64,000 bases of DNA from Methanotrichaceae archaeon (GTDB lineage: Archaea; Halobacteriota; Methanosarcinia; Methanotrichales; Methanotrichaceae). The stretch lies in NCBI GenBank assembly GCA_013178225.1, contig JABLXE010000014.1:1-64000 (forward strand). Direction: 5' to 3'. A program made the position numbers and the translations under genes. Of the stretch, positions 1 to 64,000 are shown piece by piece (position 1 is the first letter of the stretch; the number at the start of each line of letters is the position of its first letter). Below the pieces are notes generated by a model. It was not told where the DNA came from. It saw only the letters and a list, made by a program, of their open reading frames with translations, and did not search any database.

Positions 1-204
1 GATACAAATAATTTAATTAAATAAAATTTTCTAATTGCTTTTTTTGGCATTAAGTTGATTTTATGATACAGTGTAAGGAGATAAAAATTTGTCGTGATGA
101 GAGCTATCTGGCCCATCAGCTTAATATCAATGAAATTTAATAGTTAATTTATAATTAAGCTTAATAAATCGATAACAGGAAAAATACTTGATTTAAGAAG
201 TTAA
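1..204. other. AT-rich left-edge segment without a gene
   Basis: This stretch is strongly AT-rich, unlike the GC-rich genes that follow. I find no open frame of useful length. An in-frame TAA at 202-204 closes the frame of the truncated DUF763 gene that follows. The sharp composition change near 205-215 looks like a junction where new or degenerated DNA replaced the 5' part of that gene. Confidence 0.5.
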
Positions 205-996
205 CATGCGAAATGTGGGGTAGACAGCGCCTTGGTGCAGGACGGCTACCACATCTACCATCACGCCTTTTTCTTCGATAAAGACGGGAACTGGGCGGTG
301 GTGCAGCAGGGAATGAACCAGGATTTCGCCCGCCGCTATCACTGGCTCTCTGAGTCGGTCGGAAGCTTTGTGGATGAGCCCCACAGCGCCATCTGCTGCC
401 AGAGGCATGAGCCTTCGGTCATGGACCTGACCGCCCACGAGAGCGAAGAATGCCGGAAGACCGCTCTTGACCTGGCAAGAGACGGGCCCTCCCATCTCCT
501 GGACCTGCGCAGACAGCTGAAAGGACAGCGAAGCCTGCTCGACTTTGGCGTCACCGCCGGTCGGCAGGAGGAGATTAAGGAGATCTTCATGCCCCGCCGG
601 CATGAGCTGATCGCCCTGCTGGACATAGATGAGGCGGGAAGGCGTGCCCTGCAGACCGCCTATGAGCTTCAGCCCGAGAGCTACGAGGATCTGGTGGCCT
701 TGAAGGGCATGGGGCCCAGGAGAATACGAGCTTTATCGCTGATCTCCGAGCTGATCTACGGAGCGCCGCCCAGCTGGCGCGATCCGGCCAGGTTCAGCTT
801 CGCTCACGGCGGAAAGGACGGAACTCCGTTTCCGGTAGACCGGGAGACGTATGACGCTTCCATCAGAACCCTGGAAGAGGCCCTGGAGGGAGCAAAGGTC
901 GACCGTGAGGATAAACGACAAGCCCTCAAGCGGCTTTGCAGACATACCGGCGCGGTCCTATGCGAAAATGGCCGGCAATCTTTGGCCGCCAATTGA
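205..996 (+). pseudogene. DUF763 family protein, 5'-truncated
   Basis: The frame encodes the C-terminal two thirds of a DUF763 protein, an archaeal and bacterial family of unknown function with members usually near 370 residues. The family-like block 'VDSALVQDGYHIYHH' followed by 'WAVVQQGMN' appears at the very start. It should be internal, so the N-terminal part is missing. A helix-hairpin-helix-like segment ('LKGMGPRRIRAL') lies in the middle and may bind DNA. No ATG opens the frame: a TAA ends at 204, and the first possible starts are TTG 232 and GTG 235, inside the conserved block. DNA before about 210 is AT-rich and unrelated. I infer a deletion or rearrangement relic. It could still be translated as a short form, but I see no ribosome-binding site. 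Confidence 0.7.
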
Positions 997-1077
997 AAGA
1001 CATCCAGAAAGTCTTCTCTGCACAAGGTTTATTGCCTTTCAAGCCCCGGAGACGTCCAGCAAATTATGAGGAATGCT

Positions 1078-1584
1078 ATGCGACTTTCCATGGATTTGGA
1101 GCTGCAGGATATACCAGGGCAGCTGCTCCTGGCTCTGCAGCCCCTTAAAGATAACAAAGCCAACATCATCAGCGTGGTTCACCACCGGGAGAGAAAGACC
1201 CCGCGAGGCACCATTCCCGTCCGCTTCGTAGTGGAGATGGACCGCTCCAAGCTGGATGCGGTAAAAAGCCAGCTTGTCAGCCTGGGCGTGACCGTGGTGC
1301 GGGCCGGCGAAGTGCGCTTCATCGAGGACGTGGCGGTGGTTCTGGTGGGCCATATACTGGACAGTGACCTGGGCGACACCATAAACCGCATCGATTCGAC
1401 CGGCTATGCTGAGGTCATGGACCTGGCCCTGACCATGCCGGGAGTGAACGAGCCGTCTTCTGCCTATCTCCGCATAAGGGCCACAGGAAAAGCGGAGATT
1501 CATAAGGCCCTGTCCATTCTGCGGCAGGTGGGCGAGGAGAAGAAACTGCTGGTGATTGAGCCAATCGAGGATGAGGCAGCATGA
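1078..1584 (+). CDS. ACT domain protein linked to homoserine dehydrogenase
   Basis: This 168-residue protein opens with an ACT-like fold ('LQDIPGQLLLALQPLKDNKA', then an Ile/Val-rich strand pattern). ACT domains bind amino acids and regulate the enzymes of their synthesis. A second similar beta-alpha-beta half follows from about residue 80. I chose ATG 1078 because 'GAGG' lies six bases upstream; ATG 1066 in the same frame has no such site. The stop overlaps the start of hom by four bases (ATGA), so the two are translationally coupled. The archaeal Hom next to it lacks its own ACT domain, so this protein is probably its threonine- or methionine-sensing partner (inference). Confidence 0.8.
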   Translation: MRLSMDLELQDIPGQLLLALQPLKDNKANIISVVHHRERKTPRGTIPVRFVVEMDRSKLDAVKSQLVSLGVTVVRAGEVRFIEDVAVVLVGHILDSDLGDTINRIDSTGYAEVMDLALTMPGVNEPSSAYLRIRATGKAEIHKALSILRQVGEEKKLLVIEPIEDEAA

Positions 1585-2588
1585 GAGAGGTCAAGATATC
1601 TCTGGTGGGCTACGGCGTTGTCGGCCACGGAGTGGTGGACGTGCTCACCCGAAAGAGAGCGATGATGAAAGAGCTGGGGCTGGACCTCAAGCTCATAAGC
1701 GTCACCGATCACACCGGCACGATAATTAGCGAGGATGGAATCGACGCCCAAAAAATTTTGGGCGAGAAGACCCTGACCAACGTGGCCACTTCCAGCATGA
1801 AGGGAAAGGAGGCCATCGACGCCATAGCATCCGACCTGGTAATCGAAGTCACTCCCACCAATATCGTTCACGGCCAGCCGGGACTCGGCCACATGGAGGC
1901 CGCTTTAGCCGGAGGAAAGCACGTGGTCACCTCCAACAAGGGCCCGCTGGTGGTAGCTTACAGCCGCCTCAAGAAGCTGGCCGAGGACAACGGCGTGATG
2001 CTGAAGTTCGAGGCTACCGCCGGAGGCACCATGCCCCTGATCAGCCTGGTCGAGCGGACGCTGGTCGGAAACACCATCTACGGCATCCGGGGCATATTTA
2101 ACGGCACCTGCAACTATATCCTCACCAGAATGGCTGAGGAGAACATCCCCTACACTCATGCTCTCTCCGAGGCTCAGGACCTGGGGATTGCCGAGGCCGA
2201 CCCCAGCTACGACGTGGAGGGTGTAGACACCGCCGGAAAGGTGGTGATCCTGGCCAATGCGCTCTTCGACATGAACATAAAGTACAGCGACGTGGACGTG
2301 ACCGGAATTACCGGCGTCACACCTGAAGCTCTGGCGCTGGCTCGCGAAAAGGGCTATGCCATAAAGCTGATTGGCGACGTGCCCGCCCTGACCGTGCGGC
2401 CCACTCTGGTCCCCGTGGGAAGCCCTATAGCGGTGGGGGGCACCCTGAACTCGGCTGCTATCTACACTGACCTCTCCGGCACCATCACCGTCAGCGGCCT
2501 GGGAGCGGGCTCGATTGAGACCGCCAGCGCCATTCTGAGCGATGTGGTCAGCATCTACAGAACCAAACGCATAGACGCGATATTCTGA
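1581..2588 (+). CDS. hom: homoserine dehydrogenase
   Basis: Reduces aspartate semialdehyde to homoserine with NAD(P)H, the branch point to threonine and methionine. The Rossmann glycine motif GYGVVG is at residues 10-15, the 'TSNKGPL' segment at 117-123, the family signature 'GIFNGTCNYILTRM' at 171-184, and 'EADPSYDVEG' with the catalytic lysine region near 205-220. At 335 residues it has the short archaeal form without a C-terminal ACT domain. It overlaps the preceding ACT-domain gene by four bases and ends two bases before the DNA ligase gene, so the whole + strand set looks co-transcribed. Confidence 0.95.
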   Translation: MREVKISLVGYGVVGHGVVDVLTRKRAMMKELGLDLKLISVTDHTGTIISEDGIDAQKILGEKTLTNVATSSMKGKEAIDAIASDLVIEVTPTNIVHGQPGLGHMEAALAGGKHVVTSNKGPLVVAYSRLKKLAEDNGVMLKFEATAGGTMPLISLVERTLVGNTIYGIRGIFNGTCNYILTRMAEENIPYTHALSEAQDLGIAEADPSYDVEGVDTAGKVVILANALFDMNIKYSDVDVTGITGVTPEALALAREKGYAIKLIGDVPALTVRPTLVPVGSPIAVGGTLNSAAIYTDLSGTITVSGLGAGSIETASAILSDVVSIYRTKRIDAIF

Positions 2589-2590
2589 AC

Positions 2591-4264
2591 ATGACCGGCT
2601 TTTCCAGCTTCGCAGAGCTCTGTGAGCACGTCGAGGGTGTATCCGGAAGCCTGCAGAAGATCGATCTGGTTGCGGCATTCCTGGCGGAGCTGGAGGAAGC
2701 TGAGCTGGCCATTGTCCCCAATCTGGTCATGGGCGTGGTCTTCCCGCCGGGCTCGGATCTGGTGATGGGGGTAGGACCCAGCATCCTCTATGAGGCGCTG
2801 GGGCGTGCCTGCGGCTGCTCGCCGGATACAATCTCCAATATGCTGCGGGCCACAGGGGATCCGGGGCTGGTAGCCGAGCAGCTGGCTCAGAGGCGCAGGC
2901 CCATAGGATTTGGGGCATTCGTTCCCCAGGATCAGCTGTCCGTGATCGATGTTCACCGGCGGTTCGTGGACGTAGCCCGGGCCTCAGGCAGGAGGAGCCA
3001 GGATATAAAAGTCAAGAACCTGCAGTTCCTGTTCAGCCAGGCTTCTCCCCTGGAATCCAGGTACCTGGCCCGGCTGGCCATCGAAGACCTGAGAATCGGT
3101 GTGGGTGAAGGGGGCGTCAGGGACGCTCTGGCCAAGGCCTTCTCCACTCCTGCCGGCGAGGTGGAGAGAGGCTACAACCTCACCAACGACATGGGAATGG
3201 TGGCGGTCAACGCCAAACGCGGGACCCTGACCGACCTCTCGGTCACCATCAATCACCCCATCAAGATGATGCTGGCCCAGCTGGGAGAGGGCATTCCCGC
3301 AGCCATGGCGGAGATGGGATCGGCGGCGGTGGAGTGGAAGTATGACGGGGCCAGGGTTCAGATTCACAAAGACGGAGAACAGGTGCGGATCTACTCCCGC
3401 CGGCTGGAGAACGTGACCTCTTCGCTTCCGGAGATTGTGTCCGCCGTCGGCCAGGAGGTGACCGCCGAGACCGCTATCCTGGATGGCGAGGCGGTGGCCC
3501 TGGGAGATAACGGCCGTCCTCTGCCCTTCCAGCAGATCCTGAAGAGGTTCCGCAGAAAATACAAGGTGAAGAAGCTGGCTGCCGAGATTCCGCTCACCCT
3601 ATTCATCTTCGACCTGATCTACCTCAACGGCCGGAGCGTGATAGACCTATCGCTCACGGACCGGAGGAAGCTCTTATCGGAGATATGCGGGCCCCGGCTG
3701 CTGGCCGAGCAGGTGGTTTCAGACCGGCCGGAAAGGGTGGAGGAGATTTACCAAAGTGCCCTTGATGGCGGACACGAGGGCATCATGCTCAAAAATCCGG
3801 CGTCTGTCTACGCGCCGGGAAAGAGGGGCAAGAACTGGCTCAAGATCAAGCCGGTAATGGAGACCCTGGACCTGGTGGTAATCGGGGCCCGGTGGGGCGA
3901 AGGCCGCAGGGCGACGCTCCTGGGCTCGTACAGACTGGCCTGCCGGAACCTCGAAAGCGGAACGCTCCTGGACGTGGGCTGGGTGGCGACCGGACTCAGC
4001 GACGAGACGCTGGCTGAGCTCACAGAGATTTTCAAAGACCTGATCGTGGTGGAGAAGGCCATGGAGGTGGAGCTGAAGCCGGCGGTGATCTTTGAGGTGG
4101 CCTACGAGGAGATTCAGAGAAGCCCCAACTACTCCTCCGGGTACGCGCTGCGCTTTCCCAGACTGGTGACGGTCAGGGACGACAAATCCCTGGAGGACGC
4201 GGACACCATTGACCGGGTGGTTTCGCTCTACAAGATGCAGCGCGGCAGGAACTCAACCGCTTGA
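2591..4264 (+). CDS. lig: ATP-dependent DNA ligase
   Basis: Seals nicks in replication and repair through a ligase-AMP intermediate. The adenylated lysine is Lys250 in motif I ('EWKYDGARVQ'), followed by the arginine of motif Ia ('YSRRLENVT'), motif III 'ILDGEAVAL', motif IV 'EGIMLKNP' and motif V 'NWLKIKP'. The first 230 residues match the archaeal and eukaryal N-terminal DNA-binding domain and the end is the OB-fold domain. Its 557 residues are the normal length for archaeal LigI. It starts two bases after hom without a clear Shine-Dalgarno sequence, which suggests translation coupled to hom. Confidence 0.97.
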   Translation: MTGFSSFAELCEHVEGVSGSLQKIDLVAAFLAELEEAELAIVPNLVMGVVFPPGSDLVMGVGPSILYEALGRACGCSPDTISNMLRATGDPGLVAEQLAQRRRPIGFGAFVPQDQLSVIDVHRRFVDVARASGRRSQDIKVKNLQFLFSQASPLESRYLARLAIEDLRIGVGEGGVRDALAKAFSTPAGEVERGYNLTNDMGMVAVNAKRGTLTDLSVTINHPIKMMLAQLGEGIPAAMAEMGSAAVEWKYDGARVQIHKDGEQVRIYSRRLENVTSSLPEIVSAVGQEVTAETAILDGEAVALGDNGRPLPFQQILKRFRRKYKVKKLAAEIPLTLFIFDLIYLNGRSVIDLSLTDRRKLLSEICGPRLLAEQVVSDRPERVEEIYQSALDGGHEGIMLKNPASVYAPGKRGKNWLKIKPVMETLDLVVIGARWGEGRRATLLGSYRLACRNLESGTLLDVGWVATGLSDETLAELTEIFKDLIVVEKAMEVELKPAVIFEVAYEEIQRSPNYSSGYALRFPRLVTVRDDKSLEDADTIDRVVSLYKMQRGRNSTA

Positions 4265-4277
4265 AGGTGAAATTTCG

Positions 4278-5564
4278 ATGCTGTTTAAAAGGCTGGAAGA
4301 ACTGAGGGACGAGGATCTGAAGGGCCTTCTGTCCCGAGAGGTGGGAATTCAGGACGTGCTTGCCCCGGTGAACGAGATCCTGATGGATGTGGGAAGCAAG
4401 GGCGATGAGGCTCTGTTTAGGCTGACTGAGAAGTTCGAAGGAGCCCGCCTAAAGGACCTGAGGGTGAGCGGCGACGAGATCCAGGCAGCCTATGATGCGG
4501 TGGACGAAAAACTCCTGGACTCGCTCTCGCAGGCGGCGGAGAACATCTTTGCGTTTCACCAGCAGCAGCGGGAAAAGGACCTCTGGCTCTCTGAAGTATC
4601 TCCCGGCGTGCTGGTCGGCCAGAAGGTGGTGCCCCTGGATTCGGTCGGAGCTTATGTGCCGGGCGGACGGGCTACCTACCCCAGCTCGGCTCTCATGAAC
4701 GTCATACCGGCCAAGGTGGCAGGCGTTCCCAGAATCGCGGTGTGCACGCCCCCCAGATCTGATGGAAATATTGCACCTCTAACGTTAGTCGCTGCCGATC
4801 TGGCCGGGGCCGATGAGATCTACAAGCTGGGCGGAGCACAGGCCGTGGCGGCCATGGCCTTCGGCACTGAGACGGTCCCGCGGGTCAACAAGATCGTGGG
4901 CCCCGGCAACGTCTACGTGACTGCGGCCAAGATGCTGGCCAGAGGGACTGTCGAGATCGATTTTCCGGCCGGCCCCAGCGAGGTGCTGATCCTGGCCGAT
5001 CGCTGTGCCGACCCCAGGGTGCTGGCCGCGGACATGATCGCTCAGGCCGAGCACGACCCGCATTCCATAGCGGTCCTGGTCTCTGTGGACGAGCTGCTGG
5101 CAACGGCCGTCTTCGAGGAGACAGAAATAATGGCCCGTGAGGCGGCCCGGTCCGAGATAGTTACCCTGAGCCTGGAGCACAGCGCAGTTCTGGTGGCATC
5201 AGGCATTGAAGAGGCGGTGGACTTCGCCAACGCCTTTGCGCCCGAACACCTGGAGATCGTGACTGCGGACCCAATTGCGGTCTTGAGGTCCATCAGGCAC
5301 GCGGGCAGCGTCTTCCTGGGGAACTTCACCCCGGTTGCGGCCGGCGACTACGCGAGCGGCACCAACCACGTCCTTCCTACCTCGGGATACGCCCGCTCGT
5401 TCTCGGGCCTGAACGTGGATCACTTCGTCAAGAAGATCTCGGTGCAGATGATATCCGAGAACGGCCTCCGGACCCTGGCCGGCTCGGTGGTCTCCTTGGC
5501 CGAGGCCGAAGGGCTGATGGCTCACGCCGAATCGGTGCGGAAAAGGCTGGAAGAGCGCCTGTGA
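4278..5564 (+). CDS. hisD: histidinol dehydrogenase
   Basis: Carries out the last two steps of histidine synthesis, oxidising histidinol to histidine with two NAD+ and a bound zinc. Recognisable segments are '[19 protein letters not shown]', '[14 protein letters not shown]', '[13 protein letters not shown]', 'AQAEHDPHS' and 'FAPEHLEI', the last two holding zinc and catalytic His/Glu residues. I use ATG 4278 (428 residues, normal length) because 'GAAGGTGA' lies just upstream. A longer frame from 4209 would overlap the end of the ligase gene. It is the last gene of the + strand group and is followed by a T-run. No other his gene is in the window, so histidine genes are scattered here. Confidence 0.96.
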
Positions 5565-5595
5565 TGGCCAGGGGTTGTCGCTGAGACGGCTGCTG

Positions 5596-5614
5596 CCGGC
5601 ATCCGGCTTTTTTT
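5596..5614 (+). terminator. T-run terminator after hisD
   Basis: Seven consecutive T at 5608-5614 follow a GC-rich stretch 30-45 bases after the hisD stop. This is the usual archaeal termination signal. The facing ClC gene ends at 5641, so the two units converge here. Confidence 0.5.
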
Positions 5615-5640
5615 AGGCATCCTTTTGATGCTATTGAATG

Positions 5641-7314
5641 CTATTTATCGATCAGCCTGCGCTGGCTTTCCCTTTCATAGGCCTTGATGATGTCCGTCCT
5701 GGTGATGATCCCGACGAGCCTCCTCGGATCATCCCGGCTGACCACCGGGAGCCGTCCTATTCCGTACCGGTACATCAGGTCCATGGCGTTCTTGGCCGAC
5801 TGATGCGGCTGGACGGTTATGACTTCCTTTAGCGCCACATCGCCTGCGCAGGCGGTCTGCTGGCGCTGTAGGGGGACGCGTCTCACATCGTCGAAGGTGA
5901 TGATTCCGACCAGCTTTCCCTGGTCCACTATCGGATAGCCGGTGTAGTTGTACTCGGAGAAGAGGTCTCTCACCTGGGTGACGGTGGTGGTCGGATCAAC
6001 CGTTACCACCTGTGTCTGCATGGCCTCGCCAACCGAGACCTCCTCCAGTATCGGCTGGGGCTGATCCATGTAAATTCCCTTCCTCATCAGCTTGATGGTG
6101 TAGATCGAGCCTCCCTTGAGCAGAAAATGGGCTGTGGTATAGCTCAGTATGCAGGACACAATCAAGGTAGGAAGCGCACTGTAATTGCCGGTCATCTCGG
6201 TTATCATGAATATGCAGGTCAGTGGTGCAGCAGCTGCACCGGCAAAGAAGGCTCCCATGCCGATCAAGCCGTAATCCAGCGGGTTTATGATGAAGCCCGG
6301 AAAGGCCATATCCGCCGTCATTCCCGCAGCCAGGCCGAACATGGTGCCGATGTACAGCGTCGGTGCGAAGGCTCCGCCGCTTCCACCCGAGCCCACGGTG
6401 AAACAGGTGGCAAGGATCTTCACCAGGGCCAGGGTGATTAGCAGCATCAGCAGATGGCTGGAGCTGTAGGAGGTGGCGAGCTTGAAGACGCTGTTTATTC
6501 CCTCGTACCCGACCCCCATTATGCCGTAAGTGGGGAAGTAATATCCGGCTATGCCGGCCACGATTCCTCCAATGCCGGGCTTTACCATGCCTGGGACCGG
6601 CAGCCAGGCGAAGAAGTCCTCAACGAGGTAGTAGACCCTGACCCACAGGAAGGAGAGGATGCCGAACACCGGACCCAGCAAGAAGCACAGCATTAGATCG
6701 AAGGAGGTGAAATAGAAAGACGGATTGACGAACTCCGGGACCGGGTCGATTAGCGAAGCGGCCACCGCTTTTCCCACAACGGCTGCGAGCAATATGGGGA
6801 CAGCATCGGAGGAGGAGAATCTCTTGGAGACCACTTCCATACTGAATATGGCTCCACCCATGGGTGCGTTGAAGGTTCCGGCGATTCCAGCCGCCACGCC
6901 GCAGGTGGTGAGCACCTTGATCTCCCGGGGGGTGAGCTTCAGGGCCCTGCCGATGAACGATCCAACTGAAGCCCCGATGAGGGCGATAGGTCCCTCCCGG
7001 CCGGCGCTGCCCCCGCTTCCCAGGGTGATGGCCGAGGTGAAGATCAAGGTGACCCCGACTCTTTTTCTGATCTCTCCGCCGTGCCTTGAGAGGGCAGTCA
7101 TGACGTGAGGAATGCCGTCGCCGCGGGCCTCGGGCACCAGATTGTAGACGATTGGACCCACAATCAGCCCGCCGATTACCGGCAGCAGGATTATGAAATA
7201 GGGACTGGAGGCCAGCGGTAGCAGAAAGCCGAAGAAGAAATCATACGATATCTGGACCAGGGCTCGAAAAGCCACGGCACCCAAACCACCTGCTATGCCC
7301 ACCAGGACCGACAA
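5641..7314 (-). CDS. ClC-family chloride channel/antiporter with CBS pair
   Basis: Membrane protein of the ClC family moving chloride, possibly in exchange for protons. The selectivity-filter segments are present: 'GSGGSAGREGP' at residues 99-109, with the gating glutamate E108, and 'GSGGSGGAFAPTLYIG' further on. Many membrane helices fill the first 420 residues. The last 120 residues hold two CBS domains, which usually sense adenine nucleotides. The start is uncertain. TTG 7314 is the first standard start, but the frame stays open for 28 more codons to a TAG at 7399-7401 and reads like family sequence ('RREAYLRGSEDFRW') without ATG, GTG or TTG. The true N-terminus may use a rare codon or have lost its start. 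Confidence 0.92.
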   Translation of the reverse strand: MSVLVGIAGGLGAVAFRALVQISYDFFFGFLLPLASSPYFIILLPVIGGLIVGPIVYNLVPEARGDGIPHVMTALSRHGGEIRKRVGVTLIFTSAITLGSGGSAGREGPIALIGASVGSFIGRALKLTPREIKVLTTCGVAAGIAGTFNAPMGGAIFSMEVVSKRFSSSDAVPILLAAVVGKAVAASLIDPVPEFVNPSFYFTSFDLMLCFLLGPVFGILSFLWVRVYYLVEDFFAWLPVPGMVKPGIGGIVAGIAGYYFPTYGIMGVGYEGINSVFKLATSYSSSHLLMLLITLALVKILATCFTVGSGGSGGAFAPTLYIGTMFGLAAGMTADMAFPGFIINPLDYGLIGMGAFFAGAAAAPLTCIFMITEMTGNYSALPTLIVSCILSYTTAHFLLKGGSIYTIKLMRKGIYMDQPQPILEEVSVGEAMQTQVVTVDPTTTVTQVRDLFSEYNYTGYPIVDQGKLVGIITFDDVRRVPLQRQQTACAGDVALKEVITVQPHQSAKNAMDLMYRYGIGRLPVVSRDDPRRLVGIITRTDIIKAYERESQRRLIDK

Positions 7315-7401
7315 TATGTCCAGGTATATCCAGCGAAAATCCTCGGAACCCCTCAGATATGCCTCACGTCTCCTAAATTCGATGTAACAGAAACTATCCT
7401 A

Positions 7402-8053
7402 AGATCTCATAAAAAAAGCTTATGGCAAAAGGCGATTGCTGGACAACTGAATGCTAAAGAGACGCTTGAACGATTCCCTCATTGATTCAAAAACTCGCAT
7501 TACCTGTCTCTTCGAACGCAGCGCTTCAATTCCTCGAACTTTTTAGTTGCGTGAGCCCTGTAGCGCCCCTCTCGATATTTTGTTCCAGGATAACAAGGTC
7601 CCTGATCCCCAGATAGACTGAATGATATTCGGAATTCTCCGCAATCTACCGTCGACATAAGAACGATAGAATTCTCATTCCAATTCAATGCCAAGATCTA
7701 TCTGTTGCGAAAATAAGTTGATTATTGAGGGAAATCGTAATTTTATATTTAAGTTCTAATTTTATATTTGAATTCCTATTTCCGTTATGATTGGTGCTGT
7801 GCACCGGAAGTCGTTTCCGAGGTCATTGTACTGCGGGCAAAAGCAAAGCCCCCAAAAAGAGGACAGGGATAGTGTTTGCGGAAAATCGCTTCCGCCATCA
7901 CCGCTGGAAAGAGCCACCGTCTGCCGGGGCCGGCATCTGTGCTGTCAAATAGGCCGATTGAGCCGATGATCATTGATGAGGGTTATCGGGGCCCCGGCAT
8001 TTCTAAATGGCACATCTCCCAATCTTCGCTGCTGCCGGAAAAGATGCAATCTC
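7402..8053. other. Non-coding region with a 19-bp direct repeat
   Basis: About 650 bases without a convincing gene. The short frames here have no recognisable domains and no ribosome-binding sites. The left half is AT-rich and holds two adjacent 19-bp copies at 7738-7775. The right half (7790-8040) turns GC-rich, with runs such as 'GGGGCCCCGG', and might encode a structured RNA, though I recognise no RNA class. Confidence 0.4.
7738..7775. repeat. Tandem 19-bp direct repeat, TATA-like
   Basis: Two adjacent 19-base copies (7738-7756 and 7757-7775) of TAATTTTATATTT followed by AAGTTC or GAATTC, with two mismatches. Each contains a 'TTTATATTT' core that could serve as an archaeal TATA element. 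The second copy sits about 25 bases before 7790, where the sequence becomes GC-rich. It may be a doubled promoter or an operator; no gene is clearly attached. Confidence 0.55.
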
Positions 8054-8470
8054 TCAGATCGAGTTCTCCCATCCCTGGCCAAAGTCGATCAGCGGCCGGA
8101 CTTCGACCACATCAAACGTGGCCAGCACCTGAACCATATCTGCGCCTTCCTCGCCGACGATCTTGGCGATCTGACTCTTGTACGCCTCTAGCTTTGGCCC
8201 TGATGTAGCGTACTCCTTCATCCGGAGATAGACCCTGATGCCTTTCCAGTCCCGGACCTCCTCTGCCGGCACCATAATCATGAATACGGCATTTGGATTC
8301 TCCTGAAGGTTGGCAAAGGTGCGGCCTTTGCCGAAGGCCACTACGACCGTCCTGTCGTCGAGCATTTGGGGAGAGCCGTAGACCGCAGAGTCCACCCTAC
8401 CATCCTTGCTGGCTGTGCTGATGACGCCAATTCTCGGCGGCTTATTGAAATACTCCATCAATCTTGCCAT
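8054..8470 (-). CDS. Pyridoxamine 5'-phosphate oxidase-like flavin split-barrel protein
   Basis: This 138-residue protein fits the FMN-binding split-barrel superfamily: 'PPRIGVISTASKDGRVDSAVYGSPQMLDD' begins the barrel, and 'VVVAFGKGRTFANLQENPNAVFMI' is the usual flavin-contact strand and loop. Members reduce or oxidise small substrates with FMN or F420; the substrate cannot be read from sequence. 'GAGGAAGA' lies just before ATG 8470 and fixes the start. It stands alone between two non-coding stretches. Confidence 0.8.
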   Translation of the reverse strand: MARLMEYFNKPPRIGVISTASKDGRVDSAVYGSPQMLDDRTVVVAFGKGRTFANLQENPNAVFMIMVPAEEVRDWKGIRVYLRMKEYATSGPKLEAYKSQIAKIVGEEGADMVQVLATFDVVEVRPLIDFGQGWENSI

Positions 8471-8596
8471 GATCTTCCTCGGTCTCTTTTTTGGATCTGC
8501 AAATTCCTTTATCCGGTTTCGGCGAAAAGAACGAGAATTTGAGCCGCAATCATTTGAAGCCAGATTCCGCCAAAAAAGATTTACATCGGATGAGCA

Positions 8597-8884
8597 TCAA
8601 GAATCGTTCTCGTCGTCCTCTGAACGGGCATTGGACATGAAGTCTTGCCGGTTGTCATTTCCTCTAATATTTTCCACGTCGTATCCGGTGTCTCTTGGAA
8701 CCCGGGATTCAGGAACCCACAGGATTTCATCTATCTCATAGGTCTCTCCGGTGGAATAGCACCTAACCATCGGAGCCCCTATAAATTCGATCCGAAGTTT
8801 GCATAATGGGCAGATTGCTACTTCCACTTCCCCTTTCTCGTTCCTTCGCTCAATATCTAACAAGATTCCCACTCCGTTGGGCAT
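8597..8884 (-). CDS. Hypothetical protein with one CxxC pair
   Basis: A 95-residue acidic protein I do not recognise. Near residue 26 it has the knuckle 'CPLC', and a third cysteine sits at 'VRCYSTGE'; the tail is rich in Asp, Glu, Asn and Arg. The pattern 'RIEFIGAPMVRCYSTGETYEIDEI' looks like a small beta fold that might bind a metal. No ribosome-binding site precedes ATG 8884, but an AT-rich TATA-like stretch about 25-35 bases upstream (8909-8918) would fit a leaderless message. It is probably real because of its clean codon pattern. Confidence 0.5.
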   Translation of the reverse strand: MPNGVGILLDIERRNEKGEVEVAICPLCKLRIEFIGAPMVRCYSTGETYEIDEILWVPESRVPRDTGYDVENIRGNDNRQDFMSNARSEDDENDS

Positions 8885-9188
8885 TAGCTGATATTTGGGT
8901 CGATTAGTCTATTATTATGTCGGTTCAGGACCCTCCTGCCAATTCAGGTCTCCTGAAAACCGCTGTGCATACGGCCGCGAAGATAGCGATATCAGTGAAG
9001 CCTAGAGAAAGGTGATGGCAAAATTTCCGTCGGAGAGATTGGGCGGGCAGGTTTTGCCATCACGCCATCTTAGCCCGCGATCCAAGCCCACGAGATGGAG
9101 ATTGATTTGGCCAGTGCTGGCCGGCAGACGAAACGAGGAAGCGTTCTAATACCAAAGAACCGCAATTAATCGATATTGGTGACAGACG
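8885..9188. other. Intergenic region upstream of marker 8 gene
   Basis: Roughly 300 bases with no gene. Its main content is the perfect 12-bp inverted repeat at 9012-9063, described separately, and a GGTGA ribosome-binding site at 9178-9182 for the marker 8 gene. I see no tRNA or known riboswitch. Confidence 0.5.
9012..9063 (+). repeat. Perfect 12-bp inverted repeat
   Basis: GTGATGGCAAAA at 9012-9023 is exactly complementary in inverted order to TTTTGCCATCAC at 9052-9063, with a 28-base spacer rich in G. As RNA it would form a strong stem about 125 bases before the methanogenesis marker 8 start. As DNA it could be a wide-spaced operator. There is no poly-T after it, so it is not a simple terminator. 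Confidence 0.75.
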
Positions 9189-10052
9189 ATGGTCGAACAC
9201 CTGCTGGAGATGGCCAAGGCTCTGGTGAAGATCAGGGATGGCAAGATAGAGGTTCTGTCGGACCCCAGGATAGCCAGCTGTCCGCTCAGAAGGGGCCTTT
9301 ACGGCTGGGAAAAGGAGAGCCGGGAGACGGTTGAGACAGCCTTGCGAGAGCACATGCAGACCATGGGGATGTACGGCCCGGACCGGGTTTTGGAGACCGC
9401 TCTCGAACCGGTGGCCTTCGGGGCCTCGGAGATCCTGATGGACGGGATGCGAGAGGGGCTGGTTGATGCCGCGGTGGTGGTATGCGAGGGTGCGGGAACG
9501 GTTGTGACAGACCGGCCGGAGGTGCTTCAGGCAGTAGGCGCTCACATGACCGGACTTTTGCGAACTGAGCCCGTAAAGGAGATCCAGGACGGCCTGTTGG
9601 CGAGAGGCTGCCTGCTGCTGGACCGCCGTGCGGGCGTGGATCAATTGAAGGGCTTTGAGATGGCCGCTCTAGCCGGCTACAAACGGATAGCAGTCACTAT
9701 CGCCGGCGACAGGGCCGATGATGCCAGAGCCCTGAGAGAAAAGGGGGACAAAGATACGGACGCACGCCCCCTGATCCTGGCGGTTCACACCACAGGAATA
9801 ACCGAGGCCTGCGCCAGGACCCTGGCAGACAGCTGCGATCTGGTGTGGTCCTGCGCCTCAAAAGCGGTGAGAGAGGTCGTTTCCGGCCGGGATGCGCTTC
9901 AGATCGGCATATCCATACCGGTCTTCGCCCTGACTTATGAGGGGAGGCGTCTGCTTTTGAACCGGGCTCTGCACTTCAAGGGAAGCCTGGTGGTTCACCG
10001 GGCAAGCATTCCGCTAATACCTGAGGACAAGCAGCCCGATCCCCTGACCTGA
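9189..10052 (+). CDS. Methanogenesis marker protein 8 (DUF2099)
   Basis: Member of DUF2099, known as methanogenesis marker 8 because it is found almost only in methanogens. Its function is not established. Supporting segments are 'SCPLRRGLYG' near residue 30, 'MYGPDRVLET', 'FGASEILMDGMREGLVDAAVVVCEGAGTVV', 'GCLLLDRRAGVDQLKGFEMAALAGYKRIAVTIAGD' and 'HTTGITEACA'. Length 287, slightly above the usual 260-270. GGTGA seven bases upstream supports ATG 9189. It is a single gene, convergent with the DJ-1 gene three bases away. A second marker gene (marker 10) lies at 26-27 kb, so the window carries two methanogen-specific genes besides mer. Confidence 0.88.
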   Translation: MVEHLLEMAKALVKIRDGKIEVLSDPRIASCPLRRGLYGWEKESRETVETALREHMQTMGMYGPDRVLETALEPVAFGASEILMDGMREGLVDAAVVVCEGAGTVVTDRPEVLQAVGAHMTGLLRTEPVKEIQDGLLARGCLLLDRRAGVDQLKGFEMAALAGYKRIAVTIAGDRADDARALREKGDKDTDARPLILAVHTTGITEACARTLADSCDLVWSCASKAVREVVSGRDALQIGISIPVFALTYEGRRLLLNRALHFKGSLVVHRASIPLIPEDKQPDPLT

Positions 10053-10054
10053 TA

Positions 10055-10612
10055 TCAGTCGCCCGGACAGACGGCCAGTATCTGGGCCTTGATCTTCTCT
10101 TTGGCCTCCTTTCCGGCCAGGACTTCGACCATCTTCAGGGCCAGCTCCATGGCCGTACCGGGAGACTGGCTGGTGATCAGACGGCCGTCCACCACCACAC
10201 GTTCCGGCGAGTAGCAGGCGCAGGCAGCTACTTCCTCTCTTCCCGCAGGATTCACGGTAGCCCTTCGTCCTTTCAGTACCCCCGACTTGACCAGAACCGA
10301 CGGTGCCCCGCAGATGGCGGCTATGTATTTTCCCGCTCGATCCATCTCTCTTGTAAGACTTAGAACCCTCTCATCCTCTCGCAGGTTCACAAAGCCTGGA
10401 AAGCCTCCTGCCAGATACAGGACCTCGAAATCAGATGCCTTGACCCCGTCCAGAGTGGAATCGGGCTGAACCCGTACCTGGTGGGCGCCCTCTATCAGTC
10501 CGTCTCTTAAGCCCGCCATCACCACTTCGACCTCGGCCCGCCTCAGGATGTCTACGATAGTCATGACCTCGATCTCCTCGAAGCCATCTGCCAGTGGAAC
10601 AAGAACCTTCAT
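10055..10612 (-). CDS. DJ-1/PfpI family protein
   Basis: A 185-residue member of the DJ-1/ThiJ/PfpI superfamily. The nucleophile-elbow cysteine is Cys101 in 'AAICGAP', and the partner glutamate is Glu15 in 'GFEEIE'. Family members act as deglycases, chaperones or stress proteins; the exact activity cannot be read from sequence. The end is cysteine-containing ('AACACYSPERVV', 'AVCPGD'). ATG 10612 has no ribosome-binding site, and AT-rich sequence about 25 bases upstream suggests a leaderless message. It converges tail-to-tail with marker 8. Confidence 0.9.
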   Translation of the reverse strand: MKVLVPLADGFEEIEVMTIVDILRRAEVEVVMAGLRDGLIEGAHQVRVQPDSTLDGVKASDFEVLYLAGGFPGFVNLREDERVLSLTREMDRAGKYIAAICGAPSVLVKSGVLKGRRATVNPAGREEVAACACYSPERVVVDGRLITSQSPGTAMELALKMVEVLAGKEAKEKIKAQILAVCPGD

Positions 10613-10822
10613 ATTTATCCAAAAAACTTCATTCTCGATTTCTTATCTCATTTTCGCTGGTTCACAGAGTGGCCGGCAAAAATTTGAACTATGAAATGAA
10701 ATTGGGTCTGTACGCCTATTTGTGAGATCTAATGAAATCCTGGGAAGGATTAGCCCAAGGCTGTAGTCCGGGGAGATCATGAAGAACGAGTCATATCATC
10801 TGACAGATCTGGGCGGGCTTTG

Positions 10823-11113
10823 ATGCACAGCACCACCGAAAGCATAGAAAGCCCTCTGGATGTGATCGTCCATTTTTCGGAGCAAGACTGGGAAAGGGCC
10901 AACGGGGATATCTCCTGGGCTACGCACGAAGTGATAGCTGAGCTGAAAAAGTACAAAGATCATCCTGAGAGCTATTTTGCCACCAAGCCCGCATGGCTGT
11001 GCCGGTTTTTCCCCTGGGAGAGTCGAATTCGCCTGGAGATTCAGGGGCACATGTGGACCCACGACCGCCATATAAGGTTCAGCGAATGGTGGATCGTGAA
11101 ACTGATAAGATGA
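10823..11113 (+). CDS. Hypothetical small protein
   Basis: A 96-residue protein I do not recognise. It is rich in Trp, His and charged residues ('SEQDWERANGDISWATHEVIAELKKYKDHPES', 'WLCRFFPWESRIRLEIQGHMWTHDRH'). It has no signal peptide or membrane helix. I chose ATG 10823 over TTG 10820. No clear ribosome-binding site is present. It stands alone between the DJ-1 gene and the winged-helix regulator. The codon pattern looks like that of a real gene, but confidence is moderate. Confidence 0.45.
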   Translation: MHSTTESIESPLDVIVHFSEQDWERANGDISWATHEVIAELKKYKDHPESYFATKPAWLCRFFPWESRIRLEIQGHMWTHDRHIRFSEWWIVKLIR

Positions 11114-11186
11114 GATCGAAAAACCTGAAAATTCGGCTGAAGCCAGCTTTCTTTTGAACTGGGAATCGCATTTCCGAGAGCAGCGA

Positions 11187-11657
11187 TTAGGGCTTTGACT
11201 CCCGGATCGCCGCTTTTATGCGTTCATCCAGCTCCCGAGCCTCTCTGGCCAGCGGCTCGTCCTCTAGAGCAGCAAGTTTTGCGAGGTCCCTGCGCAGGGG
11301 CCCTAGCTTGAGGACACTGTTCGGACCATCTGCCGACTCTATGCAGCTTCGCAAGATCGCCAGCCTCTTCTGGTGAAACTTGGGCTCCTGCAACTGCTCC
11401 ATCAGCTGCGATAGCGCCTGGGCCGTCTTTCTTCCCCGTTCGGTGAGCTCCAGGTATCTGATACGCCCCTCAGGCCGCGAGGTAATCATCCCGAATTCCT
11501 CGAGCTGGGAGAGTATATTGGAAGTATGAGGGAATGTGGAATCTATGCGCTTGGCAATCATTGCCGCGTAGGCAGGATTCATTTCACCTACTGCCAGCAG
11601 AGCTAGGACCGGCTTTTCCCTCAGAAATAGCCTTTGCATAGATTCGTCGCCGGGCAT
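11187..11657 (-). CDS. Winged-helix transcriptional regulator
   Basis: This 156-residue protein has a MarR/PadR-like winged helix in residues 10-75: 'AYAAMIAKRIDSTFPHTSNILSQLEEFGMI' is the helix-turn-helix, and 'TSRPEGRIRYLELTERGRKTA' is the wing and final helix. The C-terminal half is helical and may form the dimer. It starts ten bases after the lipoprotein gene on the same strand, so the two are probably one operon and the regulator may control that lipoprotein or its ligand response. The start may instead be the second methionine, six codons in. Confidence 0.75.
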   Translation of the reverse strand: MPGDESMQRLFLREKPVLALLAVGEMNPAYAAMIAKRIDSTFPHTSNILSQLEEFGMITSRPEGRIRYLELTERGRKTAQALSQLMEQLQEPKFHQKRLAILRSCIESADGPNSVLKLGPLRRDLAKLAALEDEPLAREARELDERIKAAIRESKP

Positions 11658-11667
11658 GAGACAAATC

Positions 11668-12612
11668 TCAGACCGAAGCCGCCTGCAGGGCGGAGGGATA
11701 GATGGCCTCCGCCTTGGAAGCGTCCTCAGGCAGAACTATGCTTACCGGTTTGTTGATATCGGTGTAAAGGTCTGTGGACTCAATCCGCACCGATACTTCG
11801 CCAAGACTCAGCGATTCGTTGAACATTATCATCTGCCCGCTACTCGGGTCCAGACCGCCCACTATGACCGGGGTCATCGAAAAGTCGATGAGGCTCTGAT
11901 ACTTCACCGGCAGTCCGTTATCCTTCGCCAGCCACACGTATTTCTCTATCTGACTGCTCTCGTTTAGCTCAGTCCGGTTGATGGACGGTATGAACACTGG
12001 ATACTGGACCAGCCTCACGGCCACGCTGAAGGCGCTGTTATAGAGGTTGGCATAGTCGCTCTCCCCCGTAATCACCTTGAGCTTATAGCTGTCTAAATCT
12101 CCAACCTTCTCCGAGCCCACCATCTCCAGCTGGGAGTCGTTGATCCGCGCCGCCAGAGCCTTTATCTGGTTGTTCTGGCCCCCGCCCCAGATCTCCTCTA
12201 CAGGGGTTGGGTCCACCAGATGAGTCCATTTACCGTTGTCCTCCTGCAGGTAGGTGGAGTTGCCGATCTGATAAACGATGGCCTGTGAAGAGCTGACGTT
12301 GGCAGGCTGCCCGGGAAGCTCCAGGGAATTTTCCCTCAAGCCCTGAACCCAGGCCTTGAATCCCACCAGGTCGACTGCCGACTCAGTGCTCAGGCTCTCA
12401 GAAATTGTGGTTATGTTGGCTGCATCGGAGGCATTTTCCCCGCCCTTGAGCTCAATTGTCTGATCGACTGAACTGGACAGCCGATAGCTGCTCAAGTTGT
12501 CAGATGACTCAACCGCAAGAGCCTTCAGCTCATCAGGACTTTTTCCCTGCTCGGTGCACCCGGAAAAAGCCACCACCACGACCAAAGCTAAAATAAATAG
12601 CAATCTCTTCAT
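11668..12612 (-). CDS. Exported lipoprotein, LolA-like beta protein
   Basis: A 314-residue lipoprotein with hydrophobic signal residues 3-15 and lipobox 'AFSGC' (Cys19), so the mature protein should be anchored to the outer face of the membrane. The mature part resembles the methanogen lipoproteins whose fold is compared with LolA/LppX: alternating strands such as 'SSYRLSSSVDQTIELKGG', 'NSTYLQEDNGKWTHLVDP' and 'LDSYKLKVITGESDYANLYN'. These proteins are thought to bind hydrophobic ligands; that is family knowledge, not shown here. 'GGAGATG' supports ATG 12612. It is co-transcribed with the winged-helix gene. Confidence 0.75.
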   Translation of the reverse strand: MKRLLFILALVVVVAFSGCTEQGKSPDELKALAVESSDNLSSYRLSSSVDQTIELKGGENASDAANITTISESLSTESAVDLVGFKAWVQGLRENSLELPGQPANVSSSQAIVYQIGNSTYLQEDNGKWTHLVDPTPVEEIWGGGQNNQIKALAARINDSQLEMVGSEKVGDLDSYKLKVITGESDYANLYNSAFSVAVRLVQYPVFIPSINRTELNESSQIEKYVWLAKDNGLPVKYQSLIDFSMTPVIVGGLDPSSGQMIMFNESLSLGEVSVRIESTDLYTDINKPVSIVLPEDASKAEAIYPSALQAASV

Positions 12613-12754
12613 CCTGGCATCTCCGTCTCTTATAATAATGGGATGATGAAGCGCTCATCCCAAACCCGCCCATAGCTAAGTAACAACATCAGCTTAAATC
12701 CTTTCCGATTTCAATCAGCCAGGGCGGATGGCCTCAATTTGCCGCGCCGCGATC

Positions 12755-13675
12755 TCATGCCAATGGCGCCGGCTCGAACTTCTGGCCGGTGATCATCTCA
12801 AATAGCTTGACATAGATATCGCGAGTGTTGCGAATCACGTCCTCCGGCAGGGCCGGAATGTCCGGCTCGTCTGTGCCTGCGGCTCTAGCGGCATAAAGCT
12901 GGTCCTTGTAGCCGATCTGGCGGTAATACTGGCGCACGTACTCCTTGGAAAGGTCCACGAACTCGCCTTCTCCATAGCGATCCTTGTCCCAGAAGCGGTC
13001 CTCGTCAGCGGTTCCGTAAACGTCGACCACCATTATCTGGCGTTCTTCGTCCAGGGCCAGTTCCTTCTTGCCGTCCACATGAATCAGGCCCCTACTGGCC
13101 ACATTCCTGCCGATATCCTCGTCTATTTTTAAGACCACCTCCCGGGCGGCCTCAAACTCGGCGGGGCTGAGGCTCGATATCTCCAAAGCCTCTTCCCGGT
13201 TCAGCAGACGGTCGGTCTTCTCCAGCTTGGTGGAGACCTCGATGAATGGATCGGGCAGCTGCTCGCCGTAAATGACTTTGTGTCCGGAATTAAAGCCCAC
13301 ATCTTGAGCCAATACCTGCCCCTCCTTTATGCGGTCGTAGAGCGATCCGGCCACATACCAGCGGCATATGAACTCCAGGGGAATCAAACAGCGTCGGGAC
13401 TGCCTGCTGAGGTCCTCAGGCTGGATGATGTCCACCTTCTTAACTCGCATCCCGTTGGGAGGGATGTATTCCTCAAAGTGGGTCTTGATGCCCATCTTTT
13501 CCGCGCGCTTGAGCCAGTATACTCCTTCTCGACAGAGCGTCTCGCCCTTATAGGGAATTATGCTCGGAATGACTTTGTCAAAGACGGAGATGTTGTCGGA
13601 GAACCGGAACTCCAGGCTCTCCCCCAAATCATAGGCCGCCTTGACCTTGCCCTTCATCAAAAGCTTGCGTTCCAT
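12755..13675 (-). CDS. purC: Phosphoribosylaminoimidazole-succinocarboxamide synthase
   Basis: Joins aspartate to CAIR using ATP in purine synthesis (SAICAR synthetase). Motifs include 'GKVKAAYDLGESLEFRFSDNISVFD' at the N-terminus, 'LEFICRWYVAGSLYDR', 'FIEVSTKLEKTDRLLN', and 'ALDEERQIMVVDVYGTADEDRFW'. At about 306 residues it belongs to the longer form with a C-terminal extension ('YVRQYYRQIGYKDQLY', 'PALPEDVIRNTRDIYVKLFEMITG'), as in yeast-type enzymes. I chose ATG 13675 over the preceding TTG. A second purine gene, purP, lies at 58.9 kb. It is transcribed after a 120-base gap from the thermosome gene on the same strand. Confidence 0.95.
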   Translation of the reverse strand: MERKLLMKGKVKAAYDLGESLEFRFSDNISVFDKVIPSIIPYKGETLCREGVYWLKRAEKMGIKTHFEEYIPPNGMRVKKVDIIQPEDLSRQSRRCLIPLEFICRWYVAGSLYDRIKEGQVLAQDVGFNSGHKVIYGEQLPDPFIEVSTKLEKTDRLLNREEALEISSLSPAEFEAAREVVLKIDEDIGRNVASRGLIHVDGKKELALDEERQIMVVDVYGTADEDRFWDKDRYGEGEFVDLSKEYVRQYYRQIGYKDQLYAARAAGTDEPDIPALPEDVIRNTRDIYVKLFEMITGQKFEPAPLA

Positions 13676-13795
13676 CAACGGCCATACAGCAGAGAGGATG
13701 ATAACACTTTTGCCTTAGGGTTTGGCCGGCCTTTATCCGGGACGGAAAACGTGATCGGAGCCCAAAAAAGAGAGAATGAAAGAGAGGGTGAGTAT

Positions 13796-15436
13796 CTACT
13801 CGAAGTCCTCTCCCATGCCACCCATGCCGCCGGGCATTCCGCCGGGGCCGCCAGCGGGTCCGCCTGACTTGGAGGCGATAACGTCATCGATTCGCAGGAT
13901 CATCACAGCGGCTTCCGCGGCGCTGTTAATGGCCTGGGTCTTGACGCGCAGGGGCTCGACCACTCCCAGGTTGAGCATGTCCACAGGCTCGCCAGTGTCC
14001 ATATCCAGTCCGGAGCTCTTCACATTCTTCTCGTGCTGGCTTCGCAGGGCTACCAGGCTGTCGATCTGATCCAGGCCGGCGTTCTCGGCCAGGGTCTTGG
14101 GGATAACTTCCATGGCATCGGCGAAGGCCTCAATGGCCAGCTGCTCGCGTCCGCCAACTGTGGCCGCGTATTCCCGCAGCCTCAGGGCCAGCTCCACCTC
14201 AGGCGCGCCGCCTCCGGGAACCAGCATCTTGTCCTCGACTACTACGCCCACGACGCGAAGCGCATCCTCCATGGCCCTCTCCAGCTCATCGACCACGTGT
14301 TCGGTTCCGCCACGCAGGATGATGGACACGGACTTGGGGTTCTCGCACTGCTCGACGAAGGTCATCTTCTCGTCGCCGATCTTTCTCTCCTCTACCAGGC
14401 CGGCGCTGCCCAGGTCCTTCTCGCCCAGATCGTGAATGCTGGTCACGATTCTGCCTCCGCTGGCACGGGCGAGCTTCTCCATGTCGCTCTTCTTCACCCG
14501 GCGAACGGTGTAGATTCCGGCCTTGGCCAGGAAGTGCTGGGCCAGGTCATCGATGCCCTTCTGGCAGAAGACCACGTTGGCTCCCGTGGATACGATTCTC
14601 TGCACCATGTCCTTGAGCATGGTCTCTTCCTGGTCCAGGAACGCCTGCAGCTGATCAGGGGAGGTGATCTCGATCTTTGCATCCACCTCGGTCTTCTCGA
14701 TCTCGATTGCGGCGTTGAGCAGGGCAATCTTGGCTTTTGCGACCTTGCGGGGCATATTGGGGTGCAGCCTGTCCTTGTCGATCACCATGCCGTGGATCAG
14801 CTGAGAATCGGTTATTCCTCCGCCTACCTTCTTCTCAACGGTGATGTTGTCGATATCCACGCTGCCGTCTTCGTCTACGACTGCGCTCACAGCCTGGACG
14901 GCCAGATCGGCCAGCTCCATCCTGGCGGCCTGAGAGCCCTTTCCGGTCATGGCGGTGACTGCAATCTTCTTTAGAAGCGCCTTATCGTTCTGAGTGACGT
15001 TTACGCCGATGGTCTTCAGAATCTCGATGGCCTTCTCGGATGCGGCCCGGTAGCCGGCTGCGATCACCGTGGGGTGAATCTCCTGGTCCAGCAGAGCCTC
15101 AGCCTGCTTTAGCAGCTCTCCGGCCAGAACCACTGCCGTGGTGGTGCCGTCGCCGACTTCAGTGTCCTGGGTCTTGGCGATCTCCACCATCATCTTGGCT
15201 GCCGGATGCTCGATATCCATTTCCTTTAAGATGGTCACGCCATCGTTGGTGATAACCACATCTCCCAGGGTGTCCACCAGCATCTTGTCCATGCCTTTGG
15301 GGCCAAGCGTAGTCCGGACGGCTCCAGCTACCGCCTTGGCGGCCATGATGTTGGATCTCTGTGCTTCGCGGCCAGCGGTCCTCTGGCTGCCCTCCTTCAA
15401 AATTAGAACCGGTGTTCCACCGAATTGTCCTGCCAT
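13796..15436 (-). CDS. ths: Thermosome subunit (group II chaperonin)
   Basis: ATP-driven folding chaperonin forming the archaeal double ring. The 546 residues show the expected blocks: '[15 protein letters not shown]', '[13 protein letters not shown]', '[17 protein letters not shown]', a middle apical domain, '[13 protein letters not shown]' near the end, and a Gly/Met tail ('[15 protein letters not shown]') typical of thermosomes. 'GGAGG' seven bases before ATG 15436 fixes the start. A TATA-like element at 15491-15500 gives a short leader. It is a single-gene unit. Heat control by Phr or TFB variants is possible but no operator is evident. Confidence 0.97.
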
Positions 15437-15490
15437 TCAAGTTCCTCCATTAATGTGACTGATCTTGACGTCAACTCAGGTGTTTGAACT

Positions 15491-15500
15491 TCTATATGAA
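15491..15500 (-). promoter_or_regulatory. TATA box of thermosome gene
   Basis: Reads TTCATATAGA on the minus strand, about 60 bases before the thermosome start. Transcription would begin near 15470 and leave a leader of about 35 bases holding the GGAGG site. Confidence 0.5.
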
Positions 15501-15690
15501 CATTTTGGTTAGTCCGGACCACCAGCTGGCGGCCTGAATTCAAATTACAGAGAAATAATCATCATATCATAATCCGAGCTATTATGCTGCTCCGCCCTCA
15601 GCAGACCGCCGACCGATGAGAGCGCTTTGGCTGTCCAGGCAGGCAAATTCACCATGCGTCTTTTTCCGATCATCCCGCACGTCATAACTG

Positions 15691-15700
15691 ATTTATATCT
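15691..15700 (+). promoter_or_regulatory. TATA box of the 56-residue zinc protein gene
   Basis: ATTTATATCT on the + strand, about 50 bases before ATG 15745. The predicted start of transcription is near 15720. Confidence 0.5.
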
Positions 15701-15744
15701 TCCCCGCACCACTTTCGAAGCGTCCGAGAGGACACGTGAATAAC

Positions 15745-15915
15745 ATGGAAAGAGGAAGAAGCGGTGGCTTCGAAAGAGGCCCAAGAGAGATGCATGATGC
15801 AGTGTGTTCCGATTGTGGCAAACAGACTCAGGTTCCCTTCAAGCCGGATCAGGATCGCCCGGTATATTGTCAGGAGTGCTATCAGAAGCACAGGCCGCCT
15901 CGAAGAAGTTATTGA
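15745..15915 (+). CDS. CxxC-x17-CxxC small zinc-ribbon protein
   Basis: A 56-residue basic protein whose two CxxC pairs (C21/C24 and C42/C45) are separated by exactly 17 residues, the signature of the CxxC-x17-CxxC family, small proteins of unknown role in methanogens and some bacteria. The ends are Arg/Gly-rich ('MERGRSGGFERGPRE', 'HRPPRRSY'), which suggests RNA or DNA contact. A TATA element lies 50 bases upstream. The ribosome-binding site is weak ('GAGAGGAC', about 10 bases before). The longer minus-strand frame over the same DNA is only a shadow. Confidence 0.8.
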   Translation: MERGRSGGFERGPREMHDAVCSDCGKQTQVPFKPDQDRPVYCQECYQKHRPPRRSY

Positions 15916-16027
15916 TGATATTTAGTCGCTTCTGAAACCCATTGGGGCTTTTCCCAACAGAGATTTCAGACTTAATTTAGCATCACGGTGGCAGGGCGAG
16001 AGAAAGCCCTGTTGAATTTTTCTATAG

Positions 16028-17071
16028 TCAGGCCGTGCAGATGCCCCGAGCCGCCTTTTCCTGGCGGATCATGTAATAGAGCACCAGCAACACAACCAGG
16101 TTTCCGGCCAGTCCCAGCAGGGCCAGCAACTGGGCGTGGTAGAACAGGAAGACCTGGACCAGAAATATCTGCACCAGAACCGCGTTCTTGAAGAGCTGAT
16201 AGGCCTCCAGCCGGGAGCTGTGCATCTTAACGACGCCTGCTATCACTATTAAAGCAGCAATCGTGGCCGAGGCCAGGCCGATCTGGTCGATGAAGGAGAT
16301 GGTTGGGAAGAGGGCATGAAGGTCGATTTTCCAGCGCAGCTTGGCATAGAGCAGCAGCAGATCCACGGCCAGAGCGAAGAGGGCCTGCAAGAGGAAGAAG
16401 GCTATAAACGCATTTACAAACCAGCCCTTCTGCACCAACCTTCGATACAGCTTCCGGGCATGGGTCTTGGCCCAGGTATAAGGGCCGGGCCTTCCCGGAG
16501 GTCGGGCCTCCACCGCGTACAGCAGATCACGAAGTGCCCTGGCTACCGGATCGGCAGGGTCGCAGGCCCGCAGAAGATCCAGGGCCTGTTTTCGTTCCCG
16601 GTGGTCGAGGTCTTCGAGCACCGCCTCTTTGGCGATCTCCAGGGCGTTTATCAGCCGCTCTTCTTCGGAGAACTCGCGCCGGCGAAAGAATATCTCTATC
16701 CCCAGGTAGAGCAGGACGAAGGTCACATAGATCATGGCCACCGCCGGCCGGAAGAAGTAGTTGTTGTCTCCGGTCATGAACTTGCCCAGCTCGTCTATGA
16801 AGGCCCCGAACCCGAGCCCTCCTAAAAAGGCGGCCACGTAGAGCGCGGACTTGTTGATGTAGGCCAGGGCGATCAAGAGGGCCAGCATCAACAGCAGGCC
16901 GCCCAGAAGCACATGCGCGATGTGCAGCCCCCGGCCGCTGAGCTGCGGATAACCGGTCAGGGCTAAGAAGAAACGGATGCCTAGCACCGAGATGACGGCG
17001 GTTGAAAAGAAGATTTCCAGCAGGTTATGCCCTTCCAGGCTGCGAATGAAAGGCCGGCTCACAAGCTCCAT
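16028..17071 (-). CDS. Multi-pass membrane protein of unknown function
   Basis: This 347-residue protein has about eight membrane helices: four in residues 20-125 ('ISVLGIRFFLALTG', 'LLGGLLLMLALLIALAY', 'VAAFLGGLGFGAF', 'MIYVTFVLLYLGIEIFF'), a soluble charged section from about 128 to 215 ('REFSEEERLINALEIAKEAVLEDLDHRERKQAL'), then four more helices. I do not recognise the family. A 'GGAGCGGAAAG' site precedes ATG 17071. It starts 45 bases after the ABCE1 gene on the same strand and may share its transcript, but no functional link to translation is evident from its sequence. Confidence 0.7.
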   Translation of the reverse strand: MELVSRPFIRSLEGHNLLEIFFSTAVISVLGIRFFLALTGYPQLSGRGLHIAHVLLGGLLLMLALLIALAYINKSALYVAAFLGGLGFGAFIDELGKFMTGDNNYFFRPAVAMIYVTFVLLYLGIEIFFRRREFSEEERLINALEIAKEAVLEDLDHRERKQALDLLRACDPADPVARALRDLLYAVEARPPGRPGPYTWAKTHARKLYRRLVQKGWFVNAFIAFFLLQALFALAVDLLLLYAKLRWKIDLHALFPTISFIDQIGLASATIAALIVIAGVVKMHSSRLEAYQLFKNAVLVQIFLVQVFLFYHAQLLALLGLAGNLVVLLVLYYMIRQEKAARGICTA

Positions 17072-17116
17072 ATCAGCTTTCCGCTCCTGCCGACCATTAA
17101 TGTCGATGGTTGGCTA

Positions 17117-18877
17117 TTAGGCTTCCTGTGGAGAGTAGTAGTATTCGCCCTGTTCCTTCTGCATGCGGTCCAGTCGGGAATTGGGCTTGTTTACCCGCGG
17201 GCGTCTGGTCTCCTCATCACGCCTGAAGGTGATGCCTATCCCCTTCAAGAAGGCGTTCATGCCCTCGCGCATTTCATATGGCGGACGGGCTATGCCCAGG
17301 GCCCCCGGCCTGCCCTCGAAGACCATCAGCCGCTCGGAGAGCAGATCGATCAGGTAAATGTCGTGATCCACGACCAGCACCGTCTTCTCGGTCGATTCCG
17401 CAAAGCGGCGCATGACTTTGGCCGCCAGCATCCTCTGCTCCACGTCGAGGTGGGCGGAGGGCTCATCCAGAAGATAGAGATCGGCCTCCCGGCTGAGGCA
17501 GGCGGTGATGGCGACCCTCTGCAGCTCTCCACCTGATAGCTCGGTAAGCGTCTGGTCGATCAGGCTCTCCAGGCCCATGGGCTTCAGAATCTCGGACTGA
17601 TAGTAGCTGCTGTCGAAATTGCGGGCCACGCCTCTCAGCAGGCCCTGCACGGTCACATCGGAATCGGCCTTCAGGTACTGGGGCTTGTAGGATACCTTGA
17701 GCTGGTGGTCCAGGCCACCGGAAGTCGGCTTCTCCACTCCGGCCAGGACCTTGATGTAAGTACTTTTTCCGATGCCGTTGGGCCCCAGAATTCCCACTAC
17801 TTCGCCCCTGCGAATCACACCGGCCTCAGCCTCCAGCAGAAAGCCCGGGTAATCGACGGTGAAGGCCGGATAATCGATCAGCGGCGGAATCTCCTTCTCG
17901 ATTCTGGGTGCGTGCACCTCGAACTCGATGGCCTCCGACCTGACCCGGACGTTCTCCTCCGGGAAGAAGCCTTTCAGGTACTGATTGATGCCGACTCGAA
18001 CTCCCTTGGGACGGGTGATCACGCCGTATGCCCCGGGAACTCCGTAGATCAGGTGGATGCTCTCAGCTAGCAGGTCCAGCAGTGCCAGATCGTGCTCCAC
18101 CACCATGACCGCGCGGTCTTCGGCCAGGCTCTGCAATATGCGCGCCACATTGATGCGCTGGTAGATGTCGAGGTAAGGGCTGACCTCGTCGAAGAAGTAG
18201 AAATCTGCATCTCTGGCTGCGGCTGCGGCTATTGCCACCCTCTGCAGCTCGCCACCGCTCAATGAAGAGATGTTGCGGTCCAGGAGATGGGATATTCCCA
18301 GCTGCTGCAGCAGATCCTGCAGAGCGCCCCGCTCGTCCGTTCGTTCGAGCAGATCTCTCACCGGCCCGGAGAAGCTCTTGGGAATGCGATCCACATACTG
18401 AGGCTTGTAGGAGGTCTTGACGCCCTTCTCAGAGACCTTCCGCAGATAATCGCCCAGCGCAGATCCCGAGAACCTGGCGATGACCTGCTCCCAGGTGGCC
18501 CGGGCTCCAAGATTGGGGGTCAGAACCCCGGACATGATGGAGACTGCTGTGCTCTTGCCGATTCCATTGGGGCCTAATAGTCCGGTCACCTTGCCGGCCA
18601 CTGGCACCGGCAGCCCGTAAAGCGCGAAACCGTTCTGGCCGTAGCGGTGGACAGGATTTTCCATCTCTTCCGGCAGATTGGTGATGGTGATGGCTCCAAA
18701 AGGACACTTGCGCACGCAAATTCCGCATCCCACGCACAGGTTTTCGGTGATGACCGGCTTTCCGTCCACGAAAACTATGGTCTCGTCTCCGGTACGGACC
18801 GGCGGACAGAAGTACTCGCATTCCTTAGAGCACTTTCGCGGCTGGCAGCGATCTCTGTTAATGACTGCAATCCTCAT
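17117..18877 (-). CDS. ABCE1/Rli1 ribosome-recycling ATPase
   Basis: Splits ribosomes into subunits after termination. The N-terminal iron-sulfur domain has cysteines C11, C16, C20, C24 and C48, C51, C54, C58, enough for two 4Fe-4S clusters. Two ABC domains follow, with Walker A at residues 101-110 and again near 360 (both 'LGPNGIGKST'), and each with signature 'LSGGELQRVAI'. At 586 residues it is the usual length. 'AGGTGA' upstream supports ATG 18877. It follows the EMC6-like gene by ten bases in the same operon. Confidence 0.96.
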   Translation of the reverse strand: MRIAVINRDRCQPRKCSKECEYFCPPVRTGDETIVFVDGKPVITENLCVGCGICVRKCPFGAITITNLPEEMENPVHRYGQNGFALYGLPVPVAGKVTGLLGPNGIGKSTAVSIMSGVLTPNLGARATWEQVIARFSGSALGDYLRKVSEKGVKTSYKPQYVDRIPKSFSGPVRDLLERTDERGALQDLLQQLGISHLLDRNISSLSGGELQRVAIAAAAARDADFYFFDEVSPYLDIYQRINVARILQSLAEDRAVMVVEHDLALLDLLAESIHLIYGVPGAYGVITRPKGVRVGINQYLKGFFPEENVRVRSEAIEFEVHAPRIEKEIPPLIDYPAFTVDYPGFLLEAEAGVIRRGEVVGILGPNGIGKSTYIKVLAGVEKPTSGGLDHQLKVSYKPQYLKADSDVTVQGLLRGVARNFDSSYYQSEILKPMGLESLIDQTLTELSGGELQRVAITACLSREADLYLLDEPSAHLDVEQRMLAAKVMRRFAESTEKTVLVVDHDIYLIDLLSERLMVFEGRPGALGIARPPYEMREGMNAFLKGIGITFRRDEETRRPRVNKPNSRLDRMQKEQGEYYYSPQEA

Positions 18878-18887
18878 AGGCCTTCAC

Positions 18888-19295
18888 CTAGTTGAGAAGA
18901 AGCGTCCATCCAACCAGCCACAGGTCCACGGCGATGAACTCCACGTAGAACCAGTCCTTGGTCTGGAAGCTGGCCACATCGATATTTAAAAACGGATAAG
19001 TTAGCTTCTGGATCACAAAAGTCACTGCTACGACTAAAAGCACTACGGAGTGCCAGGGAAGCTGGAGAATCATATCCGGAGAATAAAAGCAGGCGAAAGC
19101 CGCAATTACGCCCAAAACAGAGGGATAAACGGTCTTAATTATCCCATCCATCCGGTCTCTCCGGTCTTCGGCTGCGCTCTTTGGCCGGGGCTTGGGCGGT
19201 GCGGATTTGCTCTTTGACAGGACGGCGTCCTGGCTCTTTTCCTCGATTGGCTCCGGAATTTCTCGAATCTTGCCCTTCTTTCTGTTCTTGGCCAT
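18888..19295 (-). CDS. Archaeal EMC6-like membrane protein
   Basis: A 135-residue protein with a charged, Lys/Pro/Ser-rich N-terminal tail of about 50 residues and three likely membrane segments: 'VYPSVLGVIAAFACFYS', 'WHSVVLLVVAVTFVIQKLTYPFL', and 'EFIAVDLWLVGWTLLLN'. The end pattern 'IDVASFQTKDWFYVEFIAVDLWLVGWTLLLN' (split over two helices) resembles the archaeal family named EMC6-like after a subunit of the eukaryotic membrane-insertion complex; the name is from memory and needs a profile check. I use the internal ATG at 19295. It is ten bases from the ABCE1 gene, linking a possible membrane-insertion factor with ribosome recycling. Confidence 0.6.
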   Translation of the reverse strand: MAKNRKKGKIREIPEPIEEKSQDAVLSKSKSAPPKPRPKSAAEDRRDRMDGIIKTVYPSVLGVIAAFACFYSPDMILQLPWHSVVLLVVAVTFVIQKLTYPFLNIDVASFQTKDWFYVEFIAVDLWLVGWTLLLN

Positions 19296-19397
19296 CCAAC
19301 CAGTGGATTGCATCATACGATAATAGCGTTTTGGTCATCATAGAGCAGCGGCTCCGGGCAAAGGTCCAAGTAGCAAAACTTACAAGAACCTGGGAAT

Positions 19398-19847
19398 GTG
19401 TATGTGGTGGCAGATACATCGGTCTTCATCTGGGGAAAGATGCCCGAAGGAGAGCTGATAACCGTCCCTGCGGTGGAGCGAGAGCTGAAAGACCTGCGCT
19501 CCAAAGCCATCTTCAGCATCTCTGAAGTGAGGGTGGAGAGTCCTTCAGGCGAAGCCCTCAAGAAAGCGCGACAGGCGGCGCAGGAGACAGGAGACATCCG
19601 GGTTCTATCCACCACGGACCTGGAGGTCCTGGCCAAGGCCGTTGAGTACCGGGCGAGCGTGGCCACAGACGATTACGCCCTGCAGAACGTCGCACTTCAC
19701 CTCGGCCTGAAGATCGAACCGATTGGGCAGCCGGCCATAAAGCGAAAGCTCAGGCGGGTCCAGCGATGTCATGCCTGCGGCGAGGCTTTCGATGGAGAGG
19801 CCTGTCCCGAATGTGGAACTCCGGCCAAGAGAAGGAGGATAAGATGA
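19398..19847 (+). CDS. nob1: Nob1-like PIN endonuclease with zinc ribbon
   Basis: Archaeal Nob1 cuts the 3' end of pre-16S rRNA. The PIN domain fills residues 1-105, with acidic catalytic residues at 'VADTSVF' (Asp6), 'PAVERELKD', 'LSTTDLEVLAKA' and 'VATDDYALQN'. The zinc ribbon follows: 'CHACGEAF' and 'CPECGTPAKRRR'. At 149 residues it has the normal archaeal length. The start is GTG 19398; ATG 19396 is in another frame. It overlaps the gfcR gene by four bases (ATGA), so the two are coupled. Confidence 0.93.
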   Translation: MYVVADTSVFIWGKMPEGELITVPAVERELKDLRSKAIFSISEVRVESPSGEALKKARQAAQETGDIRVLSTTDLEVLAKAVEYRASVATDDYALQNVALHLGLKIEPIGQPAIKRKLRRVQRCHACGEAFDGEACPECGTPAKRRRIR

Positions 19848-20464
19848 AGAACATTGAAACTTTGATGAAGAAAGCTGCGGAATTGAAAGCTGAGGGACTG
19901 GTGGAAGGCCAGATCTCCGAAGAGCTGAACATCTCCAGCGAGACCGTGACCTGGCTCCTCACTCATGTCGAGAAGACCGCCACATCACCCGGTCCCAAAG
20001 ACGTCTCGGTTGACTGGTCGGTGATCGGCAGAAGCGCTTACAGGCTGGGCCATCTGTCCCTGGCGATCTCGGATATCATTGATGAAAGCCTGATTGCCAG
20101 CGATTCGGGAGTGGACGTAGTGGTGGGAATCGCTCTCTCAGGCCTTCCCCTGGCCAGCATGGTGGCCAACGACCTGGCCTCAGAGCTGGCGGTCTATACT
20201 CCGAGCAAGCAGATGCTCACCAAAGAGGCGGGACAGAAAGCCCGCGGCAACCTGAGCTCCAACTTCGCCGATGTAAAGGACAAGGAGTGCATCATCATCG
20301 ACGATGTGATAACCTCCGGACGAACTCTGGAGGAGGCGGTGGAGTATCTGGACTCCCACGGGGCCAAGATCAACGCCATTGCCGTGCTGATCGACAAGAA
20401 GGGCATAGATGAGATCGCAGGAGTGCCTGTTGTATCTCTTCTCAAGGTCCTGCGCGTAAATTAA
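19844..20464 (+). CDS. GfcR-like regulator: HTH plus PRTase domain
   Basis: A 206-residue protein with a helix-turn-helix at residues 10-42 ('KAEGLVEGQISEELNISSETVTWLL') and a type I phosphoribosyltransferase fold behind it, with the PRPP loop 'IIIDDVITSGRT' at 150-161. It is usually labelled orotate phosphoribosyltransferase-like, but Haloferax GfcR of this architecture is a transcription factor of sugar catabolism. In a methanogen the target genes are unknown; gluconeogenesis or nucleotide genes are candidates (inference). 'GAAGGAGGATAAG' gives a strong ribosome-binding site for ATG 19844, which overlaps the nob1 stop. Confidence 0.85.
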   Translation: MKNIETLMKKAAELKAEGLVEGQISEELNISSETVTWLLTHVEKTATSPGPKDVSVDWSVIGRSAYRLGHLSLAISDIIDESLIASDSGVDVVVGIALSGLPLASMVANDLASELAVYTPSKQMLTKEAGQKARGNLSSNFADVKDKECIIIDDVITSGRTLEEAVEYLDSHGAKINAIAVLIDKKGIDEIAGVPVVSLLKVLRVN

Positions 20465-20517
20465 GGATAGACGCCGGAGGCCGGGCCGGGAGATCCCGGC
20501 TCTCCGCTGTTCTATCC
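20465..20517 (+). terminator. Nested hairpin after gfcR
   Basis: GGATAG at 20465-20470 pairs with CTATCC at 20512-20517, and inside lies the palindrome GCCGGGAGATCCCGGC at 20485-20500. The structure begins directly after the gfcR stop and is followed by 'GGTTTTCC'. It probably marks the transcript end, though archaea do not strictly need hairpins. Confidence 0.55.
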
Positions 20518-20596
20518 GGTTTTCCTATCAAAGCGTCCGTTTTTAGAAAGCCTTTTAGCGTACTCCTTCAATCACCCTGCTAAAAGCTGATCAACC

Positions 20597-23323
20597 ATGT
20601 TTCCCGAAGAAGAATATCGATTGGACTTCTTCGCAGATGAGGGGTTCCAACGCAAGAAGTGCGAAAGCTGCGGCAAATTTTTCTGGACCCGGGATCAGGC
20701 CAGAAAGACCTGCGGGGACCCACCCTGCGATCCCTATACATTCATCGGCGCTCCCGTCTTCAAGCGGGAGCACAGCCTGGACGAGATGCGTGAGCACTAC
20801 CTGAGCTTCTTTCAGGCACGGGGCCACACGCGCATCAGCAGGTATCCCGTGGTAGCCCGCTGGCGGGACGACATCTATCTGACCATCGCCTCCATCGCCG
20901 ATTTCCAGCCCTTCGTAACCGGGGGACTGGTTCCGCCACCTGCGAACCCCCTGACCATAAGCCAGCCCTGCATACGCCTGGACGACCTGGATTCTGTGGG
21001 CCGGAGCGGCAGGCATCTGACCACTTTCGAGATGATGGCCCACCACGTCTTCAACACCCGCGAGCGCGAGATCTACTGGAAGGACCGGACGGTCGCACTC
21101 TGCGACGAGCTGCTGCGGGGCCTGGGCATGGACCCGCTGGCGGTGACCTACAAGGAGAACCCCTGGGCAGGAGGCGGAAACGCCGGTCCAAGCGTGGAGT
21201 GCATGGTGGCAGGCCTTGAGCTGGCGACCCTGGTGTTCATGGATCTCAAGGCCACGCCTTCCGGCTCCATCGAGATCAAGGGCGAACGCTATCAGAAGAT
21301 GGACAACTACATCGTGGACACGGGCTACGGCCTGGAGCGCTTCGTCTGGGCTTCCAAGGGCTCGCCCACCATTTACGATGCCATCTTCCCGGATTTGGTA
21401 CGCAAAGTAGCCGACCTGGCCGGAGTCGAGCACGATCTCAGCGATCCGGAGTACGCGCAGATCTTCGCCCAGAACGCCCGGCTGGCGGGAATGGTTGACC
21501 TGGACGAGTACTCGATGAAGGACCTGCGAAAGAAGATCGCGGGGTCCATCGGAATTGCTCCCGAGAAGCTGGAGGCGGCAATCGAGCCCATGGAGCGGGT
21601 TTATGCGGTCGTGGATCACACCCGCTGCCTGGCTTTCATGCTGGGAGACGGGATTATCCCCTCCAACGTGAAAGCCGGATATCTGGCCAGACTGGTGATC
21701 CGCCGCACCTTGCGCCTCATGAAGGATCTGCACATTGCCTTGCCCCTGGCCGATCTGGTAGAGATGCAGATATCCCGCCTGGACTACGACGACTGGCAGG
21801 AGCGGTTCGCCACCATCCGGGAGATTCTGAACCAGGAGGAGCAGAAGTACGCCGAGACCCTGGAGAAAGGAAAGCGGCTGGTCAAGAAGACGGCGGAGCA
21901 TTACGTCAAGAAGGGGCAGGCTGTGCCGCTCTCGGAGATGATCTCCCTCTACGACAGCCACGGCATTCCGCCTGAGATCTCCCAGGAGTCGGCAGAGGAG
22001 CTGGGTGCAACTGTCGAGCTGCCGGACAACTTCTACTCGCTGGTGGCCAAGACGCACATCAAGGCGGAGCAGGAGGGGGCTCCCAAGCTGGTGATCCCCG
22101 GAAAGACCGAGCTTCTGTTCTATGACCATCCTTTCGACCAAACCTTCGTGGCCTGCGTGGTCGATGTCCTGGATGACGGATCGGTGATTCTGGACAGGAC
22201 ACTTCTTTACCCCGAGGGAGGCGGCCAGCCTGCCGATCACGGCACGCTGGAGAAGGGCAGCCGGATCTTCCAGGTGGTGGACGTGCAGAAGGCCGGAGAG
22301 GTGGTGCTGCACAGGCTGGAAAAGCCGGGCGAACTGCAGAAGGGCGACCTGGTTACCGGCAGGGTGGATATGCGCCGCCGTCTGGCGCATGCGCGTCACC
22401 ATACCGCCACCCACCTGGTTCACGACTCGGCCAAGCGGGTCCTGGGAAAGCACATCTGGCAGGCTGGGGCGCAGAAGAGCGAGGACCGGGCACGCCTGGA
22501 CATCTCGCACTACAAACGCATCACTGATGCCGAGCTGAAGACAATCGAGCTGGAGGCCAACCGCCGGGTGATGGAGTGCGAGCCTGTGGACACCAAATTC
22601 CTGCCCCGGACGGAGGCCGAGAAGCTCTTCGGCTTTGAGCTTTACCAGGGCGGGGTCCCTCCCGGAAAGCAGATCCGTGTGGTGAAGGTGGGAACTGATA
22701 TCGAGGCCTGTGCGGGAACGCACGTCACCAACACCGGAATGATCGGGTCAATCAAGATCCTCCGGACCGAGCGCATTCAGGACGGCGTCGAGAGAATCGA
22801 GTTTGCGGCCGGTGAGGCCGCGGTCCGGGCCGGCCAGGAGAGGGACGACCTGCTGGCTGAGGCGGCAGGAGTCCTGCGGGTTCCGGCAGACCAGCTGCCC
22901 AAGACCGCCAACCGGTTCTTCGAGGAGTGGAAGGGGCAGCAGAAGGAGATAGAGAGGCTGAAGGAGGATCTGGCCAGGTCCCGGTTCAGGAGCCTCTCCG
23001 CAGAGGCACAGACCATCGACGGCCTGAAGGTGGTGGTGCAGAAGATGGGCCAGGCGGATATCAACGAGCTTCTCAAGGCCGCAGCGCTTCTGGCAGAGCA
23101 GGACTACGTGGCACTGCTGGGATCAGAGAGCGGAAAGCTGGTGGCCGCAGTCGGGAAGTCGGGGCTTGCCAAGGGCCTCAAGGCCGGAAATATCATCAAG
23201 GCAGCCGCAAAGGCCCTGGGCGGCGGAGGCGGCGGCCGGCCGGAGCTGGCCCAGGGAGGCGGCCCTGATCTGGAGAAGCTGGACCAGGCCCTGCAGGCGG
23301 GAAGGGAGGTGGTGAGGGCCTAA
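20597..23323 (+). CDS. alaS: Alanyl-tRNA synthetase, archaeal type
   Basis: Charges tRNA-Ala. At 908 residues it is the archaeal AlaS-A form, with a cysteine-bearing N-terminal extension ('KCESCGKFFWTRDQARKTCGDPPC') before the catalytic core ('SQPCIRLDDLDSVGRSGRHLTTFEMMAHH'). The editing-domain zinc motif 'HHTATH' is near residue 600, and the second part 'CAGTHV' near residue 705. The C-Ala domain ends with a glycine run ('ALGGGGGGRPELA'). ATG 20597 gives the family-like start. It is monocistronic, with its own 130-base upstream spacer. An antisense frame of 710 codons is only a codon-bias shadow. Confidence 0.98.
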   Translation: MFPEEEYRLDFFADEGFQRKKCESCGKFFWTRDQARKTCGDPPCDPYTFIGAPVFKREHSLDEMREHYLSFFQARGHTRISRYPVVARWRDDIYLTIASIADFQPFVTGGLVPPPANPLTISQPCIRLDDLDSVGRSGRHLTTFEMMAHHVFNTREREIYWKDRTVALCDELLRGLGMDPLAVTYKENPWAGGGNAGPSVECMVAGLELATLVFMDLKATPSGSIEIKGERYQKMDNYIVDTGYGLERFVWASKGSPTIYDAIFPDLVRKVADLAGVEHDLSDPEYAQIFAQNARLAGMVDLDEYSMKDLRKKIAGSIGIAPEKLEAAIEPMERVYAVVDHTRCLAFMLGDGIIPSNVKAGYLARLVIRRTLRLMKDLHIALPLADLVEMQISRLDYDDWQERFATIREILNQEEQKYAETLEKGKRLVKKTAEHYVKKGQAVPLSEMISLYDSHGIPPEISQESAEELGATVELPDNFYSLVAKTHIKAEQEGAPKLVIPGKTELLFYDHPFDQTFVACVVDVLDDGSVILDRTLLYPEGGGQPADHGTLEKGSRIFQVVDVQKAGEVVLHRLEKPGELQKGDLVTGRVDMRRRLAHARHHTATHLVHDSAKRVLGKHIWQAGAQKSEDRARLDISHYKRITDAELKTIELEANRRVMECEPVDTKFLPRTEAEKLFGFELYQGGVPPGKQIRVVKVGTDIEACAGTHVTNTGMIGSIKILRTERIQDGVERIEFAAGEAAVRAGQERDDLLAEAAGVLRVPADQLPKTANRFFEEWKGQQKEIERLKEDLARSRFRSLSAEAQTIDGLKVVVQKMGQADINELLKAAALLAEQDYVALLGSESGKLVAAVGKSGLAKGLKAGNIIKAAAKALGGGGGGRPELAQGGGPDLEKLDQALQAGREVVRA

Positions 23324-23368
23324 GGGCGCAATGCCTTAGGCCTTAAATTCCTTAAATTCGATTCTTTT

Positions 23369-23866
23369 TCATGCCACTTCATCGGCTTCCTTCAGAATCC
23401 TCTGGTATAATTCTTCACTCAGCCAGAAACCACTATCCTTCAACACATCAAGTTCACGTTTGAGTGAGGTAACCTTTCCTTCGAACTTCGCTTTGAGGAG
23501 AATGCCAATTGTGCCCACGACCTGGAGGTTGTACTCTTTGGCAATTGTTCTCCCATCAGAGTCATCCATCAAAACCAGATCGGCATTTTGCTCCAAGGCC
23601 AGGACGATTACAGCAGACTCGCCTTCGTCCCGCATCAATCTCAATGCCTTTTTAAGATCCGTATCGCCAATAGCAATGGGATGGATCCAATCGGCCTCTT
23701 CGATCTCTTTCGCATCCGGGGAGCCACCGCTATTATCAACGGATTCTGTCAGAACCTCCTCGGGCACAATGATATCCTGGAAAAAATCTCTCAGAAGATT
23801 AAGTCTGCCTGCTTTGGATAGGTGAATGAGGGGAGATGAGTTACAGACCACCTTTGGCAAAGGCAA
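23369..23866 (-). CDS. DUF3368 PIN-like toxin candidate
   Basis: A 165-residue PIN-like protein of DUF3368. The start 'VVCNSSPLIHLSKAGRLNLL' has the family's Asn-Ser-Ser in place of the usual PIN aspartate. 'GESAVIVLALEQNADLVLMDDSDGR' holds the other acidic residues, and 'YNLQVVGTIGILLKAK' ends the core. It is usually paired with UPF0175, as here: the genes overlap by 26 bases on the same strand with the partner first. The product is predicted to be an RNase toxin. The start is a TTG and may lie two codons further in. Confidence 0.85.
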   Translation of the reverse strand: MPLPKVVCNSSPLIHLSKAGRLNLLRDFFQDIIVPEEVLTESVDNSGGSPDAKEIEEADWIHPIAIGDTDLKKALRLMRDEGESAVIVLALEQNADLVLMDDSDGRTIAKEYNLQVVGTIGILLKAKFEGKVTSLKRELDVLKDSGFWLSEELYQRILKEADEVA

Positions 23867-24095
23867 GGTCTTCCTCCAGATCGTCTATCGCGTAATGCCG
23901 CTCAATCTTTCTCTTTCCCAGCTCTTCTAGGAAATCTCGTTTGGAGATTCCTGCCAGCCTCCTGGCCGGGCCCATGGCGAGCATACCCCTCTGATAAAGT
24001 GCAAGAGCAAGCTCCAGCTTTAGGACTCGCTCCTGTTCGCTACGGGGAATTTTCATGGAGCTTACGATATCATTGGGAATAGCAATAGTCGTCAT
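23841..24095 (-). CDS. UPF0175 antitoxin candidate
   Basis: An 84-residue protein of UPF0175, small helix-turn-helix proteins next to DUF3368. 'IPRSEQERVLKLELALALYQRGMLAMGPARRLAGISKRDFLEELGKR' is the family pattern, with the helix-turn-helix in 'GPARRLAGISKRDFLEEL'. It likely binds the toxin through its C-terminal tail ('YAIDDLEEDLAFAKGGL') and represses its own promoter. It comes first in the two-gene unit, and the 200 bases upstream are AT-rich with no other gene. Confidence 0.85.
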   Translation of the reverse strand: MTTIAIPNDIVSSMKIPRSEQERVLKLELALALYQRGMLAMGPARRLAGISKRDFLEELGKRKIERHYAIDDLEEDLAFAKGGL

Positions 24096-24292
24096 GCTGC
24101 TTTGAACTGATATCTCGGCCTTCGCTAATTAAATTTTTGTTTCAGCAATAACGAGCTGCATAGAGATTGTATACAAATGTTGATCTCAGAGGCCGAACGA
24201 GCCCTTGATCGTATGCCGGGAAATCGAGCTCGGGGGAGATGGACGTGTGAACGCAGGGCCACCGCTTATCCTTCTTGACGCCATCCCCTCCG

Positions 24293-25735
24293 TCAATTTA
24301 CGCATGTCTCTGGAGGTCCCTCTCTCCGGGACAGCTCATCCTCCTTTATCAGCCGCGATATGTAGAGTTTGGCCCACAGGTAGCTCAGGAGGCTACCGCT
24401 GATGTTGCCGAAGACTATTCCCCACCAGATGCCCTCCTGGCCCAATCCCAGGACAATTCCCAGAACATAGGCCATCATGGTTATGAGCACAACGTCACGA
24501 AGCATATTGAGGACCAGGGAGGTTATGCCCTTGCCGGCACCCTGGAAGAGACAGGAGGACATGATTCCTGGGGAGACAAAGGGATAGAACAGGCACATGA
24601 CATGCATGAACGCAATCATGGTCGGTGCCAGGTGAGCGCTCTCAGGGGTATAGGTGAAAAGCATGGTTATCTGCGGGGAAAAGACTCCGGTTATCATGGC
24701 CATGACCGCTCCGATAACGAGCCCCAGCTTCGTCGAATAGCTGTGAATGACGGGCAGATTCTCATACTTTCTCGCGCCGAAGGCGGCTCCGGCAACCGAG
24801 ATCTCGGCGGTGGCAATGGCTACTAAGGGAATTATGGCCATCATTATCAACCTCCAGCCGGCAGTGTAGACGGCTACGGCGTCCATGCCTGATGCCCGAA
24901 CCAGCATGGCGTTGATGATGATTGCATCTATCGAGTACAGGAGGAACTCGACGCTTGCCGGGATTCCCACCTTGAGAATATCCGCCATCATCTCCCTGCT
25001 GGGGGAAAATTTCCAGGAGAACGATACGTAGGTGTCTTTTCTAATCAGCAGCCAGTAAATCTGAACCGCGGAAACCAGGATCAGAGAAACGATGATGCCC
25101 CATGCGGCCCCGGCGATTCCAAGCCCGGCCCAATAGATCAGGACGGGATCTAAAACGGCATTGATCAGCGATCCCCCGGCCATGGCGTACATGGTGCGTT
25201 TGGTGTCCCCCTCGCCTCTCAAGATCGCATAGGCGGTGTTGGTGAAGACCACCAGTATGCTTCCGGCAAATACGATGCGGCCGTATTCGACCGCCAGTCC
25301 GGTAGCAGCTCCTGCCCCCATTATCCCCAGCATCGGCTCTAGGAAATGGAGGATTCCCAGGGTTAATACTGCGGATGCGATGGCCATTATGAGCATGGAA
25401 TGGATTGCTGCATTGTCGGCGCCGCGTTTGTCTTGAGCCCCGATTCTGCGGGAGATGGAAGAAGATACGCCTGCCCCCAGGCCGTTGCTCAGGCCCACTA
25501 CCACCATGAAGATGGGGGTCACAAATCCAACTGCTGCCAGGGCATCCGATCCCAGGCCTGCAACCCAGACCGCGCTCACCAAATTATAGGCAGCGAGAAT
25601 CCCCATGGCGATTATCATGGGGCCGGAGAGCTTCCTGATGGCGTTTTTCGGATCCCCGGTCAATAAGGAAACGCCTCGTGTGATCTCTTTCTGTTTTCGA
25701 TCAGTCCGTTCCCCATCGGGCGTTTCATCTGTCAT
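24293..25735 (-). CDS. MATE family efflux transporter
   Basis: A 480-residue integral membrane protein of the multidrug and toxin extrusion family with twelve likely helices. 'LSGPMIIAMGILAAYNLVSAVWVAGLGSDALAAVGFVTPI' is the typical first two helices, 'GLGAGVSSSISRRIGAQD' the conserved loop, and a second half repeats the layout from about residue 260. Such exporters use Na+ or H+ to pump organic cations; the substrate is unknown. It is a single gene: 243 bases of non-coding DNA lie upstream and about 200 bases downstream. Confidence 0.93.
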   Translation of the reverse strand: MTDETPDGERTDRKQKEITRGVSLLTGDPKNAIRKLSGPMIIAMGILAAYNLVSAVWVAGLGSDALAAVGFVTPIFMVVVGLSNGLGAGVSSSISRRIGAQDKRGADNAAIHSMLIMAIASAVLTLGILHFLEPMLGIMGAGAATGLAVEYGRIVFAGSILVVFTNTAYAILRGEGDTKRTMYAMAGGSLINAVLDPVLIYWAGLGIAGAAWGIIVSLILVSAVQIYWLLIRKDTYVSFSWKFSPSREMMADILKVGIPASVEFLLYSIDAIIINAMLVRASGMDAVAVYTAGWRLIMMAIIPLVAIATAEISVAGAAFGARKYENLPVIHSYSTKLGLVIGAVMAMITGVFSPQITMLFTYTPESAHLAPTMIAFMHVMCLFYPFVSPGIMSSCLFQGAGKGITSLVLNMLRDVVLITMMAYVLGIVLGLGQEGIWWGIVFGNISGSLLSYLWAKLYISRLIKEDELSRREGPPETCVN

Positions 25736-25978
25736 GGCGTTTCCTGGAAAATGCGATGCTGTTCTCCAACCATCCTGCCCAGGTGAGGATGGTCGTGATA
25801 ACGTGCCCTGGAAACCCTGAGTCCATTAAAGAGTATGAAATGCACTATTGTCCTCTTGTATTTCATTTTGCGAATGGGGAAGCCCCGGCAAGATCGCAAA
25901 TCCGCTTGCTGCAATCCCGGACCGCTTCATTCCGAGATGGAAATGGATAATCAAAGTTTTGATTATTAACTCGTCCCT

Positions 25979-27196
25979 CTAAACTCCCAGCTCGTTGATC
26001 TCCTCAATTAATGCGGTGAAGGCCTTCAGTTCGAAGTCCAGAACCTGCCGGGCTTCCATGTAGATGCTCTTCTCCGACTCAACGCTCAGGTCGTCCGGCC
26101 CCCGAAAGACCAGTCGCCGATTTCCGTCCCGCCTCAAGGCTTTGCGGATCTCGCGGTCGTGAGCCAGAGTCATGCCGGGTATGATCACCCTATCTTTCAC
26201 CTCTCGCAGGTTCAGGCTCTCGAAGTCTTCCTGGGTGATGAGATTTCCGATCTGCTTTCTGACTGGAACCACGTTTACGTCCCCTCCCAGCTCCTCAAAT
26301 ATCGATGACAGCAAGGGATAGGCCACCGAGCTGGTGACAAGGGTAGCCCCTCTTTCGACTGCGGGCAGCTTCCTTATCTCCTGCCGATGGTGAGCCAGGG
26401 CAAACGGAGCCCCGGTCTGAGGGTCCCACAGGGGTGTGCCTATGACCCTCATTTTATAGTTCTCTTGAATTTCGGTGGCTATGTCTCTGAGCTCCTCGAC
26501 GGTATGGGGAACTACCCCCGGCATCAAGGGGGCATTGCCAAAGATCAGGCCTTGCTCAGAGGTGTTGGCAAAAAGCATGAGCATGAGGCCCTTGGCACCC
26601 ATATCTTCCAGGTCCCTGCAGGTCTTCTCCAACTGCAGCCCGTCATTTATTCCCGGAATCAGAACCACCATGGCGTACAGATCGCATCTCCGGCAGAAGG
26701 TTCGCAGATTTGATAGCACCGCCTCGGGATGGCGGTCATTTACATACCGCCTCCGGAGTTCCGGATTAGTGGAAAAAACTGAGAAGCTAACCCTTCGAAC
26801 TCCGGCGTCCACCAGTGCGTCAGCCTCTTTCCCGGAGGAGAAGCCCTTCCCGCTGGTGTAGTCAAGGAAGACCGGAACCTTTCCGGCACTGATCATGCCC
26901 ACCAATTTGAGGAGATCTGGAAAGCAGCTCACATCGCCATTTCCCTCAATGGTCATGGTGTCAGGCTTTTCTCTGGAAGTCTCTTGATCCAGCTCGAACA
27001 GCAGCTGGTCCAGTGGCTTGAATCCCGGCAGTATCTCTACCATTTTCTGGGAGCAGTTCGTACAGCCCCGACTGTCGGCTTTGCAGCTCCTGCACCCTGT
27101 AGGCCCCACATAGCTTGCGCCTTTAAAGTAGCAGAAGCTGCAAAATCCGCCGCAATCACGGCCGGGTCTGCCACCTATATCCAGGGTAACATTCAT
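25979..27196 (-). CDS. mmp10: Methanogenesis marker 10, McrA arginine C-methyltransferase
   Basis: Radical SAM enzyme known in methanogens to methylate a conserved arginine of methyl-coenzyme M reductase (McrA) with a B12 cofactor. With ATG 27196 the protein starts 'MNVTLDIGGRPGRD', the family start, and the radical SAM motif CxxxCxxC is C15-C19-C22. Four more cysteines follow at C35, C38, C45 and C48 and could hold another metal. Later blocks are 'TMTIEGNGDVSC' and 'RRVSFSVFSTNPELRRRYV'. Length 405. A longer frame exists to 27238, but the TATA element at 27221-27230 would lie within it. It stands alone, far from mcr genes. Confidence 0.92.
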   Translation of the reverse strand: MNVTLDIGGRPGRDCGGFCSFCYFKGASYVGPTGCRSCKADSRGCTNCSQKMVEILPGFKPLDQLLFELDQETSREKPDTMTIEGNGDVSCFPDLLKLVGMISAGKVPVFLDYTSGKGFSSGKEADALVDAGVRRVSFSVFSTNPELRRRYVNDRHPEAVLSNLRTFCRRCDLYAMVVLIPGINDGLQLEKTCRDLEDMGAKGLMLMLFANTSEQGLIFGNAPLMPGVVPHTVEELRDIATEIQENYKMRVIGTPLWDPQTGAPFALAHHRQEIRKLPAVERGATLVTSSVAYPLLSSIFEELGGDVNVVPVRKQIGNLITQEDFESLNLREVKDRVIIPGMTLAHDREIRKALRRDGNRRLVFRGPDDLSVESEKSIYMEARQVLDFELKAFTALIEEINELGV

Positions 27197-27220
27197 ACGA
27201 GCTTTAAATTGAAAAAAGGA

Positions 27221-27230
27221 TAAATAAATT
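27221..27230 (-). promoter_or_regulatory. TATA box of mmp10
   Basis: AATTTATTTA on the minus strand. Its centre is about 30 bases before ATG 27196, so transcription would begin at or within a few bases of the start codon (leaderless message). Confidence 0.55.
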
Positions 27231-27238
27231 TTACGCAA

Positions 27239-27563
27239 ATAGTATCAATATTTTTGTAAAGAGTAATGAAACGGTATTGATAACGTATTGGTATTTTCAG
27301 AGCGATATCGTTCGAAGGACGATTACGAAGCATATATCAAATATCCGATGCATCCTTTTAGCAGACGATATTCATAATTTCTTAAATTATAAATTAACAA
27401 ATCGAATTGAGATTCGATAATAGAACCAATCTTTAGGAGCAATCATTATGTAACATAACATGGCCTGGGAGCTGGGCGTCCATGCCCCTCAATGATCTTT
27501 CCCAGGTTCGGCCTAGCTGGCGAGGGGTACAGATATATTCTCACTGGAAGAGATTTGGGCCCC
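27239..27563. other. AT-rich divergent intergenic region
   Basis: About 325 bases between the divergent mmp10 and TPR genes. AT-rich, with no gene. A TATA-like 'AGATATATTC' at 27531-27540 is suitably placed for the TPR gene. Short scattered A/T palindromes are present, but none is long enough to call a site. Confidence 0.45.
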
Positions 27564-28274
27564 ATGAAATTCGCTATTACTACGATACTGTTGCTGGCGG
27601 GGATATGCGCTATGCCGGCCACGGGCCAGGAGAGTTCGGACTACTGGGCTGCCCAGGGTCAACAACACTCCATCGAGGGCCGATTCCAGGAGGCCGCCGA
27701 TAGCTACGATAAAGCCATAAAGCTTGATTCATCCAACGCCACTCTCTTCATAAATAAAGGGCTGGCCCTGGCCAATCTCGGCCAGTTCGAGGAAGCTGTT
27801 GACAGCTGGGACCAGGCCCTGAAGCTTGATTCATCCAACTTGGATGTATGGTATTTCAAGGGCCTGGCTCTTTCGGCAGGTCTGAGCGAGAATGAAGAAG
27901 CCGTCAAGTCGTTCGAGCGGGTGCTGGAGATCGATCCCACAAACGGCAATGCCTGGATAAACAAGGGGATGGCCGAGGCAAATCTGGGACTGCTCGACCA
28001 GGCCGTAGCAAGCTTTGATGAAGCCCTGAAGATCAATCCCAAAGACCTGGTGGCCTGGAACAATAAGGGTGTCGTCCTCCGCCAAATGGGAAGGTATCCC
28101 AGCGCTCTGACCTGCTTTGAGGAAGCTCTGAAGATCGATCCCGACTATGAGGTGGCGAAGAGCAATCTGGAGAGCACCGCGCAGGAGGCCAGGAGCACCA
28201 GCCAGAACGATTTCTATGAGCTGGATGACATACTTTATCAGAACAAGGTAAGAGAAGGGTCGCTCATGAACTGA
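27564..28274 (+). CDS. Exported TPR repeat protein
   Basis: A 236-residue secreted protein with signal peptide 'MKFAITTILLLAGICAMPATGQ' and five tetratricopeptide repeats over about residues 27-205 (for example 'ATLFINKGLALANLGQFEEA', 'GNAWINKGMAEANLGLLDQA'). Each ends in 'ALKID' or similar. TPRs mediate protein contacts, here outside the membrane. I start at ATG 27564, which gives the signal peptide; a longer frame from 27492 does not. The end is Ser/Thr/Asn-rich and not repeat-like. Function unknown; cell-envelope assembly is a reasonable guess. Confidence 0.85.
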   Translation: MKFAITTILLLAGICAMPATGQESSDYWAAQGQQHSIEGRFQEAADSYDKAIKLDSSNATLFINKGLALANLGQFEEAVDSWDQALKLDSSNLDVWYFKGLALSAGLSENEEAVKSFERVLEIDPTNGNAWINKGMAEANLGLLDQAVASFDEALKINPKDLVAWNNKGVVLRQMGRYPSALTCFEEALKIDPDYEVAKSNLESTAQEARSTSQNDFYELDDILYQNKVREGSLMN

Positions 28275-28316
28275 GGGCCAAATTGGACATCGGTATGAAA
28301 CCTTCGGCATGAAACC

Positions 28317-28355
28317 TGGCGGAAGGGCTCATTTCCGCCAGATTTGCCGATTTTT
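28317..28355. terminator. Hairpin and T-run between TPR and dodecin genes
   Basis: TGGCGGAA at 28317-28324 pairs perfectly with TTCCGCCA at 28333-28340 around an 8-base loop, and five T follow at 28351-28355. It sits between two convergent genes and could end either transcript. Confidence 0.6.
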
Positions 28356-28365
28356 CCTTCGTGGC

Positions 28366-28587
28366 TTACAGCGTCTCCGGCTCGGCTTCATATTTGAAGG
28401 AGAGCTTGACCCTCACCCGGTACTCAACGATCTTTCCCTCTTCGATCCTCGCGTCCATGCGAGTGACCTCCGCCACCCTCAGGTTGGAAATGTCCTGCGA
28501 TGCCGTGGCCACTATATTATGTACCGCCTGTTCCCAGCCCAGCGGTGACGTGCCCACCAGCTCGACAAAATCGTAGACCTTGGCCAT
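28366..28587 (-). CDS. Dodecin flavin-binding protein
   Basis: A 73-residue dodecin, a small protein whose dodecamer stores flavin. 'VYDFVELVGTSPLGWEQAVHNIVATASQDISNLRVAEV' has the flavin-stacking tryptophan, and 'VEYRVRVKLSFKYE' is the last strand. ATG 28587 is chosen; an in-frame GTG four codons earlier is possible. 'GGGGTGA' lies upstream. A nitroreductase-like flavin enzyme is the next gene upstream on the same strand, a plausible flavin-related pairing. Confidence 0.93.
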   Translation of the reverse strand: MAKVYDFVELVGTSPLGWEQAVHNIVATASQDISNLRVAEVTRMDARIEEGKIVEYRVRVKLSFKYEAEPETL

Positions 28588-28645
28588 TTGCCCGCTCACC
28601 CCTTTGATACCGTATCCGTCTTCTAGCTCTTATAATTTTTGCAGA

Positions 28646-29164
28646 TTATCGATCCACAGTCGGTGCCCGGCCCCAGTCCAGCAGTTCCTTTCCAACCGGC
28701 TCCTTGACCTCGTCGGGATAGCCAAATGATACTATCGATTCCACCTTCATGTATTCCGGGAGGTTCAGCGTCTCTCGCACATAGTCCTCGGCGCTCCTTT
28801 CCTGGTTATACATTCGATTTCGGATCTGAATCCAGCAGGATCCCAGGCCCAGGATGCATCCGGTCAGCTGAAGAATGATGGAGGCAATGGAGCAGTCCTC
28901 GATCCACACGTCCGTCTCTCTGGCATCAGCACAGACCACTACACCCAGAGCAGCACCCCTCAAGAAATCCGAGCCGTGCTCTTTGGATCGGGAGAGCTTT
29001 TCCAGCAGGTTCTTATTAGTCACAAAGAAGAAGCTCCAGGGGTTGATGCCGCGAGAAGATGGAGAACGAAGAGCGGCTTCCCGCAGTAGTTCGATTATCC
29101 GGGGCTCTATTTCACGGTTCTGATATCGTCTTATGCTTCGCCTTTTTCGGAGAATATCGAGCAT
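28646..29164 (-). CDS. Nitroreductase family protein
   Basis: A 172-residue FMN-dependent NAD(P)H oxidoreductase of the nitroreductase family. 'RKRRSIRRYQNREIEPRIIELLREAALRSPSSRGINPWSFFFV' is the FMN-binding start, and 'SIILQLTGCILGLGSCWIQI' plus 'IVSFGYPDE' are the usual later blocks. I chose ATG 29164 ('GGTGA' about ten bases before). A frame open to 29284 adds 40 residues of unrelated sequence. The substrate is unknown. It stands upstream of dodecin on the same strand. Confidence 0.88.
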   Translation of the reverse strand: MLDILRKRRSIRRYQNREIEPRIIELLREAALRSPSSRGINPWSFFFVTNKNLLEKLSRSKEHGSDFLRGAALGVVVCADARETDVWIEDCSIASIILQLTGCILGLGSCWIQIRNRMYNQERSAEDYVRETLNLPEYMKVESIVSFGYPDEVKEPVGKELLDWGRAPTVDR

Positions 29165-29349
29165 GAATGAATTCACCCTTCCAGCATCTAATGCGATCAA
29201 GAAATACTCTTGTGCCGGCCCCTTCATTTGTGCCAGCTCTTTATGAATCAGCAGATCACCTGGTATGCTGAATTCAAGGTTCAAGACGAACTGAGAAAGA
29301 CATCTGATCTGCTTGACAAATCACATCAATGAGTCGCGAAAAAAAGTTG

Positions 29350-30492
29350 TCAGGCTTCAGCCTCGCCCATCAGCCGGTCCACCAGCCAGTTGGGCTCGAA
29401 CTTCACCAGGTCTCCGTAGGTCTGGCCTACGCCCAGGAACAGCACGGGCTTTCCGGTGATGTAGGCGATGGATATGGCCGATCCGCCTTTAGCATCGGCA
29501 TCGGTCTTGGTCAGGATGGAGCCTCCAATCGGCACCGACTCGTTGAAGAGGCGCGCCCGTTCCACGGCATCGTTTCCGGCTATGGCCTCGTCCACGAAGA
29601 TGAGCAGGTCCGGCTTGGTTACCCTCACGATCTTCCTCATCTGATCCATGAGGTTGATGTTGGTGTGCAGCCGTCCCGCGGTATCTGCCAGCACCACGTC
29701 TTTGTTGTGTGCCTTGGCGTACTCGATGGCATCGTAGATTACCGCAGTCGGATCGCCGCCGGTCTTATGCTTGACCATCTTCACGCCCAGCTTTCCGGCA
29801 TGCACCTCCAGCTGCTCGATGGCCCCCGCCCGGAAGGTGTCCCCTGCGGCCAGCACGACCGAATAGCCGTTATCCTGCAGGTATTTGGCGACCTTGGCGA
29901 TGCTGGTGGTCTTACCAGTGCCGTTTACGCCCACGAACAGGATCTTGACCGGCTTCTTGGCCGTCTGAACGTACTCGTCGAAGTCCAGGTGATTTCGGGA
30001 CAAAAGGTCCACCAGCGCGTTTCGAAGCGACGTCTCCGCCAGCTCGCCGGTATCTGCCCCTATCTTCTTCTTGGCACCCACCAGATCCGATTTGACGGAT
30101 TTTACTATCTCCTCTGCCACCGGCAGGGCCACGTCGCTCTCCAGGAGAGCCATCTCCAAAGCCCAGAGGGGCTCCTCCAGATCCTTCTCCTCTAAGACTA
30201 CCTCCTGCTCGAAGACCAGCGATTTGGCCTTCTGGAACAGGGAGAACTTGCTCTTGGGCTTGGCTTCTTCGCTTTTATTCGATTTTGCAGGTTCCAGGTT
30301 GTTCGGCTTAGAGATTGCGCGCTCGGGCTCGGACCTGGGTTCGAGCGTCTCGGTTTCGGCCTCCAGCATCTTTGACGGCTTCTCTTTCTTCCCAGCCGAG
30401 ACCCGATCCTCGGCCTTGGAGACCTTCTCCTGGATTTTGCTCGAAAGGGAGTCCTTGAAGCCTGACAGCTTCTCCTTGAAGCGGTTAAACAA
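29350..30492 (-). CDS. ftsY: Signal recognition particle receptor FtsY
   Basis: GTPase that receives SRP-bound ribosomes at the membrane. The first 130 residues are a highly charged linker/A-domain (Lys, Glu and Ser rich). The NG domain has the P-loop 'GVNGTGKTTSIAKVAKYL', 'DTAGRLHTN' and 'TKTDADAKGG'. At 380 residues it is of normal length. The start is TTG 30490-30492, overlapping the prefoldin stop by eight bases. It is the last gene of the S19e-to-FtsY operon, an arrangement common in euryarchaea. Confidence 0.96.
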   Translation of the reverse strand: MFNRFKEKLSGFKDSLSSKIQEKVSKAEDRVSAGKKEKPSKMLEAETETLEPRSEPERAISKPNNLEPAKSNKSEEAKPKSKFSLFQKAKSLVFEQEVVLEEKDLEEPLWALEMALLESDVALPVAEEIVKSVKSDLVGAKKKIGADTGELAETSLRNALVDLLSRNHLDFDEYVQTAKKPVKILFVGVNGTGKTTSIAKVAKYLQDNGYSVVLAAGDTFRAGAIEQLEVHAGKLGVKMVKHKTGGDPTAVIYDAIEYAKAHNKDVVLADTAGRLHTNINLMDQMRKIVRVTKPDLLIFVDEAIAGNDAVERARLFNESVPIGGSILTKTDADAKGGSAISIAYITGKPVLFLGVGQTYGDLVKFEPNWLVDRLMGEAEA

Positions 30493-30934
30493 CCTGTTCG
30501 CCTCTCTCTCCCATGGCCTGCTCGTACTGGTTCAAGACCTTCTGAATGGATTGCATCTCCTGGTCGATCTTGGCCAGCACATCGTTCAGCTCCTTGGCGC
30601 CCTTGGATACCTCTTCCTTCCTGGCCTTGAGCGTCTCCAGGGCTTCGGCCGGAGACTTTTCTATGCTCACGCTCGCGCCAACGTTCAGAACTACGCTCTC
30701 CTTCGAGGCGAGCTTGGCATGGATAAAAGATCCCGAGCCAATGGGAACCAGCATCTCTTGACCTTCTTCAGCCTGCTGCATCGCTTCGATTGCCCTCAGG
30801 GCACGATCCAGGCCTTCCATGGTCATCTGCGTGAGCCCGATCTGACGAACGATAAGCTCCGCTTGCGCCTGATATTGCTGATAGGCGGCCAGGAGCTGCG
30901 AAAGCTCCTCCTCGCCCCGAGGAGAGCTACTCAA
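30485..30934 (-). CDS. pfdA: Prefoldin alpha subunit
   Basis: A 149-residue subunit of the archaeal prefoldin hexamer that passes unfolded proteins to the thermosome. N- and C-terminal coiled-coil helices ('LSQLLAAYQQYQAQAELIVRQI' and 'VLAKIDQEMQSIQKVLNQYEQ') flank the beta linker 'EMLVPIGSGSFIHAKL'. The start is TTG with 'GAGGTGA' seven bases upstream; it overlaps the L18a stop by eight bases and ftsY by eight. Confidence 0.95.
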   Translation of the reverse strand: MSSSPRGEEELSQLLAAYQQYQAQAELIVRQIGLTQMTMEGLDRALRAIEAMQQAEEGQEMLVPIGSGSFIHAKLASKESVVLNVGASVSIEKSPAEALETLKARKEEVSKGAKELNDVLAKIDQEMQSIQKVLNQYEQAMGERGEQVV

Positions 30935-31115
30935 CGGCCTTCACCTCGTCTATGCGGATGAAGTTCCTCTTTAAGCCGTGCTTGCTTCCCAAAAGGGAGT
31001 AAACCTTTTCCATAGCGGTTTTTTCGTTTGGGCCCTCCACAAGCTTGGTGAAGGGACGCCAGGTTTTGGTGATAAGCTCAGTTCTAAACATTCCCTTAAT
31101 TTCAAAAGTGCTCAT
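30927..31115 (-). CDS. rpl18a: Ribosomal protein L18a/LX
   Basis: A 62-residue archaeal large-subunit protein (eL20/LX). 'STFEIKGMFRTELITKTWRPFTKLVEGPNEKTAMEKVYSLLGSKHGLKRNFIRI' (read in parts) is the full family pattern. ATG 31115 has 'GAGGGTGG' upstream; the frame three codons longer is less likely. It lies between aIF6 and prefoldin alpha. Confidence 0.93.
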   Translation of the reverse strand: MSTFEIKGMFRTELITKTWRPFTKLVEGPNEKTAMEKVYSLLGSKHGLKRNFIRIDEVKAVE

Positions 31116-31133
31116 AATTTCCACCCTCTGCCC

Positions 31134-31805
31134 TTAAGCTAAGAAACCTAACGCATCCTCGATGCGGCCGAGTTCAGGCCCTGTGGTCTCATCGCCGGCG
31201 AAATAGCCGTGGCCGTTGGCCAGCAGGCCGGATCCAACCAGTGGCGAGCCGAAGTTGACTGTGCCCACATCGACCGGGAGCTGGAAGAGATCATCTAAAA
31301 CCGCGATCTCGGCCTCTAATACCCGCGGATGGACCAACAGGCCGCGATTGGTGATGGCTGCGGTCATGCCCACCGTCTTCAGACCGCCTATGGTGCCGGC
31401 GACCACCTCCACGCCCAGCGTCCTGGACACCGTCTCACAGGCCTTTTCTGACAGGCCGGGATGAACCAGAGCGGCGCTGTCGTTGGCCAGGATCAAATTG
31501 CCGGCTGCATTTATCTTTCCGGGAAGCCTGGCTACCCTTCCGTGAAGGGACAGCTTCTTCATCTCCTCCTCGCCGGTCTGCTGGGTCACCACAAATCCCT
31601 GGCTGTTGCCAGATATCAGTGATCCCAGAACCGCCGATCCACCAGCATGAATCCTCTCCGCGGCCACCCCCAGCCCCTCCTCCAGGGCCAGGACCACCTC
31701 CGGGGCGGTCTCTACAGGCACCAGAACCACGCGCTCGGTGCATCTGGCAAAGACCCCCAGAAGCGGGCTGCCTGCGATCTTCAGCCGCTTATCTCTGGCC
31801 TGCAA
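31134..31805 (-). CDS. eif6: Translation initiation factor aIF6
   Basis: Anti-association factor that binds the large subunit until it is mature. It has the fivefold alpha/beta pseudo-repeat: 'SPLLGVFARCTERVVLVP', 'VGGSAVLGSLISGNSQGFVV'-like strands, 'TIGGLKTVGMTAAITNRGLLVHP' and 'VNFGSPLVGSGLLANGHGYFAGDETTGPEL'. The start is unclear because no ATG lies near the family start. TTG 31803-31805 is the best candidate and overlaps the L31e end by 17 bases; CTG 31787 is another. It lies between L31e and L18a in the translation operon. Confidence 0.93.
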   Translation of the reverse strand: MQARDKRLKIAGSPLLGVFARCTERVVLVPVETAPEVVLALEEGLGVAAERIHAGGSAVLGSLISGNSQGFVVTQQTGEEEMKKLSLHGRVARLPGKINAAGNLILANDSAALVHPGLSEKACETVSRTLGVEVVAGTIGGLKTVGMTAAITNRGLLVHPRVLEAEIAVLDDLFQLPVDVGTVNFGSPLVGSGLLANGHGYFAGDETTGPELGRIEDALGFLA

Positions 31806-32055
31806 ACTCCGCCTCAACCCCACCGTCTTCGAACTTGACCGCACGAACTCTGAGCTTCGAGGGTGGCTTCTGATTGCCCCGGGCCCAGATGGCCTCGTTC
31901 AAGCTCTGGTCGATCTTGACCATATCCAGAGGGGTCTTCATGTGCTTGGAGAGGTACTCCTTGACCTCAGCCATAGCGCGGTTGGACCGCCTCCATCTTG
32001 GAACTCTCTTGGCAGCCATCAGCGGGATGGTATAAACTCTCTCAGTGTCAGCCAT
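31789..32055 (-). CDS. rpl31e: Ribosomal protein L31e
   Basis: An 88-residue large-subunit protein. 'VYTIPLMAAKRVPRWRRSNRAMAEVKEYLSKHM' and 'IDQSLNEAIWARGNQKPPSKLRVRAVKFEDG' are the family blocks. 'AGAGG' precedes ATG 32055. It starts one base after the L39e stop and overlaps aIF6. Confidence 0.96.
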   Translation of the reverse strand: MADTERVYTIPLMAAKRVPRWRRSNRAMAEVKEYLSKHMKTPLDMVKIDQSLNEAIWARGNQKPPSKLRVRAVKFEDGGVEAEFAGQR

Positions 32056-32056
32056 A

Positions 32057-32209
32057 TTATGCCTCTAAGGTGCTTCTTCTCCAGTGTCTTCTCTTGGGAT
32101 GTGTGACGACGCCCCTCTGGGTTTTGACAATGACCCACGCCGGCACTCTACGATTCTGATTGAACGCTTTGGCAAGTCTGATCTTCTTGCCCTTTAACTT
32201 CTTGGACAA
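32057..32209 (-). CDS. rpl39e: Ribosomal protein L39e
   Basis: A 50-residue very basic protein: it begins '[20 protein letters not shown]', continues '[20 protein letters not shown]' and ends '[10 protein letters not shown]', the full L39e sequence that lines the exit tunnel. The start is TTG at 32207-32209 with 'GAGGAAGAG' upstream. Its first 62 bases overlap the end of the PP-loop gene in another frame. Confidence 0.95.
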
Positions 32210-32804
32210 CTCTCTTCCTCCGCAAAACTCGGGTATGTGTGTGATTGGTGGGAAATATCCGGTCCACCTCGCTCTGGCCGAATCTTTCAGCCAGAGCGTA
32301 CCTCATTCCCACCTCGAAATCTGAAGCCGGATAGTCTCCGGACAGCTTCTCCTCAAAGTCCAGGTAACGCCCTGCCATGGCCCGGATGGTCTTTCCCCCC
32401 AGCCCGGCCAGCGGCCTTAGATAGTGCATATGATAGCGGTCTTCAAGGCTTCTGATCCGGCTGTAATTCATGATGGGCGCTCGATCGTCCCTCCTGGTTC
32501 CGTCGGCCACGAACTCGCAACTTTGGGCCAGAGTCTCCACGGCAATGGAATGAACGTAATTGAGAGCCTCATTGGGAAAGCCAGTCGATTGCAGTATCTC
32601 CAGAGCCTTCTCCAGCACGCCCTCCTCGAAGATCTCCAGTCGATGTGGATGGCCCATCTCTACTGCTGCCGATGCGGCCGTCTTCCAGGCGGAATCGCTG
32701 CCGAAGCTGAAGGTGACCAGCTCGATCTCGTCAAAGAAAGGTTCCAGCAGCATGACCGTCAGTCCGCTGTCCTTCCCGCCGCTGAACAGGACCGTTGCCT
32801 TCAT
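32148..32804 (-). CDS. PP-loop ATP-binding protein
   Basis: A 218-residue adenine-nucleotide alpha-hydrolase-like protein. The PP-loop is '[16 protein letters not shown]' at residues 4-19. Later blocks are '[44 protein letters not shown]'. Such proteins adenylate substrates in tRNA modification or amide synthesis; the substrate here is unknown. The last 20 residues overlap the L39e start and are of low complexity ('[19 protein letters not shown]'), so the functional end may be earlier. It is in the usual place between PDCD5 and L39e in this operon. Confidence 0.85.
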
Positions 32805-32811
32805 GAGAGGA

Positions 32812-33150
32812 TTACTTCCTCGTGATATTGATTTCTCTCTTGGTGGGCTGAGCCTGCTTGAGTATGGCCTTGAGCTGCTCGTCGGTTATGGCCCCGCGCA
32901 ACCTGCCGCTCTGGGCGAGCATGATGAGCTGGGCCTCGATCTGGGCCACGAACTCCGGCCGGGTCATGCGAAGGGTGTTCAGCCGTTCCCGGGCCTCTGT
33001 GGTGAGGATCTGTCTCATCAGGGCAGCTTTCTTGGCCTCCAGTTCCGCCTGGGCTTGCTCCTGTTGAGCAGCCACCATCTGCGAATCCACCTGCTGCTTC
33101 TGAAGCTGTTCGAGCTTCCTTCTTCTCAGTTCTGCAAGCTCATCGTCCAT
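32812..33150 (-). CDS. PDCD5/TFAR19-family DNA-binding protein
   Basis: A 112-residue protein, mostly helical: '[20 protein letters not shown]', '[43 protein letters not shown]' and '[12 protein letters not shown]' are the triple-helix core of the archaeal PDCD5 homologues. They are annotated as DNA-binding. It follows S19e by 40 bases and precedes the PP-loop gene by seven. Confidence 0.93.
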
Positions 33151-33190
33151 ACCGCATTACCTCAAGCATCGTTCAAGCCTATTGTTTTTT

Positions 33191-33637
33191 TCAAGCTGGT
33201 TCTGCCGCTGCTTCCTGCTGCTTTCCAGCCTTTATTTTATGAGCCATATCATCCAGGAAGGCCTGTCCTTGAGACGAGATTTGGCGCCCCTTCTTAATTT
33301 TCTTTACGTAACCAGCCTTCTCCATCTGCTGCAGAGCCTCTCTCACAATGGAGCCGCTGCCCTTGGCAAAGCCCGCCGTGCGGACCGGCTTTCGGTGCTT
33401 TCCGCCGTAGTAACTCCGAAGACGGGAAACGCCGATAGGCCCATCGATATAGATTCTGCGCAGAATAGATGCGCACCGCACATACCACCAATCCGGATTG
33501 GTTGGCGGCATCTCCTTGTGCACCCCGGTCTTTGCGTACAAAGACCACTCAGGTGGCTGAACCTTGCCTGCTGCTTTCAACTCCTGAGCTACTGCCGTTA
33601 TCAGGTCATGGGGAGGCACGTCGTAAACTGTTGTCAA
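33191..33637 (-). CDS. rps19e: Ribosomal protein S19e
   Basis: A 148-residue small-subunit protein. Family blocks are 'TTVYDVPPHDLITAVAQEL', 'PDWWYVRCASILRRIYIDGPIGVSRLRSYYGG' and 'ALQQMEKAGYVKKIKKGRQIS'. The Ala/Glu-rich tail is typical. I use TTG 33635-33637, which puts the strong 'GGAGG' site ten bases upstream and gives the family start; a TTG three codons earlier sits one base from that site. It is the first gene of the operon that runs to ftsY. Confidence 0.95.
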   Translation of the reverse strand: MTTVYDVPPHDLITAVAQELKAAGKVQPPEWSLYAKTGVHKEMPPTNPDWWYVRCASILRRIYIDGPIGVSRLRSYYGGKHRKPVRTAGFAKGSGSIVREALQQMEKAGYVKKIKKGRQISSQGQAFLDDMAHKIKAGKQQEAAAEPA

Positions 33638-33692
33638 ATTCTTCAATCCTCCAAGATGATAAGGAACAAACCAGAACCCTTACGCCAAAACA

Positions 33693-33701
33693 AGTATAAA
33701 T
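33693..33701 (-). promoter_or_regulatory. TATA box of the S19e-FtsY operon
   Basis: ATTTATACT on the minus strand, about 60 bases before the S19e start; transcription would start near 33672. It is the clearest promoter for the nine-gene unit. Confidence 0.6.
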
Positions 33702-33846
33702 GCTTTTTCAGTAGTCCGTTTTTATCCCGCATCCGTGGCTATCGCGCCCCGAATAGGGGATTGGACTCCCGGCGAGGGACGGCAACTGTCTGCGATAGTT
33801 GAATTGACGGCCCAGAGCAACCAGAGGAGACGGTTCTCCGGTCTGA

Positions 33847-35031
33847 TTAGCGCGTGTCGTTTACGCTATCCGCTATCCCCAGCACGTTTAAAAGCCCTAT
33901 AAGGTTATCCCGGGATATGGTGCCGTCCGATGCCCGCTTCAGTATGGCCTTGGCATTGAAGGCCACACCGAGCCCGGCATTCTTGATCATCAGGCAGTCG
34001 TTGGCCCCGTCTCCAACCGCCACGATATTTTCGGGCCGGATCCTCTCCAGCTCGGCCAGCTTGAAAATTATGCGCCCCTTGGCCTCGGCATCGATGATAT
34101 CCCCTTTCACCTCGCCGGTCAGAACCCCGTTCTCGATCTCCAGCACGTTGGCAAAGGCGTAGTCAAAGCCCAGCTGCTCCTTCAGGACGTCTGTGAAATA
34201 GGTGAAGCCGCCGCTGATCAGGGCGATCTTGTAGCCCACCTCCTTCAGGTGGTGTATCAGCTCTTCACATCGGGGAGTGAGCTGCAGGTCGCCGGCGATG
34301 GCCTCCAGGGTGGAGACCGGCATGCCTTTGAGCAGCCTCACCCTCTGGCGGAGCGATTCCTGGAAGTCGATCTCTCCATTCATGGCCCTCTCGGTGATCG
34401 AGCGCACCTCCTCGTCCACACCGGCAAAGCTGGCCAGCTTGTTGATGATCTCGAAGTCGACGATGGTCATGTCCATATCGAAGACTATCAAGCGTTTCTC
34501 CTTCTGGGACCGGCCCAGCTCCTGCACCACCACGTCCAGGCCCAGGGATTCACATTCCCTCTTCAGGTCATCCTTGCAGGACTCGACGCTGCAGTCCGCA
34601 AAGTCCATGGTGAACTCAATGGATATCAGATCGCCCCGTGCGGTGACCGAAGCCCTCTCGATGTTGATGTTCTTGCGAGCGGCAAGCGCTGCCACATCGT
34701 AGATGATTCCCACCCGGTCCCGGGCCAGAATGGTCACTACATAGAGATTCTTGCGAGAGCGGCGTTTGGTCCGGTATTGCTCCAGCGGCAGGAAACGAGC
34801 CTCAACCCCCAGGCGATCGCGATTCTCCGAAAACCACTTCTCAAGCTCCTCGGGTTCGATGCGAGATTCGCTGAAATCGGCCACCACGGTCATGACCAGT
34901 ATCCCCTGCATCATCTTCTGGTCCATGTCGACGATATTGACCAGCCTGGCTGCGGGCTCTTCCAGTATATCGCGAATCAGCCCCGGCCGATCCTTGCCTA
35001 TGAAGGAGACAACCCAGAGAGGGCCGCTCAA
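33847..35031 (-). CDS. serB: Phosphoserine phosphatase with two ACT domains
   Basis: Removes phosphate from phosphoserine, the last step of serine synthesis. Residues 1-90 and 95-175 are two ACT domains ('WVVSFIGKDRPGLIRDI' and 'YVVTILARDRVGIIYDV') that probably bind serine or another amino acid. The HAD phosphatase core has the nucleophile motif 'FDMDMT' (Asp185, Asp187), 'ISGGFTYF', and 'VAVGDGANDCLMIK'. It is 394 residues, the form with tandem ACT domains. The start is a TTG with a weak 'GGGAT'; a TATA-like element lies at 35094-35103. Confidence 0.95.
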   Translation of the reverse strand: MSGPLWVVSFIGKDRPGLIRDILEEPAARLVNIVDMDQKMMQGILVMTVVADFSESRIEPEELEKWFSENRDRLGVEARFLPLEQYRTKRRSRKNLYVVTILARDRVGIIYDVAALAARKNINIERASVTARGDLISIEFTMDFADCSVESCKDDLKRECESLGLDVVVQELGRSQKEKRLIVFDMDMTIVDFEIINKLASFAGVDEEVRSITERAMNGEIDFQESLRQRVRLLKGMPVSTLEAIAGDLQLTPRCEELIHHLKEVGYKIALISGGFTYFTDVLKEQLGFDYAFANVLEIENGVLTGEVKGDIIDAEAKGRIIFKLAELERIRPENIVAVGDGANDCLMIKNAGLGVAFNAKAILKRASDGTISRDNLIGLLNVLGIADSVNDTR

Positions 35032-35380
35032 ATCCCAGACCCCCGACGCTTACAGAGAATTGCTCTCACCGCGGCCTTACGTGATCATCCAAGCCTAAAT
35101 ACTTTTTCGGAACAGGAACCGCCGGAACAGGAACCGTCACCAATCCACCCCGGTTGCCAAATTGCCGTCAGCGCCGGGGCGAGAGGGCGCAGTATTACAG
35201 GGCAGGCCAAAGCTGCTCTGACGCTTTCATACCAACCAAAGAACAATCGAAAACTATTTATTTTTGTATAAAAGCGTATATCGCAAGGGGTGGCTGCCGA
35301 TCCGTTACCTACCTCCTGCAATCTCCTCTTCTGGCAACCACTCCATCTAACACTACATCAAGAAGTTCTATTAATCCGCA
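35032..35380. other. Intergenic region with tandem 15-bp repeat
   Basis: About 350 bases with no gene. It contains the serB TATA-like element (35094-35103), two tandem 15-base copies at 35108-35137, and an AT-rich 'CTATTTATTTTTGTATAAAAG' like stretch near 35248-35268 that could be a promoter on either strand. No RNA gene is recognised. Confidence 0.4.
35108..35137. repeat. Tandem 15-bp direct repeat
   Basis: CGGAACAGGAACCGC at 35108-35122 is followed directly by the same unit with one mismatch at 35123-35137. It lies just upstream of the serB TATA-like element, where an activator or repressor site would be placed. Confidence 0.6.
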
Positions 35381-35896
35381 TCACAGAGAGGAATAATCGC
35401 TCTGGCTGATGTTGGTCAGGCGCTCTATCCCCCGAATACGGTCTATTACCAGGGCCACCGCGTCAGGCACCAGCGCCTGCCAGTCTCCTCCGGAGAGCAT
35501 CAGCTTTCTGATGGCGGTTCCTGAATAGATGTCCCGGCGGTACATGGGAGGTTTTCGCACATCAAGCCCTTCCTCACCAAAGAGCTGCATTACCAGAGGG
35601 TTGTTGGTATAGACTATTTCGAAGCTGGGTGCCATGGAGCGGACGTGATCTACCCATACTGCATTGCGCTTTATGTCCGCCAGGGGCACCACCAGACATC
35701 TGTCTCGCAGAGCCTGCAGCGCTCCGTGAATCATGTCGATCCTCTCTCCGGCGGTGAAGGGATTTTCAGGAGTGTGGCTCTCCTGGGCGCTTCCTATCAC
35801 TATCACCACCTCGTCCACCTCATCTGCGATCCTTTCCAGCACCGCCTGGTGTCCCAGGTGAAAGGGCTGGAAGCGCCCGATGTAAAGCCCTCTCAT
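35381..35896 (-). CDS. nadM: Nicotinamide-nucleotide adenylyltransferase, archaeal
   Basis: Makes NAD from NMN and ATP. The start 'MRGLYIGRFQPFHLGHQAVL' has the nucleotidyltransferase HxGH motif (HLGH), and 'SGTAIRKLMLSGGDW' is the second phosphate-binding motif. 171 residues, normal for archaeal NadM. I use ATG 35896 rather than the longer frame to 35929. It starts 22 bases after mer on the same strand, so NAD supply and the F420-dependent reductase are co-transcribed. Confidence 0.93.
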   Translation of the reverse strand: MRGLYIGRFQPFHLGHQAVLERIADEVDEVVIVIGSAQESHTPENPFTAGERIDMIHGALQALRDRCLVVPLADIKRNAVWVDHVRSMAPSFEIVYTNNPLVMQLFGEEGLDVRKPPMYRRDIYSGTAIRKLMLSGGDWQALVPDAVALVIDRIRGIERLTNISQSDYSSL

Positions 35897-35918
35897 GTCC
35901 TGCCGCCTTTTTCCGATC

Positions 35919-37626
<1,708 letters not shown>

Positions 37627-37691
37627 TTTCTGATCTCCGGGATTTGATTCTCCAATCAGGAACCGCGGGCAGAATGGCTCAGACCATCGCT

Positions 37692-38057
37692 TCAAGAGCC
37701 CAGTACTTCGACGTCTTCTGCCCGGCTCACCTTGATCTCCTTATCTTCCCCAAAATCGGCCAGCTCGCCGACGACCCGGACTCTTGCTCCTTTGTGGACA
37801 GCGCTCTGCACTCTCGCAGCCCCTGCCTCTCGGGGGATGAAGATCGAGAGCGGAGTTGTGTCCAGGCGCAAGATCAGATGGCCCCCGGTCTTGGTGGGCG
37901 TGACCTTGAGGACGGTTCCCTCTACAGACGTCCGGGCGTCCTGATCGGAAGGGGACGGTGTCTCATCGGCCGGGAAGGCCCAGTTGGCCACCGCCAGCGT
38001 TCCCAGGGCCATTAGAAGCAGCACCAGTGCCGTCTTTTCGGCCTTATGCATCATCAT
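37692..38057 (-). CDS. Small exported or anchored OB-fold protein
   Basis: A 121-residue protein with an N-terminal hydrophobic segment ('TALVLLLMALGTLAVANWAF', residues 9-28), so probably secreted or membrane-anchored. The rest looks like an OB-type beta barrel: 'TSVEGTVLKVTPTKTGGHLILRLDTTPLSIFIP' and 'VHKGARVRVVGELADFGEDKEIKV' are the strands of the nucleic-acid-binding OB pattern. The role outside the membrane is unknown. It lies upstream of the SAM hydrolase-mer-nadM set on the same strand (gap 65 bases). Confidence 0.65.
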   Translation of the reverse strand: MMMHKAEKTALVLLLMALGTLAVANWAFPADETPSPSDQDARTSVEGTVLKVTPTKTGGHLILRLDTTPLSIFIPREAGAARVQSAVHKGARVRVVGELADFGEDKEIKVSRAEDVEVLGS

Positions 38058-38140
38058 TTCAGCTTCAACTCATGCGCGAAGCGGGCGTCTCAAGAGTTGT
38101 GACTTTTAAAAAAAGATTTCTTCAGGGAGCTATGACCACC

Positions 38141-38317
38141 TTACTTCTTTGCTTCCGGCTTGGGACCAAAGCGCTCCTCCCAGGCCTTCTCCAGGTGCTC
38201 GAGACAGATGTCGCAAACTCCCTTGTACGCTCCTTCCGGATAGCTCAGGCTGTGAACCGGGGCTTTTATGGGGTAAAGAGTTGGCCTGGCACGCAGACAC
38301 AATTCGCAATCAGCCAT
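38141..38317 (-). CDS. Small zinc-ribbon protein (two CxxC)
   Basis: A 58-residue protein with two CxxC pairs: C4/C7 ('MADCELCLRARP') and C35/C38 ('KGVCDICLEHLEKAWEERFG'). It should bind one zinc. 'AGGAGATGA' eight bases upstream is a strong ribosome-binding site for ATG 38317. It ends in a Lys-rich tail. I do not know the family. It stands 80 bases upstream of the OB-fold gene on the same strand. Confidence 0.75.
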   Translation of the reverse strand: MADCELCLRARPTLYPIKAPVHSLSYPEGAYKGVCDICLEHLEKAWEERFGPKPEAKK

Positions 38318-38434
38318 AGTGAATCATCTCCTACGAAAAGGGATTGTAGGTTCTTATTGTTGAACTTTTCCATTCCGCAACAGGATCTTTCTCATCCCGG
38401 AATAAGGCCGCCAGCACAACTATCGGCAGAGATC

Positions 38435-39088
38435 TCAGGTGCACCTCAGCCAGTCCGTCTCCTCCTCCGCCTGCGAGGTGTTGAGCAGAAGCTCGATGTA
38501 CTTGTCCACCGAGAAGACTCCTGTCAAATCCTCCCGGCTTCCTCCTATCTGGAGATAGCGTCCGTGGCTTTCCGGCTCAGTCTTAATGGATCTCCAACCG
38601 ATGTGGGCGACGCCGATCACATCGGAGCTGAGCTGGGCTTGCAGCGCAAATCTGGTGTCGTTTCCGATGGACCGGACCTCGGTGTCCTTCTGCAGGTGCT
38701 CGGCGCGATCGTAGGACTCAGTCATCACCGCTCCGATGTCGTAGTTCTTGACACACAGCTGGTCCCGCCATTTGCGGTCGTAGGTCCCGGTCTGGTAGCT
38801 GACCGGGAAGTACTCGAACTCCGCGGCCTGAGTGAAGTTGATTGAGTTCAGGCTCGCGTCCAGCTCGAAGGTGGTGCGGCCGTAGGCGCTTCCGGAGCCC
38901 TGGGTCCTCTGAGACAGCTTCTGGCCGCTGTCGCCGGAGGCGGTCTCACCGAAGACCTCATGGCTCTGGTATCCGACTCCTTTGACGGTCAGGCTCTCGA
39001 AGACATAATCCGCACAGACCGCGGTTCCCAGATACACAACCACGGCTAATAGTGCCAATGCCTGAACCTGCAAAACCTCTCCCCGCAC
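38435..39088 (-). CDS. Exported protein of unknown function
   Basis: A 217-residue protein with a signal peptide ('ALALLAVVVYLGTAVCA', cut near residue 26) and a mature part rich in Thr, Ser and aromatic residues, likely beta-rich ('DYVFESLTVKGVGYQSHEV', 'SAYGRTTFELDASLNSINFTQ', 'TRFALQAQLSSDVIGVAHIGW'). Family not recognised; it looks like a lineage-specific surface protein. A TATA-like 'ATATTTTTAAG' centred near 39112 puts the start of transcription at the GTG 39088, so a leaderless message is likely. The TTG five codons in is an alternative. Confidence 0.7.
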   Translation of the reverse strand: MRGEVLQVQALALLAVVVYLGTAVCADYVFESLTVKGVGYQSHEVFGETASGDSGQKLSQRTQGSGSAYGRTTFELDASLNSINFTQAAEFEYFPVSYQTGTYDRKWRDQLCVKNYDIGAVMTESYDRAEHLQKDTEVRSIGNDTRFALQAQLSSDVIGVAHIGWRSIKTEPESHGRYLQIGGSREDLTGVFSVDKYIELLLNTSQAEEETDWLRCT

Positions 39089-39346
39089 AGGGAATAGTTC
39101 CGGGGCTTAAAAATATGTCGATATGGCCGAAAAAAGCTTATTCAGTTATGGAGTCGTCTATTTATTCAATTTATAGCAAAGTAATTTCCAGAAAGGGTTT
39201 AATGGATAGGTTATAATCCAACTAAATTAACAATGATTCCGGCAAGGGTTAATTCGACAAAAGACGAAAAATAATATATGCACTACAAAATAATAAATTA
39301 TTGATAACATATTATAGGATTTATATATTGCAAAGAGAAAAGAACG

Positions 39347-39802
39347 CTAGGTAGGATGCCGCTCCATACCGACAGGCGAGCGGTAATCCTCCAGGCCAAG
39401 AACCAGCTCGGTCAGCTCCGCGACCAGCCGATCGTCGAGCTGGGAGAGGTCGATCTTCCTCAAAGTGTGGGGAACATCCAGATTTCCAAGCGCGATCTTG
39501 GGCAGATCGCTGTGCTTGAAGCCTTCCACCACCACGAAGTTCATCCCGTCCGCCTCCAGCTCCGCCAGGGCCGAGGCGAGGTCACCCCTCTCCCGGGTGA
39601 CCTTCAGCCGGGCGTCGCCAAGGCCTATGACCTCGGTGGCCCCGGCCTCGAAATGCCGCCTGGTGTCCCCCTGGTCGACGGGATGCTGCTCCATGTTCTT
39701 AACGGTCCCCACGCGTCCGTGCCTGGCCAGAGAGGAGACCAGGGCCCTTGCTACCGTGGTCTTGCCGGTCTTCTTGGTCCCGACTATGGCGACAACCTTC
39801 AT
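39347..39802 (-). CDS. mobB: Molybdopterin-guanine dinucleotide biosynthesis protein B
   Basis: A 151-residue GTP-binding protein assisting guanine attachment to molybdopterin. The Walker A 'GTKKTGKTT' is at residues 8-16, then 'VGTVKNMEQHPVDQGDTRRHFEAGATEVIGL' and 'FVVVEGFKHSDLPKI' complete the MobB pattern. It overlaps the M20 peptidase stop by four bases (ATGA). The cofactor would serve formylmethanofuran dehydrogenase (inference). Confidence 0.9.
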   Translation of the reverse strand: MKVVAIVGTKKTGKTTVARALVSSLARHGRVGTVKNMEQHPVDQGDTRRHFEAGATEVIGLGDARLKVTRERGDLASALAELEADGMNFVVVEGFKHSDLPKIALGNLDVPHTLRKIDLSQLDDRLVAELTELVLGLEDYRSPVGMERHPT

Positions 39803-41028
39803 TCTTCGGCCAGCAGCTCTATCAAGAATCGAGCAAATCCTTCCAGATCGGTGATCCGCACGTTCTCGTTCGGCCCGTGGATGTTGCTCTCCATCTGCCT
39901 TCCCACGCCGTAAACCGCCGTGGGAATGCCGGTCTTCTCAGTGGCATAGGCCTGGTCCAGGCTCCCCTGAGAGCCGGACAGGCGGGGCAAGAACCCCATG
40001 CCCCTCTTCACCGCCTCTCGCACCTCTGCAATCCAGGGGTGATCCGGGTTCATGTGCATGGGCGGATAGCCGGGGAAGAACTTGAGGTCCGCATCCTGCG
40101 ACCCTATGGCCCTGGCCATCTCCTCCATGGCTTCGTCCATGGTCTCCTCCGGAATGACCCGGCGATCTCCCCGGAGGACGCATTTGTCCGGAACTATGTT
40201 CTCCTTGATGCCGCCGTGGATCATATTTATGTTTAGAATGGCGGTCAGGTTCTTCACTCCTACCGCCTCCAGCGAGGAGTTGGCGGCAAGGGACGAACGC
40301 CTGGATTGCACTTCCTTTTTGAGCGCCAGTACCGCCTTCATCACGGGCACCGATTTTTCGACTGCATTGACCCCCAGGAAGCTGCTGCCGCTGTGGGCCG
40401 ATATGCCGTGAACGGTTGCCTCCCAGGTTATGATGCCGTTGCTGCCTATGACCAGATCGTCCGAGAATCCGTCCATACACAGCATGCAGTCTCCCTTCAC
40501 CAGGCCAATGTCAGTCAAATAGCAGAGGCCGGAGTATCCTCCCACTTCCTCGTCTGTGGTCAGCAGGACCAGAAGGTTGTACCTGGGCCGGCGGCCGCTG
40601 TCCAGAAGGGCCTTGAGCGCGGCAATCAAACTCCCCACCGATCCCTTGCAGTCCGATACTCCCCGGCCGTAGACCCGGCCGTTCTTCTTAACCATCTGGA
40701 AGGGGTCGGTAGACCAGCCGCTTCCGGCCGGAACCACGTCCAGATGGGCGTAGATCGCCACGGTCTCCTGTGCCCCCACGTCCAATCGGGCGGTCATGTT
40801 CACCCTATCGCCCACCAGGCGCGAGTCCTCGCACCTGGACTGAAAAACCTCCTGGGGCATGACCAGTTTCTCGGTCTCAAAGCCCATGGACTTGAAGATG
40901 GAGAGCACATAGTCCACCACCTCCTGATAATGGCTTCCCGGAGGAGCCACGGTTTCAAACGCTATTAAGTCCCTTAGCACATCCAGCAGATAAGCGGTAT
41001 CCGGAGAGGGGCATTCTTTTGGCATCAT
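39799..41028 (-). CDS. M20 family metallopeptidase / deacylase
   Basis: A 409-residue zinc enzyme of the ArgE/DapE/CPG2 family. Zinc and catalytic residues show in 'YAHLDVVPAGSGW', 'GRGVSDCKGS' (Asp bridging zinc), 'LTTDEEVGGYSG' (Glu pair) and 'PNENVRI' near the end ('HGPNENV' histidine). The substrate could be acetyl-ornithine, succinyl-diaminopimelate or a peptide; no arg or dap neighbour helps. A TATA at 41061-41066 puts transcription start near 41040, so translation starts at ATG 41028 with almost no leader; a TTG at 41043 is an alternative. Coupled to mobB. Confidence 0.9.
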   Translation of the reverse strand: MMPKECPSPDTAYLLDVLRDLIAFETVAPPGSHYQEVVDYVLSIFKSMGFETEKLVMPQEVFQSRCEDSRLVGDRVNMTARLDVGAQETVAIYAHLDVVPAGSGWSTDPFQMVKKNGRVYGRGVSDCKGSVGSLIAALKALLDSGRRPRYNLLVLLTTDEEVGGYSGLCYLTDIGLVKGDCMLCMDGFSDDLVIGSNGIITWEATVHGISAHSGSSFLGVNAVEKSVPVMKAVLALKKEVQSRRSSLAANSSLEAVGVKNLTAILNINMIHGGIKENIVPDKCVLRGDRRVIPEETMDEAMEEMARAIGSQDADLKFFPGYPPMHMNPDHPWIAEVREAVKRGMGFLPRLSGSQGSLDQAYATEKTGIPTAVYGVGRQMESNIHGPNENVRITDLEGFARFLIELLAEE

Positions 41029-41060
41029 CTCACCCAACGGCAAATTTTGCCCTGAGGGCC

Positions 41061-41066
41061 TATAAA
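41061..41066 (-). promoter_or_regulatory. TATA box of the M20-mobB unit
   Basis: TTTATA on the minus strand within 'AGCATTTATAGG', about 35 bases before ATG 41028. It supports a nearly leaderless transcript. Confidence 0.5.
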
Positions 41067-41077
41067 TGCTTCTGTGG

Positions 41078-41656
41078 TTATAGGGCCAGCAGGCTCACAA
41101 TTACGATGGTGATTATTCCAATAATTATCATCTGTATTCCTGAAACGACAGGCCTCTCATCGCTAATCCTGGCCAGGAACAGCCCCAGGGTGAAAAGAAC
41201 GCAAAGCCCCAGGAACAACGATAGGTAAAAGGCGTTATCCATGCTGATCCTGGGAACCATGATATAGGGCATCACCAGGACGGAGGCACTGATGGCCGGA
41301 CTGATCCCGTCCACAAAGGCCACCACAAAGGAGGCAAACTCGGAGGCGCGAGCAAAATCAGTGTTATCGAGCTTGCAGAGCATGGCCATCTCCAGCTTCT
41401 TGAGATCTCTCTTCCTCTCCGCCCGCTCCGCCAGATAGGCACCGGAGATCCCCGAGATCCCCATGGCTACAGCGCCGCCGATTCCTGCGGTGATCACGAT
41501 ATGAGGATTTGAGACTCCAGAGAAGTGAGCTCCAATTACCACTCCCATGATGGTCAGGGCTCCATCGAAGGCGTTCATCACGAACAGCCGCCGGGCTATC
41601 TCATGGGCCCGGCTCACCTCTAGATATTCCCGGAAGCGTTCGATGCGTTTTCTCAT
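41078..41656 (-). CDS. VIT1/CCC1 family membrane transporter
   Basis: A 192-residue protein with five likely membrane helices of the CCC1/VIT1 iron-manganese transporter family. 'FVMNAFDGALTIMGVVIGAHFSG' is the first helix pair with the conserved Asp, 'GIGGAVAMGISGISGAYLAERAERK' the second, and 'FASFVVAFVDGISPAISASVLVMPYI' the repeat. Substrate: Fe(II) or Mn(II) by family. It overlaps the gpmI stop by four bases, at the end of the HVO_0476-pcm-gpmI operon. Confidence 0.85.
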   Translation of the reverse strand: MRKRIERFREYLEVSRAHEIARRLFVMNAFDGALTIMGVVIGAHFSGVSNPHIVITAGIGGAVAMGISGISGAYLAERAERKRDLKKLEMAMLCKLDNTDFARASEFASFVVAFVDGISPAISASVLVMPYIMVPRISMDNAFYLSLFLGLCVLFTLGLFLARISDERPVVSGIQMIIIGIITIVIVSLLAL

Positions 41657-43185
41657 GGTTCTTTCGCCATAATCAGAGATCTGCCGGTCATGGCCTCGGG
41701 ACTGGCAATTCCCATCAGCAGCAGCGCAGTGGGAGCTACATCGGCCAGAATTCCATCATCCCTCAGCCGGCTGGTCTCATAGCCCCGGCCTATGAGCGAG
41801 AAGGGGACCGGATTGGTGGTATGGGCGGTGTGAGGCTGGCCGGTCTTTTCATCCTGCATCTGCTCGGCGTTGCCGTGATCGGCGGTCAGGAGGACTGCGC
41901 CGCCTTGCTTTAATACCGCATCCACCACCCGGCCTACACATGAGTCAACTGCCTCAACGGCCGAGACTGCGGACTCAAATTTGCCGGTATGCCCAACCAT
42001 ATCCGGGTTGGCGAAGTTGAGCACCACCAGGTCATACTTTCCGCTGGCAATTCGCTCTACCGCCTGATCGGTCACCTCATAGGCGCTCATCTCGGGCTTG
42101 AGATCGTAGGTGGCAACCTTGGGAGATGGGACCAGCACCCGGTCCTCGCCGGGGTTGGGAGCCTCACGGCCGCCGTTGAAGAAGTAGGTGACATGGGCGT
42201 ACTTCTCCGTCTCAGCGATGCGAAGCTGAGACAGGCCCGCACGTGCCACCGTCTCGCCGAGGGTATCGCTCAGGTTGTGCGGCGGGAAGGCCACCGGAAC
42301 ATCCAGAGTGGCGTCGTACTGGGTCATGCAGGTGAACCTGACCGACGGCTGCCTCCGGGGAAACTCCTTGAAGCCCGGATCAACAAAGACCCTGGTGATC
42401 TCACGGGCCCGGTCCGGCCTGAAGTTGAAGAAGATCACGCTGTCGCCGTCTTCTACCAGGCCCTTCGGATCGACAACCGTGGGCTTGAGGAACTCATCGC
42501 TTTCCCCCCTCCGATAGCCTGCCTCCACGGCCTCCTTTGCGCTTTTTGCCTCATAACCCCGGCCTTCGGCTAGACAGCGATAAGCTATCTCTATCCGCTC
42601 CCAGCGCCGGTCACGGTCCATGGTGTAGTAGCGGCCGGAGACCGTCGCTACCCGGCCGAGGTTCAGCTTTCTCATCTTCTCTTCCAGAGCCTGGAAGTAG
42701 ATGAGAGCGCTTTTTGGGGGAACGTCTCTTCCATCGAGGACGGCATGAACGTAGACCCGGTCAAGCTTCATCTTCCGGGCCATCTCGAGGAGGGCGAAGA
42801 GATGGTCGATGTGGCTGTGCACTCCGCCGCCTGAGAGCAGACCCAGGAGGTGCAGCTTGCTATCTTTGGCTCCTTTCATGGCCTCCTGCAAGACCTCGTT
42901 CTGAGAGAGACTTCCGTCCTCCACCGCCAGGCTGATCCTGGTGTAATCCTGGTAAACGATCCTTCCGCCACCAAGGTTCAGATGGCCTACCTCAGAGTTT
43001 CCCATCTGTCCCTCGGGCAGTCCCACCGCCAGCCCGGACGCGGCGATGGTGGTGGTGGGATAGTTCTGCCAGATTTGATCCAGATGCGGCTTTCTCGCAC
43101 TGGCCACGGCATTGCCCTTCAGCTCAGAGCTGATGCCGAAGCCGTCCATGATTACGATGGCAACGGGCTTCATTTTCATCTGCAC
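41653..43185 (-). CDS. gpmI: Phosphoglycerate mutase, cofactor-independent
   Basis: Interconverts 3- and 2-phosphoglycerate in gluconeogenesis. The 510 residues are the long bacterial-type form with two manganese ions: 'VIMDGFGIS', the phosphoserine site Ser64 in 'GNSEVGHLNLGGGR', 'HLLGLLSGGGVHSHIDHL', 'NFRPDRAREITR' and 'LLTADHGNAEQM'. ApgM, the archaeal alternative, is shorter. The start lies in the run 'MQMKMKP', either of the first methionines. It precedes the CCC1 gene and starts 46 bases after pcm. Confidence 0.96.
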   Translation of the reverse strand: MQMKMKPVAIVIMDGFGISSELKGNAVASARKPHLDQIWQNYPTTTIAASGLAVGLPEGQMGNSEVGHLNLGGGRIVYQDYTRISLAVEDGSLSQNEVLQEAMKGAKDSKLHLLGLLSGGGVHSHIDHLFALLEMARKMKLDRVYVHAVLDGRDVPPKSALIYFQALEEKMRKLNLGRVATVSGRYYTMDRDRRWERIEIAYRCLAEGRGYEAKSAKEAVEAGYRRGESDEFLKPTVVDPKGLVEDGDSVIFFNFRPDRAREITRVFVDPGFKEFPRRQPSVRFTCMTQYDATLDVPVAFPPHNLSDTLGETVARAGLSQLRIAETEKYAHVTYFFNGGREAPNPGEDRVLVPSPKVATYDLKPEMSAYEVTDQAVERIASGKYDLVVLNFANPDMVGHTGKFESAVSAVEAVDSCVGRVVDAVLKQGGAVLLTADHGNAEQMQDEKTGQPHTAHTTNPVPFSLIGRGYETSRLRDDGILADVAPTALLLMGIASPEAMTGRSLIMAKEP

Positions 43186-43231
43186 TCTCGCGGGATATCA
43201 CGCTAAAAGAGTATTTATGGCCTGCTCTTAA

Positions 43232-43864
43232 TTACCGGCCCGGCTCCCGGAAGCCCTGCTCGCCGATCAGAGGAACGAAGGCCACGCCCATCATCTCCTC
43301 GACCACAAAGCCGTCCTTACGGGTCACCAGCAGCAGCTCTTGATATCCAATTCCTACCGGTATAACCATCTTTCCACCGGTCTTCAGCTGGGCCTTGAGC
43401 GACTCGGGGACATGAGGTGCGGTGGCGGCCACGCTTATGCGGTCGTAGGGCGCATGCTTCTCAAGCCCCAGGCTGCCGTCTCCCTCGACCAGGATCACGT
43501 TCTTTATGCCGGCCCGCCTCAAATTTTCCTGGGCCCAGCTGCGAAGTTCAGGAATCCGCTCCACCGAATAGACGCGCCCTTCAGGGCCGATAAGCTGGGC
43601 CATGACCGCCGCATGATAGCCGCTTCCTCCACCCACCTCCAGGACCTGCATTCCCTCCCCCAGGTCCAGTAGATCGCACATTATGGCCACCATGTGAGGG
43701 GCGGAGATGGTCTGGCCGTAGCCGATGGGAAGTGGGGTGTCGTCGTAGGCCCGAGAGGCCAGAGCCTCGGGCAGGAAGAGCTCGCGCGGCACCTTTTCCA
43801 TCGCCTCGATCACCCGGGGATTTATGCGCCCCTTCATGCCTTCCAAAAGCTGCTCTTTTCTCAT
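43232..43864 (-). CDS. pcm: Protein-L-isoaspartate O-methyltransferase
   Basis: Repairs damaged L-isoaspartyl residues with SAM. The SAM motif 'VLEVGGGSGYHAAVMAQLIG' starts at residue 74, 'QTISAPHMVAIM' is the family block before it, and 'YDRISVAATAPHVPESLKAQLKTGGKMVIPVG' follows. I use ATG 43864, with 'GGAGG' upstream and a four-base overlap (ATGA) with the HVO_0476-type gene; GTG 43879 is a longer alternative. 210 residues, normal length. Confidence 0.95.
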   Translation of the reverse strand: MRKEQLLEGMKGRINPRVIEAMEKVPRELFLPEALASRAYDDTPLPIGYGQTISAPHMVAIMCDLLDLGEGMQVLEVGGGSGYHAAVMAQLIGPEGRVYSVERIPELRSWAQENLRRAGIKNVILVEGDGSLGLEKHAPYDRISVAATAPHVPESLKAQLKTGGKMVIPVGIGYQELLLVTRKDGFVVEEMMGVAFVPLIGEQGFREPGR

Positions 43865-44424
43865 TGCGCCCTCCCCCACACCCTGACTATGTCTTTTGCT
43901 GCTGCCGTTTGAGCGAAGCCCTCATCCCGCAGCTTGATCTTGACAATCCGAAACTTCAGCCCCTCCATCTCCCTCATCTGGCCCACCTCGAATACCTCGT
44001 CTCCGGGAACAGATGCCTTCAGGGACCGGGTCAGACCTCTGCGGTAAACCGAAACCCTCAAATCCACGTCGTCGATTGCCCGGGCCCAGGCCGTCTTTAT
44101 CAGGCCTGCAGAGGAGATTTGTACCCTTTTTTCGGTCTCGATGGAGGTGATCTTGGCCAGGACTACCCCCCTCTCCTCGTCATCCACAACCAGCTCATCT
44201 CCTACCTTGAGCATCTCCTGAGCCGGGATCGTGATGTAATAGGGCTGCGAGGTTCCCCCTCGGTTAACGATCACCCGGATCTGAGCCAGCTTCTCCCGTT
44301 CCCTCTGCATTGGATGAACCGTTTCGCATTCCGCGCATTTCACCAGCGTCTCCTGTCCCGATTTAATGATCGTGTGCTCTGTTTCCGTTTCGCAATAGGG
44401 ACAGAAGATCTCACTTCCGGGCAT
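43861..44424 (-). CDS. HVO_0476-type zinc-finger protein
   Basis: A 187-residue protein with zinc knuckles C8/C11 ('FCPYCETETEH') and C30/C33 ('VKCAECETVH'), then a beta-rich half ('RVIVNRGGTSQPYYITIPAQEMLKVGDELVVDDEERGVVLAKITSIE'). It matches the archaeal family named after Haloferax HVO_0476, of unknown function, possibly RNA or translation linked. It is first in an operon with pcm, gpmI and CCC1. The message start is near an 11-bp repeat array further upstream. Confidence 0.8.
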   Translation of the reverse strand: MPGSEIFCPYCETETEHTIIKSGQETLVKCAECETVHPMQREREKLAQIRVIVNRGGTSQPYYITIPAQEMLKVGDELVVDDEERGVVLAKITSIETEKRVQISSAGLIKTAWARAIDDVDLRVSVYRRGLTRSLKASVPGDEVFEVGQMREMEGLKFRIVKIKLRDEGFAQTAAAKDIVRVWGRAQ

Positions 44425-44945
44425 GGACTATAATAATCTCATGAAGTATTAAAGCGTGATTGCCGTCCCTGTCCGGCCTTCGATTCTTGGATGAATGGAT
44501 GATGGTCATCAATTGGATGTTTGAATGCTGCCAGAGATATCCAGATCCATCCCGGATCCATCCCAGACATATCCCAAACATATCCCAAACATGTCCCAAA
44601 CATGTCCCAAACATGTCCCAAACATGTCCCAAACATGTCCCAAACATATCCCAGAACTATCCCGGAACTATCCCGGAACTATCCCGGAACTATCCCGGAA
44701 CTATCCGGGATCCTTCCCCGATCTGGTAGCCGCTCAAGTGGCAACATCCTGAGCTAACAAATGTAGTGCCTATTGATGTTGTTTTCTGGCAAGTATTAAT
44801 ATGACTATCAAGATATCTAATCCATATTAATTTTCTTGCAGCCTGAGGGTCGTGAGAATGTATAAAATATTTGCCACAGCTCCGGCCATTTTAATAGATT
44901 GGCATACTTATCTTACTGAAATATAGTCCGGCTGTTAGCGAAAAA
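44425..44945. other. Divergent intergenic region with 11-bp tandem array
   Basis: About 520 bases between the HVO_0476-type gene and the membrane protein gene. It contains the 11-bp tandem array (44538-44710) and, after it, AT-rich DNA with the TATA box of the membrane protein gene. The long reading frames across the array in several frames are products of the repeat and not genes. Confidence 0.6.
44538..44710. repeat. 11-bp tandem repeat array, about 16 copies
   Basis: Copies centred on 'ATCCC' or 'GTCCC' recur at 11-base spacing: their T falls at 44540, 44550, 44561, then every 11 bases to 44704. Three blocks are visible. One is imperfect copies at the left. The second is CATGTCCCAAA-type units (five, 44594-44638) with ATATCCC variants beside them. 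The third is CTATCCCGGAA-type units (44660-44693). Eleven is not a multiple of three, so all three frames of each strand stay open in a 33-base cycle. The period is near one DNA helix turn. Confidence 0.9.
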
Positions 44946-44955
44946 CTATTTATAT
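44946..44955 (+). promoter_or_regulatory. TATA box of the membrane protein gene
   Basis: CTATTTATAT on the + strand. Its distance to GTG 44978 (about 25-28 bases) fits a leaderless transcript and rules out the ATG at 44954, which lies in the box itself. Confidence 0.6.
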
Positions 44956-44977
44956 GAATTTAGTAAGTAATGTTATT

Positions 44978-45664
44978 GTGGAATTTAAGAGAGAGCCTTT
45001 TTTTCCGTCACCCTCAGATCTGGAAAGGGATCTGCACCGGCTGAGCCACATGCTAGAGGCAGCTCACCGCAGCTCTATCGAGATTCGAAGCAGCTATGAT
45101 TTCTACGTTCTGGCCTTAAAAGAACTCAACAAAGGGAACATGAGCGAGGCCTTTCTCTACTACGACCGCTGCAAGTACGAGCTGACGTCCGCCATAAACG
45201 AGTCCAAGCTGAACATAAAAGGCCTGCGGCTGCACAGCCCCAGGACCATATCCTACTTCTTCAAGCTCTACGGGCTTTATGCCGTGGCCTTTGGGGTGAC
45301 CTCCGCCTTTCTTTTCTGCTACCTGATATACCGCTTCCCCAATGCTGCCATCCTGGAGGTTCCCCTGTGGTCGTCGTTCTTCGCGGGGCTGGGAGCCTCG
45401 GCCCAGATCCTCACCGGGATGGTGGACGACCTGCGCCGGGACGGGCTGGCCACCAGGTACAAACGGGTGTGGTACATGGCCATTCCGCTCCTCTCCCTGA
45501 TCTTCGGCTTCATGGCCTATCTGCTCTTCAGCTCGGGTCTGATCGCCTTCAACGTGGGCTCGACCAGCCAGAGCTTTTCCACCATGTTCGTCTGCTTCCT
45601 GGCGGGCTTTCTCACCAGCTGGATGATAACCCGGCTCTCTGAGCTATCACGAAATATTGACTGA
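44978..45664 (+). CDS. Membrane protein with N-terminal helical domain
   Basis: A 228-residue protein, unrecognised. Residues 1-80 are helical and soluble ('LERDLHRLSHMLEAAHRSSIEIRSSYDFYVLALKELNKGNMSEAFLYYDRCKYEL'). Four membrane helices follow ('YAVAFGVTSAFLFCYLIY', 'FFAGLGASAQILTGM', 'MAIPLLSLIFGFMAYLLFSSGLI', 'MFVCFLAGFLTSWMITRL'). A longer frame opens at ATG 44954, but that ATG lies inside the TATA box at 44946-44955. GTG 44978 sits about 25 bases from the box, so a leaderless start there is most likely. Confidence 0.75.
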   Translation: MEFKREPFFPSPSDLERDLHRLSHMLEAAHRSSIEIRSSYDFYVLALKELNKGNMSEAFLYYDRCKYELTSAINESKLNIKGLRLHSPRTISYFFKLYGLYAVAFGVTSAFLFCYLIYRFPNAAILEVPLWSSFFAGLGASAQILTGMVDDLRRDGLATRYKRVWYMAIPLLSLIFGFMAYLLFSSGLIAFNVGSTSQSFSTMFVCFLAGFLTSWMITRLSELSRNID

Positions 45665-45820
45665 GCATGGATTGAGTGGCCGGGCTTTTCCCGACCTCCC
45701 AATCGACCCTCCGGGATATATTCGGCAGGTCTCTCACAGTCCCTGCTGCCGGATGATCTTCGGTATTATCATCCGGATATTCACGGAAAACTGGCAGCAC
45801 AACCATCTCCATGACCAGGG

Positions 45821-46822
45821 CTATCCGAATATGCCTGATCCGCTTGGGCGAAGATCTTGGCTTCCCAGGGCCCTGGTGCCGGTCCAATCTCCATCCCATC
45901 GTGCCTTATCATAGCCATACATCCAATAGCCGCTAAACGAGTTGCCGTCCTCGGACATGACGAGCTGCATGCTGCCGGCATCCTGCGTGGGACTGTAAGA
46001 CGGGGCCTCGGACCAGGTTCCGGTTAGCTTGTTTCCGAAAACCGTTCCCACGATCCGCCCTTGGTCGTGTGTATAAGTGCCTGTCACCTGGGAGCCCGAT
46101 TGCACCAGAACCATCTTTCCGAAATTGGTATTCCAAGTGCCCGTCCAGCTGCATTCTCCGGGATATACTAAATGAAGCGTCCCGCTGGCTGTGCTCCACT
46201 GACCCACTTCGTGATTATCTAGGGAGACGTACCACATCTTCCCTTTGCTGAGGTCGGAGTTGGTAACCATATAGCTCCTTCCCAGCGGACTGGGGCCGAG
46301 CGCGTGCGTTCCGAAATTGCCGGGTCCGTTTAAGCTTAGGTCCATATCATTCATGGAACCCGACCAGGAAGCTCGAGTGCTGATCAGGCCGGGGCTTATA
46401 ACGTCGAAATAGATTTCAATGTCATCTGCCGAGGTGTAGCCCAAAGCAAATGGATAGCCCAGTGACTCCAAACTTATATCGCCATCCGCAGTCCCGCTTC
46501 CGAAATTCCAGATACCGATCTTCCAGGTCATTCCTTTCTTAATATCGGCGCTGGTAACTGTATATCTGAGTTCCAGCGGGCTGGAGCCGTACTGTCTCGC
46601 GTAGTTGCTCACCTGGCCGGGTCCGTTGAGTATCAGATCGAGGTTGCTGGCGGTCCCGGTCCAGGTTACCCGCACGTAGATCTCGCCAGGAGAGCCCACA
46701 ATGAATTTATATTCATCCTTATCGCCGGAGCCTATTGAGAACGGAAGAGCAACCGTTGTTCCGGCAAGGATTAAAAACACGAACAGAACTGAGGATAAAT
46801 TTCGAATTTTATTCATATCCAT
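45821..46822 (-). CDS. Exported beta-rich protein with duplicated PPC-like domains
   Basis: A 333-residue secreted protein. Signal peptide: 'LSSVLFVFLILAGTTVALP' (cut near 27). Two similar halves follow: 'KFIVGSPGEIYVRVTWTGTASNLDLILNGPGQVSNYARQYGSSPLELRYTVTSADIKKGMTWKIGI' and the same layout again ('YFDVISPGLISTRASWSGSMNDMDLSLNGPG', 'LGRSYMVTNSDLSKGKMWYVSL'). They fit the bacterial pre-peptidase C-like beta-sandwich. The last 110 residues ('CSWTGTWNTNFGKMVLVQSGSQVTGTYTHDQGRIVGTVFGNKLTGTW') are a lipocalin-like barrel. No protease domain is attached, so it is likely a surface or extracellular binding protein. 'AGAGGT' supports ATG 46822. Confidence 0.75.
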   Translation of the reverse strand: MDMNKIRNLSSVLFVFLILAGTTVALPFSIGSGDKDEYKFIVGSPGEIYVRVTWTGTASNLDLILNGPGQVSNYARQYGSSPLELRYTVTSADIKKGMTWKIGIWNFGSGTADGDISLESLGYPFALGYTSADDIEIYFDVISPGLISTRASWSGSMNDMDLSLNGPGNFGTHALGPSPLGRSYMVTNSDLSKGKMWYVSLDNHEVGQWSTASGTLHLVYPGECSWTGTWNTNFGKMVLVQSGSQVTGTYTHDQGRIVGTVFGNKLTGTWSEAPSYSPTQDAGSMQLVMSEDGNSFSGYWMYGYDKARWDGDWTGTRALGSQDLRPSGSGIFG

Positions 46823-47095
46823 GTTTAACCTCTTTTATTTATTTCAAACTCTGAAACTATATCGATTAAATGATATATTTCTACGCTCTTAAAAAGGTAA
46901 CGAGATAATACGCAATTCGTCGATAATAATATAATATGCTTTTTATAGTTTAGTAGTCGGCAGGATTTAAATAAATTGCCCGGCCTTTAAAATATTCTCA
47001 CAAAGAGAACGCTGACACCTACCGTGGAGTACGCAAATCCCAAGAGCGGCTTCAGGGATCAGTGCCCAAAAAAAGGAACGATTGCCAGATAGAAT

Positions 47096-47653
47096 TTACC
47101 TGGCTGCCTTGGCCACGCGCTCCACGCTGTCCTTGTGGTTTATGGCGTAGCTCTTCACGTCGTAGTTGGCCGCAGAGATGATCTCATCTGCCAGGGCCGC
47201 TGCTGCTGACTTGGTCTTCTTAAAGGATGCTTCGCGGGCACCCTTGGCTATAAACATCAGAGCGATATCGACACGCCTCTGTGGAGAAGTATCAACGGCC
47301 TTGGGAACGGTGATGCCGCCGTACTTGAGACGAACTACCTCTTCTCTGGGGCCGGCATTGGAGATAGCCTTGGCCAGAACGTTCAGGGGGTTCTCCTTGG
47401 TCCTCCTGTTAACGATGTCGAACGCGTCCTCGACTATGGAGTAGGCCTTCATCTTCCGGCCGGTGTTCCTCTCCTTTCTCATCATCTTGTTGACCAGGCG
47501 CTCGACGATGTGCTGCTCCGACTTCTTGAACTGCTGCTTGGCGTGCCTGCCGCTGGAATGCATAACGGCATGGGGAGTCAGATTCATGTAGCCCTTGACG
47601 CTCAGATCTGCAACCTCCACCTCTGTCGGGTCCCACTTTCCAAATACCTTCAT
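47096..47653 (-). CDS. rps7: Ribosomal protein S7
   Basis: A 185-residue small-subunit protein that nucleates 16S head folding. '[24 protein letters not shown]', '[18 protein letters not shown]', '[42 protein letters not shown]' are the archaeal blocks. I use ATG 47653, with 'AAGGTGAG' upstream; the GTG three codons before is possible. It is the last gene of the rpo-S12-S7 operon. EF-2, EF-1 alpha and S10, which often follow in euryarchaea, are absent. Confidence 0.96.
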
Positions 47654-47658
47654 CCCAC

Positions 47659-48087
47659 TCACCTTACAGGCTTCTCTCTTCTGCCCTTTACCAGTTCCAG
47701 CAAGGACACGTTATTGACCGCGATGACCTTGAAACGCACGCCGGGAATGTCTCCCATTGACCTGCCCATTCTGCCGCCGATGCGGTCAATGGTCACCTCA
47801 TCGTGCTCGTCTATGAAATTGATGGCACCGTCTCCTGGACAGAAGGCAGTTACCTGACGGCCGTTCTTGATCAGCTGAATCCTCACCGCCTTTCTAATGG
47901 CGGAGTTGGGCTGCTTGGCCTCGATACCCACTTTCTCCAGAACTATGCCCCGCCCCAGAGGCGCTCCACCCAACGGATCTGCCTTGATCTTGGTTCCAGA
48001 TGCGCGCCGGATATATTGAGGATCGCTCCACCTCAGATTTTTCCTATCACGCTCCAGTTTCCTGGCTGCATACATTCCATTTCCCAT
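47659..48087 (-). CDS. rps12: Ribosomal protein S12
   Basis: A 142-residue decoding-site protein: '[52 protein letters not shown]' is the core and '[29 protein letters not shown]' the end. It lies 36 bases after nusA and six bases before the S7 start. Confidence 0.97.
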
Positions 48088-48123
48088 TCATTTCACCTTA
48101 GTAATCATGACCCGGCCCGACGG

Positions 48124-48555
48124 CTACTGAATTATGATGTCATCCACGCCATGATGCCTCTGTGCCAGCATCTTGGCTTTTAATATGTTGCGGCCGTCCC
48201 TGCCGATGGCAATGCCCTTGTCCTTATTTGCTACCTCTACATAAGCCAATCGCTTATTATTCTTGTTTACAACCATCACGTTCTTGATGGAAGCCGGCTG
48301 GAAGAGGTTCTCCAGGAACTCCTTCACATCATCGCTGTACTCGACGATCTCGATCTGTTTTCCCACGGATTTCTTCACTCTATTTATATTGGAGCCCTTT
48401 CGGCCGATGGCCGCCCCCATATCCCCCTTCTTTATAACGAAGATAATGCGATCGTTGTCCTCGTCAACGATGCAATCCCTGGCCATCCCGCCGGTCAAGC
48501 TCTCGAACAGTGCGATGTATCTTATTCCCTCGGTGGTGAGCTTGAACTCGCTCAT
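48124..48555 (-). CDS. nusA: NusA-like KH-domain protein
   Basis: A 143-residue protein with two KH domains and no S1 domain, the short archaeal form of NusA. 'DMGAAIGRKGSNINRVKKSVGKQIEIVEYS' and 'DKGIAIGRDGRNILKAKMLAQRHHGVDDI' carry the GxxG loops. It probably binds RNA during elongation or anti-termination. It overlaps the L30e stop by four bases. Confidence 0.94.
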   Translation of the reverse strand: MSEFKLTTEGIRYIALFESLTGGMARDCIVDEDNDRIIFVIKKGDMGAAIGRKGSNINRVKKSVGKQIEIVEYSDDVKEFLENLFQPASIKNVMVVNKNNKRLAYVEVANKDKGIAIGRDGRNILKAKMLAQRHHGVDDIIIQ

Positions 48556-48860
48556 GCCTCAACACCCCGGATCTCCCGCAGCAGCGCCATGATCTCTGAG
48601 TCACCCGGCTCGATTACAGCCAAGGTTGCCACAGAGAACGGTTTTCCACAGGCAGATCCGAGATCCTTGCCCAGACCCTGGTAACCGAAGACCGGTACTT
48701 CCACGGATTCGAGCTGCGCGCGCACTTCCTGGGGACAATCAACCGCGTATATTATCAGCTTAGCCTCTCCGTTTTGCCCCGCTTCGATTGTCCTGTTAGA
48801 TCCTAGCACCACGTTTCCTGTTCTAATTGAACTCCTGAGTGCTCTGTCTACATTTATCAT
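48552..48860 (-). CDS. rpl30e: Ribosomal protein L30e
   Basis: A 102-residue large-subunit protein. 'RTGNVVLGSNRTIEAGQNGEAKLIIYAVDCPQ' and 'VPVFGYQGLGKDLGSACGKPFSVATLAVIEPGDSEIM' match the L7Ae-like fold of L30e. It follows rpoA2 by nine bases. Confidence 0.95.
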   Translation of the reverse strand: MINVDRALRSSIRTGNVVLGSNRTIEAGQNGEAKLIIYAVDCPQEVRAQLESVEVPVFGYQGLGKDLGSACGKPFSVATLAVIEPGDSEIMALLREIRGVEA

Positions 48861-48869
48861 TGTTTTACC

Positions 48870-52633
<3,764 letters not shown>

Positions 52634-52642
52634 GTGTACCTC

Positions 52643-54457
52643 CTAAACGGCGTCCTCCAGCATCAATCTGGGTGCCACACCCAGAGACTTGATCTCATCC
52701 AGCAGCAGCTTGAAGGCGTAGCTCATCTCCACCGGGTATATCTCGGTGTCGGCTCCGCATGCCGGACAGAAGTCCGCGTTTCTTCTCCGGTCGTGTATGG
52801 CGATCATTCCGCAGTGGCTGCACACCAGCTCCATGACCTTGTCCGATTCGTCCACCAGCCGCTCCTTCAAGGCCAGAGCGGCTCCGTGAGCGATCAGCAC
52901 ATCCCTCTCCATCTCGCCGAACCTGAGACCGCCTTCGCGGGCCCGTCCTTCGGTGGGCTGGCGGGTCAGTACCTGCACCGGCCCGCGGGACCGGGCGTGC
53001 ATCTTGCCGGTCACCATGTGATAGAGCTTCTGGTAGAGGATCACGCCCACGAAGAGGTCGGCCATGATCTGCTCGCCGGTGGCTCCGTTGTAGAGTATCT
53101 CTCGACCGGTGTGCGAGAACCCGAACTTGGTCAATGCGCCCCGCAGGTCTTTTTCCTCCTCGCCCAAGAAGGCAGTGGCATCGATGAAACGGCCTTCCAG
53201 GGAGCCGACTTTTCCGCCGATCATCTCCAGCACGTGGCCGACGGTCATTCGAGAAGGAATGGCGTGCGGGTTCAGCAACAGGTCGGGAACCAGGCCCGAC
53301 TCGGTGAAGGGCATGTCCTCCTGGGCCACGATCAATCCCAGCACTCCCTTCTGGCCGTGCCGCGAGGCGAACTTGTCGCCCAGCTCCGGGATCCGCTGGT
53401 CTCTGGTCTTGACCTTGGCCAGGCGGTTGCCGTTAGAGGACTCGGTCAAAATGACCATATCCACCACGCCCTTTTCGTTGGACCGCATGGTGACCGAAGT
53501 CTCGCGCCTCTGCTGGGGCGTAATTCCGAACTCAGACGGCTCCTCCAGGAATCTGGGCGGGCTGGTCTTGCCGATCAGGACGTCGTTTGCCCCCACATAG
53601 GCGTTGGGGTTTACCAGGCCGTCGGAGTCCAGCTGGTCATAGGCCTCCGAGCCGCGCGCTCCGCGCACCTCTACGTCCGGGATCTCGAACTTGTCCTCCT
53701 GGCCGCCGGGGTACTTCCGTTCCTCGGCCTCTGAAACCCGGAAGAAGTGGCTTCGCGCCAGTCCCCGTTGAATTGAGCCCCGGTTCATAACCAGCGCATC
53801 CTCAATGTTATAGCCTTCATAGGCCAGGACCGCCACCACGAAGTTCTGGCCGGCGGGCCGGTCGTCGAAGCCGATGGAAGGAGAGGTCTTGGTCCGGACG
53901 ATGGACTTCTGGGGAGAGTTGAGATAATGTCCTCTGGTATCGGGCCGGAGCCTCATGTTGGCCATGGACATTCCCAGGCACTGCTTGATCATGCCCGCGC
54001 CCATGGTGTTCCTGGGGGAAGCATTGTGCTCGGGATAGGGGACCAGGCCGGCGGCGATTCCCAGAATCAGAGACGGGTCCAGCTCCAGGTGGGTATGCTC
54101 AGGCGTCAGATCGTCCTCCCAGATGGCGATCAGGCTGTTCTCCTCCTCTTCTGCGTCCACGTACTCGACCAAGCCCAGCCTCACCAGATCGTCGAAGGTT
54201 ATCTCGCCCCGCTCGATCTTGGACACGTGTTCCTCGGTTACCAGCGCCCGTCCGTTCTCCGCGACGATTAGCGGCCTTCTGGCCCGGCCGGAATCCGAGT
54301 TTATGAAAAGCTCGTTTGTATCATCGAAGTAAGCCACGTTCACCTGGCTGCTGATGCTTCCGGATCGGCGCAGCTTCTTCAGGTTCTCCAACAGCTTCTG
54401 GGGATCGTCGTGATGTCCGACGATCTCGCCGTTTACGTAAACTCTGGCCTCAGGCAA
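52643..54457 (-). CDS. rpoB1: RNA polymerase subunit B'
   Basis: The C-terminal part of the second-largest subunit, about 604 residues. '[15 protein letters not shown]' is the hallmark block, '[28 protein letters not shown]' the zinc ribbon, '[16 protein letters not shown]' the end. The start is uncertain: TTG 54457 has 'AGGTGGT' seven bases before; GTG 54466 gives three more residues. Either start overlaps rpoB2 (by 8 or 17 bases). The split B''/B' is typical of methanogens and halophiles. Confidence 0.97.
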
Positions 54458-55940
54458 CGCGACCACCTACCGGGACGACGCCCAGGTCGAGAAGAATTTT
54501 CTTGATTTCCTCATGATCCTCAACACCCTTGGACAGCTCCACCGCCTGGGCGAAGTTCTTCACCAGACCGCAGTTCGGTCCCTCCGGAGTCTCGGAAGGA
54601 CAGATCCGACCCCACTGGGTGGCATGCAGATCTCGGGCCTCGAAGTGGGGCTGGGAACGGGACAGGGGAGAGATCACCCTTCGCAGGTGTGACAAGGTGG
54701 CCATGTAGTCGGTCCGGTCCAGCAGCTGAGACACCCCGGTTCGGCCGCCAACCCAGTTGCCTGTGGCCAGAGGATGGATCATCCTCTCGGTGAGCACGTC
54801 GGCCCGAACCGTGGTCACCACGTTCAAGTCCCGGTTCCTCATGGAGGCCCGCTCCAGCTGGTACTTGATGTCCCGGGTCAGGCGGTTGAAGGCCACCCGG
54901 AACAGATCCTCCATCAGGTCTCCGGACAGCTTCAGCCTCTTGTTACTGTAGTGGTCCTTGTCGTCCTCGCCGCGGTGCCCCAGAGCCAGCTCGAAGCAGG
55001 CTTCTGCCATGCGCGATAGGAACAGCGCCTTAGGATAACGATCGGTCTCCTCTACCCCGATATGGGGCAGAAGGTAGCGGTCCAGGACGTAGGCCGCCCT
55101 TTTCTTCTGGTACTCCTTGGCCTGGCCGGCAGCCACGCGAACGCCGATCTTCTCCAGGGCCTCGTCCATGGTCGAGACCTCGGCTTCCTCCAGGTTTTCC
55201 AGCATGAACTTGATGATCTCCGGGTTGTCGGAAACCGACCTCACGATGTCCATATCCGTCTCCATGCCCAGGGCGCGAAGCAGGGTTATGAAGTTGAGGC
55301 GGCCGGATACCGACGGGAAGGAGACCTCCAGGATGGACCTTCGGCCGCGCTCCACGATGACCAGAGAGCGGTATCCCTGCCTCTGGCTGAACACCTTGGC
55401 CACCTCGATATTCTCGTCGTAGCGCTGGTTGTACTCGACCAGTATCTTGTTGGGAGCCAGGTCCTCCAGAGTCATGATTACCCTCTCCGAGCCGTTGACT
55501 ATAAAGTAGCCTCCGGGGTCCATGGGATCCTCGCCGTAGGCTATCATCTCGTCGGGGGTCATCCCCGAGAGGTTGCAGATCTTGGAGTTCAGCATGATGG
55601 GAAGAGTTCCGATATCGGCTTCCACCGGCTCCTTCTCCATATCCCCTTCGACGATTGTCATCTCCAACTTTATGGGGGCCGAATAGGTGAGGTTGCGCAG
55701 CCGGGCGTCATTGGGGTACAGCCTCTCAATTGAGCCGTCGGCTTCTCTCACCATGGGCCGCTCCACGCGGATCCGCCCAAGCTTTACATAGGTGTTTTCG
55801 ATGTTGGTCTCTATTATCCCCACCTCATCGATGACCTTTTGAAGTCCGCGGTCGATGAATTCGTTGAAGGAGTTGACGTGATGGTGTACCAGCTTATCTC
55901 TGGAAAAATAGGCGCCATGAAGAATATTTCTATTTAGCAA
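54450..55940 (-). CDS. rpoB2: RNA polymerase subunit B''
   Basis: The N-terminal part of the second-largest subunit, 496 residues. '[33 protein letters not shown]', '[26 protein letters not shown]' and '[45 protein letters not shown]' are the family blocks. The start is TTG with 'AAAGGTGGT' upstream. It starts ten bases after rpoH. Confidence 0.97.
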
Positions 55941-55950
55941 AAGACCACCT

Positions 55951-56187
55951 TTAATCGATAACTAGCCTGTAGAAGACCGACTGTTTGGCGGTCGGGCTCC
56001 GCCTGAGAATTCTTACTATATCTCCCACCTTTGCGCCGATCTCCTTGGCGGCGGGATCATTTACGTGGATCTTCGGCAACTGAGGAGCCTCGATGCCATA
56101 GCCCTTGAGTACCTCTTCCGCCTCCTCTGGCGTAAGGAGGGCATGTTCTGGAACCAAATCGTGATCTTTTACGGCAAATTTGCTCAA
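55951..56187 (-). CDS. rpoH: RNA polymerase subunit H (Rpb5-like)
   Basis: A 78-residue subunit: 'KDHDLVPEHALLTPEEAEEVLKGYGIEAPQLPKIHVNDPAAKEIGAKVGDIVRILRRSPTAKQSVFYRLV' (in parts) is the complete RpoH. The start is TTG 56187 with 'AGAGGTGGT' upstream. A longer frame to 56268 would run through the tRNA-Lys gene and is rejected. It is the first gene of the rpo operon. Confidence 0.95.
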   Translation of the reverse strand: MSKFAVKDHDLVPEHALLTPEEAEEVLKGYGIEAPQLPKIHVNDPAAKEIGAKVGDIVRILRRSPTAKQSVFYRLVID

Positions 56188-56237
56188 TTTACCACCTCTG
56201 AAGAAGGAGCAGCAAACAGGCTCAAGATAGCACCAAA

Positions 56238-56328
56238 CGGGCTTGAAGGGATTTGAACCCTCGACCACCTGGTATCTTCACATAAAAGTTTAAAAGCCAG
56301 ACGCTCTGCCTAACTGAGCTACAAGCCC
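56238..56328 (-). tRNA. tRNA-Lys (anticodon TTT) with intron
   Basis: Acceptor stem GGGCTTG pairs with CAAGCCC, D-arm GCTC/GAGC, T-arm GAGGG/CCCTT with loop TTCAAAT, discriminator G and no encoded CCA. The anticodon stem TCTGG pairs with CCAGG (one G-T). The loop CTTTTAA carries anticodon TTT for lysine. A 17-base intron after position 37 lies at 56274-56290 (listed separately). The mature length would be 74 bases. It lies 50 bases upstream of rpoH on the same strand. Confidence 0.97.
56274..56290 (-). other. 17-bp tRNA-Lys intron with bulge-helix-bulge
   Basis: The intron sits between positions 37 and 38 of the tRNA. The precursor fold has the canonical splicing motif: a 4-bp helix (CTTT with GAAG) between two 3-base bulges, TA|A on the 5' side and AT|A on the 3' side, flanked by the anticodon stem and a short intron hairpin (AC/GT). 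The cut sites fall after the second bulge base, as the archaeal splicing endonuclease does. Too short to encode anything. Confidence 0.85.
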
Positions 56329-56417
56329 TCATCATGGCCTGGCATGCCTCAAGCCTCATTTCCTGCACTATGTGAGAAATCAAGTCCTCCCACATAAAGA
56401 TTTTTCCCTCGAAAGGT

Positions 56418-57542
56418 TTACAGAGCCCGGACTAGCCGGGCTATCTCGGTTCCTACTTCCGAGGTGGTTGAGCTTCCACCAAGGTCGTATGTCTTTATCC
56501 TGGCTTCAAATAGGTTCCGCTCGATGGCCGCCACCACTTCCTCCGACGCCCGGGACTGGCCGAGATGCTCGAGCAGCATGGCCCCGGCCCAGATGGTGGC
56601 AACCGGATTGACCTTGTTCTGCCCCTTGTACTTGGGAGCTGAGCCGTGGATGGGCTCGAACATGCTTGTGCCCTCGGGATTCAGGTTCGCGCCCGGCGCG
56701 AGGCCGAGGCCGCCCTGTATCATGGCTCCGAGGTCGGTTATGATGTCTCCGAACATGTTGGGAGCGACGACCACGTCGAACCACTCCGGGTTCTTCACGA
56801 ACCACATGGTTATGGCATCCACGAAGTTGAAGTCGTGTTTTACTTCAGGGTAGGCGCGCGAGACATCAAGGAACACCTCGCGCCAGAAGCCGTAGATATC
56901 GGAGAGCACGTTGGCCTTGTCCACAGACGAGACCTGCTTTCTTCTCTTCATGGCCAGGTCGAAGGCGTACTTGATCACCCTGGTGCAGCCTTCTTTTGAG
57001 ACCTCCCCGATCTGAAATCCGATCTCCTCGCTGTCGGACTCGATGTCCAGGCCGAACTTGATGTTGTAGAGAGTGCGACGGACCTCGAACTCGGCGCGGC
57101 TCTTTCCGGACCTGGCCCGGCTGCCGATCCCGATATAGAAGTCCTCGGTGTTCTCGCGGACCACCATGAAATCGATGTCTTTGGGACCCTTGTCCTTGAG
57201 CGGAGTCCACACTCCCTCCAGGAGCTTCACCGGCCTCAGGTTCACGTACTGATCGAAGTAGAACCTCATGGACAGGAGGACGCCCTTCTCCAGAACGCCC
57301 GGCTTGACCCGGGGGTCGCCGATGGCACCCAGGTAAATGGCCCGGTACCGTGACAGCTCCTTTAGGGTCTCCTCACTTACCAGCTCACCCGTTTGCAGGT
57401 AGTGCTCGGCCCCCAGATCGAAGCTGACCCAGTCGATGGAGAAGCCGTGTTTGTCTGCCGCCGCCTCCAGCACCTTCTGGCCCTCGGCCACGATCTCTGG
57501 TCCTATGCCGTCACCCGGAATCACCGGAATTCTGTAGTTCAT
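56418..57542 (-). CDS. leuB: 3-isopropylmalate dehydrogenase
   Basis: Oxidises and decarboxylates 3-isopropylmalate in leucine synthesis with NAD+. '[24 protein letters not shown]' is the start, '[19 protein letters not shown]' and '[17 protein letters not shown]' the substrate and Mg sites, '[53 protein letters not shown]' the NAD region. It is 374 residues. The related isocitrate and homoisocitrate enzymes share the fold, but the leuD gene four bases into its start decides for leuB. The leuC gene is not in the window. Confidence 0.92.
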
Positions 57543-58042
57543 GCCTTCACCTCGGCCACCAATCTCCTAGTATACTCCACCAGGCCGCCTGCCTCCACTA
57601 TCTGCTGCAGAAACTCGGGAAGGGGAGTGGTCTTGTACGATTCGCCGCGAGTCTGATTGCATATCAGGCCTTGACCCATATCGATCTCGATGAGGTCGCC
57701 ATCATTGATCCGTTCCACCTCAGGGCAGATGAACAGCGGCAGGCCGATGTTGATGGCGTTTCTGAAGAAGATGCGGGCAAAGGACTTCGCCACTACCGCA
57801 TCGATGCCAGCGCCCTTCAGGGCCAGCGGTGCATGCTCACGAGACGAGCCGCAGCCGAAGTTCTCTCCAGCCACCACTATGTCGCCTTTCTTAGCCTGTG
57901 CGGCCATATCCGGCCGGACCCCTTCGAAGAGATGCTCGGCCAGCTCCAGAGGGTCATTTATGACCAGGTAACGCCCTGGAATGATGGCATCGGTATCAAC
58001 ATCGTCTCCAAATTTCCATGCTCTGCCCGCCAAAAATTCCAT
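57539..58042 (-). CDS. leuD: 3-isopropylmalate dehydratase small subunit
   Basis: A 167-residue swivelling domain of isopropylmalate isomerase: '[25 protein letters not shown]', '[49 protein letters not shown]' hold the substrate-specificity loop and conserved Ser/Arg. It may also act with homoaconitate-type large subunits. 'AGGAG' directly before ATG and a TATA at 58079-58086 mark the start. Overlaps leuB by four bases. Confidence 0.94.
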
Positions 58043-58063
58043 CTCCTGTCGGTGGACTATTAA

Positions 58064-58086
58064 ACCACGATCAAGTGGTATATTAA
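58064..58086 (-). promoter_or_regulatory. leuD promoter with palindrome
   Basis: The TATA element TTAATATA (minus strand, 58079-58086) lies about 25 bases before the expected transcript start near 58057. The palindrome ACCAC-six bases-GTGGT at 58064-58079 abuts it on the downstream side, a position where a repressor would block polymerase. It may be a leucine or amino-acid operator. Confidence 0.45.
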
Positions 58087-58724
58087 TGTAATGTAAGGGT
58101 GCTCAAGGCCAGGGGGATGAGGGCTGCGGATATAAGTCCCGGAAAAAGTTTCCGCCTTCCCAGACCGCTCAATTTTTAGCTGGAAAACGGCATAATTTCA
58201 GGGGAAGATCGGGCAACTGGAGCGGAGATCCATTGGAGCGCCCAGGCATTAAGGAGGCAGGGCCGGATAATTTTCGGCAACACATAGGAGGAGCGCGGAG
58301 CATCATGCGAGCGGCTCAGGCCTGGATCGAGGCTTCCCCGTTTCGTCCTGCCGCGAAGGCCTCGGGATCTGGGGAATAGTGCTGGAGACCTCAATTCCGA
58401 AGATCGCGCCCAGGATTTCGCCGGGAGGCAATTTGACGGGGGAGTCCAAGTAGATCCGAACGCCAAGGGATACTGCGGCATACGCAGAGGAGGTACTGCC
58501 CCTGCTGATGGGTCTGGCGACGCCTTTTCCGAAGCGCCTGCGCGAGGAGGCCTCCGTCGGCGGGGCCGGAAAAGGCGCAGAACCCCCGGAGCGGCCGGCC
58601 AGGGGGCGCGACCTCAGCCGGCTCAGTAGGCGCCAGGTGCTGCCGGGCCTTTCCGGCGCGGAGGCGACCAAAGGGACTATAACTGTAAAGGGCGATGCAC
58701 GGGTTCTGCCCAGTTACCAGAGAG

Positions 58725-58835
58725 ATGGAGATGGTTGTTCTGGAGGAGATGAGCTATCAGGAGTGTTTGGGCTATTTAGCCGGCACCGGCATGGTAGGGC
58801 ATTTTGTGGCCGGCGGCGAACAGTCATCTTCATAA
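58725..58835 (+). pseudogene. Possible N-terminal remnant of a flavin split-barrel gene
   Basis: A 36-codon frame, 'MEMVVLEEMSYQECLGYLAG' then 'TGMVGHFVAGGEQSSS'. Its pattern (Glu-Met-Ser-x-x-Glu-Cys, then Leu-x-x-x-x-Val-Gly-x) resembles the first 30 residues of pyridoxamine-phosphate-oxidase-like proteins, after which the frame stops at TAA 58833. I infer a decayed gene, but the fragment is too short to be sure and may be a chance frame. Confidence 0.25.
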
Positions 58836-58885
58836 GCTAGGATGAAATATGAACGACCAACATAATTATTTTGAGGTGCTTTGAT

Positions 58886-60028
58886 TTGATCGATCGCGGG
58901 AGGATAGAGGAGGTATTGAGGGGATATGACCTCGACGATCTGCGTATAGGGATGATTGCATCCCATTCGGCCCTAGACACTGCAGATGGGGCAGTAGAAG
59001 AAGATTTCAGGACTCTGGCGGTGTGCCAGGAGGGGAGGGAGAAGCCCTATGTCAAGTACTTCCGGGCGTCGCGCGTCCGCGGAAAAGTCGTGACCGGGAT
59101 GATTGACGAGGTTCTGATGCTCAAGCGCTTCTCGGAGATAATGGAGCAGGAGAACCAGGATCATCTGCGGTCCAAGAACACCCTGTTCGTTCCCAACCGC
59201 TCTTTTACCTCCTATTGCGGAATCGAGGCCGTCGAGGATCTGTTCATGGTTCCGCTGCTAGGCTCCCGAAACCTGCTGCGCTCCGAGGAGCGCGGGGACA
59301 AGAGGGATTACTACTGGCTCCTGGAAAAGGCGGGGCTTCCCTATCCCGAGCAGATCGAGGCCGAGGAGATCAAAGAGCTGGTCATGGTCAAGCTTCCCCA
59401 TGCCGTCAAGACACTGGAGAGGGGCTTTTTCACCGCCTCGGGCTACGATGAGTACTGCCAGAAGGCCGATATGCTTCTAAAGCAGGGCGTGATCGACCAG
59501 GACGGGCTGGACCTGGCCAGGATTGAGCGCTATGTCATCGGGCCGGTCTTCAACCTGGACTTCTTCTACTCGCCCATCAGCGAGAGAATTGAGCTTTTAG
59601 GAATCGACTGGCGGTTTGAGACCAGTCTGGACGGGCACTGCCGCCTGCCAGCTCCGCAGCAGCTGACCCTCAACGAGCGGCAGATCAATCCCGAGTACAC
59701 GGTCTGCGGCCACAACTCGGCCACGCTTCGCGAGTCACTGCTGGAGAAGGCCTTCGAGCTGGCCGAGGGCTATGTAGAGGCCACACAGAAGCACTATGCT
59801 CCGGGAATCATTGGGCCCTTCTGTCTTCAGACCTGCGTGGACAAGGACCTAAACTTCTACATCTATGACGTGGCTCCGCGTATTGGTGGCGGGACCAACG
59901 TGCACATGGCTGTGGGACATCCTTACGGAAACGCCATGTGGCGGGCTCCGATGTCCACCGGAAGGAGGCTGGCCCGGGAGGTCAGGATCGCTCTCGAGAA
60001 CGACTGCCTGGAGAAGATCGTCACCTGA
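58886..60028 (+). CDS. purP: FAICAR synthetase PurP
   Basis: Archaeal enzyme that formylates AICAR to FAICAR with formate and ATP, replacing PurH in methanogens. The 380 residues show 'VLRGYDLDDLRIGMIASHSAL' at the start, 'NRSFTSYCGIEAVEDLFMVPLLGSRNLLRSEER', an ATP-grasp core with 'VIGPVFNLDFFYSPISERIELLGIDWRFET' and 'DVAPRIGGGTNVHMAVGHPYG'. I use TTG 58886, with 'GAGGTG' eight bases before, giving 'MIDRGRIEEVLRGYDLDDL', the family start; a TTG at 58871 is possible. It is a single gene divergent from leuD. Confidence 0.95.
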   Translation: MIDRGRIEEVLRGYDLDDLRIGMIASHSALDTADGAVEEDFRTLAVCQEGREKPYVKYFRASRVRGKVVTGMIDEVLMLKRFSEIMEQENQDHLRSKNTLFVPNRSFTSYCGIEAVEDLFMVPLLGSRNLLRSEERGDKRDYYWLLEKAGLPYPEQIEAEEIKELVMVKLPHAVKTLERGFFTASGYDEYCQKADMLLKQGVIDQDGLDLARIERYVIGPVFNLDFFYSPISERIELLGIDWRFETSLDGHCRLPAPQQLTLNERQINPEYTVCGHNSATLRESLLEKAFELAEGYVEATQKHYAPGIIGPFCLQTCVDKDLNFYIYDVAPRIGGGTNVHMAVGHPYGNAMWRAPMSTGRRLAREVRIALENDCLEKIVT

Positions 60029-60200
60029 AGGCCCGAGAGGACCCCAATTTCTAAATGCTCGGGGCATTTTTTGCGCCCCCCCGGCGTTCGCACTGCTAAT
60101 GCGGGCTTTGGCCAGGGGCGCAAAAATACACGAATACTGCCCGCTTTTTCCCTGTATCCAATTCTTGCGAAAGCTTTGCGCAAAATCGAAGGGCAGAGAA

Positions 60201-60209
60201 ATTTATATA
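60201..60209 (+). promoter_or_regulatory. TATA box of the PH-like operon
   Basis: ATTTATATA on the + strand, about 45 bases before ATG 60248; predicted transcription start near 60229. Confidence 0.55.
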
Positions 60210-60247
60210 GCGATCCGATAACCTCAGCACTCGGAATAAGAGACGAT

Positions 60248-60631
60248 ATGGAAGCTCCTAAGAAACTCAAGCGCACGCTCAAGAAGATGGCCGAACATGG
60301 CGAGAGCCCGGCTGTAATCGCCCCGGCCATTATCCACAGCAAGGCCTCCGAGCACATGCTGGCCATGGCCCGGATGGGCATTCTGGACAGGATCTTCAGC
60401 TACGTGGTGGCCACCGACAAGAACCTGCACTTCATCTGGCCGGGGCTGGCCTGGGACCGGATCCAATCGGTCCCCCTGGATAACATCACCGGCATCGAGT
60501 ACGTTGACGAGTTCGTGACCAACACCCTCACGCTGTACGTGGGCGAGGCCTCTGAGAAGGTGGTCTTCTACGATGACCGGGAAGGAATAAAGTTCTACCA
60601 GTACGTCAAGTTCCGGCAATGGAAGAGCTGA
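60248..60631 (+). CDS. PH-domain-like protein
   Basis: A 127-residue protein. The first 40 residues are helical and basic ('KLKRTLKKMAEHGESPAVIAPAIIHSKASEHM'); the rest fits a bacterial PH-like barrel: 'YVVATDKNLHFIWPGLAWDRIQSVPLDNITGIEYVDEFVTNTLTLYVGEASEKVVFY'. Such domains often bind membranes or partners, but no function is known here. I use ATG 60248, 40 bases after the TATA box; a longer frame to 60071 has no support. The stop overlaps the next gene by 13 bases. Confidence 0.7.
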   Translation: MEAPKKLKRTLKKMAEHGESPAVIAPAIIHSKASEHMLAMARMGILDRIFSYVVATDKNLHFIWPGLAWDRIQSVPLDNITGIEYVDEFVTNTLTLYVGEASEKVVFYDDREGIKFYQYVKFRQWKS

Positions 60632-61101
60632 GCAGGATCGAGGTCGAAGTCCTGGCCCACTGCCTCCTTAACCCGTACACCAGGGTGAAGGGGCTCGCGC
60701 ACCTGTGCTATTCTCCGGCCGGAGCCGCCATCCAGCTGCCCTGTCCCGAGGCGCTGTACCTGGGGCTCTCCCGCTGGGCGGTCACCAGGAACCAGCTGGA
60801 CCTGCCCGGGTTCAGGCGGTTCTGCCGGAAGCTGATCGAGCCTTACGCCGACCTGCTGGCCATGCTGGCCGCAGAGGGAAAGAGGATCAGGATCGTGGGA
60901 GTGGCAGGAAGCCCCAGCTGCGGGATCGATACCACCTCTGCCGGGTACGATGGCGGGCGGGTGCGTGAGTGCGAGCACCGCCACATCTGCGGGCGCGGGA
61001 TCTTCATGGAGGAACTGACAGCGGAGCTGGAGCGGCGGGGAGTTGAATTCACCTGCCGTGAGGTCGGACAAAAGGCCGCTTCGGAATTCGGAATGGACTG
61101 A
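60619..61101 (+). CDS. CLLN-motif cysteine-rich protein (DUF523-like)
   Basis: A 160-residue protein with an N-terminal 'HCLLNPYTRVKGLAHLC' motif, then 'LPCPEALYLGLSRWAV', 'VAGSPSCGIDTTSAGY' and 'CEHRHICGRGIFMEEL'. The pattern of Cys near 15, 30, 42, 100 and two in the 'CEHRHIC' stretch resembles DUF523-like proteins, one of which removes sulfur from thiouracil with a 4Fe-4S cluster. The exact family is uncertain. It overlaps the PH-like gene by 13 bases, so they are coupled. Confidence 0.65.
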   Translation: MEELSRIEVEVLAHCLLNPYTRVKGLAHLCYSPAGAAIQLPCPEALYLGLSRWAVTRNQLDLPGFRRFCRKLIEPYADLLAMLAAEGKRIRIVGVAGSPSCGIDTTSAGYDGGRVRECEHRHICGRGIFMEELTAELERRGVEFTCREVGQKAASEFGMD

Positions 61102-61131
61102 AAGCATCCATGCTGCCTGGAGGTCGTGCCC

Positions 61132-61269
61132 GTGGGCGATGAAGAGGAGAAAGAGCAGGTGGTCAAAGAAGAGGACGAGCAGGGCAATATCCTGGTCTAT
61201 CCTGCCTGGTCGAGGAAGAATGTCCCTAAGGAGCAGCAGAGCAAGTGGGAAGTGCCGCTCTACGTATGA
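61132..61269 (+). CDS. Small acidic protein
   Basis: A 45-residue protein, too short for most gene finders. It is acidic at first ('GDEEEKEQVVKEEDEQ') and then ends with the distinctive 'VYPAWSRKNVPKEQQSKW' and 'EVPLYV'. Codon use and the clear 'GGAGG' eight bases before GTG 61132 argue for a real gene; a GTG six bases earlier is the alternative. It lies 30 bases after the CLLN-motif gene, in the same direction. I do not recognise it. Confidence 0.55.
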   Translation: MGDEEEKEQVVKEEDEQGNILVYPAWSRKNVPKEQQSKWEVPLYV

Positions 61270-61603
61270 GAGTTGCGTCCCGGATTCCGACAGGCGGAAG
61301 AGCCCTGGGGCACCGGAATATGCATGATCTCGAGCAGCTGTTTTTTCTCTGCCGGCCCGGTATAAACCTACCAGATATCAAACCTGCCCGGCCTAAGTTT
61401 CAGGATGGCATCCCGAGGAACTGCCAGACCGCCTCTTGACCGCAGCCGCAGTCCCCGCAAAAGGAGGTGAGCCCTGCTGGATCTTTCAGAGCCCTGCCTC
61501 TTCCGGGGGACATGCTCGGGTACTCGCATCTTGCCCCTGGGACAGCTTCATATGATTTGAAGGGAATTACGCAAATAATATAATACATTTTATTATGATG
61601 AAA
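61270..61603. other. Intergenic region before the repeat-protein gene
   Basis: About 330 bases without a convincing gene. A six-T run near 61341-61346 may end the small acidic protein transcript. The right part becomes AT-rich with the TATA element of the repeat-protein gene at 61604. Confidence 0.45.
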
Positions 61604-61613
61604 CCTATAAATA
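61604..61613 (+). promoter_or_regulatory. TATA box of the repeat-protein gene
   Basis: CCTATAAATA on the + strand. With ATG at 61695 the expected leader is about 60 bases, longer than for neighbouring genes and AT-rich, with 'GAGG' about ten bases before the ATG. Confidence 0.5.
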
Positions 61614-61694
61614 CTATACCTTTACAAATAACTTTGTTAGTAGTAGGATTAATAATACCACTCAAGAACCAATAAAAAATAGAGGCAGAGAACT

Positions 61695-62264
61695 ATGGCG
61701 AGAAAGGCAATATGCATCTTGATCTGCATTTTATCCTTGAGCACAGTTGCTCTAGGCAGCGGAATACCCCAAAACGGCTATAATATCGCCAATGCGAACG
61801 ACTGTTGCTCGAAACCTTATTGCAGTCCTTGCTGCGGTTTCAAAGGTTATAACCAGATAAATCAGAACCTCAACCAGAATGCTCTGGGTGCCGGAGGCTT
61901 CGGCTACGCACCGGGAGGATTTGTATGGCTTCCCCAGAACGGCATTAACATTGCCAATGCCAACGGCGGGAACAACCAGATAAACCAGAACCTCAACCAG
62001 AATGCTCTGGGTGCCGGAGGCTTCGGCTACGCACCGGGAGGATTTGTATGGCTTCCCCAGAACGGCATTAACATCGCCAATGCCAACGGCGGGAACAACC
62101 AGATAAACCAGAATAATAACCAGAACGCATTGGGCATGAGCGGCTACGGTTTCGGCCCATACGGGCTGGTCTGGATTCCCCAAAACGGCATCAACATTGC
62201 CAATGCCAACGGAATGGGCAACAACATAAACCAGGAACTGAACCAGAACGGGTTCGGCTACTGA
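61695..62264 (+). CDS. Exported Asn/Gln-rich 41-residue-repeat protein, amyloid-like
   Basis: A 189-residue secreted protein: signal peptide 1-22 ('MARKAICILICILSLSTVAL'), then four tandem units of about 41 residues starting at N27, N82, N123 and N164. Each unit has 'NGINIANANGGNNQINQNLN' followed by 'QNALGAGGFGYAPGGFVWLP'. Unit 1 has a cysteine-rich insert (C37, C38, C43, C46, C47). Units 1 and 2 are near identical in DNA, so a recent duplication is likely. The alternating Asn/Ile/Ala pattern resembles curlin-type beta-arch repeats, so I infer an amyloid or beta-solenoid. Methanothrix sheaths are known functional amyloids, but this is not the described sheath protein as far as I can tell. 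Confidence 0.75.
   Translation: MARKAICILICILSLSTVALGSGIPQNGYNIANANDCCSKPYCSPCCGFKGYNQINQNLNQNALGAGGFGYAPGGFVWLPQNGINIANANGGNNQINQNLNQNALGAGGFGYAPGGFVWLPQNGINIANANGGNNQINQNNNQNALGMSGYGFGPYGLVWIPQNGINIANANGMGNNINQELNQNGFGY
61852..62097 (+). repeat. 123-bp tandem coding repeat
   Basis: Two nearly identical 123-base copies (61852-61974 and 61975-62097) inside the repeat-protein gene, with only a few base changes. A third and fourth copy further on are more diverged. The near identity suggests recent unequal exchange or slippage, so copy number may vary between strains. Confidence 0.8.
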
Positions 62265-62349
62265 TGGGAATATGGCCCCCTTACGATCCCGCCAGCGCAA
62301 TACCGACCAGCACGATAGATTCGAGCCAGTGCGATAGGGCCCCCAAGTC

Positions 62350-62910
62350 ATGACTAACATCCGGTCCATCGTACTCATCCTGGTGTACTCTGCATTGGTC
62401 GCGGCCCTGGTTCTGCCTCAGTGCCTGGACCTGGCCTCAGGTGCAATTGGCCTTTACCAGATCGAAAGCAGATCCGCTGAGCAGCACACTCTGGGACAGC
62501 ACGCTGCCCATAACGCATTTGGAGGGAGCAGCTATACGATGGAAAGCCGGCCTTCCCAGATCGGCATCAATATCATCAACGGCGATGTCAACGGCACAAC
62601 TCAGAGCATCGATCAGGGATTTTGTGGGCCCGGACAGAAGGCCGATGGGATGCAGCCGGGTGGTTTTATCCCGGTCAGCACTCAGGGCAGAAGCTTCGAG
62701 AGCGAGGCGCCGGTGGCAATCAACATCGTAAACATCAATTACGGAAACCTCTTCGGAAAGAGAGAGCCGCAAACCCTGGACCGGAGCAGCCCCTATGCCG
62801 GCATGACCGGCATGAAAAACGCTCTGCAGCAGATGGCCGAGCGTGCTTGCAGAACTGAGCAGGAGCGCAAGGATAACCTGGACCTTCTAATGCGCATTGC
62901 CCGCAGATGA
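62350..62910 (+). CDS. Exported protein sharing INIxN motif with the repeat protein
   Basis: A 186-residue protein with a hydrophobic N-terminal signal or anchor ('IVLILVYSALVAALVL', residues 7-22). The middle has 'SQIGINIINGDVNGTTQSIDQ' and 'VAINIVNINYGNLFG', which echo the 'GINIANAN' start of the repeat-protein units. The C-terminal 40 residues are charged and helical ('QQMAERACRTEQERKDNLDLLMRI'). I do not recognise the family. It follows the repeat protein by 85 bases on the same strand and may assemble with it as a nucleator or anchor (inference). Confidence 0.65.
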   Translation: MTNIRSIVLILVYSALVAALVLPQCLDLASGAIGLYQIESRSAEQHTLGQHAAHNAFGGSSYTMESRPSQIGINIINGDVNGTTQSIDQGFCGPGQKADGMQPGGFIPVSTQGRSFESEAPVAINIVNINYGNLFGKREPQTLDRSSPYAGMTGMKNALQQMAERACRTEQERKDNLDLLMRIARR

Positions 62911-63020
62911 ATTCACGCGGGCGCCTTCCTTTCTAAATCCTTAGCTTAACTTTGCTTAAACATATTCCGGACCGAATTTCGCCCCGAAAATTGCATCTAA
63001 TAATTTAAATAGTAATAAAG

Positions 63021-63030
63021 TATTTATACT
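63021..63030 (+). promoter_or_regulatory. TATA box of the edge gene
   Basis: TATTTATACT on the + strand. The start codon ATG 63051 lies about 25 bases from its centre, so the message is expected to be leaderless. Confidence 0.6.
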
Positions 63031-63050
63031 TTCGAGGCCATCTAAGATTG

Positions 63051-64000
63051 ATGGACGAAACGATCTTCAACGGCAGGAGAACATTTCGGGGACTGTTGAT
63101 ACTTCTGATCATCTCTATTATCCTCCCCGCTTCCGCTTCTGAGGCTTCGGAGTATGCTTTCGGCAGCAAGGTCCTGCCTCAAGATCGTGATTTAGGAAGT
63201 GTTCTCAAGAATATGCCGGACGGCACCATGGTGAGCTTCTGGGATATAGGAACCAATGTCGGAATTTACGATGGGGACGACGTGGTTTACCTGGATACGC
63301 CACCTGTCGGCATCGTCAACGCCAATGACCTGCGGCTTGTGCCGTTTAAGGGATTTATGGCAGGGAGCAAGGTGGTGCCTGATGACAAAGACATGAACTC
63401 GCCGCTCTTGCCTCTTTCTGCGGAGATGCGCTTTCTGAATACCAACAGCGACCAGTCCTATGATCTGAATGATCCCGTGTATCTCCATCAATCTTATTCG
63501 ACTTCTCTGGAAATTTCGGTGCCTCTGGACGATTCAATGCTTTTGGACGATTCAATGCCTTTGGGGACAGACCCGGGAGCGTATCTCGATCAGCCCGCCG
63601 CTCAGACGCCGCCCGTCGAAGAACCTGCGGCCGTATCCGATATATCCAATGATGCTGCAAATGTAGCCAGCATCGAGAATGCCACATCCAATGCCGGCTG
63701 CGGCCAAACGGGCGGGGGCGATCCCGGACCGGGCAATGGCTTCTGGGAGCGCCTGCCATATAGCGGCAGCTGCACCGATCTGCCTCTGGGATCGATGTGC
63801 CTGGTTTTCTCCGACGGCTTCCGGTGGCTTGTGTCCGACTATTGTCTCGACTGCCGTCCTGTGGTGGTGGGATTTTACAACAGTCTTCCGATCGAGGTCA
63901 TCAGCTGCGATTATGCCGACTATTATCACATACTTCAGACCTATTATGTGAGTTCGGTCTCCAAGCAGCAGAAGCTGTACGTGCAGTCAGCTCCCTATAC
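63051..64000 (+). CDS. Exported repeat-domain protein, cut by the window end
   Basis: The first 316 residues of a secreted protein; no stop before the window ends. Signal segment: 'GLLILLIISIILPASAS' (cut near 31). Then two similar domains: one begins 'FGSKVLPQDRDLG' and ends 'GIYDGDDVVYLDT'; the second begins 'AGSKVVPDDKDMN' and ends 'NTNSDQSYDLNDPVYL'. The Asp/Asn loops resemble calcium-binding EF-hand or dockerin loops. Next come a linker with repeated 'LDDSM', a Pro/Ala-rich stretch and a cysteine-bearing domain ('SGSCTDLPLGSMCLVF', 'CLDCRPVVVGFY'). Likely a surface protein. A TATA 25 bases before the ATG makes it leaderless. Confidence 0.7.
   Translation, partial: MDETIFNGRRTFRGLLILLIISIILPASASEASEYAFGSKVLPQDRDLGSVLKNMPDGTMVSFWDIGTNVGIYDGDDVVYLDTPPVGIVNANDLRLVPFKGFMAGSKVVPDDKDMNSPLLPLSAEMRFLNTNSDQSYDLNDPVYLHQSYSTSLEISVPLDDSMLLDDSMPLGTDPGAYLDQPAAQTPPVEEPAAVSDISNDAANVASIENATSNAGCGQTGGGDPGPGNGFWERLPYSGSCTDLPLGSMCLVFSDGFRWLVSDYCLDCRPVVVGFYNSLPIEVISCDYADYYHILQTYYVSSVSKQQKLYVQSAPY

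Follow-up and report, generated by a model that had tools for sequence, protein, structure and literature searches.

The first gene of a three-gene cluster at the end of the window, which is the whole 64,000-nucleotide stretch of Methanotrichaceae DNA analysed here, specifies an Asn/Gln-rich protein composed of 41-residue repeats (gene 1; Table 1), and this protein is a candidate for an archaeal functional amyloid built of repeats, plausibly working like curli or Fap while belonging to neither family. To the reading that gene 1 and the adjacent gene 2 provide the major and the minor subunit, respectively, of a curli/Fap-like extracellular fibre made from a separate repeat family, we assign somewhat more than even probability. 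Functional amyloid of archaea has so far been known mainly from sheaths. If the proposed reading is true, major acetate-using methanogens possess a second, unannotated repeat family with a curli/Fap-like pair of subunits, which would have solved the same problem in its own way and whose members would be candidate components of the adhesive matrix in methanogenic aggregates.

Gene 1 and its repeat units

A previous reading of the window from its letters (the sequence-only reading) had described an Asn/Gln-rich 41-residue repeat protein with a signal peptide at this location, and its open reading frame, period and composition have all been confirmed. The repeats are established by a lag-41 self-identity of 0.62, compared to a best lag of 0.27 in any of 1000 shuffles, and the mature protein consists of 23% N, 19% G and 9% Q with 2.4% charged residues. 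Residues 1 to 21 (MARKAICILICILSLSTVALG) are judged by inspection to be a Sec-type signal peptide, in agreement with that reading, and export is plausible. Each full unit is resolved by a position-specific scan into a core of 26 residues (QNGINIANANGGNNQINQNLNQNALG) and a Gly/aromatic insert of 15 residues, the cores being spaced 41 residues apart because this insert (AGGFGYAPGGFVWLP) is present. The four units and the five-cysteine insert in the first of them, both claimed previously, are present, the 41-residue unit being refined to an arrangement of core plus insert. The consensus of the core across 42 units, Q-x-[GA]-h-N-h-A-x-h-x-G-x-x-N-x-h-x-Q-x-h-x-Q-x-A-x-G (with h being hydrophobic), defines a Methanotrichaceae Asn/Gln repeat group, and gene 1 carries it.

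Orthologs of gene 1 are present in Methanosaeta sp. PtaU1.Bin112 (L027; 235 aa, one additional unit) and Methanothrix sp. STF2_18 (L028; 194 aa); the units and their spacing are retained, and the number of units differs by one, as in CsgA families. The order of genes 1, 2 and 3 is kept in both, and the genes upstream of gene 1 are unlike those of the window. The window and L028 proteins share 65% amino-acid identity (dN 0.27; dS 4.1, saturated), and L027 compared to L028 gives a dN/dS of 0.22. Orthology and constraint are thus established, and because the orthologs have the same downstream neighbours and the dN/dS indicates constraint, gene 1 is a real gene under strong purifying selection and no low-complexity noise.

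A profile search retrieved gene 1 from 3 of 50 Methanotrichaceae genomes, and a wider search of 393 genomes sampled from the phylum found none beyond its own genome; relatives were likewise absent from the viral contigs, plasmids and phages searched. Pfam and NCBIfam scans of the proteins produced chance-level or sub-threshold matches only, and the matches from PDB sequence searches were unrelated repeats. Most of the weak genome matches (L005-L016, L018-L020 and L023) were discarded, being unrelated proteins or translations in a wrong frame. With 34-43 Asn each, the three gene 1 proteins contain 0 N-glycosylation sequons, which is a minor observation since Ser/Thr are scarce in the window copy.

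Table 1 Features of the gene cluster, and an SH-type gene, in the window
Feature	Position	Strand	Description
SH-type gene	38435..39088	-	57% identity to Mthe_0668 over the C-terminal part
TATA-box-like element TATAAATA	61606..61613	+	~80 bases 5' of the gene 1 start; putative promoter, from reading of the sequence
Gene 1	61695..62264	+	ATG at 61695, stop at 62264; 189 aa; Asn/Gln repeat protein, plausibly exported; orthologs L027:7791-8498 and L028:2499-3083
Signal peptide, residues 1-21	61695..61757	+	Predicted cleavage between ALG and SG; inspection and AlphaFold helix 3-19
Unit 1 (residues 25-65)	61767..61889	+	Core broken by Cys insert
Cys-rich insert DCCSKPYCSPCCG (residues 36-48)	61800..61838	+	Cys 37, 38, 43, 46, 47; two Cys columns invariant in orthologs
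Gly/aromatic insert 1 AGGFGYAPGGFVWLP	61890..61934	+	Missing from 30-residue relatives
Core unit 2 (residues 81-106), QNGINIANANGGNNQINQNLNQNALG	61935..62012	+	Unit scan
Gly/aromatic insert 2	62013..62057	+	Unit scan
Core unit 3 (residues 122-147)	62058..62135	+	Unit scan
Gly/aromatic insert 3	62136..62180	+	Unit scan
Core unit 4 (residues 163-188)	62181..62258	+	Unit scan
Gene 2	62350..62910	+	186 aa; one core unit, charged C-terminal tail; plausibly exported; candidate minor subunit with a nucleating or capping role
Core unit in gene 2 QIGINIINGDVNGTTQSIDQ	62557..62616	+	Weak in the window genome, clear in orthologs
Second strand-like motif in gene 2, AINIVNINYG	62716..62745	+	Conserved in orthologs
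TATA-box-like element TATTTATA before gene 3	63021..63028	+	Conserved in L027 and L028
Gene 3	63051..64000	+	~440 aa, past the window end to contig position 64377; exported-protein family

Genes 2 and 3

Each of the three genomes with gene 1 or gene 2 has both, the two being separated by ~10 bases in L027 and L028 and by 85 bases in the window. That gene 2 shares the repeat of gene 1 is established: comparison of the two profiles gives an hhalign E of 6.4e-6, the gene 1 profile (A1) finds gene 2 with E ~0.002 in two genomes, and the gene 2 profile (A2) matches gene 1. The gene 2 orthologs contain one clear core (QNGLNIVNINGKAGYINQSLNQNY), with unit-scan scores of 57-61, followed by a second strand-like segment, INFFNINYG (INIVNINYG in the window), and the core of the window copy is degraded and stands at threshold only (17.7 bits for a cut of 17.7). 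Gene 2 evolves faster than gene 1, its orthologs having ~30% identity to the window copy; in these orthologs the C-terminal tail is charged, and 19-21% of the residues are charged overall.

The sequence-only reading had placed gene 1 at the head of a three-gene cluster of exported proteins, of which the gene order is real; the single grouping is qualified by gene 3, which is probably a transcription unit with its own promoter, given the conserved TATA-like element 5' to it. The gene 3 family comprises exported proteins in 12 of 26 genomes searched, with several copies in many Methanotrichaceae, and has no Pfam match. Its members (in the window, and at L027:9292-10491 and L027:10785-12176) have GSKV...NDVRL segments in repeated form and a D-x-NGNGLYD motif that resembles a Ca site.

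Kinship with 30-residue repeat proteins of the Methanotrichaceae

Two other Methanotrichaceae protein sets contain the gene 1 core at intervals of 30 residues and lack the insert. An unannotated family of exported proteins of 230-250 aa with this spacing (for example L070:1492-2217, L089:3765-4493 and G000:C23:105246-105932) is present in 15 of 50 Methanotrichaceae genomes, including the window's own genome (G000:C23) and a genome of 1,879,471 bases; among the 393 genomes sampled from the phylum, it is confined to the Methanotrichaceae. The longest array seen is that of a 449-aa protein of genome G037 (L004:643-1992, minus strand) with ~14 near-identical 30-residue units. This kinship is established by an ungapped alignment of the gene 1 core with its 30-residue kin (z ~6-7 relative to composition-preserving shuffles) and by comparison of the gene 1 profile with that of the family (hhalign E 1.8e-6, probability 90%). 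The family shares with gene 1 the 26-residue core and signs of export, but differs from it in the 30-residue spacing, the missing Gly/aromatic insert, an extra non-repeat C-terminal half and a wider distribution. Scans of the core-bearing proteins, being gene 1 and the 30-residue kin, returned no convincing Pfam family.

Also of the 30-residue family are L088:3738-4451 (on the minus strand, as is L089:3765-4493) and L063, and a homologous exported protein of ~490 aa (36% identity) is located near a gene of this family in two genomes. Two additional Asn/Gln-rich exported proteins of the window's own genome, one of ~700 aa on contig C3 (L083:1447-3597, plus strand) and one of 309 aa on C28 (L002:904-1833, minus strand), are distant matches to the same repeat profile, and this genome may contain at least four such proteins. 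The clustered short frames at another locus (L102, G016:C1 671342-677851), in which VSILVFLELALR / FNPCFPGTRSS is repeated, probably result from reading a CRISPR-like array of direct repeats as open reading frames.

Predicted structure

Structure prediction of the mature chain, which had been proposed as a check on the sequence-only reading, returned an all-beta 41-residue repeat at modest confidence. The AlphaFold2 runs used three-sequence alignments, with one of five models being reasonable per run. The model of the mature L027 chain (pLDDT 66, pTM 0.63) is free of helix and has, in a regular pattern, three strands per 41 residues, one long, one short and one of medium length, and the window protein (P0001; pLDDT 56, pTM 0.46) follows the same strand pattern. 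In a Foldseek search of 350,542 PDB chains with the P0001 model, the top three matches were FapC, FapC and a CsgA fibril (E 0.025, 0.15 and 0.52), none of them significant, and FapC also ranked first, again without significance, for the L027 model (E 0.37); the TM-scores of these FapC and CsgA matches were negligible. Against viral models Foldseek produced nothing significant, a few of the matches being named 'Curlin associated'. The predicted structures are taken to be compatible with a beta stack, and nothing beyond that is read from them.

Comparison with curli and Fap

The minimal curlin repeat is X6QXGX2NX10 (PMC3521004), and its signature QxGxxN has 0 matches in gene 1, gene 2 or their orthologs. 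The curlin family PF07012 was absent from the protein scans at E<=1-10 and had no match above cut-off in 50 genomes, and the gene 1 core aligned with CsgA repeats (entered by hand) at chance level (z 0.45). Accordingly, of the claim that the protein is curli-like, the Asn/Gln repeat design, the all-beta model and the linked repeat-sharing minor subunit stand, and membership of the curlin family, for which a profile search had been suggested, does not: it is plausible that gene 1 works like curli, and the statement that it is curli fails. The archaeal cell is not known to have an outer membrane that would accommodate a CsgG pore. Similarities to CsgA/CsgB include head-to-tail Asn/Gln repeats, a GxxN segment per unit and a major/minor pair in one cluster; gene 1 differs in the absence of QxGxxN and of a PF07012 match and in a unit of 41 rather than ~20 residues. 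Archaea are not wholly without precedent for curli-like repeats, since the HMM hits of earlier work included one archaeal protein in which such repeats are regularly spaced (PMC3521004).

In FapC, imperfect repeats that are 38-39 residues long and have conserved Asn/Gln contribute one cross-beta layer apiece (PMC12392863), and FapB is its smaller homologous partner (PMC3792158). The minimal Fap repeat, X15GX4NX3GX6NX7 (PMC3792158), is represented through the pattern GX4NX3GX6N in 2 of 3 full units in the window and in 7 of 7 units of the orthologs (shuffle p 0.036). Kinship with FapC was considered on account of a GINIA/GVNVA resemblance and the Foldseek ranking, and was rejected as it failed composition controls: FapC repeats, the sequence of which was taken from PDB alignments, score below the shuffle mean when aligned with gene 1 (z -0.3 to -0.8, p 0.6-0.8 in composition shuffles). 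On inspection, the neighbours seen around gene 1 do not resemble fap genes. Gene 1 and gene 2 are like FapC/FapB in their predicted export, in having imperfect repeats (~39 residues) in which Asn/Gln/Gly are conserved and in pairing a major with a smaller repeat-sharing subunit, but gene 1 differs in a similarity not above composition, a 41-residue period (26-residue core plus insert), the lack of long linkers and its archaeal origin. Gene 1 together with gene 2, which holds a single core and a charged C-terminal tail, has the layout of the CsgA/CsgB and FapC/FapB pairs.

Comparison with sheath proteins

In the 1,879,471-base genome we located the probable SH genes Mthe_0668/0667 as well as the probable MspA (Mthe_1069; 575 aa, 60.9 kDa), their assignment being based on size, mass, gene order or position and a neighbouring S-layer-type gene. 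Gene 1 has no similarity to the probable MspA (blastp E>=1.7, negative phmmer score) or to the highly transcribed SH proteins of Mthe_0668/0667 type (blastp E>=2), nor do genes 2 and 3 resemble either probable type. The window's genome carries ~10 SH-type genes away from gene 1, of which the one at 38435-39088 lies in the window, and their identity to Mthe_0668 reaches 83%. SH proteins occur in all Methanotrichales according to Medvedeva et al. (PMC11576556). The SH core is characterized by two six-stranded antiparallel beta sheets and the gene 1 model by all-beta 41-residue repeats at modest confidence. Gene 1 resembles the SH proteins and MspA as a candidate exported amyloid-type protein of the same archaeal family, but differs in its undetectable sequence similarity and in its presence in only 3 of 50 genomes. 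For these reasons, and because SH genes are found elsewhere in the genome, gene 1 is not the sheath protein; the remark that the major sheath protein is not obviously matched holds true, the suggestion of a minor sheath component is not supported for a general one, and a species-specific accessory role is possible.

Alternative readings and the proposed fibre

Among the other readings, a monomeric beta-solenoid surface adhesin or coat protein, having the same stacked fold in a capped, non-polymerising form and presenting its Gly/aromatic loops outward as a binding face, is unlikely but not negligibly so. It would share the predicted beta repeat, and its cap could be the Cys-rich N-terminal segment; the GLUG motif (PF07581), which occurs in bacterial adhesins, is seen below threshold in all three orthologs (17.8 bits in the window, 12.3 and 14.5), none of which reaches the gathering score of 20.5 bits. 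However, units that are almost identical and carry very little charge point to end-to-end stacking, neither an obvious cap domain nor a membrane anchor is present, and the linked single-unit partner is left unexplained. Rather less probable is an accessory role, limited to a few species, in the tubular sheath or the spacer plugs, where the protein would assemble together with the SH hoops and disulfides would hold it in place. Members of the Methanotrichaceae are sheathed, the window also contains an SH-type gene, the plug proteins are unknown (PMC11576556), sheath disassembly requires DTT (PMC6242892) and gene 1 has conserved Cys, but the missing sequence similarity to SH proteins or the probable MspA, the restriction to 3 of 50 family genomes, which makes gene 1 no required part, and its location outside any SH cluster argue otherwise. 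That gene 1 came from bacteria by horizontal transfer and is a divergent but true curli or Fap protein is largely refuted and highly improbable: the Fap minimal pattern in window and ortholog units speaks for it, but the pattern count, when tested against shuffles, is largely explained by composition, the FapC, CsgA and PF07012 results are all negative, and the nearest kin are other Methanotrichaceae proteins.

The working proposed for the fibre formed by genes 1 and 2 follows the FapC/FapB precedent, given one cross-beta layer per repeat and a smaller partner. Against the fibre reading count the three-sequence basis of the structure models, the non-significant Foldseek matches, the lack of similarity to FapC or CsgA beyond composition and, in the window, the threshold-level core of gene 2 and its distance of 85 bases from gene 1. 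The gene 1 product would be exported through Sec, after which the core of each unit would form a beta-arch consisting of a strand (INIANAN), a turn (GGN) and a second strand (NQINQNLNQNA). Arches of successive units would then plausibly stack, with Asn and Gln lining up as ladders and the 15-residue Gly/aromatic segment looping out or giving a short edge strand, and monomers would add end to end at the open ends of the stack in a plausible polymerisation. The product of gene 2, with its one core and charged C-terminal tail, would plausibly nucleate, cap or anchor this presumed surface fibre, and the Cys of unit 1 may cross-link it.

A more tentative extension, possible rather than probable, is that the Methanotrichaceae have their own Asn/Gln-ladder functional amyloid family, independent of curli, Fap and the sheath and with separately evolved major and minor subunits, in which the repeated Phe/Tyr/Trp loop of the window form would constitute an aromatic ladder along the fibre that could have a part in contact between cells or even in the transfer of electrons within aggregates.
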